From NCBI GenBank assembly GCA_003222155.1, contig QHUU01000067.1, positions 1 through 38,296 of the forward strand: a stretch of 38,296 bases of DNA, in the 5' to 3' direction. The notes below the pieces were generated by a model. It saw only the letters and a list, made by a program, of their open reading frames with translations, was not told the origin of the DNA and made no database searches. The stretch comes from Gemmatimonadota bacterium. Lineage in GTDB: Bacteria; Gemmatimonadota; Gemmatimonadetes; Gemmatimonadales; GWC2-71-9. Positions 1 through 38,296 of this stretch are shown here, one piece after another. The translations under genes and the position numbers were made by a program. Positions within the stretch are counted from its first letter, which is position 1. The number at the start of each line of letters is the position of its first letter.

Positions 1-753
1 CGGCTGGGCCAGCGGCCAGCTGGAGGTCGTATTGGTCGAGTAGCGCTGGTGGAATACGGCCAATGCCGTCTCGAAGTCCGGCGACTCGAGGTCGGGGAAG
101 AACGCGCCGAGCTGGGTCCCGGTGAGGAGGGCCTTGTAGACGATGGTGCGCGCCGAGAGGGAGCAGACGAAGAACGGCTCCAGGTCCGGGCCGGCGTCGG
201 CCACGCGGGCGTCGATCGTCTTGCGCGCGAGGTACAGGGCCCGCTCCCAGGCGGCGTCGTCGCCGCGGCGGTCGGCAGCCGGAGCGATGAGCACCTGGCG
301 GATCGCGGGGCAGGTGGCGCGCGCGCCGGCACCCAGCACGTCGAGCCGTACCGGCACCTCGCGCCACCCCAGCACGCTCAGGCCGTCACCCCGCAGCACG
401 TCCTCGATGATGGCGGTGACGCGCGCCAGCGCCGCGGCCTCGCGCGGCAGGAAGAACATGCCGACGGCAAAAGATTGGCCCGCCGCGAGCGGCAGCTCGA
501 GTCGCTCTGCCTCGCGGTAGAACAGCGGCGCCGGGATCTGCGTGAGCACGCCGGCGCCGTCGCCCGAGCTGTCGGTGGCCGCGGCGCCGCGGTGGGCGAC
601 CCGTTTCAGGGCCTCGAGGGCCAGCCGCGCGACTGCGTGCGAGCGCTCCCCTGACGCGCGGGCGACGAACCCGACGCCGCACGCGTCGTGCTCGCGCCAC
701 GGATCCAGATCCGGGGCGCGTGCGTGGGTCCAGCGGGTGTTCTTTCCGGGCAT
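1..753 (-). CDS. gltB: Glutamate synthase large (alpha) subunit, N-terminal part, cut by window edge
   Basis: The 251 visible codons are the start of the class-II glutamine amidotransferase domain of glutamate synthase, which takes ammonia from glutamine and adds it to 2-oxoglutarate to make glutamate. The frame is open to base 1 and the remaining roughly 1,200 or more residues lie outside the window. Residues 21-30 read EHDACGVGFV; the Cys is the expected nucleophile, exposed after removal of a short propeptide. HRGAAATDSSGDGAGVL follows, and the visible part ends with FHQRYSTNTTSSWPLAQP, a signature of the GltB glutaminase domain. The ATG at 751-753 is chosen because GGAGGA (complement of 760-765) sits just upstream. 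The gene lies behind a promoter, a short leader ORF and an intrinsic terminator, described separately, so attenuation is likely. Identification is firm; only the C-terminal extent is unknown. Confidence 0.95.
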   Translation of the reverse strand, partial: MPGKNTRWTHARAPDLDPWREHDACGVGFVARASGERSHAVARLALEALKRVAHRGAAATDSSGDGAGVLTQIPAPLFYREAERLELPLAAGQSFAVGMFFLPREAAALARVTAIIEDVLRGDGLSVLGWREVPVRLDVLGAGARATCPAIRQVLIAPAADRRGDDAAWERALYLARKTIDARVADAGPDLEPFFVCSLSARTIVYKALLTGTQLGAFFPDLESPDFETALAVFHQRYSTNTTSSWPLAQP

Positions 754-786
754 CGCAAGTCCTCCAGTGGTCCCCGGTCACCTGGC

Positions 787-817
787 AAAAAGAAGGCCCG
801 CTCGGGTCGAGCGGGCC
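787..817 (-). terminator. Intrinsic terminator / attenuator in the gltB leader
   Basis: Read on the minus strand, an 8-bp perfect stem GGCCCGCT/AGCGGGCC (arms 810-817 and 795-802) with a 7-nt loop is followed at once by TTCTTTTT. It lies between the gltB promoter and the gltB start, so it can only act on the gltB message itself. The arm facing the promoter can instead pair with an upstream copy of the distal arm at 851-859, which would prevent terminator formation. Confidence 0.75.
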
Positions 818-843
818 GCGGTGTCTTGGTTCGTTTCTACACG

Positions 844-918
844 CTACGCCGCCCGCTCGCTCCCGTCGGGGGGAGCCGGATTCAGATTGGTGACGGTCTT
901 CGGCGGACAGCGCATCAT
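844..918 (-). CDS. Putative 24-residue leader peptide upstream of gltB
   Basis: A short ORF, too short for ordinary gene calling, begins at ATG ATG (913-918) and ends at TAG 844-846. It encodes MMRCPPKTVTNLNP followed by APPDGSERAA. It lies inside the gltB leader, 27 nt before the terminator stem. Its last codons (GGG AGC GAG CGG GCG GCG) contain the antiterminator arm, so a ribosome finishing the ORF would cover that arm and favour termination. The ORF is not rich in Gln or Glu codons; it has five Pro and two Asn codons. The ribosome-binding site is only a weak GGTGGTGAT. Translation and a sensing role are inferred from position alone. Confidence 0.4.
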   Translation of the reverse strand: MMRCPPKTVTNLNPAPPDGSERAA

Positions 919-978
919 CGATTGATCACCACCCAAAGGGATTAACCCGATGCTACTAAATATTCACGACGCGGTATA

Positions 979-1006
979 AATATACCCGGCTGTTCGAACC
1001 GGTCAA
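979..1006 (-). promoter_or_regulatory. gltB: Sigma-70-like promoter for the gltB leader
   Basis: On the minus strand TTGACC (complement of 1001-1006), a 16-nt spacer and TATATT (complement of 979-984) form a good vegetative promoter within an AT-rich patch that stands out against its GC-rich surroundings. The -35 box overlaps the stop codon of the upstream PEP-mutase-family gene. Transcription would start near 970, giving an untranslated leader of about 220 nt. Confidence 0.6.
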
Positions 1007-1839
1007 GGGGTCCGCTCCACCAGCCGCTGCACCTCCCCGAAGGGAATGAGCAGCTCCGTCATGGTGTCGTACGTACCCCGCTCCCGCAACTCGGTTACCA
1101 GGCGTCGCACCAGCCCCAGTGTTGCTTGTACGACCCGCGGGCCGAGGCTCGCCCGCCGCACCCCCAACCGCTCGAGCTCCGGGAGGGGCGGGGCCGGGGG
1201 GCCCGCGATCACGTTGAGGGGCCCTGCGAGCTCCCTGGCGAGGCGCCCGATCGTCTCGCCGTCGCTCACGTGCGGCACGAACAGGCAGTCGGCCCCGGCG
1301 GCCAGGTAGCCGTTGGCCCGCCGCACCGCCGCCGTAAAGCGCTCCGCCGGCGACCAGCGTCTCACTGCGAACGCATCGGTGCGTGCATTGACCACGAGCG
1401 GCACCCGCGCCGTCGTCGCCGCCGCCCGGACGGCCCGGATGCGGTCCGCCTGAAGCTCGGGATCGAGCAGCGTGTCTTCGTTCGTGCCGTCTTCGAGGTT
1501 CAGCCCGACGGCGCCGGCCGCGATCACGCCACGCGCCGTCTCGGCGGCCGCCGCGACCGTGACGCCGTAGCCCCCCTCCACGTCGGCCGTCACCGGCACG
1601 CGCACGGCGGCGACGATGCGCCGGATCGCCGCGAGCATCTCTCCCCGGCTGATGCGCTCACCATCGGCGTAGCCGAGCGACCACGCGATGCCGGCGCTGG
1701 TGGTGGCGATGGCCGGAAACCCGGCTTCTTCCACCAATCGGGCGCTCGCCACATCCCACGCATTCGGGAGCACCAGCATACGCGGTCCCGTATGGAGCTG
1801 CCGGAACGTTTCCGCCTGCTCGCGTGGACTGGCCTTCAT
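1003..1839 (-). CDS. PEP mutase / isocitrate lyase superfamily protein
   Basis: A 278-residue single-domain TIM-barrel protein of the PEP mutase/isocitrate lyase superfamily. Known members are 2-methylisocitrate lyases, oxaloacetate decarboxylases and carboxyvinyl-carboxyphosphonate mutases, all acting on C-C or P-C bonds next to an enolate. The N-terminal VLPNAWDVASARLVEEAG (residues 23-40), the metal-site region VTADVEGGYG (83-92, with Asp86 and Glu88) and LNLEDG (113-118) are typical. The KKCG-type active-site loop of true isocitrate and methylisocitrate lyases is not apparent, so the substrate cannot be fixed. The start at 1837-1839 is preceded by GGAGG; longer readings to 1986 lack such a site. 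It lies upstream of gltB on the same strand, but gltB has its own promoter. The exact reaction remains open. Confidence 0.85.
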   Translation of the reverse strand: MKASPREQAETFRQLHTGPRMLVLPNAWDVASARLVEEAGFPAIATTSAGIAWSLGYADGERISRGEMLAAIRRIVAAVRVPVTADVEGGYGVTVAAAAETARGVIAAGAVGLNLEDGTNEDTLLDPELQADRIRAVRAAATTARVPLVVNARTDAFAVRRWSPAERFTAAVRRANGYLAAGADCLFVPHVSDGETIGRLARELAGPLNVIAGPPAPPLPELERLGVRRASLGPRVVQATLGLVRRLVTELRERGTYDTMTELLIPFGEVQRLVERTP

Positions 1840-1897
1840 GATCCCTCCTGACTCATAGCGGGCGGCATTGCGCCGATTTGATACAGGGAAGTTCGCT

Positions 1898-1936
1898 ACG
1901 TGTCGTGAACACACGTGAGGCCTCTCACATGTCGTG
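1898..1936. promoter_or_regulatory. Direct and inverted repeats in a divergent intergenic region
   Basis: Between the divergent PEP-mutase-family and lipoprotein genes, ACGTGTCGTG (1898-1907) recurs as ACATGTCGTG (1927-1936), 29 bp apart start to start. Between them CACGTGAG (1912-1919) and CTCACATG (1924-1931) form an 8-bp inverted repeat with one mismatch around GCCT. This could be an operator for either gene. No regulator is identified. Confidence 0.35.
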
Positions 1937-2039
1937 CGGCGCCGATCGTGCTCCGTCGGGACGGCAGGCGGCATGTCGCTTGCCACCCTGGCGGTGCGAG
2001 TTCGCAGTCTGGCCCGTTCAACCCTGTGGAGGAGGAAGT

Positions 2040-2822
2040 ATGAAGAATGTGACGCTGGTTGCGCTGGCGCTGTCGTTCGCGCTTGCCGCTTGCTCTGATT
2101 CCAATACTGGCACGGTGAGCTTCTCGCTCACGTCCCGTCAAGCTGCGGCCCCGGCGCCGGGCGCTTCCTTCTCGAGCGTCGCCGCCGCGGCGAGCGTCGC
2201 CGCCGCGGGAGACAGCACCGTCATTGTCCTGGGCAGCGACACGGTCATCGTCCGCAGCGCCCAGCTCGTGTTGCGCAAGGTCGAGCTCAAGCGCTCGGAC
2301 GTCGCGTCCTGCGATGCGGTCGTCGGGAACGGCGACTGCGAAGAGTTCGAGACCGGCGCCACGCTCGTGACGCTGCCGCTCGGCAGCGCGATGATCGCGC
2401 AGCAGGTGTCGGTCGCCGCGCCGGCTGGCACGTTCAACGCGGTGGAGTTCGAGATCCACAAGCCCAGCTCGAGCGAGGACGCGTCGTTCATTGCGGCCAA
2501 CCCCGACTTTGCGGCAATCTCGATCCGCGTGACGGGCACGTACAGTCAGGCGGGCACGCGCAGCGGCTTCACCTATACGTCCGACATCAACCAGAGCCAG
2601 GAGACGATGCTGCCTTCGCCGGCGACGGTCCAGGAGGGGCAGGGCCTGAACATCACCCTGCGCGTCGACATCTCGGGCTGGTATCTGAACGCCGCCAAGA
2701 CGGCGCTGGTCGATCCCGCGTCGGCGAACAAGGGCGGCGCGAACGAGAGCGTCGTGGCGAACAATATCCAGAACTCCTTCAAGGCGTTCGAAGACGACAA
2801 CCACGACGGTCTCGAAGGCTGA
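2040..2822 (+). CDS. Putative exported lipoprotein of unknown function
   Basis: A 260-residue protein with a lipoprotein signal: MKNVTLVALALSFALAACSD, the Cys at residue 18 being the expected acylated residue. The low-complexity stretch AAAPAPGASFSSVAAAASVAAAG follows the signal and is partly encoded by a tandem GCGTCGCCGCCGCGG repeat. The mature region is probably beta-rich. Its middle part (SAQLVLRKVELKR, later FNAVEFEIHKP and RVTGTYS) recalls DUF4382-type surface lipoproteins, but this is only a resemblance. The C-terminus ends in FEDDNHDGLEG, an acidic calcium-loop-like motif. The start is fixed by GGAGGAGGAAGT directly before ATG 2040. It is divergent from the PEP-mutase-family gene and followed by the long hairpin at 2841-2895, which may end its transcript. 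Confidence 0.7.
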   Translation: MKNVTLVALALSFALAACSDSNTGTVSFSLTSRQAAAPAPGASFSSVAAAASVAAAGDSTVIVLGSDTVIVRSAQLVLRKVELKRSDVASCDAVVGNGDCEEFETGATLVTLPLGSAMIAQQVSVAAPAGTFNAVEFEIHKPSSSEDASFIAANPDFAAISIRVTGTYSQAGTRSGFTYTSDINQSQETMLPSPATVQEGQGLNITLRVDISGWYLNAAKTALVDPASANKGGANESVVANNIQNSFKAFEDDNHDGLEG

Positions 2823-2840
2823 GGCCTGCTGAGTAGGCAC

Positions 2841-2895
2841 GGTGGCCACCCGCGGCTAAGTTTGGGACACCCAAACTAGCCGCTCGGTGGCCACC
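2841..2895 (+). repeat. Long hairpin abutting the peptidase start codon
   Basis: Two 26-nt arms (2841-2866 and 2870-2895) are complementary except for a small bulge and mismatch region, with a 3-nt ACA loop. Each arm carries GGTGGCCACC, itself a perfect palindrome, and the inner stem is GTTTGGG/CCCAAAC. The 3' arm ends at the base before ATG 2896, so the structure occupies the whole ribosome-binding region of the peptidase gene. No U-tract follows. It may end the upstream transcript, regulate translation of the next gene, or both. Confidence 0.7.
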
Positions 2896-5094
2896 ATGGT
2901 TTTCCGCACGATCCGCCGTTTCGCTGCCTGCGCCGCTTTCCTCGCCCCGCAGCCGCTCGTCGCCCAGAGCACGCCGGCCCCGCCGCTCGCGGTCCACGCC
3001 ATCTGGGGCTCCCGCGAGTTCGCGAGCGATCTGGTAGAGCTCTCCTGGATGAAGGACGGCAAGGCCTACACGAACGTCGAGCCCGACGCCTCCGGCAACA
3101 CGGATCTGTATCGGGTCGACGCCGTCACGGGGGCAAGGCAGCTGCTGGTGCACGGCGTCGACCTGGTGCCGCCCGGCAGTCGTGGCCCCGTCGCCATCGA
3201 AGAGTACCGCTTCTCGGACGACGGCTCGAAGCTCCTTGTGTTCACCAATTCGGTCCGCGTCTGGCGCCAGAACACCAAGGGAACGTTTTTCGTGTGGGAC
3301 CTGACCGCCCGGCGATTGCTTCCGGTGAGCGCGAAGCCCGGCTACCAGCAGTTCGCCAAGTTCTCGCCCGACGGCCGGCGCGTGGCGTTCGTGCGCGACA
3401 ACAACATCTACGTGACCGACCTCGCGAGCGGCGCCGAGGCCGCGCTCACCGCGGACGGCGGCGACAACGTGATCAACGGCACGTCCGACTGGGTGTACGA
3501 GGAGGAGCTCGACCTGCGCGACGCGTTCCGGTGGAGCCCGGACGGCAGCCGTATCGCGTTCTGGCGGCTGGACCAGAGCGCGATCCGACCCTTCTACCTG
3601 CAGGATTTCGACTCGCTGTACGCGCCGCTCGTGCCGGTGCACTACCCAAAGAGCGGCACGCCCAACTCCGAACTGAAGATCGGTGTCGTGGACGTGGGCA
3701 GCGGGCACACGTCGTGGATCGACCTCGGCCCGGACAGGGACGTCTACGTCGCCGCGATGGACTTCGCCGGCTCGGCGGACGAGATCTGGCTCACCCGGCT
3801 CAACCGTCATCAGAACCGTCTCGACCTCCTGCTGGCGGATGCTCGTACCGGCGCGTCACGTGTGATCATGACCGACAGCGACTCCGCGTGGGTCGACGCC
3901 AACCAGCCTCACTGGATCGCCGGGGGCAAACAATTCCTGTTCCTCTCGGAGCGGGACGGCTACGACCAGGTCTATCTGTTCAATCGCGACGGATCGCTGG
4001 TCCGGCGTGTGACACCGGGCGGGTGGGACGTGTTCGAGCTGGTCGGCGTGGACGAGCAGGCCAAGGTGCTGTATTGCACCGCCGCCATCGACGGTCCGCT
4101 CACCCGGCCGCTGCTCCGGGTCGGTCTCGACGGGAAGGGACTGGCACGGGTCTCGACCGAGCCGGGGACGCACGCCGTCGAGTTCGCCCCGACGTTCACG
4201 CTGTACGTCGACACCTATTCGCGGGCCGGTGTCCCTCCCGTTCAGACGCTGCGGCGGGCGAACGGCACCCTGGTGCGCACCGTCGCCGACAACGCGAAGC
4301 TCGCGGCCAAGGTGACGGCGCTGGGTCTCAACCGGCCCGAGTTCATCACGATCCCGACGGCCGATGGCGTGCAGCTCAATGCCTGGGTGATCAAGCCGAA
4401 GGGATTCGATGCGTCGCGGCGCTATCCCCTGCTCATGAACGTGTACGGCGGGCCGGGCTCGCAGACGGTGACCGACTCCTGGGGCGGCCCCAACTACCTG
4501 TGGCACCAGCTGCTCGCGCAGGACGGCTATCTGGTCGCGAGCGTGGACAATCGCGGCACCGGGGGCCGCGGGGCGCGGTTCATGAAGATCACCTACCTGC
4601 ATCTCGGGCGGTACGAGTCGGCCGACCAGATCGCCGCGGCGCGTTGGTTCGCCACGCAGGGCTACGTGAACCCCGATCGCATCGGCATCTGGGGCTGGAG
4701 CTACGGGGGCTACATGGCGTCGCGCAGCATGTTTCTCGGCGCGGGCGTGTTCAAGGCCGCACTCGTGGTGGCGCCCGTGACCGACTGGCGCTTCTACGAC
4801 ACGATCTACACCGAGCGCTACATGCGCACGCCCACGGAGAATGCGTCGGGGTATGACGAGAGCTCCTCGCTCGCGTACGCGGACAGCTTGAGGGGCAGCC
4901 TGCTCCTGGTGCACGGGACCGGCGACGACAACGTGCATTTTCAGAACAGCGTGCGGCTGGTGGAACGGCTCGAGGGCGCCAACAAGCAGTTCGACATGCG
5001 CATCTATCCCAACAAGACACACGCGATCGCGGGCGGCAACACGCGGGAGAACCTGTACGGCCTGTTTACGGCGTGGCTGAAGAGCCATCTGTAG
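2896..5094 (+). CDS. Dipeptidyl peptidase IV-type S9 serine peptidase, exported
   Basis: A 732-residue prolyl-oligopeptidase-family enzyme that removes dipeptides from the N-terminus of peptides, commonly after Pro or Ala. Residues 1-24 form a signal peptide ending in LVAQ, so it acts in the periplasm or outside the cell. A beta-propeller fills about residues 40-480 and contains the DPP-IV double-Glu motif in WVYEEELDLRDAFRWSPDG (Glu202-204), which binds the substrate amino terminus. The alpha/beta-hydrolase domain carries the triad: Ser602 in GWSYGGYMAS, Asp677 or 678 in GTGDDNVHF, and His709 in KTHAIAGG. ATG 2896 is used because it starts the signal peptide; an in-frame GTG at 2887 is also possible. 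There is no free Shine-Dalgarno sequence because the preceding hairpin occupies that site. The MFS gene overlaps its end, suggesting peptide breakdown coupled to transport. Confidence 0.93.
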   Translation: MVFRTIRRFAACAAFLAPQPLVAQSTPAPPLAVHAIWGSREFASDLVELSWMKDGKAYTNVEPDASGNTDLYRVDAVTGARQLLVHGVDLVPPGSRGPVAIEEYRFSDDGSKLLVFTNSVRVWRQNTKGTFFVWDLTARRLLPVSAKPGYQQFAKFSPDGRRVAFVRDNNIYVTDLASGAEAALTADGGDNVINGTSDWVYEEELDLRDAFRWSPDGSRIAFWRLDQSAIRPFYLQDFDSLYAPLVPVHYPKSGTPNSELKIGVVDVGSGHTSWIDLGPDRDVYVAAMDFAGSADEIWLTRLNRHQNRLDLLLADARTGASRVIMTDSDSAWVDANQPHWIAGGKQFLFLSERDGYDQVYLFNRDGSLVRRVTPGGWDVFELVGVDEQAKVLYCTAAIDGPLTRPLLRVGLDGKGLARVSTEPGTHAVEFAPTFTLYVDTYSRAGVPPVQTLRRANGTLVRTVADNAKLAAKVTALGLNRPEFITIPTADGVQLNAWVIKPKGFDASRRYPLLMNVYGGPGSQTVTDSWGGPNYLWHQLLAQDGYLVASVDNRGTGGRGARFMKITYLHLGRYESADQIAAARWFATQGYVNPDRIGIWGWSYGGYMASRSMFLGAGVFKAALVVAPVTDWRFYDTIYTERYMRTPTENASGYDESSSLAYADSLRGSLLLVHGTGDDNVHFQNSVRLVERLEGANKQFDMRIYPNKTHAIAGGNTRENLYGLFTAWLKSHL

Positions 5095-6350
5095 GGCGGG
5101 CCGTCGTCGCGCGCGGCGGGACGGCGCTCGCCGTCCTCACCGGGATCAACCTGCTCAATTATCTGGATCGCTGGATCGTCGCCGCGCTCGCCGAAAGCAT
5201 GAAGCACTCCGAGCTGCGGCTCTCGGACGCTCAGCTCGGATCCTTGATGACGGGATTCCTCGTCGTGTACATGGCCACGGCGCCACTGTTCGGCTCGCTC
5301 GGCGACACGCGGTCGCGCCCGCGGCTGCTCGGCTGGGGCGTGGCGATCTGGAGCGTCGCCACGGCGCTGGCGGGCTTGGCGCGCAGCTTCGCCGCGCTGT
5401 TCGTCGCCCGCGCCGCGGTGGGAATCGGCGAAGCGGCCTACGGCACGATCTCGCCCGCCTTACTCGCCGACTACTTCCCACGCGAGCGGCGTGGGCGCGT
5501 GTTCGCGGTGTTCTTCGCCGCCATCCCCGTAGGCAGCGCGCTCGGCTACGTGGTCGGAGGACTGGTCGACCGCTACTTCGGCTGGCGGCAGGCCTTCCTG
5601 GTCGCCGGCGTCCCCGGGCTGGTGCTCGCGGCCCTGGCATGGCGCCTGTACGATCCCCCGCGCGGCGCGCAGGATCCCGACGCGCCGGTCCCTGTCGGCC
5701 CGGCCGCCCCTGCCGCCTCTGCCGCCTCTGCCGCCTACGCGGCCCTGCTCCGCAATCGCCCCTACGTGCTCACGGTGCTGGGCTACGCCGCGTACACCTT
5801 CGCCATCGGCGCGCTGGCCTTCTGGACTCCTTCGTTCCTCGAGCGCACGCGCGGCATCTCCAAAGCTCAGGCGACGGTGCAGTTCGGCGCCGTGGTCGTC
5901 GCGACCGGGTTCCTCGGCACGTACGCAGGGGGGTGGCTGGGCGACTGGCTGCTGCGGCGCTCGCAGCAGGCGTACCTCTGGTTGTCGGGAGTGGCCACGC
6001 TGGTCGCCGCGCCCCTCACCCTCGTCGCCCTGACGGCGCTGTCCCCGGCGCTCTATTGGAGCGCCATCGTCGCCGCCGAGCTCTGCCTGTTCGCTTCCAC
6101 CGGTCCGATCAATTCGACGATCGTCAACGTCGTGGATCCGGGAATGCGGGCCACGGCGGTGGCGTTGAGCATTTTCACGATTCACGTGTTGGGGGACGTG
6201 CCCTCGCCGTCGCTGGTCGGAATCGTCTCCGACGCGCGCACGCTGGGCCAGGCCATGTTGATAATACCGGCTGCCGTGCTCGCGGGTGGCGTCATCTGGA
6301 CATACGCCGCGTGGCACGGCAGCCGCTACGACCCTACTTCCACGTCTTGA
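5073..6350 (+). CDS. MFS transporter, Spinster-like
   Basis: A 425-residue major facilitator with about twelve membrane segments. LNYLDRWIVAALAESMKHSELRLSDAQLGSL at the first helix and loop, FGSLGDTRSRP after helix 2 and GIGEAAYGTISPALLADYFPRERRGR are hallmarks of the Spinster-like branch. The substrate is not predictable; relatives move lipids, sugars or organic anions. The central cytoplasmic loop holds an Ala-rich stretch encoded by three 9-bp repeats near 5710-5737. GTG 5073 is the only workable start before the first helix and lies inside the peptidase gene, giving a 22-nt overlap and likely translational coupling. The stop overlaps the end of the convergent TPR gene by 17 nt. Confidence 0.85.
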   Translation: MAEEPSVGRAVVARGGTALAVLTGINLLNYLDRWIVAALAESMKHSELRLSDAQLGSLMTGFLVVYMATAPLFGSLGDTRSRPRLLGWGVAIWSVATALAGLARSFAALFVARAAVGIGEAAYGTISPALLADYFPRERRGRVFAVFFAAIPVGSALGYVVGGLVDRYFGWRQAFLVAGVPGLVLAALAWRLYDPPRGAQDPDAPVPVGPAAPAASAASAAYAALLRNRPYVLTVLGYAAYTFAIGALAFWTPSFLERTRGISKAQATVQFGAVVVATGFLGTYAGGWLGDWLLRRSQQAYLWLSGVATLVAAPLTLVALTALSPALYWSAIVAAELCLFASTGPINSTIVNVVDPGMRATAVALSIFTIHVLGDVPSPSLVGIVSDARTLGQAMLIIPAAVLAGGVIWTYAAWHGSRYDPTSTS

Positions 6351-7101
6351 TCAGCTCCTCGAAGCTACGCGACAGTGCGCCCAGATCCACACGGCTGCTG
6401 CGCTCCAGTGCGAGCCCGAGGTTGTTCCGGAATGCTGGCGTAGTCGAATCGATCTCGACCGCGCGCGCCAGCGGCCCCAGCGCCTCGTCGTACTTGCCCT
6501 GGCCGACGTACAGCTTCGCCAGGTTGTTCATCGACCACACGTCACGCTCGTCGAGCACGATCGCCCGTTTGTAGGCGGCGATCGCCCCTTCCGAGTCGCC
6601 CAGCTCGCGCTGCACGCGACCCAGCAGACGGACGCTCTCGCTCGACGTGGAGTCGATGGCGAGCGCCGCCTCGACGTGGGGCAGGGCATCCTGCGCCCGC
6701 CCCTGCTCGATCAGTACGCGGCCCAGGTTGATGTGGCTCTTCACATGAGTCGAGTCCTTCTCGAGGGCCAGCGTGAACGCGTTCACCGCCGCGTCCCGAT
6801 CGCCGGTCTTCCAGGCCGAGAGGCCCAGCATGTAGTAGCCCCACACGTTGTCGGGCTTGTCGCTCGTGTAGGCGGTGAACAGCCGCACGGCGTCGCCGTA
6901 CCGCTTCTCGGTGAACGCGGCCTGCCCTTCGTCGAACGACACCGGCCCCGTCACCACGGGCGTGGTCGGTGTCGTCACGCCCGAGGTCTCGGGCGGTGTA
7001 TTGGGAACTTCCGCGGCGCTGGCTTCGGATGACGGCGACGTCTTGTGACCGCACGCCGCGACGAGGGTCGCCGCGACGAGGGTGAGGAACACGTTTCGCA
7101 T
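6334..7101 (-). CDS. TPR-repeat lipoprotein
   Basis: A 255-residue protein with a lipoprotein signal (MRNVFLTLVAATLVAAC, Cys17) and a Ser/Pro/Thr-rich linker, then about five tetratricopeptide repeats from residue 75 to the end. Examples are AAFTEKRYGDAVRLF, ALAIDSTSSESVRLLGRVQRELGDSEGAIAAYKRAI and AKLYVGQGKYDEALGPLARAVEID. TPR arrays bind other proteins, so an envelope scaffold or assembly role is plausible, but no partner is evident. The start at 7099-7101 follows AGGAGG. A small hairpin (7117-7134, GGGGTG/CACCCC arms) lies just upstream of the ribosome-binding site. Its 3' end overlaps the MFS gene tail to tail (6334-6350). Confidence 0.85.
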   Translation of the reverse strand: MRNVFLTLVAATLVAACGHKTSPSSEASAAEVPNTPPETSGVTTPTTPVVTGPVSFDEGQAAFTEKRYGDAVRLFTAYTSDKPDNVWGYYMLGLSAWKTGDRDAAVNAFTLALEKDSTHVKSHINLGRVLIEQGRAQDALPHVEAALAIDSTSSESVRLLGRVQRELGDSEGAIAAYKRAIVLDERDVWSMNNLAKLYVGQGKYDEALGPLARAVEIDSTTPAFRNNLGLALERSSRVDLGALSRSFEELIKTWK

Positions 7102-7246
7102 ACGGACCTCCTGGTTGGGGTGAACGCCCACCCCTAAAGCAGGAGGGAGGCCAGTCGGCAGTCGTCGGTTATCAGTCGTAGAGACAACGGCTTGAGATCG
7201 GGAGGTCAGAGCCCTCGTGTTCGCGCGGACACGCGCGGCGCCATGC

Positions 7247-8629
7247 TCACGTGTCCGGGTCGACACGCTCCCGGCTGATTTCATGGCGACGCATGATTTT
7301 CAGGAGACTCGCGTGGTCGGCGAGGCCAAGCGCGCGGGCAGTGCGCGTGATATGCCAGTCGTTCCGCTCCAGGGCCGCGACGATGATCTGGCGCTCGGCT
7401 TCCGCCTTGCGGGCCTGGAAGCTGGTGGGCGTCGCGCCCGGCGGCCCCTCCGCGGGCGCCGCCGCCTCGCGGATCTCGGCGGGTACGTCGTCGAGCCGGA
7501 TCATGTCGCCGTCGGCGGCGATGACCATGCGCTCGACGGCGTTGCGCAGCTCGCGCACGTTGTTCCGTCGCCACTCGTACGTCATGAGACACTCGAGTGC
7601 GGCGGGGTCGAGCCGTTTGGGCCGCATCCCGAAGCGGGCGCAGGTGGAGCCGAGTAGGTGGTCGACCAGGGCCGGAAGGTCGGAACGGCGCTCGCGCAGC
7701 GGCGGGACGGGCACTAGGTGCACGTTGAGTCGATAGTACAGATCCTGGCGGAATTTGCCCGCGGCGATCTCGGCATCGAGGTCGCGGTTGGTGGCGGCCA
7801 CGACCCGGGCGTCCACCGCGATGGTGCGGTTGCCGCCGAGCCGGGTGACCTGCCGCTGCTCGATGACCCGCAGCAGCTTGGCCTGCGCGGCGAGCGGCAG
7901 CTCGCCGATCTCGTCGAGGAACAGCGTTCCACGCGAAGCGGCTTCGAACGCCCCCTTGCGCAGCGCGTGGGCTCCCGTGAACGCCCCGCGCTCGTGTCCG
8001 AACAGCTCGTCCTCCACCAGGTTTTCCGGGAGGGCCCCGGCGTTGAGGGCGACGAACGGGCCGGCGGGGTTCGCCCCGAGCCGGTGGAGCTCGTGGGCGA
8101 CCAGCTCCTTCCCGGACCCGCTCTCGCCGGTGATCAGGACGGGGCTCGGGATCTTGGCCACGCGCGCGATGGTGTCCGCGAGCTGTCGCATGGGGGCGCT
8201 CGCGCCCACGAGCGCTGCCTCGGTCCTGAGCCGCCGCTCGAGCGCCGTGACCTGCCCGGTGAGCCGCGCCCGCTCCAGCGCATTTTCGACTTCACGCACC
8301 ACTCGCTCCATCGGCTCGGCCTTGTCGATGAAGCCTTGCGCGCCGAGCCGGATCGCCTGGACGCAGCGGTCGTAGTTCCCCGTGCCCGTATAGACGATCA
8401 CCGGCGGGCGGCTGTCGCGGCGCGCCATGTGGCGCAGCACCTCGAAGCCGTCCATGCCCGGCATCTCGAGGTCGAGCAGCATGCAGTCGACCGCCTCGCG
8501 CTCGAGCAGGTCGAGCGCTTCGCGGCCACTCCCGGCGACGAGGGTCTCGTAGCCGCCGACGCGCTTCAGGTCGTAGGCGTACTGGTCCGCCATGGCGGAC
8601 ACGTCGTCGACGACGAGCACCACGGTCAT
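7247..8629 (-). CDS. NtrC-family sigma-54-dependent response regulator
   Basis: A 460-residue three-domain regulator. The receiver domain (about 3-115) has the acidic pair Asp8-Asp9, the phospho-acceptor Asp53 in DCMLLDLEMPGMDG and the Lys of FIDKAEP. The central AAA+ domain has the Walker A GESGSGKE, the sigma-54 contact loop GERGAFTGA in the form GHERGAFTGAH, and a Walker B FLDEIGELP. The C-terminal Fis-type helix-turn-helix is ERNDWHITRTARALGL...SLLKIMRRHEI. It therefore remodels sigma-54 RNA polymerase when phosphorylated. ATG 8627-8629 overlaps the TGA of the kinase gene (ATGA), so the two are co-translated and the kinase is its cognate partner. The longer open frame upstream is antisense-like read-through and was not used. 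The target genes are not visible in this window. Confidence 0.93.
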   Translation of the reverse strand: MTVVLVVDDVSAMADQYAYDLKRVGGYETLVAGSGREALDLLEREAVDCMLLDLEMPGMDGFEVLRHMARRDSRPPVIVYTGTGNYDRCVQAIRLGAQGFIDKAEPMERVVREVENALERARLTGQVTALERRLRTEAALVGASAPMRQLADTIARVAKIPSPVLITGESGSGKELVAHELHRLGANPAGPFVALNAGALPENLVEDELFGHERGAFTGAHALRKGAFEAASRGTLFLDEIGELPLAAQAKLLRVIEQRQVTRLGGNRTIAVDARVVAATNRDLDAEIAAGKFRQDLYYRLNVHLVPVPPLRERRSDLPALVDHLLGSTCARFGMRPKRLDPAALECLMTYEWRRNNVRELRNAVERMVIAADGDMIRLDDVPAEIREAAAPAEGPPGATPTSFQARKAEAERQIIVAALERNDWHITRTARALGLADHASLLKIMRRHEISRERVDPDT

Positions 8630-10305
8630 GCCGCGGCTCCCGGCAAGTCCACGATGAAGCGGCTCCCCGCGCCCGGTTGCGTCTCCACCCGCAGCACACC
8701 GTTCGCGTCCAGCACGAGCCGGCGCACGATCGACAGGCCGAGACCCGTGCCGCCGGGCTTGGTGGAATAGAAGTCGTCGAAGGCGCGATCCAGCTCGACC
8801 TGCGTCATCCCCTTGCCCGTGTCCGCGACGGTGATGCGGACCGTGGGCCGGCCGTTCGTGGGCGCGCCCGCCACGGCCGAGATCGTCACCGTGCCGGGGC
8901 GGGCCTCGAGGCTGTCCACCGCGTTGCCGACGAGGTTTTCGAGGATGCGCCGCAGCACGAGCTGGTCGGCACAGATGAGTGGGAGGTTGTCGGCCAGGTC
9001 CGCCCGCAGCTCGACGGCTGCGTTGGCGCCCAGGCGCCCGATTGTTTCCCGGATGACCTGGGTCACGTCGCACGGCTCGCGCGCCGGCGCCGGATAGAGG
9101 CGGGCGTAGTTGCCGGCGAGGTTCTCGAGATACGAGATGCTCGCCTCTACGGTCCCCTGGCGCTCCCGAAACACCGCGGTGAGTCGGTCGGGCTCGGTCG
9201 TGGCGGTCTCCGTGAAGTGCCGGAACACATTGCGGATGGGCGTGAGGCCGTTCTTGATGTCGTGATTCACCTGACGGGCGAGGTCGCCCATGGCGATTCG
9301 CCGCTCCGCCTCCCGCAGGTTGGCTGCTCCGGCGCGGAGCCGCTCGGTCATCGTCCCGAGCAGCCGGTTGAGCGCCCCGATCTCGTCGGCGCGCTCGCTG
9401 TCGAAGGCCACGTCCAGCCGGTCCATGTCGATCTGCGCGGTCTTGCGGGCGAGCGCGGTGAGCGGCCGGCTGATGCGCAGCGACAACCAGCCGCCCAAGA
9501 GCAGCGCGATCGCGCCGGCCAAGAGCACCGCGGCGAGGAACGCCACGTCGACCCCCCGGCGCAGCGCGGTGACGGACCCGAGCGAATGGCTCACGACGAT
9601 GCGTGCCGGACGCAGCACGCCCCCCGAATCGCTCTCCAGCACGAACGGCAGCGAGACCTCGCTCAGCACCGCTGCGGCGGACGCGGCCGCGGGAACGCTG
9701 TCGGTGGGCAGGCGCACGGCGACCACGAGCTCGGAGTCCGGCGTCAGTGCAGCGAGGTACGAGGAGTCGAGCGCGATCCCACCGACCAGCGTGAATCGCC
9801 TGCCGGCCAGGCGCAGCGAGTCGAGGCGGGCGATCGCGAGCATCGGCGCTTCGGGCGTACGCGCCCGGATGAGCGCGATGCCGCCCTGCGCGGCGGCGAG
9901 CGCGCGGGGCAGCGCGGGCTCGAGCCGGTCGTATTCGTTGCGGAAGTGCCCCGAGCTCACGATGCGGCCCTGATCGTCCTGGATCTGCAGCATCGACAAG
10001 CCCGCGAACCGCATCGCTCCGCCCGCATAGTCAAGCAGGTAGGTGCGGTCACCCCCCTGAAGCGCCGCCGCTCGGAACCGGTTGTCCGCCGCAATGGCGT
10101 TGGTCAGGGCGTCGAGCCGGCGCGCGATTGCGGCACCGTCCCGGGTCAGGTGGGCGCGGATCACCGCCGCCAGCGTGGTGACGCGCTGCTGGTACTCGGC
10201 CGTCAGGCGGCTGGCCATCTCGGTACGCACGCGTACCCCGAAGACCGCGAGGGGCACGAATACGACCACGCCGAACCCGACGAGGATGCGGGTCCGGAAT
10301 GTCAT
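8626..10305 (-). CDS. NtrY-like membrane sensor histidine kinase
   Basis: A 559-residue kinase. Membrane segments at about 8-24 and 253-273 flank a roughly 230-residue extracytoplasmic sensor domain. A HAMP linker follows (about 274-325). The dimerisation box is QVNHDIKNGLTPIRN with His348, a form typical of NtrY/NtrB-like kinases. The ATPase domain has an N box (LENLVGNAVDSLE), a G1 box (VADTGKGM) and a G2 box (KPGGTGLGLSIV). It phosphorylates the NtrC-like regulator encoded next, with a 4-nt overlap. Its own ATG (10303-10305) overlaps the stop of the upstream solute-binding lipoprotein gene, so all three are one translational unit. The nature of the signal is not known; the binding protein is the obvious candidate for detecting it. 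Confidence 0.93.
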   Translation of the reverse strand: MTFRTRILVGFGVVVFVPLAVFGVRVRTEMASRLTAEYQQRVTTLAAVIRAHLTRDGAAIARRLDALTNAIAADNRFRAAALQGGDRTYLLDYAGGAMRFAGLSMLQIQDDQGRIVSSGHFRNEYDRLEPALPRALAAAQGGIALIRARTPEAPMLAIARLDSLRLAGRRFTLVGGIALDSSYLAALTPDSELVVAVRLPTDSVPAAASAAAVLSEVSLPFVLESDSGGVLRPARIVVSHSLGSVTALRRGVDVAFLAAVLLAGAIALLLGGWLSLRISRPLTALARKTAQIDMDRLDVAFDSERADEIGALNRLLGTMTERLRAGAANLREAERRIAMGDLARQVNHDIKNGLTPIRNVFRHFTETATTEPDRLTAVFRERQGTVEASISYLENLAGNYARLYPAPAREPCDVTQVIRETIGRLGANAAVELRADLADNLPLICADQLVLRRILENLVGNAVDSLEARPGTVTISAVAGAPTNGRPTVRITVADTGKGMTQVELDRAFDDFYSTKPGGTGLGLSIVRRLVLDANGVLRVETQPGAGSRFIVDLPGAAA

Positions 10306-11606
10306 CGCGGGAGGACGTGGGGCGTGCCGTCCCAGTCGACCTGCAGGGGAGGGAGGCCCCGGCGCACCACGGCGTGGGGGCGGACGTCCAGCAACGGCTC
10401 CACGGTACCGGTCCAACTCCAGGGCGGCAGCTCCAGCGCCGCCCGGCAGACGTCGAACACCCGGCGCCGGATCGGCACCACGTACGCGGCGTCGCCGCCC
10501 GCCCGCAGCGCGGCCGTGAACGCGGCCGTCGCGAGCCCCGTTGCCGCGGCGCGATTCCCCAGCGCCCCCAGACCGACGAGACGCGCGGCCAGGTCGGCGG
10601 CGTTCCGGTCGGCCTGATCGTACACGACGTGCTGGCGCCGGGGGGCGGACACGGTCGTGTCGCGGATCATCGGCAACCCGCACGCCTCCAGATCCGCGAG
10701 CCAGAAGCGGCCGCCGGCCCATTCGGCCGGCCGGGCGTCGAGGTGCACGGCGTCGCGCAGGCTCTCGCGCCGGATGTCGGCGAGGCCGTCGGGGTGTCCG
10801 GGCACGAGCAGCACGTACGTGCGGTTCCAGTCGAGCGGAATGTCGACGTACCCCGGTCGCGTGGCGGCGTACTCGAGCACGGTGGGGTCGCCGGTGATCA
10901 CCAGGTCCGACCCCTGGTCGAGCGCGTCGCGCGTGCGGCCGGCCGGGAGGGTGGCGACCCGGAGGACGGGCAGGGCGCCGCGCCGCACCGGCACGGCCGA
11001 CAGGACGCCCGCCGCGTCGGTCTCGCTCACCCAGTGGCCGCCCGTGCCGATGGGCCAATCGCCTCCGGGGGCCCGCTTCGTCACCGCGAGCGCGGGGTCG
11101 GCGAGCGGCTGGAACGGCGCTGCCGGCGGCCGCACGGCGATGGTGTGGTCGCTCAGGACGGTGGCGGACTGCGCGAACGTCGAGTCGTGCGCCCGCCAGG
11201 CGGCGACGACGTCGCGAGCCGTAACCGGTGCACCGTCCCAGAAGCGGGCGTCGTCCCGCAGCGTGAAGGTCCAGCGGTCTCCCGATCCCTCCCACGACTG
11301 GGCGAGCCCGGGAAGCACTCGCCCCGCGCAGTCCACGCGAATCAGCGTCTCGTACAGCTCCGCGAACACGAACCGCTCGGCGTCGTTGCGCGCCAGGGGA
11401 GCATGCGCCGGGTCGATGGGCTCGGCGAGTGCGACCTCAACTGTGTCGCGCTTCGACGCGGGGCCGGGCGCGATGCGGCAGGTCGTATCGGACGGCGCCG
11501 CGCCGGGCGCCGGCAGCGCCGGTGCGGGAGCAGGCGCCGGGGGGCCGGCCCGACAGGCCGCGGCGAGCAGCGCCGCGAACAGCGCGTGGCGGTGAGAAGA
11601 GATCAT
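10302..11606 (-). CDS. Family-5 extracellular solute-binding lipoprotein
   Basis: A 434-residue protein of the peptide/nickel (SBP_bac_5) binding-protein family, about 80-100 residues shorter than typical members. The N-terminus MISSHRHALFAALLAAACRAG is a lipoprotein signal with Cys at residue 18, then a Pro/Ala-rich linker. The family core is seen in VEVALAEPIDPAHAPLARNDAERFVFAELYETLIRVD, LPGLAQSWEGSGDRWTFTLRDDARFWDGAPVTARDVVAAW and RNRTYVLLVPGH-like text. There is no permease or ATPase gene nearby; it is followed, with 4-nt overlaps, by a kinase and its regulator. It may therefore act as a ligand-binding sensor rather than a transporter part. The ATG at 11604-11606 lacks a clear Shine-Dalgarno sequence; a GTG at 11646-11648 would add 14 residues. 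Confidence 0.75.
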   Translation of the reverse strand: MISSHRHALFAALLAAACRAGPPAPAPAPALPAPGAAPSDTTCRIAPGPASKRDTVEVALAEPIDPAHAPLARNDAERFVFAELYETLIRVDCAGRVLPGLAQSWEGSGDRWTFTLRDDARFWDGAPVTARDVVAAWRAHDSTFAQSATVLSDHTIAVRPPAAPFQPLADPALAVTKRAPGGDWPIGTGGHWVSETDAAGVLSAVPVRRGALPVLRVATLPAGRTRDALDQGSDLVITGDPTVLEYAATRPGYVDIPLDWNRTYVLLVPGHPDGLADIRRESLRDAVHLDARPAEWAGGRFWLADLEACGLPMIRDTTVSAPRRQHVVYDQADRNAADLAARLVGLGALGNRAAATGLATAAFTAALRAGGDAAYVVPIRRRVFDVCRAALELPPWSWTGTVEPLLDVRPHAVVRRGLPPLQVDWDGTPHVLPR

Positions 11607-11627
11607 CGGCGGGCTCTGGTTCCGGGA

Positions 11628-11642
11628 ATCGTTCCGAACGAT
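11628..11642. promoter_or_regulatory. 15-bp palindrome before the sensing operon
   Basis: ATCGTTC-C-GAACGAT is a perfect inverted repeat with 7-bp arms and a single central base, about 22 bp upstream of the solute-binding lipoprotein start. Its size and symmetry suit a dimeric repressor or activator site. It falls inside the reading frame if the alternative GTG start is the true one. No regulator is assigned. Confidence 0.35.
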
Positions 11643-11672
11643 ACCCACTCCCGGAAGCCCGAGCCAGCGCGG

Positions 11673-12065
11673 CTATGAGGGCCGCTTCCGGTCCATCAGG
11701 GCGAGCACGTTTCCTTCCGTGTCGCGGAAGTCGGCCAGCCAGAGCTCGTAGTCCGGCGCCCGGTGCACGAGATGCGGCTGGGTGATGAAATCCACGCCCC
11801 GATCACGCAACGTCGCGTGCGCGAGCGCGATGTCGGGGACGAGGTAGTAGAGCAGCGATGCCGCGTGATCGAACTCGGCTGTCTCGGCGAGCCCGAGCAT
11901 GACCGTCGTCGCGCCGCACTGGAAGAAAGCCATGCGGGGCACCTGAAAGAGGAACGGCATGCCGAGCGTGTCGCGGTAGAAGCGGACGGCGCGATCGAGG
12001 TCCTTCGCGCGGACGAAGATTTGACCGATCGAGGAGAGGCCGAACCGCGGAGTAGTAGAGGCCAT
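11673..12065 (-). CDS. VOC-family (glyoxalase/dioxygenase fold) protein
   Basis: A 130-residue protein spanning one vicinal-oxygen-chelate unit. IGQIFVRAKDLDRAVRFYRDTLGMPFLFQVPRMAFFQCG (residues 14-52) and the C-terminal LWLADFRDTEGNVLALMDRK (about 108-127) are the standard first and last strands. Such proteins include glyoxalase I, ring-cleaving dioxygenases and antibiotic-binding proteins; most small single-unit members have no known substrate and this one cannot be specified. The start at 12063-12065 follows GGGAGGGAG. It lies 40 nt downstream of aguA on the same strand, so it may be the last gene of that operon. Confidence 0.8.
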   Translation of the reverse strand: MASTTPRFGLSSIGQIFVRAKDLDRAVRFYRDTLGMPFLFQVPRMAFFQCGATTVMLGLAETAEFDHAASLLYYLVPDIALAHATLRDRGVDFITQPHLVHRAPDYELWLADFRDTEGNVLALMDRKRPS

Positions 12066-12105
12066 AGTACTCCCTCCCGTTTGCCCCGGGCGCCAGCCCG
12101 GGGAT

Positions 12106-13194
12106 TCACAATCCCGCGGCGTGGAGTGCCGGCTCCTGCTGCGTGAGACAGTGAAGGGTGCCGAGCCCCCACACCAAATCCACCGCATGTATGCCCACCA
12201 CCGGCCGATCCTTGATCAGCTCGGCGAGCACTCCGAGCGCCGCCCGGTCGTTCGGATCGTTGAACGTCGGAACGAGCACGGCCGCATTGGCGATGTAGAA
12301 GTTCGCGTAGCTCGCCGGCAGGCGCTGGCCGGCGAAATACAGCGGCGCGGGCATGGGAAGATCGACGACTTCGATCTTGGAGCCGTCCTCGAGACGCATG
12401 CCCTCGAGCCGCTCGCGGTTCTCCGCGAGGGGTCGGTAGTTCACGTCCTGCGGGTCGGTTTCCCGGCATAGCACGACGGTGCCAGGATTGAGGAAGCGAC
12501 ACACGTCGTCCACGTGCCCGTGGGTGTCGTCTCCCGCGATGCCGGCCCCTAGCCACAGGACGTTCGTCGCCCCGAGGTACTCCCGCAGTACCGCCTCGAG
12601 CTCGGAGCGCGACAGGCCCGGGTTGCGGACCTGCACCGTGGGGTCGAGCAGGCATTGCTCCGTCGTGAGGAGCGAGCCCCGGCCGTTGACGTCGATACTC
12701 CCGCCCTCGAGCACCACCTCTCGGCGTGCCCCCCCGACGCGCGCGGGAACGAGCGGCAGCTCGAGCCGCGCGGCAACGCGCTCCGGGATGCGGTCGTCTT
12801 TCTTCCAATCGGGATACTTGGCCCACGCATTGAAGCGGAACCGCGCAATCGCCACGTCGGGCCGCGGGCCCCCCCCCGTCCGGCGCACGAACAGCGGCCC
12901 GAAGTCGCGAGTCCAGCCGCGATCGGTCGGAAAGCGGAAAAACTCCACCCGGCCGCCGTCCACGCCCGCCCGCTCCAGTACGCTCCGCGCCTTGCGCTGG
13001 TGCGCGGCCGAGTTCACGAGCACCCGCACGATCTCGCCCGGTGTCAACTTGCGGACGATCTCGGCGTAGACCCAGGGGATCGGCCCCAGGCGGCCGGGCC
13101 AGTCGCTCGCGTTGTGGGGCCAGCCGATCCATGTGGCGTGGTGCCGTTCCCACTCGGCGGGCATGTGAAGCCCGAGGGAGCCGGGAGTCTTCAC
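12106..13194 (-). CDS. aguA: Agmatine deiminase
   Basis: A 362-residue guanidine-modifying enzyme that hydrolyses agmatine to N-carbamoylputrescine and ammonia in the cytoplasm. Family marks are MPAEWERHHATWIGWPHN at the N-terminus, TDRGWTRDFGPLFV (about 90-103), LEGGSIDVNGRGSLLTTEQCLL, GDDTHGHVDDVCRF with the catalytic Asp/His pair, and the C-terminal nucleophile Cys349 in GLGTLHCLTQQEP. The length is normal. It starts 5 nt after the end of aguB, so the two consecutive steps are made from one message. The product feeds AguB to give putrescine, so the pair forms the ornithine-decarboxylase-independent route to polyamines. No arginine decarboxylase is in the window. Confidence 0.95.
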   Translation of the reverse strand: MKTPGSLGLHMPAEWERHHATWIGWPHNASDWPGRLGPIPWVYAEIVRKLTPGEIVRVLVNSAAHQRKARSVLERAGVDGGRVEFFRFPTDRGWTRDFGPLFVRRTGGGPRPDVAIARFRFNAWAKYPDWKKDDRIPERVAARLELPLVPARVGGARREVVLEGGSIDVNGRGSLLTTEQCLLDPTVQVRNPGLSRSELEAVLREYLGATNVLWLGAGIAGDDTHGHVDDVCRFLNPGTVVLCRETDPQDVNYRPLAENRERLEGMRLEDGSKIEVVDLPMPAPLYFAGQRLPASYANFYIANAAVLVPTFNDPNDRAALGVLAELIKDRPVVGIHAVDLVWGLGTLHCLTQQEPALHAAGL

Positions 13195-13199
13195 GCCGG

Positions 13200-14111
13200 C
13201 TAGGAAGCGTCGCCGAGATAGCGACTGACGATCCCGCCGTAGGCGTCGATGCGGCGGTCCCGCAGGAACGGCCAGCCGCGCCGCACCTCCTCGATCCGTG
13301 CGAGATCCACCTGCGCGAGGACGATCGCTTCCCGGTCAGCCGGTGCCTCCGCCACGACGGTGCCGAACGGATCGGCGATGAAGGACGATCCCCAGAACTC
13401 GAGTCCCTCCATCGCGGTGCCTTCGGGGCGCTCGCGGCCGACCCGGTTTACCGCCGCCACGTAGCACCCGTTCGCGATCGCGTGGCTGCGCTGGATGGTG
13501 CGCCACGCGTCGAGCTGCTCCTTCCCGTGGGCGTCCTTCTCGGCCGGGTGCCAGCCGATCGCCGTGGGATAGAACAGCACGTTGGCGCCCTGCAGCGCGG
13601 TGAGCCGGGCGCCTTCGGGATACCACTGATCCCAGCATACCAGCGTGCCGATGCGTCCGACGCGCGTGTCGAACGCGCGGAATCCGAGATCTCCCGGCGT
13701 GAAGTAGAACTTCTCGTAGTACGCGGGGTCGTCCGGGATGTGCATCTTGCGGTAGACCCCGACCAGGCGGCCGTCCGCGTCGATTACCGCGGCGCTGTTG
13801 TGGTACAGACCGGGAGCGCGACGCTCGAACAGGGGCGCGATCACGACGACGCCCGCCCGTTGTGCCGCCCGCCCCAGCGCCTCGGTACTGGGCCCCGGCA
13901 CCGGTTCGGCGAGATCGAACAGGGCCGCGTCCTCGCGCTGTGCGAAGTACTGCGAGCGAAACAGCTCCGGGAGGCACACCAGCGCGGCGCCCGCCGCTCG
14001 GGCCTCTGCGACCTTCGCGATCGCCTTGGCGAGGTTCGCGGCGGGATCGGCGGACATCGCCATCTGTACGAGCCCGATGGTGTATTGCTTCGGCGGCGAC
14101 GCGTCGCTCAT
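13200..14111 (-). CDS. aguB: N-carbamoylputrescine amidase
   Basis: A 303-residue carbon-nitrogen hydrolase of the nitrilase superfamily that splits N-carbamoylputrescine into putrescine, CO2 and ammonia. The catalytic triad is Glu49 (LPELF), Lys122 (YRKMHIPDDP) and Cys159 (VCWDQWYPEGAR). The sequence around the Lys and Cys (HIPDDPAYYEKFYFTPGD and CWDQWYPEGARL) is that of AguB rather than of beta-ureidopropionase or plain nitrilases. It is first in a two-gene unit with aguA 5 nt downstream. The ATG at 14109-14111 has no strong Shine-Dalgarno sequence. The neighbour aguA makes the assignment secure. Confidence 0.95.
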   Translation of the reverse strand: MSDASPPKQYTIGLVQMAMSADPAANLAKAIAKVAEARAAGAALVCLPELFRSQYFAQREDAALFDLAEPVPGPSTEALGRAAQRAGVVVIAPLFERRAPGLYHNSAAVIDADGRLVGVYRKMHIPDDPAYYEKFYFTPGDLGFRAFDTRVGRIGTLVCWDQWYPEGARLTALQGANVLFYPTAIGWHPAEKDAHGKEQLDAWRTIQRSHAIANGCYVAAVNRVGRERPEGTAMEGLEFWGSSFIADPFGTVVAEAPADREAIVLAQVDLARIEEVRRGWPFLRDRRIDAYGGIVSRYLGDAS

Positions 14112-14168
14112 GGGGGAGAACAGTACAAGGGCCCTCGGTCCTGCGACAGACCGCTTCGCTCCTGGAGC

Positions 14169-14948
14169 TCAGGGATTGACGACTTCGAACGGGGTCTCCA
14201 CCCGATAGTCGGCGACCCCGCACAGAGTCACGTTCGCGACGTAGCGGCCGGCGACCGGCGCGGCATCGTGCGGGATCGGAATGAAGCGGCGCAACAGGCC
14301 GCCCAGCCGGATGACGATGCGCTCGCGGTTGCCGGTGGGCGCGGGCAGGGACGTGTGCCAGCCGCCGTTGTCGCCCCCGCTACCGCGGTCATTGTCGCGC
14401 TGCACGCGTACGCACACGACGTCGTTGGTCGGGAGCATGAAGTCGAGCTGTGTCTGGCCGTGATTGTAGACCGTGTACATCAACAGGGGCTGCACGCCGG
14501 TCGGCTGGCCATCGTCGGCGCGCCACGCGAAACGGTTCGGGATGGCGGCGAGGGTCACGACCGCCAATTGCGAGAAGGACAGCTGGACCGTGTTCCGTCG
14601 TGTGCCGGGGGGCTCCAACTCCCGCAGGCGCTCGATCGCGATACCCGCCCCTCCGGGGACGGCGGGGGAGAGCGTCACCCGACCGGCGACCTCCACGAAG
14701 CGGCCGTCCATTCTTGCCCAGCGGGCGCCGGCGTCCGCGGCGGCCAGCAGGCCGATGTGCCGACCGGCGGCAGTCACGGGCTGCGGGAGCAGGAGGGTCC
14801 ACCGGCCGGAGTCACCTGCTTGCAGGAAGCCGTACACCGTGACCGCCGTGTCCGAGCCGGCCTGCGCGGGGCACGGCCTCACGGGGGCGGCGAGCAGCGC
14901 GAGCCCTATGGTGCCGCACCATCGCGCGACCCACCCAGCCCGCCGCAT
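14169..14948 (-). CDS. Exported protein of unknown function, possibly BsuPI-like
   Basis: A 259-residue protein with a signal peptide (WCGTIGLALLAAPVRPCPAQA, cleavage after about residue 29). The first part (YGFLQAGDSGRWTLLLPQPVTAAGRHIGLL...MDGRFVEVAGRVTL) looks like an OB-fold-type domain, such as those that assess nucleic acid or ligand binding. The second (LLMYTVYNHGQTQLDFMLPTNDVVCVRVQRD) resembles the strand pattern of BsuPI-type proteinase inhibitor domains. Both resemblances are weak. It ends with GRYVANVTLCGVADYRVETPFEV, an Ig-like closing strand. It lies between an OmpR-type regulator and aguB, 60 and 57 nt from its neighbours. No function is proposed. Confidence 0.6.
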   Translation of the reverse strand: MRRAGWVARWCGTIGLALLAAPVRPCPAQAGSDTAVTVYGFLQAGDSGRWTLLLPQPVTAAGRHIGLLAAADAGARWARMDGRFVEVAGRVTLSPAVPGGAGIAIERLRELEPPGTRRNTVQLSFSQLAVVTLAAIPNRFAWRADDGQPTGVQPLLMYTVYNHGQTQLDFMLPTNDVVCVRVQRDNDRGSGGDNGGWHTSLPAPTGNRERIVIRLGGLLRRFIPIPHDAAPVAGRYVANVTLCGVADYRVETPFEVVNP

Positions 14949-15008
14949 CAGCGACGCTGGGCCTGCCAGCGGCGAGGATCAAACAAGGGCGGCGGGGAGC
15001 GTCATGGA

Positions 15009-15692
15009 CTACTTCTCCAGCCGGTAGCCGGCCTTGCGGACCGTGAGGATGTGCCGTGGCGCGGCGGGGTCCGCTTCGAGCTTGCGGCGCAGCTCGGCGA
15101 CGTGTGTGTCCACGGTGCGACTCAGCACCGCCGCGCTGTAGCCCCACACCTCGGTGAGCAGCTCCATGCGCGTCGCCACGGCCCCACGCCGCTGCAGCAG
15201 CGCCAGCAGCAGATCGAACTCCTTCGGGGTGAGCCCGACCGGTCGGCCGTCGCGCAGCACCGTGCGCGAGGCGGGGATCACCTCGATCGAGCCGAAGTGC
15301 TCCGGAGGGGCGGCGCCGCCGCCACTCGGCGCGGTGCGGCGGAGCAGGGCCTCCACGCGCGCCAGCAGCTCCAGGACGCCGAACGGCTTGGTGACGTAGT
15401 CATCCGCGCCGAGCCGCAGCCCGCGGACTTTGTCCGCCTCCTCGCCCCGGGCCGTGAGGATGAGAACCGGCATGCGGCGCCCCTCGTCGCGCAACGCGCG
15501 CAGCACGCGGTAGCCGTCCAGGCCGGGCAGCATCAGGTCCAGGATGATCAGGTCGGGGCCGCCGGCCCGCGCCCGCGTCAGGCCCTCGCTCCCATCCTCG
15601 ACGACCTCGACCTCGTAGCCCTCGATCTCGAGGTTGTTGCGCAGGCCGTACGCGAGATCGGGATTGTCCTCGACGACGAGAATCCGTGTCAT
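15009..15692 (-). CDS. OmpR/PhoB-family response regulator
   Basis: A 227-residue transcription factor. The receiver domain has the acidic Glu8-Asp9 pair, phospho-acceptor Asp52 in DLIILDLMLPGLDGY, the Thr of LTARGEE and the Lys of DDYVTKPFG. The C-terminal winged helix includes LTPKEFDLLLALLQRRGAVATRMELLTEVWGY and RTVDTHVAELRRKLE...ILTVRKAGYRL, standard for the family. The ATG at 15690-15692 overlaps the stop of the kinase gene by 4 nt, which pairs the two. Its targets are unknown. The downstream exported-protein gene is 60 nt away and may be co-transcribed. Confidence 0.95.
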   Translation of the reverse strand: MTRILVVEDNPDLAYGLRNNLEIEGYEVEVVEDGSEGLTRARAGGPDLIILDLMLPGLDGYRVLRALRDEGRRMPVLILTARGEEADKVRGLRLGADDYVTKPFGVLELLARVEALLRRTAPSGGGAAPPEHFGSIEVIPASRTVLRDGRPVGLTPKEFDLLLALLQRRGAVATRMELLTEVWGYSAAVLSRTVDTHVAELRRKLEADPAAPRHILTVRKAGYRLEK

Positions 15693-17371
15693 GCCGTGGC
15701 TCCGAGGTCGGCCCGCATCGGGGCGCCGCCCGGTGCGGCCTGCGCTTGGCCGGCGAGCGGCAGCTCCAGGACGAAGCGGGCCCCGGCTCCGCCGCCCCCC
15801 TCTTCCGCCCAGGCTCGGCCGCCGTGCAGCGCCACCAGCTCGCGCACCACCGACAAGCCGATACCGGTCCCCGCCACGGCGGAGCCGCGGTCCCGCTCCA
15901 GCCGCCAGAACCGGTCCCAGATGCGCTCGCGGTCCGCGGCCGGGATCCCGGGCCCCTGATCCTCCACCCGGATCAGCGCCTTCGCGTCGCCCGCGTCCAG
16001 ACCCACGGTGATCGTCTGGTCGGCCGGCCCGTACTTGACGGCGTTGTCGAGCAGGTTCACGAGCATCTGGCGCAGCGCCTCGGCGTCGACCGGGGCGACC
16101 AGTCCGTCGCTGAGCTCGGTGCGGAACGCGACGCCGCGCGCCGCCGCGAGCGGGGCGAAAGCCTCGACCGCTTCCCGCACCAGCGGGGCGAGCGGCGCCG
16201 CCGTCGGCGACAGCCGCGTGGCCTGCCGCTCGGAGCGGGAGAAGTGCAGCAGGTTCTCCACCAGGTGCGTGAGGCGGCGTGCCTCCTGATCGACGATCTC
16301 GAGCGAGCGCACGCGCTCCTCATCGGTCCGCACGCGGCCGAGCAGCAGCGTCTCGGAGAACATCCGGATCTGGGCCAGCGGCGTCCGCAGCTCGTGCGAG
16401 ACGCCGGACACGAAATCGGCGCGCAGCCGCGACAGCTCGGACTCCCGGTGCAGCTGCAGCAGGGCGGCCACCACCAGGCCCGCGGTCACCGCGAGCAGGG
16501 AGAGGAGCATCGGCAGGTTCGAGCGGGGCATGCCCCCGATCACGAGCTTCGGCGCCAGGTCGGGGCGGAGGGCGACTTGCACGCGAATGGCGCCCATCAT
16601 CGGGTGCTCGAACGAGTCTCGCGCCGCGAACGTGGGCGCGTACTGCACCGGCGAGCGATACAACTCCACGCCGTCCGCCTCCGTCACGATTGCGGAGCCG
16701 AACGAGTCCTCCGCGACGCCGCCGATCAAGGCCCGCGGCAACATCGGATACTGGTCTTTCTCAGCCGCGTACAGCGGCTCCAACGCTCGGGGGTCTTCCT
16801 CGAGGCCGACCACGGCCCGCGCGGCACCGGCCTTGTCGTTCACGACCGTGTAGACGATCGCGCGCGACATCCCGTCCACCGTGCGCATGATCGCGCCCAC
16901 GTGCTCCTTCGGGTCATAGATGGTCCGGCTGTGGACCGGCAGGGTGTCGCGCAGCCACTTGCGCACCGGAGCGGACGGCGTCGCGCCCGCCGTCTCGAGG
17001 CGCCTGCTTCGGAGTTCATAGCGGAACGTGTAGCGGGCGAATTTACGGAAATCGGTGGCGTGCGGTTGGGTGGTTGCGGGTAACTGGCTCGGTATCGGGA
17101 GAGGGGTGTCCGGGTGACCGGCCTTGGCCCGCGTCAGCGCGTCGAGTGCCGGCGAGAAGGCGTCATAGTAGAAGTTCATCTCGGTTCGATTTGCGAACCG
17201 CGCGGCGGCGAGCCGCGCGTAGTCGTGCAACACGCGCTCGGCGGTAGCCTTATGACCGAGGAAGTTCCGGTACGCCTGCAGCGCGATCGCGCCCGCCAGC
17301 GCGAGCGTGAGCAGCAGCAGCGCGGCGATGAACAGGCCGCGAGGACGGGGTGAACGGGTGTCGGAGCGCAT
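15689..17371 (-). CDS. Membrane sensor histidine kinase (PhoR/BaeS-type)
   Basis: A 560-residue kinase with membrane segments at about 13-33 and 287-305 around a large (about 250-residue) extracytoplasmic domain of no recognised type. A HAMP domain is not evident; the second helix leads straight into LHRESELSRLRADFVSGVSHELRTPLAQIRMFSETLL, with His326 the phosphorylated residue. The ATPase domain has LVNLLDNAVKYGP (N box), VEDQGPGIP (G1), DRFWRLERD (F box) and GTGIGLSVVREL (G2). It is encoded just before, and overlapping, its OmpR-type partner. ATG 17369-17371 is the first start after the spacer that separates it from the divergent PEBP leader. Confidence 0.93.
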   Translation of the reverse strand: MRSDTRSPRPRGLFIAALLLLTLALAGAIALQAYRNFLGHKATAERVLHDYARLAAARFANRTEMNFYYDAFSPALDALTRAKAGHPDTPLPIPSQLPATTQPHATDFRKFARYTFRYELRSRRLETAGATPSAPVRKWLRDTLPVHSRTIYDPKEHVGAIMRTVDGMSRAIVYTVVNDKAGAARAVVGLEEDPRALEPLYAAEKDQYPMLPRALIGGVAEDSFGSAIVTEADGVELYRSPVQYAPTFAARDSFEHPMMGAIRVQVALRPDLAPKLVIGGMPRSNLPMLLSLLAVTAGLVVAALLQLHRESELSRLRADFVSGVSHELRTPLAQIRMFSETLLLGRVRTDEERVRSLEIVDQEARRLTHLVENLLHFSRSERQATRLSPTAAPLAPLVREAVEAFAPLAAARGVAFRTELSDGLVAPVDAEALRQMLVNLLDNAVKYGPADQTITVGLDAGDAKALIRVEDQGPGIPAADRERIWDRFWRLERDRGSAVAGTGIGLSVVRELVALHGGRAWAEEGGGGAGARFVLELPLAGQAQAAPGGAPMRADLGATA

Positions 17372-17533
17372 GGGACGGTCGAGAAATGCACCCGATTTCG
17401 GGGAGTTTCAAGCTAACCCCGTCGCCTCACGCAGCGCCTGCGGTTTGACCGTTTTCTGACACGCCCAGCACCGTGCCCCCACCCGCGTGCGTCCGCGCTG
17501 CACTAGCTTGTCCCGCGTCGCTGAGGTCGCGGC

Positions 17534-17605
17534 CGAAGTGTCGACGGCCCACTTCGCCCGACCGGTCAACCCGGGGAGCAGTTCCTGCCCCGGGTTTGGC
17601 TTTTT
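17534..17605 (+). promoter_or_regulatory. Structured leader with intrinsic terminator before the PEBP-family gene
   Basis: Two hairpins lie in tandem. The first is CGAAGTG/CACTTCG (17534-17540 and 17550-17556), and it excludes an alternative pairing GGCCG/CGGCC (17531-17535 and 17545-17549). The second is a perfect 9-bp stem AACCCGGGG/CCCCGGGTT (17568-17576 and 17588-17596) with an 11-nt loop, followed by TGGCTTTTT. It reads toward the PEBP gene and starts 39 nt before it, so it would terminate a transcript that began upstream. It could be a riboswitch-like attenuator or the end of a small RNA. No known riboswitch core was recognised and no clear promoter was seen upstream. Confidence 0.5.
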
Positions 17606-17643
17606 GGGTGAACCATGAGTCGCCCATTCGCGTATCAACTGCC

Positions 17644-18117
17644 ATGGAGTTCTCGCTCACCAGCACCGCTTTCACCGAAGGATCGGCCGTTCCCGTCAAG
17701 TACACGTGCGACGGGGCGGACGTCTCACCGCCGCTCGCCTGGAGCGGCGCGCCCGCGGGGACGGTGAGCTTCGCGCTGATCGCCGACGACCCCGACGCCC
17801 CGGCCGGGACGTGGGTCCACTGGGTGCTGTACAACCTGCCTGCCGCCACCGCGGAGCTGCCCGAGAACATCGCCAAAGTCGAGACGCTCGACCTGGGTGG
17901 TGCGCGTCAGGGGCGCAACGACTTCCAGCGCCCCGGCTATGGCGGACCGTGTCCGCCGCCGGGGCCCGCGCACCGCTATTGCTTCACGTTGTACGCGCTC
18001 GATGTCACGTTGCAGCCGCGGCCCGCCGCGCGAAAGAAAGACCTCGAGACGGCGATGCAGGGGCACACGCTCGGGACGGCCCAGCTCGTGGGAACGTACG
18101 CGAGACGGAAACGATGA
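17644..18117 (+). CDS. PEBP / Raf kinase inhibitor-like protein (YbhB/YbcL family)
   Basis: A 157-residue cytoplasmic protein covering the entire bacterial phosphatidylethanolamine-binding-protein fold. VPVKYTCDGADVSPPLAWSGAP (residues 17-38), SFALIADDPDAPAGTWVHWVLYNLP (44-68), GRNDFQRPGYGGPCPPPGPAHRYCFTLYALD and the closing HTLGTAQLVGTYARR are the conserved ligand-pocket and core strands (DPDAP, HW, GYGGPCPP and HRY motifs). Bacterial members bind small anionic groups; no enzymatic role is established. The ATG at 17644 lacks a Shine-Dalgarno sequence; an in-frame GTG at 17608 would add 12 residues. The stop codon overlaps the start of the next gene (ATGA). A terminator-bearing structured leader precedes it. 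Confidence 0.9.
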   Translation: MEFSLTSTAFTEGSAVPVKYTCDGADVSPPLAWSGAPAGTVSFALIADDPDAPAGTWVHWVLYNLPAATAELPENIAKVETLDLGGARQGRNDFQRPGYGGPCPPPGPAHRYCFTLYALDVTLQPRPAARKKDLETAMQGHTLGTAQLVGTYARRKR

Positions 18118-18638
18118 GCATGCCGCTCGCCGGCGTGCTCGCGTGGCTCGCGCTGTCGCCGCCGTTTCACGTCGTCATCCTACCCGCGGCGGTGCGGGGC
18201 GTGATGAGCGACCTCTGGCTCGAGAACAACCGCCACTGGGACGAGCTCGCCGGCCAGAATACCCTGACGCAGCTGCTCGGCACGGGCAGGCCGACGCAGC
18301 GCGAGTATCTCGGGTGTCTCGAAGGGGAGGTGGTAGGCGACACGCTGTTCGTGCGCCGGCTGCAGCCGGCGGCGGACCTGCGACAGCTGCAGTTCGCCGT
18401 GGCCGGGAAGTGCGACGGCGTCGCCCGGCTCGTCGGCACGTTCCACACGCACCCCTATCGTGCCGACTCCGCCGGGCGCCCCATCAAGGAGCGCGGCCTG
18501 TCGACCATGGACCTCGAGACCTTCGCCGCATCCCGCGACCTGGTGACCGTGGTGATGTGGGACCGGGACTCGCTCGACGTCGCGACGAAAGCCGAGGACG
18601 GCAGCGTGCGCCACCCGGCGCCGCTGGCGGTGCGCTAG
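18114..18638 (+). CDS. JAMM/MPN-like metalloprotease-fold protein
   Basis: A 174-residue protein with a JAB1/MPN-type motif: ARLVGTFHTHPYRADS (His111, His113, Pro114), then LSTMD (Ser130, Asp133), preceded by Glu70 and Glu72 in CLEGEVVGD. In classical JAMM enzymes a Glu, two His and one Asp hold a zinc ion that hydrolyses isopeptide or peptide bonds. Here the spacing between the HxH and the SxxD is about nine residues longer than the usual form, so activity is uncertain. The first about 25 residues are hydrophobic and might be a signal or membrane anchor. It overlaps the PEBP gene by 4 nt and ends 7 nt from the convergent mmsA gene. No ubiquitin-like or sulfur-carrier partner gene is nearby. 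Confidence 0.55.
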   Translation: MSMPLAGVLAWLALSPPFHVVILPAAVRGVMSDLWLENNRHWDELAGQNTLTQLLGTGRPTQREYLGCLEGEVVGDTLFVRRLQPAADLRQLQFAVAGKCDGVARLVGTFHTHPYRADSAGRPIKERGLSTMDLETFAASRDLVTVVMWDRDSLDVATKAEDGSVRHPAPLAVR

Positions 18639-18645
18639 CGCTGGC

Positions 18646-20091
18646 TCACCAGCGCGACATCACCACCTTCTTGTCGGTGTAAAACTCGATCGCGTCCTGG
18701 CCGTGCGCCTTCAAGTCCCCGAAAAACGAGCCTTTCGTCCCGCCGAACGGAAAGAACGCCATCGGCGCGGCGACGCCGAGGTTCACCCCGATCATGCTCA
18801 CCCCCACCCGGTAGCGGAACTCGCGAGCCGCCCTGCCCGAGCTGGTGAAAATCGACGTCGCGTTTCCGTAACTCGAGTGCTCGATCACGGCGATCGCTTC
18901 GTCCAGATCGGCCACGCGGGTGACGCTGGCCACCGGTCCGAAGATTTCCTCCCGCCCGATCGTCATCTCGGGCCGCACGCCGTCGAACACGGTCGGGCCG
19001 ACGAAGTGGCCCCGGGGATACCGCTCCACCCGCGTGGCGCGCCCGTCGAGCAACAGCTCGGCGCCGTCGCGTCGGCCGGCTTCGACGTAGGAGAGCACGC
19101 GCTCCTTGTGCCGTCCCGAAACGACCGGGCCCATGGTCACTCCGGCATCCAGACCGTAGCCGAGCCGGAGATTCTTCGCCGCCCCGAGCAGGCGATCGCG
19201 GAACGGGGCATACGCCTGGTCCGTCGTGACCACCACGCTCCCCGCCAGACAGCGCTGGCCCGCGCACCCGAACAGCGACTCGCTCACGCTGGTCACGGCC
19301 CGGTCGAGGTCGGCGTCGGGCAGCACGACGACGTGGTTCTTCGCGCCGCCCAGGGCCTGGACACGCTTACCGTGCTTCGCCGCCTGCTCGTAGACGTGCC
19401 GGGCGACGGCCGAGGAGCCCACGAACGAGATTCCGGCGACGTCGGGATGCGCGAGCAGCGCGTCGACCGCTTCCTTCCCGCCGTGCACCACGTTGAGGAC
19501 GCCCGGCGGCAGGCCGGCCTCCTGCGCCAGCTCCGCGAGGCGGGTCGCCGTGAGCGGCACCTGCTCGCTCGGCTTCAGGATGAATGTGTTGCCGGCGGCG
19601 ATGGCGTACGGCCAGAACCACATGGGGACCATCGCGGGAAAGTTGAACGGGGTGACCGCGGCGAACACGCCGAGCGGCTGGCGGACGTATTCGCAATCGA
19701 TGCCCGCGGCGACGTCTTCCAGCGTCCGCCCCATCATCAGGGTGGGAATGCCGCACGCGTGCTCCACGTTCTCGATGCCGCGGCGCAGCGAGCCCCGGGC
19801 TTCAGCGAGCGTCTTGCCGTTCTCGCGCGTGATGGTGCCGGCGACCTCGTCGAAGTGCCGCTCCAGCACGTCCTTCAGCTGGAATAAATGGCGCGCCCGC
19901 ACCACCGGGGGGACGGCGCGCCAGCCGGGGAACGCCGCCCGGGCGGCGGCGACCGCTTGATCGACGTCACGCGCCGTCGACAGCGGCGCCCGCGCGAGCG
20001 GCTCCGCCGTGGCGGGGTTGATGATTTCGAAGCAGTCGCTGGCCGAGGAGTCGACCCACTCGCCGCCGATATGATTGCGCAGTGTCCGCAT
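18646..20091 (-). CDS. mmsA: Methylmalonate-semialdehyde dehydrogenase (CoA-acylating)
   Basis: A 481-residue aldehyde dehydrogenase that oxidises methylmalonate semialdehyde (or malonate semialdehyde) to propionyl-CoA (or acetyl-CoA) with NAD and CoA, in valine, thymine and inositol breakdown. The MmsA branch is shown by TPFNFPAMVPMWFWPYAI, LGGAKNHVVVLPDAD, the active-site Cys281 in FGCAGQRCLA and the C-terminal NLGVAAPMAFFPFGG, FFGDLKAHGQDAIEFYTDKK. The ATG at 20089-20091 gives the usual N-terminus MRTLRNHIGGEWVDS; a GTG at 20106 would add five residues. A perfect TTGACA -35 box lies about 55 bp upstream (complement of 20144-20149) but no good -10 follows. It links naturally to the acyl-CoA genes further upstream on this strand. 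Confidence 0.93.
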   Translation of the reverse strand: MRTLRNHIGGEWVDSSASDCFEIINPATAEPLARAPLSTARDVDQAVAAARAAFPGWRAVPPVVRARHLFQLKDVLERHFDEVAGTITRENGKTLAEARGSLRRGIENVEHACGIPTLMMGRTLEDVAAGIDCEYVRQPLGVFAAVTPFNFPAMVPMWFWPYAIAAGNTFILKPSEQVPLTATRLAELAQEAGLPPGVLNVVHGGKEAVDALLAHPDVAGISFVGSSAVARHVYEQAAKHGKRVQALGGAKNHVVVLPDADLDRAVTSVSESLFGCAGQRCLAGSVVVTTDQAYAPFRDRLLGAAKNLRLGYGLDAGVTMGPVVSGRHKERVLSYVEAGRRDGAELLLDGRATRVERYPRGHFVGPTVFDGVRPEMTIGREEIFGPVASVTRVADLDEAIAVIEHSSYGNATSIFTSSGRAAREFRYRVGVSMIGVNLGVAAPMAFFPFGGTKGSFFGDLKAHGQDAIEFYTDKKVVMSRW

Positions 20092-20197
20092 GACGCTCGT
20101 CGTCACAGCACGCTCGAATCAACCTCAGGTGGGAGCGAGCACTTGTCAATCGGTGGGTGCTGCAACACACGTGCCGCCAAGCCGCACGAGTGGCGGG

Positions 20198-21718
20198 TCA
20201 CGGAGCGGCGGGCCGCGCGGTACCCACCTCCGTGCCGAACGCGCCCGTGAGGATGCGGCCCGCACGCTTGACTTGGACCCAGATCCGATACCGCCCCGGT
20301 TTGGGGAAAGCGTAGGGGAAGGAGATGACGCCCGACCCGACATCGCGCGGTTCCCCCATTCCCGTCTGCATCGCCCCCAGCCGCTTCACCAACGCTCCGC
20401 GGACCGTATCTCCCGGCTGTCGCAAGACGAACGTTTCGAGCGCCGCCAGGGAGATCGTGCCGGCGGGGTGGAGATGGACGAACACCTGCCCATCGTTGCG
20501 TGCGATCATCGCATGGCCGGCCATGCCCATGTACGGCTCGAGTCTCGCCGGCCGGCCCCGCGGATCGGTCACCACGAAGCGTAGCGGCGCGTCCCCGTCT
20601 ACGAGGATAGGCGCCGCGCTCCGGTCCCAGACCATCGTCGAGCCGTCGGCGAGGTCCGAGACGTTTCCCGTTTCCCCCTTCCCATTTCCCGACATCCAGG
20701 CATCATCGGGATCGGACGGTCGCCAGGTGCTCCCCGGCGCGCCCATCGCGACGGTCGCGACCTGCGTCTCCGCGAAGCCGCTCTCGTGCACGATGTCGGC
20801 GTAGACGCGGTAGCGGCCCGCCGCGAGCGGCGGCAGGGCCGCCTCGAACTTCGTGGAATCGAGGGGGAGCGGATGCAGATGCGCGAACCCGTCGAGGCTC
20901 GAGTCGCGCACCAGGAAGAGGTGCATCAGATGCCCGTGGTCGGGCACGAGCGGCGTCCACTGGCGCTTGGCATCGGTCCACGTCGTGTCGTCGATCGCGA
21001 GTCGCAGGACGCGCCCGCTGCCGGTGGAGCGGGCGGTGGCGGTGGCGTGCAACGGCTGGTACAGTCCGGTGCGGTAAGCAGCGTCGACGCCGGTCCACCA
21101 CGCCCGACCACCCAACAAGCCGAGGGCCAGCACCAGGGCCGCCCCGGCCATGGCAAGGCGGGCGCGCCGTGTGCGTCGCCCGTCGGGCTCGGCGCCGGGC
21201 TCGAGCCCGCTCTCTTTCACCGCCGCGCCGATGATGGTGACGGCCCCCGCGAAGAGGAACGCCCCGAGACCGAGCAGCGCGATGCCAAGCGGCTTCGCGA
21301 GGGCGAGCCGGCGCGTGGCGACGGCCATCACGGGGACCAGGGCCGTGCCGGTGCCCGCATCCCCCTCGACCGTCACCTGCACGCTGTAGGACCCGCCCGC
21401 CATCAGCCACAGCGCCGCGCTGTACGCCGTCGAGTCGCCGGGGACGCGCTCGGCGACATCGGGAGGCGGGGGCGCGGCGGTCGTCGGATCCCAATAGACA
21501 GGGAGCACGAGGACGCGATGCACGGCCCGGGGGGCCGGCGGGCCCAGCAGTCGTACCGTGATCTGTGCGAGCCCGGGCACGACGCCCGGGTTGCGCACGA
21601 TCACGCGCACCGCGTAGGGTCCGGCGGATCCTTCGAAGTAGGTGTCGGGACTGCCCACGTGTGCCGATGCGACGAGTGCGACAGCACCGATTGCGAGCAG
21701 CCGGCCGGCGCGGCTCAT
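20198..21718 (-). CDS. Exported protein with duplicated His-rich (HLHP) module, unknown function
   Basis: A 506-residue protein with a signal peptide (LLAIGAVALVASAHVG), an Ig-like N-terminal domain (AGPYAVRVIVRNPGVVPGLAQITVRLLG), two membrane helices at about 155-175 and 192-212, and a large C-terminal extracytoplasmic region. That region carries two related modules. The first has GHLMHLFLVRDSSLDGFAHLHP and ends LAAGRYRVYADIV; the second has MGMAGHAMIARNDGQVFVHLHP and ends PGRYRIWVQVK. His and Met residues cluster in both, as in FixH/YtkA-like or copper-binding beta-sandwich proteins. Metal binding is inference only. The ATG overlaps the stop of the polytopic membrane protein gene (ATGA), so the two are likely partners. 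Family unknown. Confidence 0.7.
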   Translation of the reverse strand: MSRAGRLLAIGAVALVASAHVGSPDTYFEGSAGPYAVRVIVRNPGVVPGLAQITVRLLGPPAPRAVHRVLVLPVYWDPTTAAPPPPDVAERVPGDSTAYSAALWLMAGGSYSVQVTVEGDAGTGTALVPVMAVATRRLALAKPLGIALLGLGAFLFAGAVTIIGAAVKESGLEPGAEPDGRRTRRARLAMAGAALVLALGLLGGRAWWTGVDAAYRTGLYQPLHATATARSTGSGRVLRLAIDDTTWTDAKRQWTPLVPDHGHLMHLFLVRDSSLDGFAHLHPLPLDSTKFEAALPPLAAGRYRVYADIVHESGFAETQVATVAMGAPGSTWRPSDPDDAWMSGNGKGETGNVSDLADGSTMVWDRSAAPILVDGDAPLRFVVTDPRGRPARLEPYMGMAGHAMIARNDGQVFVHLHPAGTISLAALETFVLRQPGDTVRGALVKRLGAMQTGMGEPRDVGSGVISFPYAFPKPGRYRIWVQVKRAGRILTGAFGTEVGTARPAAP

Positions 21719-22878
21719 CGTCGGATCCGCGCCATCCAGTTCCCCCACCACAGGCCGATCCGCGCGGAGGCGACGGCGAGCAGCGCCGCGAGGGCCAGCG
21801 CCCGCGGCGTCACCGGGTCGGTGTCGGCACGCCAGAACCGATACCGCCAGGGGCCGAGGCGGCTCGAGTAATCCCACTGGTCCGCGCCGAAGATAAAGTT
21901 GCGCGCGTGCGGTGTGAGCAGGAATTCGGTGAAGAACCACTGCGTGACGAAGAACACGAGCAAGAACGCCAGTCCCACGAGTAGCGAGAGCAGCCAATCG
22001 CGACCCGGGCCCACCCGGCGCATCACCAGGTCGATCGCGAGCGCCGGGACGACCAGCAGCAGCGGGAAGGGCGGGGGCACCATGTGGGTCACCGGGTTGA
22101 ACACGGGGGCGAGTTTCGGCGTCGCCGGCGCGAGCTGCAGGATCCAGATCATCACGAGCGAGATGAGCATGTAGGCCGCGGCCGCGGTCGTGGCGGGCCA
22201 GCGCAGGCGCGCGGCGCGGGCTCCTGCGACGAGCAGCAAGGGCAACGCGCACGCCGCGATCTTGTAGTAGAGCGCGCTGTGGGCGACGTTCGCGAAGCCG
22301 AGTTGCTCGATGGTGAGGGTGGTGGCGTTCTGGAGCAGGATTCCCACCAGGTAGGCCGCGAGCACGCCGTAGGGCGGCGGGCGCTGCTCGTCCGACGTGC
22401 GGTTCTGGAGCGCCAGCACGAGGAAGAGACTGCCGAGCTGGATCGCCCAGATGCCGAGCGCGAGGATCACGTGTGGCGGCGACAGGACCTTGACGTCGAG
22501 TCCGTACGCGTTGTGCCACCAGTTGTCGAACGGCGCCGACGTGATCATCGCCAGGGCGCCCCAGACGCCGAGCCACGCGCCGAGCGGCGCGCGGAACCCC
22601 CAGAAGCGCACGCTCGCCGCGCGCGCCTGCGCCGGTCCGGCGAACGTAGTGCGCAGCGCCAGCCAGCCGCACGACAACCCGGCGAGCACGCCGCCCAGGT
22701 AGATCGCCATGTGGGCGGGCGTCCAGAACGTGTCCCGCCCGATGGAACGGTGCCACGAGATGTCCCAGATGATGCCGACCTTCGCGCTCGTCGCCGCGAC
22801 GAGCGTCGCGGCGACGTACCACGGGAGGATCGCCACGCGCGGCGTGGCGCGCTCGGACGGGATGGCCGCCGCCGTCAT
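21715..22878 (-). CDS. Polytopic membrane protein of unknown function
   Basis: A 387-residue integral membrane protein with about nine or ten helices. VGIIWDISWHRSIGRDTFWTPAHMAIYLGGVLAGL (about 34-68) is a striking His/Trp-rich segment. Further conserved-looking membrane-edge motifs are NWWHNAYGLDVKVLSPPHVILALGIW and ARNFIFGADQWDYSS. Four His residues near membrane boundaries could bind metal or heme, but no oxidase motif set is complete. It starts 2 nt after the binding-protein gene ends and overlaps the next gene, so binding protein, membrane protein and exported His-rich protein form one operon. It does not look like an ABC permease because no EAA loop is present. Function not assigned. 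Confidence 0.75.
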   Translation of the reverse strand: MTAAAIPSERATPRVAILPWYVAATLVAATSAKVGIIWDISWHRSIGRDTFWTPAHMAIYLGGVLAGLSCGWLALRTTFAGPAQARAASVRFWGFRAPLGAWLGVWGALAMITSAPFDNWWHNAYGLDVKVLSPPHVILALGIWAIQLGSLFLVLALQNRTSDEQRPPPYGVLAAYLVGILLQNATTLTIEQLGFANVAHSALYYKIAACALPLLLVAGARAARLRWPATTAAAAYMLISLVMIWILQLAPATPKLAPVFNPVTHMVPPPFPLLLVVPALAIDLVMRRVGPGRDWLLSLLVGLAFLLVFFVTQWFFTEFLLTPHARNFIFGADQWDYSSRLGPWRYRFWRADTDPVTPRALALAALLAVASARIGLWWGNWMARIRR

Positions 22879-22880
22879 GC

Positions 22881-24293
22881 CTAGGTGTCCCCCGAGCCTC
22901 CCGCGACGAGGCCCCGCTGGCGCCACTTCTCGAAGATCTTCTTCGCCTGTTGGTGCGCCTCGTCCAGCGCCTGCTTGGGGCTCATCCGTCCCGTCGCCGC
23001 GTTGGCGAACATGGTGGGCAGGACGAACGTGTCGAAGATCTCGCTTTCCGCCGGGTTGGCGGGTCCGGGATGCCCGATATTCGTAGCCCACTGGAGCGCC
23101 GTGCTGATCGGCTTGAGCTTGGAGGGCGGGGTCGAGCCGAACGGATCGCTCGCCGTCACCTGCTCGAGCCACTTGCTGCCCGAGGCGGGCTTCTGGGCGA
23201 GCGGCACGCCGGGGTCCGCCACCGAGCCCGTGTACGACGGGAAGTTGTACAGCTTGCTCCCGAGAACCGCGTCGCGGTAATGGGCGACGAGGTCGATGAG
23301 AAACCGCCGCGCCAGGTCGGGGCTCTGCGCGAACTTCCAGATCACATAGATCCCCATCACGTGCTCGCTCGCCCACCCCGTGCCACGGGGCCCCTTGAGC
23401 GCAGGCACGAAGAAGATGTCGTCCGCCACCGGGAGCTTGTTGTCCTGCGCCGTGCGATAGGCGGATATGGAGTTGAGGATGTAGGCGGTCTGCTTGGCGT
23501 TGAGCGCCTGGTTGTTCGAGGCGGCGTTCCAGCTCAACACCGCCGGGTTCATGCCCGCCTTGAAGAGCCGCATGCCGAACTCCAGGGCCGCGAGCGCATG
23601 ATCTGATTTCAGCACCACGTTCTCGTTCGCGTCCTGGATCGAGCCATCGAACGACCACAGCATGGCACGGGTCGCCATGTTGGTGTCCAGCTCCTGCGAC
23701 ATCCCGACGCCGATCGGAATCTGGATCTCGGGGTGCTTGCTCTTGATCTCCGGCGCCGCCTTGACGAGGTCTTCCCAGGTGACGGGTCCGTTGGGCATCC
23801 CGATCTCGGTCCACACGCTCTTCAGGTAGTCGCCGGGATCGGGCACGTAGTTGTCGCTGAAGCCGAACCACTTGCGCGTCACCGGGTTGTAGGTGCTGCG
23901 CTTGCACAGGTCGAGCAGGGGGCCGTGTTGGCGCTCGGCCTCCTGCACCAGGTCTCCCATGTCGAGCACCTGCTCCTCGAAGGCCCCGGGGGGCGAGAGG
24001 AACTGGAACAGGTCGTGGCCCTGCTGCGCGGCGACCTCGGCGTTGGCGCGCGTCCCCAGGTCGGCGAGGGAGATGTGATCCACCGTCACGTCGATGCCTT
24101 TGGCGGTGCCCCAGTCCTTGGCGTATTTGTCGAACCAGACGTCGTAGGAGGGGACGAAGTGACTCCACTGCAAAATCTTGAGCGTCTTCTGCGGGCGTCT
24201 GATCCGGATCGTGGGGCCGAGAGCGACCGCCGCGGCCGCTCCGGTCGTCGCGGCCACGAATTCGCGTCGATCGATCCTCTTCCGCTGTGCCAT
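22881..24293 (-). CDS. Tat-exported family-1 solute-binding protein
   Basis: A 470-residue carbohydrate-type (SBP_bac_1) binding protein. The N-terminus has a twin-arginine signal, RIDRREFVAATTGAAAAVALGPTI. The mature part follows family 1: TLKILQWSHFVPSYDVWFDKYAKDWGTAKGIDVTVDHIS, then NGPVTWEDLVKAAPEIK and a C-terminal half ending SPKQALDEAHQQAKKIFEKW. It captures a ligand in the periplasm for an ABC importer. The matching permeases and ATPase are probably those at 29151-31932, on the same strand but five genes away. The start at 24291-24293 follows GAGGAGA. The ligand is not predictable; sugars, sugar alcohols and glycerol-3-phosphate are usual for the family. Confidence 0.88.
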   Translation of the reverse strand: MAQRKRIDRREFVAATTGAAAAVALGPTIRIRRPQKTLKILQWSHFVPSYDVWFDKYAKDWGTAKGIDVTVDHISLADLGTRANAEVAAQQGHDLFQFLSPPGAFEEQVLDMGDLVQEAERQHGPLLDLCKRSTYNPVTRKWFGFSDNYVPDPGDYLKSVWTEIGMPNGPVTWEDLVKAAPEIKSKHPEIQIPIGVGMSQELDTNMATRAMLWSFDGSIQDANENVVLKSDHALAALEFGMRLFKAGMNPAVLSWNAASNNQALNAKQTAYILNSISAYRTAQDNKLPVADDIFFVPALKGPRGTGWASEHVMGIYVIWKFAQSPDLARRFLIDLVAHYRDAVLGSKLYNFPSYTGSVADPGVPLAQKPASGSKWLEQVTASDPFGSTPPSKLKPISTALQWATNIGHPGPANPAESEIFDTFVLPTMFANAATGRMSPKQALDEAHQQAKKIFEKWRQRGLVAGGSGDT

Positions 24294-24329
24294 GGATCTC
24301 TCCTCAAATATACCTGTGGGACAACGCGC

Positions 24330-24355
24330 GCAGCGGAGCGGGAGCGCTCTGCTGC
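24330..24355. repeat. REP-like palindrome, copy 1
   Basis: GCAGCGGAGCG-GGAG-CGCTCTGCTGC forms an 11-bp stem with one mismatch and a 4-nt loop, in the 114-bp gap between the AtoE-type permease and solute-binding protein genes. Its left arm is identical to the core of the palindrome at 27811-27845. It may act as a transcript-processing or stabilising hairpin. Confidence 0.5.
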
Positions 24356-24407
24356 ATCGGCCGTTCATGGCGCGAGAAGGTCGTTGCGTGGCGCCGACGC
24401 CGCAAGG

Positions 24408-25853
24408 TCACGGCGGCACCGCCGGGGCGACGTACGGCAGGGTCCTCGCGAACAGCCACATCAGCAACAAGACCACCGGAAGGTGTACGAGCAGCTGCAC
24501 CGCCGCGTAGCCGACGAGGTCGCGTGCCCGCACGCCCAGCAGCCCGAGCAGCGGCAGCATCCAGAACGGGTTGACGAGGTTCGGGAGCGCCTCCGCGGCG
24601 TTGTACATCTGCACCACCCAGCCGAGGTTCACCTTCAGCTCGTTCGCGGCCTGAAGCAGATAGGGCGCTTCGATCACCCATTTGCTCCCGCCCGAAGGCA
24701 CGAACAGACCGAGCACGGCCGAGTAGATCGACACCAGGATCGGATAGCCGTTCGTGTCCGAGACACGGACGAACAGCCCGGCGAGCCACTGTGAGATCGG
24801 CGACGGGTCGCTCGCGGTGCCGGTGATCATGCCGAAGATCCCCGCGTAGAACGGGAACTGGATGAGCACGCCTGCCGTCGCGGGGACGGATCGCGTGACG
24901 GCCTCGAGAAACCGCCGCGGCCGCCAGTGCAGCAGCAGTCCGGCGAGCAAGAAGATGAAGTTGTAGGTGTTCAGGTCGAGCGCCTGCGCGATGCCCGCCG
25001 CGATCCCCCCGCCCTTCGAGGCGAACAGCTGCACGAGGTAGGCGACCCCCACGATCACGATGAGAATCGTCAGCAGGGGGCTGTATTCCAGCCATTCGCC
25101 GGGGCGCTGCCGCGCCGGGGTGCGGATCTCGAGGGGCTCGGGGCGGATACCGTAGCTCTCCGCCGTGCGCGCCGTCCGCCCGTCCGGCGCCGTCAGATAG
25201 GCGACCAGGACGGAGACCGCCATGAGGACGACCGCCGCGACGATGCTCTGCCAGAGGAAGATCGTCTGCGAGAGCGGCAGCACGCCCGAGATCGGGAGCA
25301 GCGACGCGGGGATCGATCCCTTGGTCGCCATGAGCAGCGCCGCGGACGACGACAGGCCGAGCGCCCACACGCTGCCGAGGCCGAGGTAGCCGGCGGCGCC
25401 CGCGGCGCGATAGTCGGTCTGCGGGACGCGCCGCACCACCTCGCGGACCAGAAGCCCGCTGAACACGAGGCTGAACCCCCACGACAGGAGCGACGAGACG
25501 GTCGCAAACAGGGCGATCCACGCGACCGCGGTCCGTGGTGTCTTCGGAATCGTGGCGAGCCACTGCACGAGCCGATAGACCGGCGGTGAGGACGCCACGA
25601 CGTAGCCGAAGATGACGATCAGCGCCATCTGCATCGTGAACGGGATCAGCGACCAGAAGCCGCCCCCGAAGTAGCGCGTCATCTGCGCGGGGCTGCGCCC
25701 GAGCAGCAGGCCGGCGACGAATACGACGACGATCCCCAGGAGCGCGAAGACGAACGCATCCGGGAACCAGCGCTCGGTCCAGTCGGAGATCGCCAGCCCG
25801 AGCCGGATCCCCGCGGGCTCGCGCGGGCGCTTCACAACGGACGCGTCGACCAT
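24408..25853 (-). CDS. atoE: Short-chain fatty acid permease (AtoE family)
   Basis: A 481-residue membrane protein with about ten to twelve helices, of the AtoE short-chain fatty acid transporter family that takes up butyrate, acetoacetate and similar acids. Recognisable parts are SDWTERWFPDAFVFALLGIVVVFVAG, MTRYFGGGFWSLIPFTMQMALIVIFGYVVASSPPV, SLLSWGFSLVFSGLLVREV and the C-terminal LFVPSGGSKWVIEAPYLLQAANELKV...NLVNPFWMLPLLGLLGVRARDLVGY. ATG 25851-25853 starts 13 nt after the acyl-CoA synthetase stop, with GAGGGGG upstream, so the pair would import an acid and activate it. The length is normal for the family. Confidence 0.9.
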   Translation of the reverse strand: MVDASVVKRPREPAGIRLGLAISDWTERWFPDAFVFALLGIVVVFVAGLLLGRSPAQMTRYFGGGFWSLIPFTMQMALIVIFGYVVASSPPVYRLVQWLATIPKTPRTAVAWIALFATVSSLLSWGFSLVFSGLLVREVVRRVPQTDYRAAGAAGYLGLGSVWALGLSSSAALLMATKGSIPASLLPISGVLPLSQTIFLWQSIVAAVVLMAVSVLVAYLTAPDGRTARTAESYGIRPEPLEIRTPARQRPGEWLEYSPLLTILIVIVGVAYLVQLFASKGGGIAAGIAQALDLNTYNFIFLLAGLLLHWRPRRFLEAVTRSVPATAGVLIQFPFYAGIFGMITGTASDPSPISQWLAGLFVRVSDTNGYPILVSIYSAVLGLFVPSGGSKWVIEAPYLLQAANELKVNLGWVVQMYNAAEALPNLVNPFWMLPLLGLLGVRARDLVGYAAVQLLVHLPVVLLLMWLFARTLPYVAPAVPP

Positions 25854-25866
25854 GTGGAATTCCCCC

Positions 25867-27798
25867 TCAGGACACCTTTTCCGAAACGAGCTCCCTGATC
25901 CGATCTACCGCGGCCGGGTTCTCGAGCGCCGACAGATCCCCGAGATCGGCCTTGCCGAGGTACGCGGCGCGAATCACCCGGCGCAGGACTTTGGCGTTCC
26001 GCGTCTTCGGCAGCTCCGACACGAAGCGGACGGCGTCGGGGCGCAGCGGCCGGCCGAGCAGCTCCATGACCTTGTCCGCGATTTCGCGCGCCAGGGCGTC
26101 CGACGACTCGCGGCCGGGGCGGAGGACGGCGAACACGATCACGGCTTCGCCTTTGAGCTCGTGCGGGACGCCGATCGCCGCGGCCTCGAGCACCGCCGGG
26201 TGCGCCGTGGCTGCCGACTCGACCTCCGCGGGACCGACCCGTTTCCCCCCGACCTTCAGCGTGTCGTCGCTGCGGCCGTCGATGTACCAGAATCCATCGT
26301 CGTCGATCCGCGCCCAGTCGCCGTGGACCCACACGTCTGGGAAGCGTCCCCAGTAGGTCGACAGGTAGTGCTCGGGCGCGCGCCAGAAACCGCGCGTCAT
26401 CCCCGGCCACGGCTTCCGGACGACGAGCTCGCCCATCGCGCCGCGCACGGAATGACCGCGCTCGTCGACCACGTCCACGGCGATGCCGGGCACAGGGCCG
26501 GCAAACGACGTCGGTTTGATCGGCGTCCAGGTCGTACAGCCGAGCAGGCCGCCCGACACCTCGGTCCCGCCGGAGTAATTCACGAGCGGCGCGCGGCGTT
26601 CGCCCGCTACGCCGAAGTACCACCACCACGGCTCGGGATTCCACGGCTCGCCCGTGGAGCCGAGCACGAACAGCGACGATCGGTCGTGCGCGCGCACCGG
26701 TTCCTCGCCGCCGCGCATCAGCCCGCGGATCGCCGTGGGCGAGATCCCGAGATGGGTCACGCGATGTCGCTCCACGATCGACCAGACCCGACCGGCGTCC
26801 GGGTAATCCGGCGCGCCGTCGTACAGCAGGATCGACGCGCCCAGGATCAACCCGCCGGCGATGAGCCAGGGCCCCATCATCCAGCCGAGATCGGTGAACC
26901 ACCACATGAGATCGCCCGAGTGCAGGTCGAAGCAGTGCGCCAGGTCCTGCGCCGCCTTCACGGGGAAGCCGCCGTGCACGTGCACGGCGCCCTTCGGCCG
27001 GCCCGTCGTGCCGGACGTGTAGATGATCATGTACGGGTGCTCGGCCGGCACGTCGGCGAGTGTGTCGTCCCCGCCGCTCCCGCGTGCCAGCACGTCGTCC
27101 CACCACACGTCGCGCTCGCGCAGGCTCACCTCGCAGCCGAGCCGCCTGGCAACGATCACCATGCGGACGCCTGCTCTGTCGGCGGCCGCGTCGGCCGTCT
27201 GCTTCATCGGTACCACCTGGCCGCGGCGACGGAAGCCGTCAGCGGTGATGAGCACGCTCGCCTCACAGTCGCGCAGCCGACCCGCGATCGCCTCCGCCGC
27301 GTATCCCGAGAAGATCGGCGTGTAGATCGCGCCGATCGCCGAGACCGCGAGCGTCGCGATCGCGCATTCTGGGATCATGGGAAGGAAGATGCCCACGCGG
27401 TCTCCGGCGCGGACGCCGAGCGCGCGCAGGCCGGCCGCGAAGCGGCGTACTGCCGACGCGAGCTCGCCGTAGGTGAGTCGCCGCGTCTCGCCCGCTTCGC
27501 CCTCGAACACGAGCGCCGTCCGGGACGGATCGTGGCGGAGCGCCGTGGCGACGTAGTTCATGCGACCTCCGACCCACCACGTGGTCCAGGGAACGCCGCG
27601 CGACGCGTCGAGCACGCGCTCGTAGGGCGCCTGCCACACCAGGCCAAGGTCGCACTCCACGGCGCGCCAGAAGCCTTCGAGGTCGTCGACCGACCAGCGG
27701 TACAGCGACGCGAAGTCGCAGTGACCGTGCTGCTCGGCGAAACGGCGCAGCCGGCTGCGGGCGAGATAGCGCTCGGTCGGACGCCAGGCGATGTCCAT
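25867..27798 (-). CDS. Acyl-CoA synthetase (acetyl-/acetoacetyl-CoA synthetase type)
   Basis: A 643-residue AMP-forming ligase that activates a short carboxylic acid to its CoA thioester. It has an ACS-type N-terminal region (FWRAVECDLGLVWQAPYERVLDASRGVPWTTWWVGGRMNYV), the P-loop YTSGTTGRPKGAVHVHGG, the adenylate motifs STGEPWNPEPWWWYF and NYSGGTEVSGG, the hinge WVHGDWARIDDDGFWYIDGRSDDTLKVGGKRVGPAEVE and the C-terminal catalytic Lys in LPKTRNAKVLRRVIR. The motif set fits acetyl-, propionyl- or acetoacetyl-CoA synthetases; the fatty acid permease next door favours a short-chain acid. The start at 27796-27798 lies just after the hairpin at 27811-27845. No upstream Shine-Dalgarno sequence is strong. 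Confidence 0.88.
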   Translation of the reverse strand: MDIAWRPTERYLARSRLRRFAEQHGHCDFASLYRWSVDDLEGFWRAVECDLGLVWQAPYERVLDASRGVPWTTWWVGGRMNYVATALRHDPSRTALVFEGEAGETRRLTYGELASAVRRFAAGLRALGVRAGDRVGIFLPMIPECAIATLAVSAIGAIYTPIFSGYAAEAIAGRLRDCEASVLITADGFRRRGQVVPMKQTADAAADRAGVRMVIVARRLGCEVSLRERDVWWDDVLARGSGGDDTLADVPAEHPYMIIYTSGTTGRPKGAVHVHGGFPVKAAQDLAHCFDLHSGDLMWWFTDLGWMMGPWLIAGGLILGASILLYDGAPDYPDAGRVWSIVERHRVTHLGISPTAIRGLMRGGEEPVRAHDRSSLFVLGSTGEPWNPEPWWWYFGVAGERRAPLVNYSGGTEVSGGLLGCTTWTPIKPTSFAGPVPGIAVDVVDERGHSVRGAMGELVVRKPWPGMTRGFWRAPEHYLSTYWGRFPDVWVHGDWARIDDDGFWYIDGRSDDTLKVGGKRVGPAEVESAATAHPAVLEAAAIGVPHELKGEAVIVFAVLRPGRESSDALAREIADKVMELLGRPLRPDAVRFVSELPKTRNAKVLRRVIRAAYLGKADLGDLSALENPAAVDRIRELVSEKVS

Positions 27799-27810
27799 AC
27801 AGCTACCGGG

Positions 27811-27845
27811 GCTCGCAGCGGAGCGCGATTCGCTCCGCTGCGAGC
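27811..27845. repeat. REP-like palindrome, copy 2
   Basis: A perfect 15-bp stem, GCTCGCAGCGGAGCG (27811-27825) and its complement (27831-27845), with a 5-nt CGATT loop, lies between the porin stop and the acyl-CoA synthetase start. No U-tract follows on either strand. It shares GCAGCGGAGCG with the palindrome at 24330-24355. A role in separating porin mRNA from downstream mRNA, or in protecting its 3' end, is plausible. Confidence 0.7.
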
Positions 27846-27854
27846 TCGGTCTCC

Positions 27855-29075
27855 TTAGAGCGTGTACAGCGCGCTGAGCGCGTACTGATCGGCGCTCGCG
27901 ACGCCCGTGTTCCACCGGGTCACGTTCCGGAAGTACTCCAGACCGGCCGCGTACCGGCCTGCGCGGAACCGCAGCAGCGCCGAGCCGGTGTGGCTCAACT
28001 GACGCAAAAGAGTCCCGCCCGTCTCCGTGTTGAACCGCGCGTAGTCCGGCTGGTCCATGCCGTAGTCGGCCCAGACGCTCCAATGGGACGTGAAGTCGTA
28101 GCCCGCCTGGGCCCACGCGCCCCAGCCGCGGATTTGCGGCTGAAATTGGTGGATATTGGCGAACTGCGTTCCCAGTCCCTTCCCGTAGTAGAAGTTGCCG
28201 TGGAGCGTGAAGCTGCCGGCGGCGATCGAGTGACCGCTCTCGACTCCCCAGTCCGTGATGTTGGATCCCGGGACGCCCGTACCGTTCGGGTCCTTCCAGT
28301 CGATGTGATACACGACGTAGCCGCTCCAGCTCACGTTCGTGAATTTTCTCGCGAGGTTGAGCCGGGTCTCGAACTGTGGCACGCCGGACGCCTCGCCGTT
28401 GCCGATGTTATTAGTGGAATCGCGGCCTGTCGTGGTCGGTCCCGCACCCTTCAAGGCCGCCACTTGGATCTGGAGCTTGAGCGGGTTTGTCGACGTGAGG
28501 TCGTGATACAGAAACACGCCCGGGAACCGCCACCCGACCACGCCGCCCGAGCCGAGGCCAACCGGAAAAGGAATATGGCTCAACGAGACCGGAATATCGG
28601 TATTGAAGAAAGGAGCCCAGAACTGACCGATCCGCAGGGTCGTGCGCCCGTTCGACAAGTCCACGAACGCGTGCCGGATCCGGAACTGCGGCTGCTCGTC
28701 TCCGTACGGCGGCACACCGTTGAAGGCGCCGAAGAAGTCCGCCTCGACCGTGGCCCGTGGGGCCCACTTTCCGAGGGCCGGCGGGGCGTTGAAGGTGAAG
28801 TTGAGGCGGGTGTTCCGGACGTCGCCGTCGACGATTCCCTGGTTGACGCCGGGCTGGTTGGCTGGAGCGGCCGCAATCTCGGCATTCTGTCCTTGCCCGA
28901 AAAAGCCGAACAGCCCGCGGCTGTTGAACAGTGTCGCGTCGATGAATCCGCTGATCGTGAGCGTCTCCCCCTCTCCCAGCTTAACCACCTGCTGCGCCGT
29001 GGCGGCCCGTGCTCCTCCCAGAATCAAGACGCCGACGACGGCGAATGTAGAGAACGATGCCATCCGCGTTCGCAT
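27855..29075 (-). CDS. Outer-membrane porin (DcaP/OprO-like beta-barrel)
   Basis: A 406-residue outer-membrane protein. The signal peptide runs to ARAATAQQ (about residue 27). The rest alternates amphipathic strands: LTISGFIDATLFNSRG, DVRNTRLNFTFNAP, ATVEADFFGAFN, PQFRIRHAFVDLSNGRTTLRIGQFWAPFFNT, which is the pattern of trimeric DcaP- or OprO-type porins. The last strand is ASADQYALSALYTL, ending in Leu where Phe is most usual. It probably admits the solutes taken up by the neighbouring permeases. The start at 29073-29075 follows GAGGGGG and gives a compact signal; 75 nt separate it from the upstream permease gene, so it likely shares that transcript. The substrate is unknown. Confidence 0.85.
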   Translation of the reverse strand: MRTRMASFSTFAVVGVLILGGARAATAQQVVKLGEGETLTISGFIDATLFNSRGLFGFFGQGQNAEIAAAPANQPGVNQGIVDGDVRNTRLNFTFNAPPALGKWAPRATVEADFFGAFNGVPPYGDEQPQFRIRHAFVDLSNGRTTLRIGQFWAPFFNTDIPVSLSHIPFPVGLGSGGVVGWRFPGVFLYHDLTSTNPLKLQIQVAALKGAGPTTTGRDSTNNIGNGEASGVPQFETRLNLARKFTNVSWSGYVVYHIDWKDPNGTGVPGSNITDWGVESGHSIAAGSFTLHGNFYYGKGLGTQFANIHQFQPQIRGWGAWAQAGYDFTSHWSVWADYGMDQPDYARFNTETGGTLLRQLSHTGSALLRFRAGRYAAGLEYFRNVTRWNTGVASADQYALSALYTL

Positions 29076-29150
29076 GACACCCCCTCGCGTAAGAAAGTGG
29101 CTACCGCGCGCTCCAACCGGGCGCGCCAGAGCCCGCACGCTCAGTCTCGA

Positions 29151-29987
29151 TTATCCCTTCACCGCTCCCATCGTGAAACCCTGGATGAAGCGGTCCATGA
29201 ACGCGTTGTAGACGATGGCGAGCGGGATGCTCGTGAACAGCGCGGCCGCCATGAGCGCCCCCCAGTGGTACACGTCGCCGCGCACCAGCGCGATCGGCAC
29301 TCCCAGACTCACCGTCATCTTGTCTACCGAGCTGATGAAAGTCAGGGCATATACGAATTCCTGCAGCACCAGGGTGAAGGTGAACACGACCACCGTCAAG
29401 ATCCCCGGAACGATCAGCCGCGGCGCCACTTTCAGGATGACCGCGAGGCGACTGAGGCCGTCGATCATCGCCTGCTCCTCGATATCCCACGGGACCGAGC
29501 GGAGAAACCCCATGACGAGCCAGGTGCAGAACGGGATCGTGATCGTCGGATAGATCAGGATCAGCGCGCCGAGCGAGTCCTGGAGGCCGAGCAGCGAAAC
29601 GAGGCGCGAAAACGGTACGAACAGGAGCGTCGGCGGAATGAGATAGGTGAAGAATATTCCCATCCCCAGCCGCTCGCCCCAGCGGCCTACCAGCCGGGCC
29701 AGGCTGTACCCCGCCGGCACCGCCACCGCCACGGTGATGACCACCACCGCGACGACGACGACCAGGGTGTTCAGGACCCAGCGGGGAAAGTCTGTCTGGC
29801 CAAGCAGCAGCTTCACGTGCTCGAGCGTAGGGGGATCGTTGAAGATCCAGGGGATGTGGCCCGAGTCCGACGCCCCCACGTACAGGTCGCGGTTCTGTTT
29901 GAACGCCGTGATGAGCATCCAGTAGAACGGAAATCCGGCGAACACCACGAAGCCGAGGGCCGCGGCGTACAGCGCCACGCGTTTCAT
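29151..29987 (-). CDS. ABC transporter permease, CUT1 type (MalG/UgpE-like)
   Basis: A 278-residue inner-membrane permease with six helices. It starts MKRVALYAAALGFVVFAGFPFYWMLITAFKQNRDLY, the usual MalG-like opening, and has the EAA loop EEQAMIDGLSRLAVILKVAPRLIVPGI that docks on the ATPase. It ends QGFTMGAVKG, again typical. ATG 29985-29987 overlaps the TGA of the partner permease (ATGA). With that partner and the ATPase it forms the membrane part of a carbohydrate-type importer. Confidence 0.92.
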   Translation of the reverse strand: MKRVALYAAALGFVVFAGFPFYWMLITAFKQNRDLYVGASDSGHIPWIFNDPPTLEHVKLLLGQTDFPRWVLNTLVVVVAVVVITVAVAVPAGYSLARLVGRWGERLGMGIFFTYLIPPTLLFVPFSRLVSLLGLQDSLGALILIYPTITIPFCTWLVMGFLRSVPWDIEEQAMIDGLSRLAVILKVAPRLIVPGILTVVVFTFTLVLQEFVYALTFISSVDKMTVSLGVPIALVRGDVYHWGALMAAALFTSIPLAIVYNAFMDRFIQGFTMGAVKG

Positions 29988-30883
29988 CGCGCCCCCACTT
30001 CGGTGTGGCGCGCCAAGCGGAGCATCGCCACAGCGACCACGATCAGGAACGGGAGCAGAAACACCGCAATCGCAGCGCCCTGGCCCAGGTCCGCGCCCTG
30101 GATGCCGCGCTGGAACGCGAGCGTGGGAAGCACGTGCGTCGTGTTGGCCGGCCCGCCGCCGGTGAGGATGTAGACCACGCCGAGATCGGTGGCGGTGTAC
30201 ACGACGCCGAACAGCACCGCCACCGCGACTACGGGCAACAACAGGGGCAGCTCCACCTGGAACAGCCGCCGCCAGAACCCGGCGCCGTCGACGATCGCCG
30301 CCTCGACGATCTCCTGCGGGATCGACGACAGCCCGGCGAGCACGATCACGGTGGCGAAGGGAAAAATCCGCCACGCCTGCACGATGATGATGGCGAGCAA
30401 CGCCAGCGCCGGGTCGCCCAGCCAGTACAGCCAGCCGTGCAACAGGCCCGCGGCCTTGAGGGTCCAGTTGATCACGCTGAACGTGGAATCGAAGATCCAC
30501 GTCCACGCGATCGCGGCGAGCGACACCGGCACCGCCCACGGCAGGAGCAGCACGAAGCGCGCGAACCGCTTGCCCCGGAACGCGGCGCGCAGCACCTGCG
30601 CGGCGGCGGTCGCGAGGATCACCACGAGCAGCTGCGATCCCACGGTGACGATCGCGCTGTTCCGGAGCGCGCGCAGGAAGATCGGGTCGCCCAGAATGGC
30701 GGCGTAATTGCGGAGCCCGGCCCACCCGAAGTGCAGGCTCCCCGCGGTGGCATCGCTGAAGCTCAGCAGGATCGCGAACCCGAACGGGACACCGACCAGG
30801 AGAATCACATAGATGAGCGCCGGGGCGAGCATGGCGGTGCCCAGCACGTCTTCCCGGTCGGCCAGGGTGCGGTGTGGCGTCAT
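29984..30883 (-). CDS. ABC transporter permease, CUT1 type (MalF/UgpA-like)
   Basis: A 299-residue permease with six helices: LGTAMLAPALIYVILLVGVPFGFAILLSFSDATAG at the start, LRNSAIVTVGSQLLVVILATAAAQVL, and the EAA loop EIVEAAIVDGAGFWRRLFQVELPLLLPVV. It lacks the long extra periplasmic loop of MalF and so is UgpA-sized. Both ends overlap neighbours by 4 nt: its ATG with the ATPase stop and its stop with the second permease start. The three products are thus made together. Confidence 0.92.
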   Translation of the reverse strand: MTPHRTLADREDVLGTAMLAPALIYVILLVGVPFGFAILLSFSDATAGSLHFGWAGLRNYAAILGDPIFLRALRNSAIVTVGSQLLVVILATAAAQVLRAAFRGKRFARFVLLLPWAVPVSLAAIAWTWIFDSTFSVINWTLKAAGLLHGWLYWLGDPALALLAIIIVQAWRIFPFATVIVLAGLSSIPQEIVEAAIVDGAGFWRRLFQVELPLLLPVVAVAVLFGVVYTATDLGVVYILTGGGPANTTHVLPTLAFQRGIQGADLGQGAAIAVFLLPFLIVVAVAMLRLARHTEVGAR

Positions 30884-31932
30884 GGCGGGCGCTTCAATCC
30901 GGTGTCGGCGTCGAAATAGCGCAGCGCCCGCCGCGGCACCGCGAATTCGTGCGTTTCGCCTTCGGGGATGGGCAGCGCGATGGTCGCCGGCAGCTTGGCG
31001 ATGATCGTGACGTCGGCCGGAGCGGCGCCGGCTTCGACCACCGAGCCGTAGACGTACCGATCGGAGCCGAGATACTCCACCCGTCGCACGGCGAACCGAA
31101 ACGGGCGGGTGTCGTCGCTCGGGCCGAACACGCTCCTGGGGAGGAAATGCTCCGGGCGAAACCCCAGCAGCGTGCGCACCGGCAGGGCGGGGTCGCGCGC
31201 CTCGAGCAAGTTCATGGGCGGCTGACCCACGAAGGTCGCCACGAACGTGTCGACCGGGTCTTCGTAGACCTCCTGCGGTGTCCCGATCTGCCGCACCTTG
31301 CCGCGCTCCATGACCACGATGCGGTCGCCCAGTCCCATCGCCTCCACCTGATCGTGGGTCACGTACACGGTCGTCGTCTGGATCTGGCGCTGGAAGCGCT
31401 TCAGGTCGTCGCGCGCCGTGTTGCGCAGCTTGGCGTCGAGATTTGCCAGCGGCTCGTCGAGCAGGAACACCTTGGGGTCGCGCACCAGTGCGCGACACAA
31501 GGCGACGCGCTGGCGCTCCCCGCCCGAGAGCTGGCGCGGGTAGCGATCGAGGTAGCGGGAGATGCTGAACATGTCGGCGGCCCAGCGCACCTTCTCTTCG
31601 ATCTGTTTGCGAGGGGTCCGGCTCGCCTCGAGCGGGAAGGCGATGTTCTGGAACACCGTGCGGTGGGGGTAGAGCGCGTAGCTCTGGAACACCATGGCGA
31701 TGCCGCGGGCCCGCGGGGGCACGTCGCCGTCCACGCGCTGGTCGCCGATGTGGATCTCGCCCGACGTGGGTCGCTCGAGCCCCGCGATCATCCGGAGCAG
31801 CGTCGTCTTCCCCGAGCCCGAGGAGCCCAGCAACACGAGGAACTCCCCGTCGCGGATCGACAGGTTCACCCCGTCCACCGCGTGCAGGTCTCCGAAGTGC
31901 TTTCGCAGGTTTCGGACTTCGATGCCAGCCAC
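30880..31932 (-). CDS. ABC transporter ATPase, CUT1 type (MalK/UgpC-like)
   Basis: A 350-residue ATPase powering the importer. Walker A is GSSGSGKT (36-43), the Q-loop is MVFQSYALYPHRTV, the ABC signature is LSGGERQRVAL, Walker B is VFLLDEPLANLDAKLR and the H-loop follows in VYVTHDQVEAM. A C-terminal regulatory TOBE domain (RTLLGFRPEHFL...) is typical of MalK/UgpC. GTG 31930-31932 is the first in-frame start after the small lipoprotein gene and gives the standard family N-terminus; a GGGAGG lies somewhat far (14 nt) upstream. It may be shared with other family-1 binding proteins encoded elsewhere. Confidence 0.92.
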   Translation of the reverse strand: MAGIEVRNLRKHFGDLHAVDGVNLSIRDGEFLVLLGSSGSGKTTLLRMIAGLERPTSGEIHIGDQRVDGDVPPRARGIAMVFQSYALYPHRTVFQNIAFPLEASRTPRKQIEEKVRWAADMFSISRYLDRYPRQLSGGERQRVALCRALVRDPKVFLLDEPLANLDAKLRNTARDDLKRFQRQIQTTTVYVTHDQVEAMGLGDRIVVMERGKVRQIGTPQEVYEDPVDTFVATFVGQPPMNLLEARDPALPVRTLLGFRPEHFLPRSVFGPSDDTRPFRFAVRRVEYLGSDRYVYGSVVEAGAAPADVTIIAKLPATIALPIPEGETHEFAVPRRALRYFDADTGLKRPP

Positions 31933-31943
31933 CGGTCGGGCCG

Positions 31944-32168
31944 CTACCTCCCGGCCTTGCGCCCGTGAGCGGTCGTGTCCGGCGGCTTCGCCAGGTTCAC
32001 CGGTGGGGAATAGATGATGTAGTACGGGCTCGGCGGCACCAGCATCGGCTTCACCACCTCCGGCGGCCGGCCCGCCGGAGGCCATGGCCGGCGGGCTCCC
32101 CCGCCGCAGGCGCCGACTGCGATGACGATGCCACTGAGTACCACGCGGGTGGGGCTGACGACGTGCAT
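31944..32168 (-). CDS. Small putative lipoprotein
   Basis: A 74-residue protein with a lipoprotein signal, MHVVSPTRVVLSGIVIAVGACGGG (Cys21), followed by a Pro-rich segment (RRPWPPAGRPPEVVKPMLVPPSPYYIIYSPPVNLAKPP). The start at 32166-32168 has GGGAGATAAC before it. It sits 3 nt after the 114-residue gene and 11 nt before the ATPase gene, joining the formate dehydrogenase operon to the transporter genes. No family is recognised. Confidence 0.6.
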   Translation of the reverse strand: MHVVSPTRVVLSGIVIAVGACGGGARRPWPPAGRPPEVVKPMLVPPSPYYIIYSPPVNLAKPPDTTAHGRKAGR

Positions 32169-32171
32169 GTG

Positions 32172-32516
32172 TTATCTCCCTTCATCGGAAAGCGCGTCGT
32201 CCGACGGCGCGCCGCGCTCGAGCCAGTCACCGAACGCGGTCGCGTCCTGGGCCAGGCGCCACTCTTCGAAGATCGACAGCGCCATCGCCCGCACGCCGCC
32301 TTCGCTCCCGCCGGCGGCCAGGCACTGGTCGTACAGCCACTCCTCGAACCGGTCCGGATCGGGGTCGGCGGCGACGGCCCGCTCGAGCAGGTCCCGCTTG
32401 ATCGTCAAGCCGATCGCGTCCGGCGTCGTGTCGCGCTTGCGGCGCCGCCGCCTCCCTTCCGACGCCTCGAGCGCGGCGAGCAGCTCGGCGCACACGACCG
32501 CCGGGCGGGCGTTCAC
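32172..32516 (-). CDS. Uncharacterised 114-residue protein after fdhE
   Basis: A small soluble, charged protein with no signal or membrane segment. It is mostly predicted helical: PAVVCAELLAALEASEGRRRRRKRDTTPDAIGLTIKRDLLERAV, then DPDRFEEWLYDQCLAAGGSEGGVRAMALSIFEEWRLAQD. A run of Arg/Lys near residue 22-28 stands out. The GTG start overlaps the fdhE stop (GTGA), so it is translationally coupled to fdhE. Its fixed place in the operon suggests an accessory role in formate dehydrogenase maturation, but no known family is recognised and this is inference from context. Confidence 0.65.
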   Translation of the reverse strand: MNARPAVVCAELLAALEASEGRRRRRKRDTTPDAIGLTIKRDLLERAVAADPDPDRFEEWLYDQCLAAGGSEGGVRAMALSIFEEWRLAQDATAFGDWLERGAPSDDALSDEGR

Positions 32517-33433
32517 GCCTCACCCTGGCGGAGCGACCTCCACCAACCTCCACCAACCTCCACGAACCTCCCCCAGCCTCGTCGCTCCGTGATCCGACAC
32601 TCCAGCGAATAGCCCGGCCGCTCCGGCCGTCGATACCCTCGTTGCAGCGCCGCGATGTCGAGCGGGACCGTCGTCAAGTCGTCGACCAGAATCGCCCATG
32701 GGGCGAGCGCCCGTACCGTCGTGACGGCCTTCAGGTAGCCCTTGCACGTGTTGCAGACCTCAATCTTGCGCGTCTGCTCGCCCCCCTCGGGCGTCAGGTA
32801 GCCGAGGTTGTCGTGATGCGTCTCGTCGCAGTACACGCAGCGCAGCTGGGGAATCGCCCATCCGGCACCGCAGCGGCCGCAGCGCAGCTGGCGCTTGCGC
32901 TCGAGGCCGGTGTACTCGGCCACGACCGGCCACGCTCCGCACAGCGGGCAATAGCCCTCCCACCAGGTGGGCGGCAATTCCCGGGCCAGACGGCGGGCGC
33001 AGGCTTGAAGCAGGGGAAGCACGGCCATCTGGCCGGCCACGCGAAGGATCGAAGGGTCGGCGCCGGCCTCTTGGGCGAGCGCGTCGAGGCCCGCGTCGTC
33101 GTAACGCAGCGCCGCTTCGAGCAATGCGATCCCGTCGATTCTCCTCACCTGCTGCGGGAGCGCCAGCGTGAGCAGCTGGCGCAGCCAGCGCCGGGCGGCG
33201 CGCCCGTTGAGGGTGATGTGGGCGTGGGACAACACGGGCGCCTTGACGGGTCGCTCCGCCGCGGGTTCCGGCACGGCGGCGTCCCACACGGCGCCGTCCT
33301 CGCTCTCACCGAGGGCCGCTTCCAACAGCTTGAGCCACGCGTCGGACTCGGGGGTCTCGCGGCGGGCCGCGGCCACCCGCTCCTGCAGGTCTACGTTCCG
33401 CGCGCGCCGAAAGCGGGCATGGGGCCAGAGCAT
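32513..33433 (-). CDS. fdhE: Formate dehydrogenase accessory protein FdhE
   Basis: A 306-residue cytoplasmic maturation protein for Tat-exported formate dehydrogenases. It carries the four CxxC iron/zinc pairs of the family in order: YCPLCGAWPVV, RCGRCGAGW, RCVYCDETHHDNLGYL and VCNTCKGYLKAV, followed by DIAALQRGYRRPE. The last 20 residues extend past the usual end and come from a tandem DNA repeat. Two starts are possible: ATG 33431-33433 (overlapping the preceding small gene by 43 nt, with AAGGTGA upstream) and GTG 33374-33376, 14 nt after that gene's stop, with AGGAG before it. Its presence supports a Tat-exported, periplasmic-facing enzyme. Confidence 0.88.
   Translation of the reverse strand: MLWPHARFRRARNVDLQERVAAARRETPESDAWLKLLEAALGESEDGAVWDAAVPEPAAERPVKAPVLSHAHITLNGRAARRWLRQLLTLALPQQVRRIDGIALLEAALRYDDAGLDALAQEAGADPSILRVAGQMAVLPLLQACARRLARELPPTWWEGYCPLCGAWPVVAEYTGLERKRQLRCGRCGAGWAIPQLRCVYCDETHHDNLGYLTPEGGEQTRKIEVCNTCKGYLKAVTTVRALAPWAILVDDLTTVPLDIAALQRGYRRPERPGYSLECRITERRGWGRFVEVGGGWWRSLRQGEA
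32536..32580. repeat. Tandem 10-bp repeat at the 3' end of fdhE
   Basis: Four 10-bp units run in tandem from 32536: ACCTCCACCA twice, then ACCTCCACGA and ACCTCCCCCA, with a partial fifth unit. The tract encodes a Gly/Trp/Val-rich FdhE tail. Because 10 is not a multiple of 3, gain or loss of a unit would shift the frame near the end of fdhE. Confidence 0.75.
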
Positions 33434-33621
33434 TTCACCTTTACGGTGCGGCAGGGCGTCCGATAGTACATCTTGGCGCCCGCGTGCAGGTCGGCGACAC
33501 GGTCATGGTTTCCCAGATCCGCGCCGGGCCCGCCGCCCCGCGCGCGCGAGGCTTCGGGGCTGGCGCAGGCCGCGAGACCGGTCAGGATCAAGGCGAGCTG
33601 CCAGCCGCGTGTCGTGGTCAC
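33391..33621 (-). CDS. Small putative lipoprotein in the formate dehydrogenase operon
   Basis: A 76-residue protein with a short lipoprotein-like signal, WQLALILTGLAACASPE (Cys19), a Gly-rich spacer, and the tail LHAGAKMYYRTPCRTVKVKCSGPMP with two Cys residues. The GTG start lies 1 nt after the NrfD-like gene stop, and the gene overlaps the longer fdhE start by 43 nt. Two Cys in the mature tail might form a disulfide or hold a cofactor; this is speculation. No family is recognised. Its existence is supported by tight packing and the lipobox rather than by similarity. Confidence 0.5.
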   Translation of the reverse strand: MTTTRGWQLALILTGLAACASPEASRARGGGPGADLGNHDRVADLHAGAKMYYRTPCRTVKVKCSGPMPAFGARGT

Positions 33622-33622
33622 G

Positions 33623-34537
33623 CTACATCCCCGCCGTCACGCGGTAGTGTTCGATTCCCTCGGACGCGAATATCGTGGCGAGTCGCAGCAGGAACCCGCC
33701 GAGCAGCACCAGCCTGGCGGCACGGGCCACGGGCCGGCGCTGCAGGTGCAGCCAGAGCGGCGCGAGGATCCCGAGCGCCACCACGCCGACGAGCAGGATC
33801 AGTCCCCAGAAACTCACCCAGACCTTGTTCAGCGCGCCGAGCGACACCACAAACACGACGAGCACGAGCAGCTCGACGACGAGCGCCTTGGTGTCGAACG
33901 CCGACAACCGGGCGAGCGCCTGCTCGGTCGCCCCGCGCCGCGCCGCGAGCAGGATGAGGGCGGCCGCTCCGGTCGACACGCCGGACGCGACGAACAACGC
34001 GCCGAGCCATGGACTGTCCGCCCAGATGGGACGGTTCGTCACGGAGAGGAGGACCCCCGTGTAGCCGGCGATGAAGATGCCGAACAGGCCCGCCACGCCG
34101 CCGACGAGCTTCGCGACTCCGCCGTGCACGGCGCCGCCCACCGCGCGGAGCGTCGGATTGTGGAGGCGTCCTTCCTCGGCCATGCCCCCGAGGGCCGCGA
34201 GGACCGAGAAGAGCCCGAACAACAGAATGCCCCAGGCCCCGAACGAGATGGGCGACCATCCTTTGAACATGAGCGCCGGAAAGTTCGCCGACTGAAACAG
34301 CATGTGCCAGAACCGCAGGGGCCGCCCCAGATCGATGGTCAGCAGGGCGCCGGAGACGATCGCCCCAAAGGCTGCGACGTTGTACCCGCTGCGGGCGACG
34401 GGCCGGTCTTCCGCACCGCCGACCCAGTCCAGGACGGCTGCGAGGAAGGCGGCGCCTCCGGCAACGCCCCCCACGAAGAAGTACAGGAGGATCAACCAGG
34501 TCCAGTGCGGCGCGCCACTGAAGAACGTGTCAGACAT
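33623..34537 (-). CDS. NrfD-like formate dehydrogenase membrane subunit
   Basis: A 304-residue membrane protein of the NrfD/PsrC polysulfide-reductase family with eight or nine helices: HWTWLILLYFFVGGVAGGAAFLAAVLDWV, YNVAAFGAIVSGALLTIDLGRPLRFWHML, a MFKGWSPISFGAWGILLFGLFSVL segment, and more. It anchors the enzyme and exchanges electrons with the quinone pool, taking the place of the b-type cytochrome FdnI of Escherichia coli. The start at 34535-34537 overlaps the ferredoxin-subunit gene by 8 nt and has GGGGAGGA upstream, so a downstream start was preferred over the longer frame. Confidence 0.88.
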   Translation of the reverse strand: MSDTFFSGAPHWTWLILLYFFVGGVAGGAAFLAAVLDWVGGAEDRPVARSGYNVAAFGAIVSGALLTIDLGRPLRFWHMLFQSANFPALMFKGWSPISFGAWGILLFGLFSVLAALGGMAEEGRLHNPTLRAVGGAVHGGVAKLVGGVAGLFGIFIAGYTGVLLSVTNRPIWADSPWLGALFVASGVSTGAAALILLAARRGATEQALARLSAFDTKALVVELLVLVVFVVSLGALNKVWVSFWGLILLVGVVALGILAPLWLHLQRRPVARAARLVLLGGFLLRLATIFASEGIEHYRVTAGM

Positions 34538-35333
34538 TGCCGGGTCCTCCCCGGCTCTGCTCGTCCATGCGCCGTTTACGCAGGCCCACGATCGCCAGCA
34601 AGCCCAGGACGGCTGCGCTCGCCATGGACAGGCCGCCGCTCTTCGCGAGGTTCGCGGTCGGTAGCTCCGGGTGCCGCGGCAGGCCATAGACCTCCGGCTT
34701 GTCCACCAGGAGATAGAAGGAGTTCAGCCCGCCGAGCGGTCCGCTCGGGTCGGCGCCGTACAGCTCCGCCGCGACGCCCTGGGACTTGAGCTGTGCGACC
34801 CGTTTCCCGGCGCGCGTGCGCAGCTCGGAAATCGCCCCGAACTGGATCGAGTCGGTGGGGCAGGCCTTGGAGCACGCCGGCTCGAGCCCCACCTGGAGCC
34901 GGTCGTAGCACAGCGTGCACTTCTGGGCCGTGCCGGACACCGGGTTGATGTCGATCACGCCGAACGGGCACGCGGCGATGCAGGCCCGGCAGCCGTTGCA
35001 CACGTCGGACTGGATCACCACCGTGTCGAACTGGGTGCGGATGATCGCCCCGGTGGGGCACACCTCCAGGCAGCCTGCCTGGACGCAGTGCTTGCACACG
35101 TCGCTCATCATCAGCCAGCGGCCGTCGTACGGGCCCTTGAACTGCTCGATGAAGCGCACGTGTCGCCAATGGATGCCGTCCAACCGGCGCGTGTTGTCGT
35201 AGCTGTCGCCGGAGAGCTCCCGCACGCCGCCGTTCTCGGCTGGGAGCTGGTTCCATTCCTTGCACGCGACCTCGCACGCTTTGCAGCCGATGCAAACCGT
35301 CGTGTCGGTGAAGAATCCCATGGCTTCGGGCAT
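34530..35333 (-). CDS. fdhB: Formate dehydrogenase iron-sulfur (beta) subunit
   Basis: A 267-residue ferredoxin-type subunit with four [4Fe-4S] cluster motifs: CIGCKACEVACKEWNQLP (Cys14, 17, 20, 24), CKHCVQAGCLEVCPTGAI, CNGCRACIAACPFGV and CTLCYDR...ACSKACPTDSIQFG. They carry electrons from the molybdenum subunit to the membrane subunit. A C-terminal anchor helix, GLSMASAAVLGLLAIVGLRKRRMD, is present as in FdnH-type subunits. It begins 2 nt after the alpha-subunit stop and overlaps the membrane subunit gene. Confidence 0.93.
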   Translation of the reverse strand: MPEAMGFFTDTTVCIGCKACEVACKEWNQLPAENGGVRELSGDSYDNTRRLDGIHWRHVRFIEQFKGPYDGRWLMMSDVCKHCVQAGCLEVCPTGAIIRTQFDTVVIQSDVCNGCRACIAACPFGVIDINPVSGTAQKCTLCYDRLQVGLEPACSKACPTDSIQFGAISELRTRAGKRVAQLKSQGVAAELYGADPSGPLGGLNSFYLLVDKPEVYGLPRHPELPTANLAKSGGLSMASAAVLGLLAIVGLRKRRMDEQSRGGPGNV

Positions 35334-35334
35334 A

Positions 35335-38296
35335 TCACGCCTTCTCCACGTTGCAGACGAACGCCTTGCCTTCGTGGATGGACACGTTGGGATCTCCGAC
35401 CCAGGCCGTGAGGTCGTTGACGACGTCGCCCGTGCTCAACCCCATCCAGCCCCAGTGCCAGGGCATGCCGACGTGGTGGATGCGCTTGCCGGCGATGTGC
35501 ATCACACCGATCCGATCGGTGACCAGGGCCTTGGCGCGAATGTGGCCGCGCGGGCTCGAGACGACGACCCAGTCGAGGTTCTTGATCCCTTTCTCTTGCG
35601 CGAGTCCCTTTCCCAGCTCGATGAACAGCTCCGGCTGCAGCTCGGCGAGCCACGGCAGCCAGCGGCTCATCGCGCCTGCCAGATAGTGCTCCGTCAGCCG
35701 GTACGTGCTGATCACGTACGGGAACTTCGGGTCGCCCACCACCGCGAGCTTGTTGTACGGCTTGCCCGGGGCCCAGACCTTGTGCACGGGACTGGTCTGC
35801 TGCTTGTACAGCGGGTTCTGGATGGGCGACTCGTGCGGCTCGTAATGGGTCGGCAGCGGGCCGTCCACGAGACCCGCCGGCACGAACAGCCAACCCTTGC
35901 CGTCGGCTCGCATGATGAACGGCTGCGTGCCGGATAGGGCGTCGAGGCCGATGCCGTCCGGCTTGGGCTGCGCGTCCGGTGCCTTGGTCCCCCCGAAGTC
36001 GGGCACGTCATAGCCCACCCATTTGCCGCGGGGCACCGGTTTGCCGGTCTTGGGGTCGGGCGGGTTCACGAACGTCGCATCCCACCACACCCACCGCTTC
36101 CGCTCGCTCCACGGATTGCCCTTCAGGTCGGCGGAGGCACGGTTGTACATGACGCGCCGGTTGGCCGGCCAGGCCCACCCCCACTTCAGGTGGGCGCCCG
36201 GCACGCCCGGCGGATCTGCCTCGCGCCGCGCGGTGAGGTTCTGGTCCCACGCCGGGTAGCAGCCGCAGTAGATCCACGACGCGCACGTGGTCGACCCGTC
36301 GTCCTTCAGCTCGGCGAAGCCCTTGAGGTGCTGCTTCGGATCGGCCGTCTGGTAGCCGTTGATCTCGCGCAGCACCTTGCGCGCGCTGATCTCGCCCGGA
36401 TACAGCGGCTCCTCGCCCGCATCGGGGTCGAAATCCCACGTGACGTTGTTCCAGCCCTGGTCACGCGACAGCTTCGAGCCGGCGTACGCCTTCTTCAGGC
36501 GCTTCGCCAGGTTGTGGTAGAACCAGCTGTCGGTGCGGCAGTCGCCCGGGGCCTTGGCCGCGAAGGAGTGCCACTGCAGCATGCGCTGCGTGTTCGTGAA
36601 GCTGCCGTCGTATTCGGCGATCTGGGTCGACGGGAAGAAGAACACCTCGGTCTTGTTGTCCCCGACTTTCACCTCGCCGCTCTTCACCTCGGGGGCCAGG
36701 TACCAGGAGGTGGCCGTCTCGGTGAGCCAATTGTCCTTCACCACCAGCCAGTCGAGCTGGCGCAGCGCCTGCCGCGTCGCTCCGCCGTTGAGCGAGGTGG
36801 CGGGGTTCTGCCCGACGCAGCACATCCCTTTCACCTTGCCCTCGGCCATCGCTGCGAAGCACGCGATGTGCGAGTGATCGCCCAGGATCTTGGGGTGCCA
36901 GTCGTAGCCGAAATCGTTTTCCGCCGTCGCGGCGGCGCCGTACATCGACTTCAGGTACGACACCAGGAACTTCGGGAGGTTGCCGTAATAGCTGGTTGGG
37001 CTGGTCTCGGCCGCCATGTAGTCCCGTAGCGTCTCGTGCGGCCGCAGCGCCGACGGCGCGTTCATGTACCCATGGATGCTGTGGTACAGCGTCGGTACAT
37101 CGGTCGAGCCCTGGATCGCCGCGTGGCCGCGCAGCGCCATCACGCCCGCGCCGGGCCGGCCGATGTTGCCGAGCAAGAGCTGGAGCAGCGCGCAGCAGCT
37201 GATCATCTGCACGCCGTAGGTATGCTGCGTCCACGCGACCGCATAGGCGAACGCGCTGGTGCGGTCGCGACCGGAATTCTCGAGCAGCAGCTCGGCCACC
37301 TTGATGAACTTCTCTTTAGGCGACCCGCACACCTGCTCCACCATCTCCGGGGTGTAGCGAGCGAAGTGCCGCTTCAGGATCTGGAACACGCAGTGCGGAT
37401 TCTGCAGCGTCGGATCTTTGTCCGCGGGCCCCGGCTTGAGCGAGCGCACCAGGTCGTCGAACGGCGGGCCGGCGCGCTTGGCGATCAGGTCCTTCGTGAC
37501 CGGGCCCGGAGCCTTCGGCCCCCGCTTATAGGCCCACGTGGCGTTGTCGTACCGACCCTCCAGCCCGTTGTACGGCCAGAACGCCGGCTCCGAGAACTTC
37601 ACCAGCCCTGAGAAGACGCCGTCCAGCTCCTCGGTGTCCTTGAAGTCGTCGCCAATGATCGTCGCGGCGTTGGTGTAGTTGACCGCGAACTCCCTGAAGA
37701 AGGGGTCGGAGTTCCAACGCTTCGAGTTGATGACGTAATTGATCAGCCCGCCGAGGAACGCGATGTCCGAGCCCGCGCGAATCGGGACGTGCAGGTCCGC
37801 GACGGCGCTGGTGCGGGTGAAGCGGGGGTCGACGTGGACCAGCTTCGCCCCGTTGAGCTTCGCCTTCATGGGCCAGCGGAACGCCACCGGGTGGCACTCC
37901 GCCATGTTGGAGCCCATGATCACGAAGCAGTCGGTGTGCTCGAGATTGCGCGGGTACAGGGTCGCCGCGCCGCGACCGAACCGTGTCCCCAGACCGGGGA
38001 CGCTAGAGCTGTGTCATATCCTGGCCTGATTCTCGATGGCGACGACCCCGAGCCCGCGCCAGAATTTCTGGCACACGTGGTTGAACTCGTTGTCCAGGGT
38101 CGCGCCGCCGAGCGCGAACATCGCCGGCGTCATGTTCACGAGCTTCCCGTTGGGGAGCTTCTCGATGAACGTCTCGTCGCGCGTCTTCTTGATCAGCTCG
38201 GCCACGCGATCCATGGCCCACTCGAGCTCTACGACCTCCCAGTCCCCGGCCCCCGGCTTGCGGTGCAGCACCTTGGTGGCGCGGTTGGGGTTCATG
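35335..38296 (-). CDS. fdnG: Selenocysteine formate dehydrogenase alpha subunit, 5' end cut off
   Basis: The visible 986 residues are the molybdopterin/[4Fe-4S] catalytic subunit of formate dehydrogenase-N type. The frame runs to the window edge, so the Tat signal and the N-terminal cluster Cys residues are missing. A TGA at 38014-38016 (residue 94 of the visible part) interrupts it and codes for selenocysteine: ENQARI-U-HSSSVPGLGTRFGRGAATLYPRN aligns with the NQARV-U-HGPTVASLAPTFGRGAMTN region of E. coli FdnG. GSNMAECHPVAF and HVDPRFTRTSAVADLHVPIRAGSDIAFL follow, then the molybdopterin-binding core and the C-terminal ...MHIAGKRIHHVGMPWHWGWMG, ending near DLTAWVGDPNVSIHEGKAFV. A bacterial SECIS hairpin follows the TGA. 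Read as one gene, not two. It is the first visible gene of the operon and produces CO2, protons and electrons from formate. Confidence 0.95.
37977..38016 (-). promoter_or_regulatory. Bacterial SECIS element in the formate dehydrogenase alpha gene
   Basis: On the minus strand the UGA (38014-38016) is followed by 18 nt and then the apical loop GGUCU (37991-37995), closed by a perfect 6-bp stem GUCCCC/GGGGAC (37996-38001 and 37985-37990). The same loop sequence and the same 18-nt spacing occur in the E. coli fdhF SECIS element bound by SelB. This directs selenocysteine insertion in place of termination. Confidence 0.9.

Follow-up and report, generated by a model that had tools for sequence, protein, structure and literature searches.

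A conserved inverted repeat before a Gemmatimonadota S9 peptidase gene is probably a pair of mirror-image promoters

Sequence and predicted fold of the inverted repeat

What is the role of a long inverted repeat that ends exactly at the start codon of a peptidase gene? The question is raised by a 38,296-nucleotide stretch of Gemmatimonadota DNA (hereafter the window), in which a dyad occupies positions 2841–2895, between the stop codon of a predicted lipoprotein gene (2040–2822, plus strand; recognized by eye, with no Pfam family at E 0.001) and the ATG at 2896 of an S9 DPP-IV-type peptidase gene (2896–5094, plus strand; DPPIV_N and Peptidase_S9, with an N-terminal signal peptide by eye). Translation of the peptidase might alternatively begin at an in-frame GTG (2887). 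A reading frame for an MFS transporter overlaps the end of the peptidase gene (window 5073–5094), so the two probably form one operon. On the other side of the lipoprotein gene lies a PEP_mutase-family gene (PEPM; 1003–1839, minus strand), which is the divergent partner of the peptidase gene in relatives; here the lipoprotein gene is placed between them.

The outer ends of the dyad are formed by the palindrome GGTGGCCACC, present at 2841–2850 and again at 2886–2895, where it abuts the ATG. The inner arms GCGGCTAAGTTTGGG and CCCAAACTAGCCGC flank an ACA loop at 2867–2869. Sequence and fold prediction agree on this inverted repeat, as described in the initial annotation; the complementarity of its two 26-nt arms was confirmed and refined to 24 Watson-Crick pairs, one mismatch and two single-base gaps, and the predicted fold contains 10 + 7 + 7 pairs. 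The minimum free energy of the segment 2800–2930 is −66 kcal/mol, compared with −47.5 kcal/mol (SD 3.75) in shuffled sequences (n = 200). This corresponds to a z-score of −4.95 in the 131-nt context, with 0 of 200 shuffles equally stable, and the initial view that chance cannot account for so long and so precisely placed a repeat is borne out. For the 62 nt preceding the peptidase ATG, the z-score is −6.7. Set beside the most stable window of each of 266 intergenic regions (798 kb of the genome), the fold of 2838–2897 (−45.9 kcal/mol) would take 4th place (a rank obtained by comparison; the scan step skipped the best window at the dyad), and random 60-mers (n = 4000) had a mean of −21.2 kcal/mol, an SD of 5.6 and a lowest value of −53.3 kcal/mol. 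Since similarly strong hairpins occur elsewhere in the genome, it is the position and conservation of the dyad that are telling, not its strength.

A 70-mer search of the own assembly (3.45 Mb in 130 contigs, 95% complete) returned the query itself and 8 matches of 14–20 bases with E 0.39 or worse. The dyad is thus single copy in its genome, and a dispersed repeat of the REP/REPIN type was ruled out. Among 102 family genomes, the exact core motif was found at the peptidase gene only: TARGTTTG-N6-9-CAAACYTA occurs in 6 of the 102, at one place each and in 6 of 6 directly before the peptidase. The exact 21-base core gave 0 matches in viral contigs.

Conservation of the dyad in related genomes

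The dyad is conserved at the same place in related genomes. The comparison set consisted of 17 genomes, namely G000–G009 from the same genus, G024 and G070–G073 from genus g16, and G074 and G075. Sixteen of them were taken from 30 fetched peptidase loci (a peptidase match at E ≤ 1e-100 was obtained in 88 of the 102 family genomes), and G006, which carries the dyad without an intact peptidase behind it, was added through a DNA search. In G006 (L017, 1693 onward), what comes after the dyad and its ATG is not the peptidase but a frame of 19 codons that ends with TAG, either a deletion remnant or an assembly join. The upstream regions of 42 loci, which include some genomes twice, were inspected by eye, and no such dyad was seen in those whose homologues are more distant (identity of about 64% or lower). 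In the peptidase tree of 21 rows (G003 was omitted as incomplete, and G006 has no peptidase), G002, G005 and G007 are grouped at 100/100; the deeper fork is without such resolution.

A candidate promoter of the peptidase gene in the 5′ arm

Promoter signals were calibrated on 798 kb of the 3.45-Mb assembly with our own simple gene caller (686 genes, starts not curated), using the 285 upstream regions in which the gap measures 60 nt or more. The motif TANNNT peaks 11–16 nt before the start (44 sense versus 10 antisense occurrences), and the narrower TANNTT is found there 29 times in sense and 0 times in antisense orientation; at 31–45 nt before the start the TANNTT counts are 15 and 4. By these counts TANNTT behaves as the −10 promoter box of this genome, and the peak at 11–16 nt is, as far as motif positions tell, the mark of leaderless genes. 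The local consensus is about TA(G/A/T)NTT(T/G), and TAAGTT at 2857–2862 fits it. The Bacteroidetes-type −10 box is TAnnTTTG; this type was set aside, the genome's own signal being TANNTT.

The 5′ arm would then be the −10 region of the peptidase promoter, with a putative box TAAGTT(TG) at 2857–2864 on the plus strand. With the exception of G074, every genome of the set (16 of 17, own included) carries a sense TANNTT (TAAGTT, TAGGTT or TAGTTT) between −33 and −44. Fourteen of the 16 have no other sense TANNNT in the 75 nt before the start codon, and G073 and G070 carry a second one at −67/−68. A sense TANNNT 11–16 nt before the peptidase start codon was found in 0 of the 17 genomes, and the arms are conserved; the relatives thus do not display the combination of a leaderless mRNA starting at 2896 and unconserved arms that the initial annotation had named as contrary to its view. 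The sense TANNTT at a fixed place is one feature of a primary-sigma promoter. The other, a TTGACA-type −35 element, was found at 0 sites 16–18 bp upstream of the forward −10 box, and only a weak −35-like hexamer, TAGGCA (2834–2839, plus strand; by eye), lies 17 bp before it. The hexamers at the same spacing, also by eye, are TTCGCA in G073, CTCGCA in G024 and G071, and CTTCCA in G003. The 5′ copy of GGTGGCCACC falls within the spacer between the −35 and −10 positions.

The predicted transcription start of the peptidase gene is at 2869 on the plus strand, 12 nt after the T of TAAGTT, as 12 nt is the commonest distance from box to start codon among leaderless-type genes and the same spacing was assumed here. 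The peptidase promoter would therefore resemble the leaderless-type TANNTT promoters of this genome in its −10 box and, by that assumption, in its spacing, and it differs from them in that the box lies 39 nt from the ATG, which gives a predicted leader of ~27 nt where leaderless-type genes have none. Because the recurrent sense −10 box lies in the 5′ arm, the transcript is predicted to begin in the loop (~2869) with only the 3′ arm in the mRNA, and this disfavours the RNA switch that had been suggested for this hairpin. The sequence GCCAYC (window 2890–2898) directly precedes the start codon in most of the 17 genomes, with the exception of G001 and G009; four genomes with a poor opposite outer arm (G002, G005, G007 and G074) keep it as well.

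The 3′ arm and the divergent PEPM gene

The 3′ arm would be the −10 region of a left-facing promoter that drives the divergent PEPM gene where this gene is adjacent. The reverse box in the window is TAGTTT (2873–2878, minus strand), and the same spacing rule places the predicted reverse start at 2866 on the minus strand. A minus-strand TANNTT within the 3′ arm is present in 9 of the 17 genomes, as TAAGTTT or TAGGTTT in eight relatives and as TAGTTT, shifted by one base, in G000. PEPM is directly divergent in nine genomes (G001, G003, G009, G024 and G070–G074), 63–140 bp from the peptidase start as counted to the first aligned PEPM residue. Seven of these nine contain the reverse box, which is missing in G024 and G074. 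Five of the seven have no other reverse TANNNT in the gap; a second is present in G001 and G071. The remaining eight genomes include two with the box, G000 and G004, both with the lipoprotein gene in between; it is absent from G006 (lipoprotein gene in between), G008 (PEPM 172 bp away), and G002, G005, G007 and G075 (no PEPM in the upstream DNA searched). Adjacency of PEPM is thus accompanied by the reverse box in 7/9 versus 2/8 genomes (Fisher p 0.057, 17 genomes), and comparison of the nine PEPM-adjacent genomes with the four without PEPM upstream gives p 0.021; as the rows are related, both values are descriptive. In G003, the 63-bp gap between PEPM and peptidase genes holds one TANNNT per strand, both inside the dyad. 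G009 and G070 have kept both boxes with weak folds (z −0.8 and −1.5), and G074, in which PEPM is adjacent, has neither box. A broken PEPM gene as the reason for the loss of the reverse box in G024 was ruled out, as the frame is intact and its TGA is the terminal stop. The 3′ copy of GGTGGCCACC is the counterpart of the PEPM promoter spacer in relatives.

The genomes in which PEPM is located elsewhere are informative about the single arms. In G002 the gene is on the same contig at a distance of about 75 kb, and in G007 it is found on another contig, where it is cut by the contig end. In both, the PEPM upstream region consists of GTGGCCGCCGAGCGGTAAGTTTGGGTGTCC, followed by the ribosome site and the ATG, and GTGGCCGCCGAGCGGTAAGTTTGGGTGTCC represents the 3′ arm in PEPM orientation without a complementary arm. 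The peptidase genes of the same two genomes retain TAGGTTT, and their 3′ arm is without the reverse box. This distribution indicates that each arm goes with its own gene. No PEPM match was found in G005, a genome that is about 80% complete.

PEPM is separated from the dyad by the lipoprotein gene in G000, G004 and G006 (partly aligned in G006). In the window, the left-facing half of the dyad would now at most produce antisense RNA to the lipoprotein gene. No TANNNT was found within 110 nt before PEPM in G000, G004, G006 and G008, so PEPM in these genomes may use another kind of promoter. By eye, G008 retains DNA like the lipoprotein upstream region but not the lipoprotein gene. Upstream of PEPM, the window contains an inverted CACGTGAG...CTCACATG at 1910–1932, with similar sequence in G006 and G008, and five PEPM homologues of genus g27 have TTTGACTCC...TAAGATAC near their start.

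Taken together, we consider it probable on these sequence comparisons that the dyad consists of two similar, mirror-image promoters that meet at their start sites. What is directly observed are the boxes with their positions and conservation and the lone arm upstream of PEPM located elsewhere; from these we infer transcription from both promoters and its start sites. The predicted starts lie in or beside the loop, 2–3 bp apart, so the polymerase sites would overlap and binding should be mutually exclusive. A mirror-image promoter pair explains the position and conservation of the dyad and the case of PEPM located elsewhere, and it leaves two features unaccounted for, the length of the outer symmetry and the persistence of the dyad in three genomes without a reverse box.

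Pairing of the arms and alternative explanations

Evidence that pairing of the arms is important beyond the two promoters is mixed, and the arms may have an operator or structural role in addition. Cognate arms pair with −29.6 kcal/mol compared with −25.3 kcal/mol for swapped arms (17 genomes, p 5e-5); for the 9 genomes with outer arms the p value is 0.053, and with one genome per close group it is 0.051 (6 genomes) or 1e-4 (12 genomes). In the named structure 74% of cells pair, compared with at most 43.5% in slid versions, and 74% was reached by 21 of 500 shuffles; the true pairing exceeds all six slid versions in both cells paired and covariation score. The level of cells changed on both sides was reached by 5 of 500 shuffles. 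Both-side changes are present in 6 of 18 pairs, a count reached by 45 of 500 shuffles, as was the covariation score; further pair types were reached by 307. As regards the compensatory changes in relatives that the initial annotation had made its check, these results point both ways, and no common structure was predicted by RNAalifold. On the plus strand, G-U outnumber A-C mismatches 26 to 10, several of them common to related genomes. The fold z-score is −2.9 or below in 11 of the 17 genomes and above −2 in six (G002, G005, G009, G070, G074 and G075). Strong hairpins without a reverse box are found in G006 (z −5.7), G008 (−5.0) and G024 (−5.9), the last with an adjacent and intact PEPM. G001 has no outer arms, those of G002, G005, G007 and G009 are poor, and the stretch between palindrome and −10 box varies by eye.

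Among other explanations of the symmetry, an operator survives best, and we still regard it as unlikely. A dimeric regulator would bind the dyad or its two GGTGGCCACC palindromes and block or activate the promoter or promoters, so that the symmetry would be that of a protein site over a −10 box. Two identical palindromes do frame the promoter, the exact GGTGGCCACC is more frequent per kb between genes (3 in 67 kb, including the two of the dyad, versus 1 in 731 kb of coding DNA), and the strong dyads that persist in G006, G008 and G024 would be expected of such a site. However, intergenic DNA shows no enrichment of the palindrome once one mismatch is allowed (7 in 67 kb versus 89 in 731 kb), the layout was not seen at a second site in the own genome or, by exact patterns, in the 102 family genomes, and the outer arms and the stretch from palindrome to box are as variable as described above. 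The one other exact intergenic GGTGGCCACC in 798 kb (C57:16072) is without the dyad layout; it precedes a reading frame that by eye resembles a response regulator. Of the functions initially suggested, a site acting at the DNA level comes nearest to the data, but its conserved units resemble facing promoters rather than operators.

A structured RNA is somewhat less probable still. The hairpin would be transcribed from an upstream promoter and would control translation of the peptidase by holding the start region. The stable folds in 11 genomes, the better pairing of cognate arms and of the true register, and the excess of G-U over A-C are all consistent with such an RNA. They are opposed by the recurrent sense −10 box inside the 5′ arm, by the mere 63 bp between PEPM and peptidase starts in G003, by the weak folds of six genomes, and by the shuffle counts and the RNAalifold result given above; moreover, 0 matches at the gathering score were obtained with Rfam covariance models in the window. 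Overall, a DNA element is better supported than an RNA hairpin.

We attach little weight to template switching as the whole explanation, in which replication copies one arm onto the other and the pairing has no function beyond the two promoters. As described in PMC8794818, template switching can create matched arm changes in one event, and the matched differences between the arms of different genomes are of the kind that such a process can make. It is an adequate non-functional source of matched arms; it is inseparable from selection with 17 sequences, and it accounts for upkeep of the symmetry but not for the conserved −10 boxes. A terminator of the lipoprotein transcript, an initial suggestion in keeping with the start of the dyad 18 nt past the lipoprotein stop codon, can practically be dismissed, as no terminator-like site (a stem followed by a T run) is found at the dyad and relatives without the lipoprotein gene carry the dyad beside the divergent gene.

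Comparison with known bidirectional promoters

If the mirror-image promoter pair is correct, a striking hairpin before a gene can be a by-product of two facing promoters and as such a trap for the annotation of regulatory RNAs, and the genomes compared here would constitute a natural experiment on divergent gene pairs that share, lose or split a promoter. More tentatively, and with reservations that incline us slightly against it, such elements may form a class in which one promoter is present twice, head to head, with starts that nearly touch, and the polymerase chooses the direction. Splitting an element of this class at its centre could give two promoters, just as joining two promoters could build one, and its symmetry would perhaps be renewed by template switching between the arms. 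A search of titles and abstract openings in a limited library returned nothing describing facing, separate −10 boxes, and no transcription-start study of Gemmatimonadota was among the titles listed.

The closest known systems are the bidirectional promoters of Escherichia coli and Salmonella (Warman et al. 2026, PMC12825309; Middlemiss et al. 2023, PMC10268837). According to these two papers, divergent transcripts start from a single short stretch of DNA by virtue of its symmetry, and polymerase bound one way blocks binding the other way. At the five promoters tested, basal activity did not suffice for real competition between the two directions. Of those in E. coli, 24% are situated between divergent genes and give rise to two mRNAs. 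Both directions share the −10 element, and the starts are mostly 18 bp apart, with 10 and 23 bp common and other distances possible. The dyad resembles this description in being a short symmetric stretch with putative divergent transcripts. It differs in that its boxes (2857–2862 and 2873–2878) are separate, face each other and lie 10 bp apart, in that the starts predicted by the spacing rule (2866 and 2869) would be only 2–3 bp apart, and in a symmetry of up to 26 bp per arm. Its geometry would thus be unlike the shared −10 arrangement as these sources portray it and, since the dyad lacks that feature while presumably working like a bidirectional promoter, it would represent a variant arrangement.
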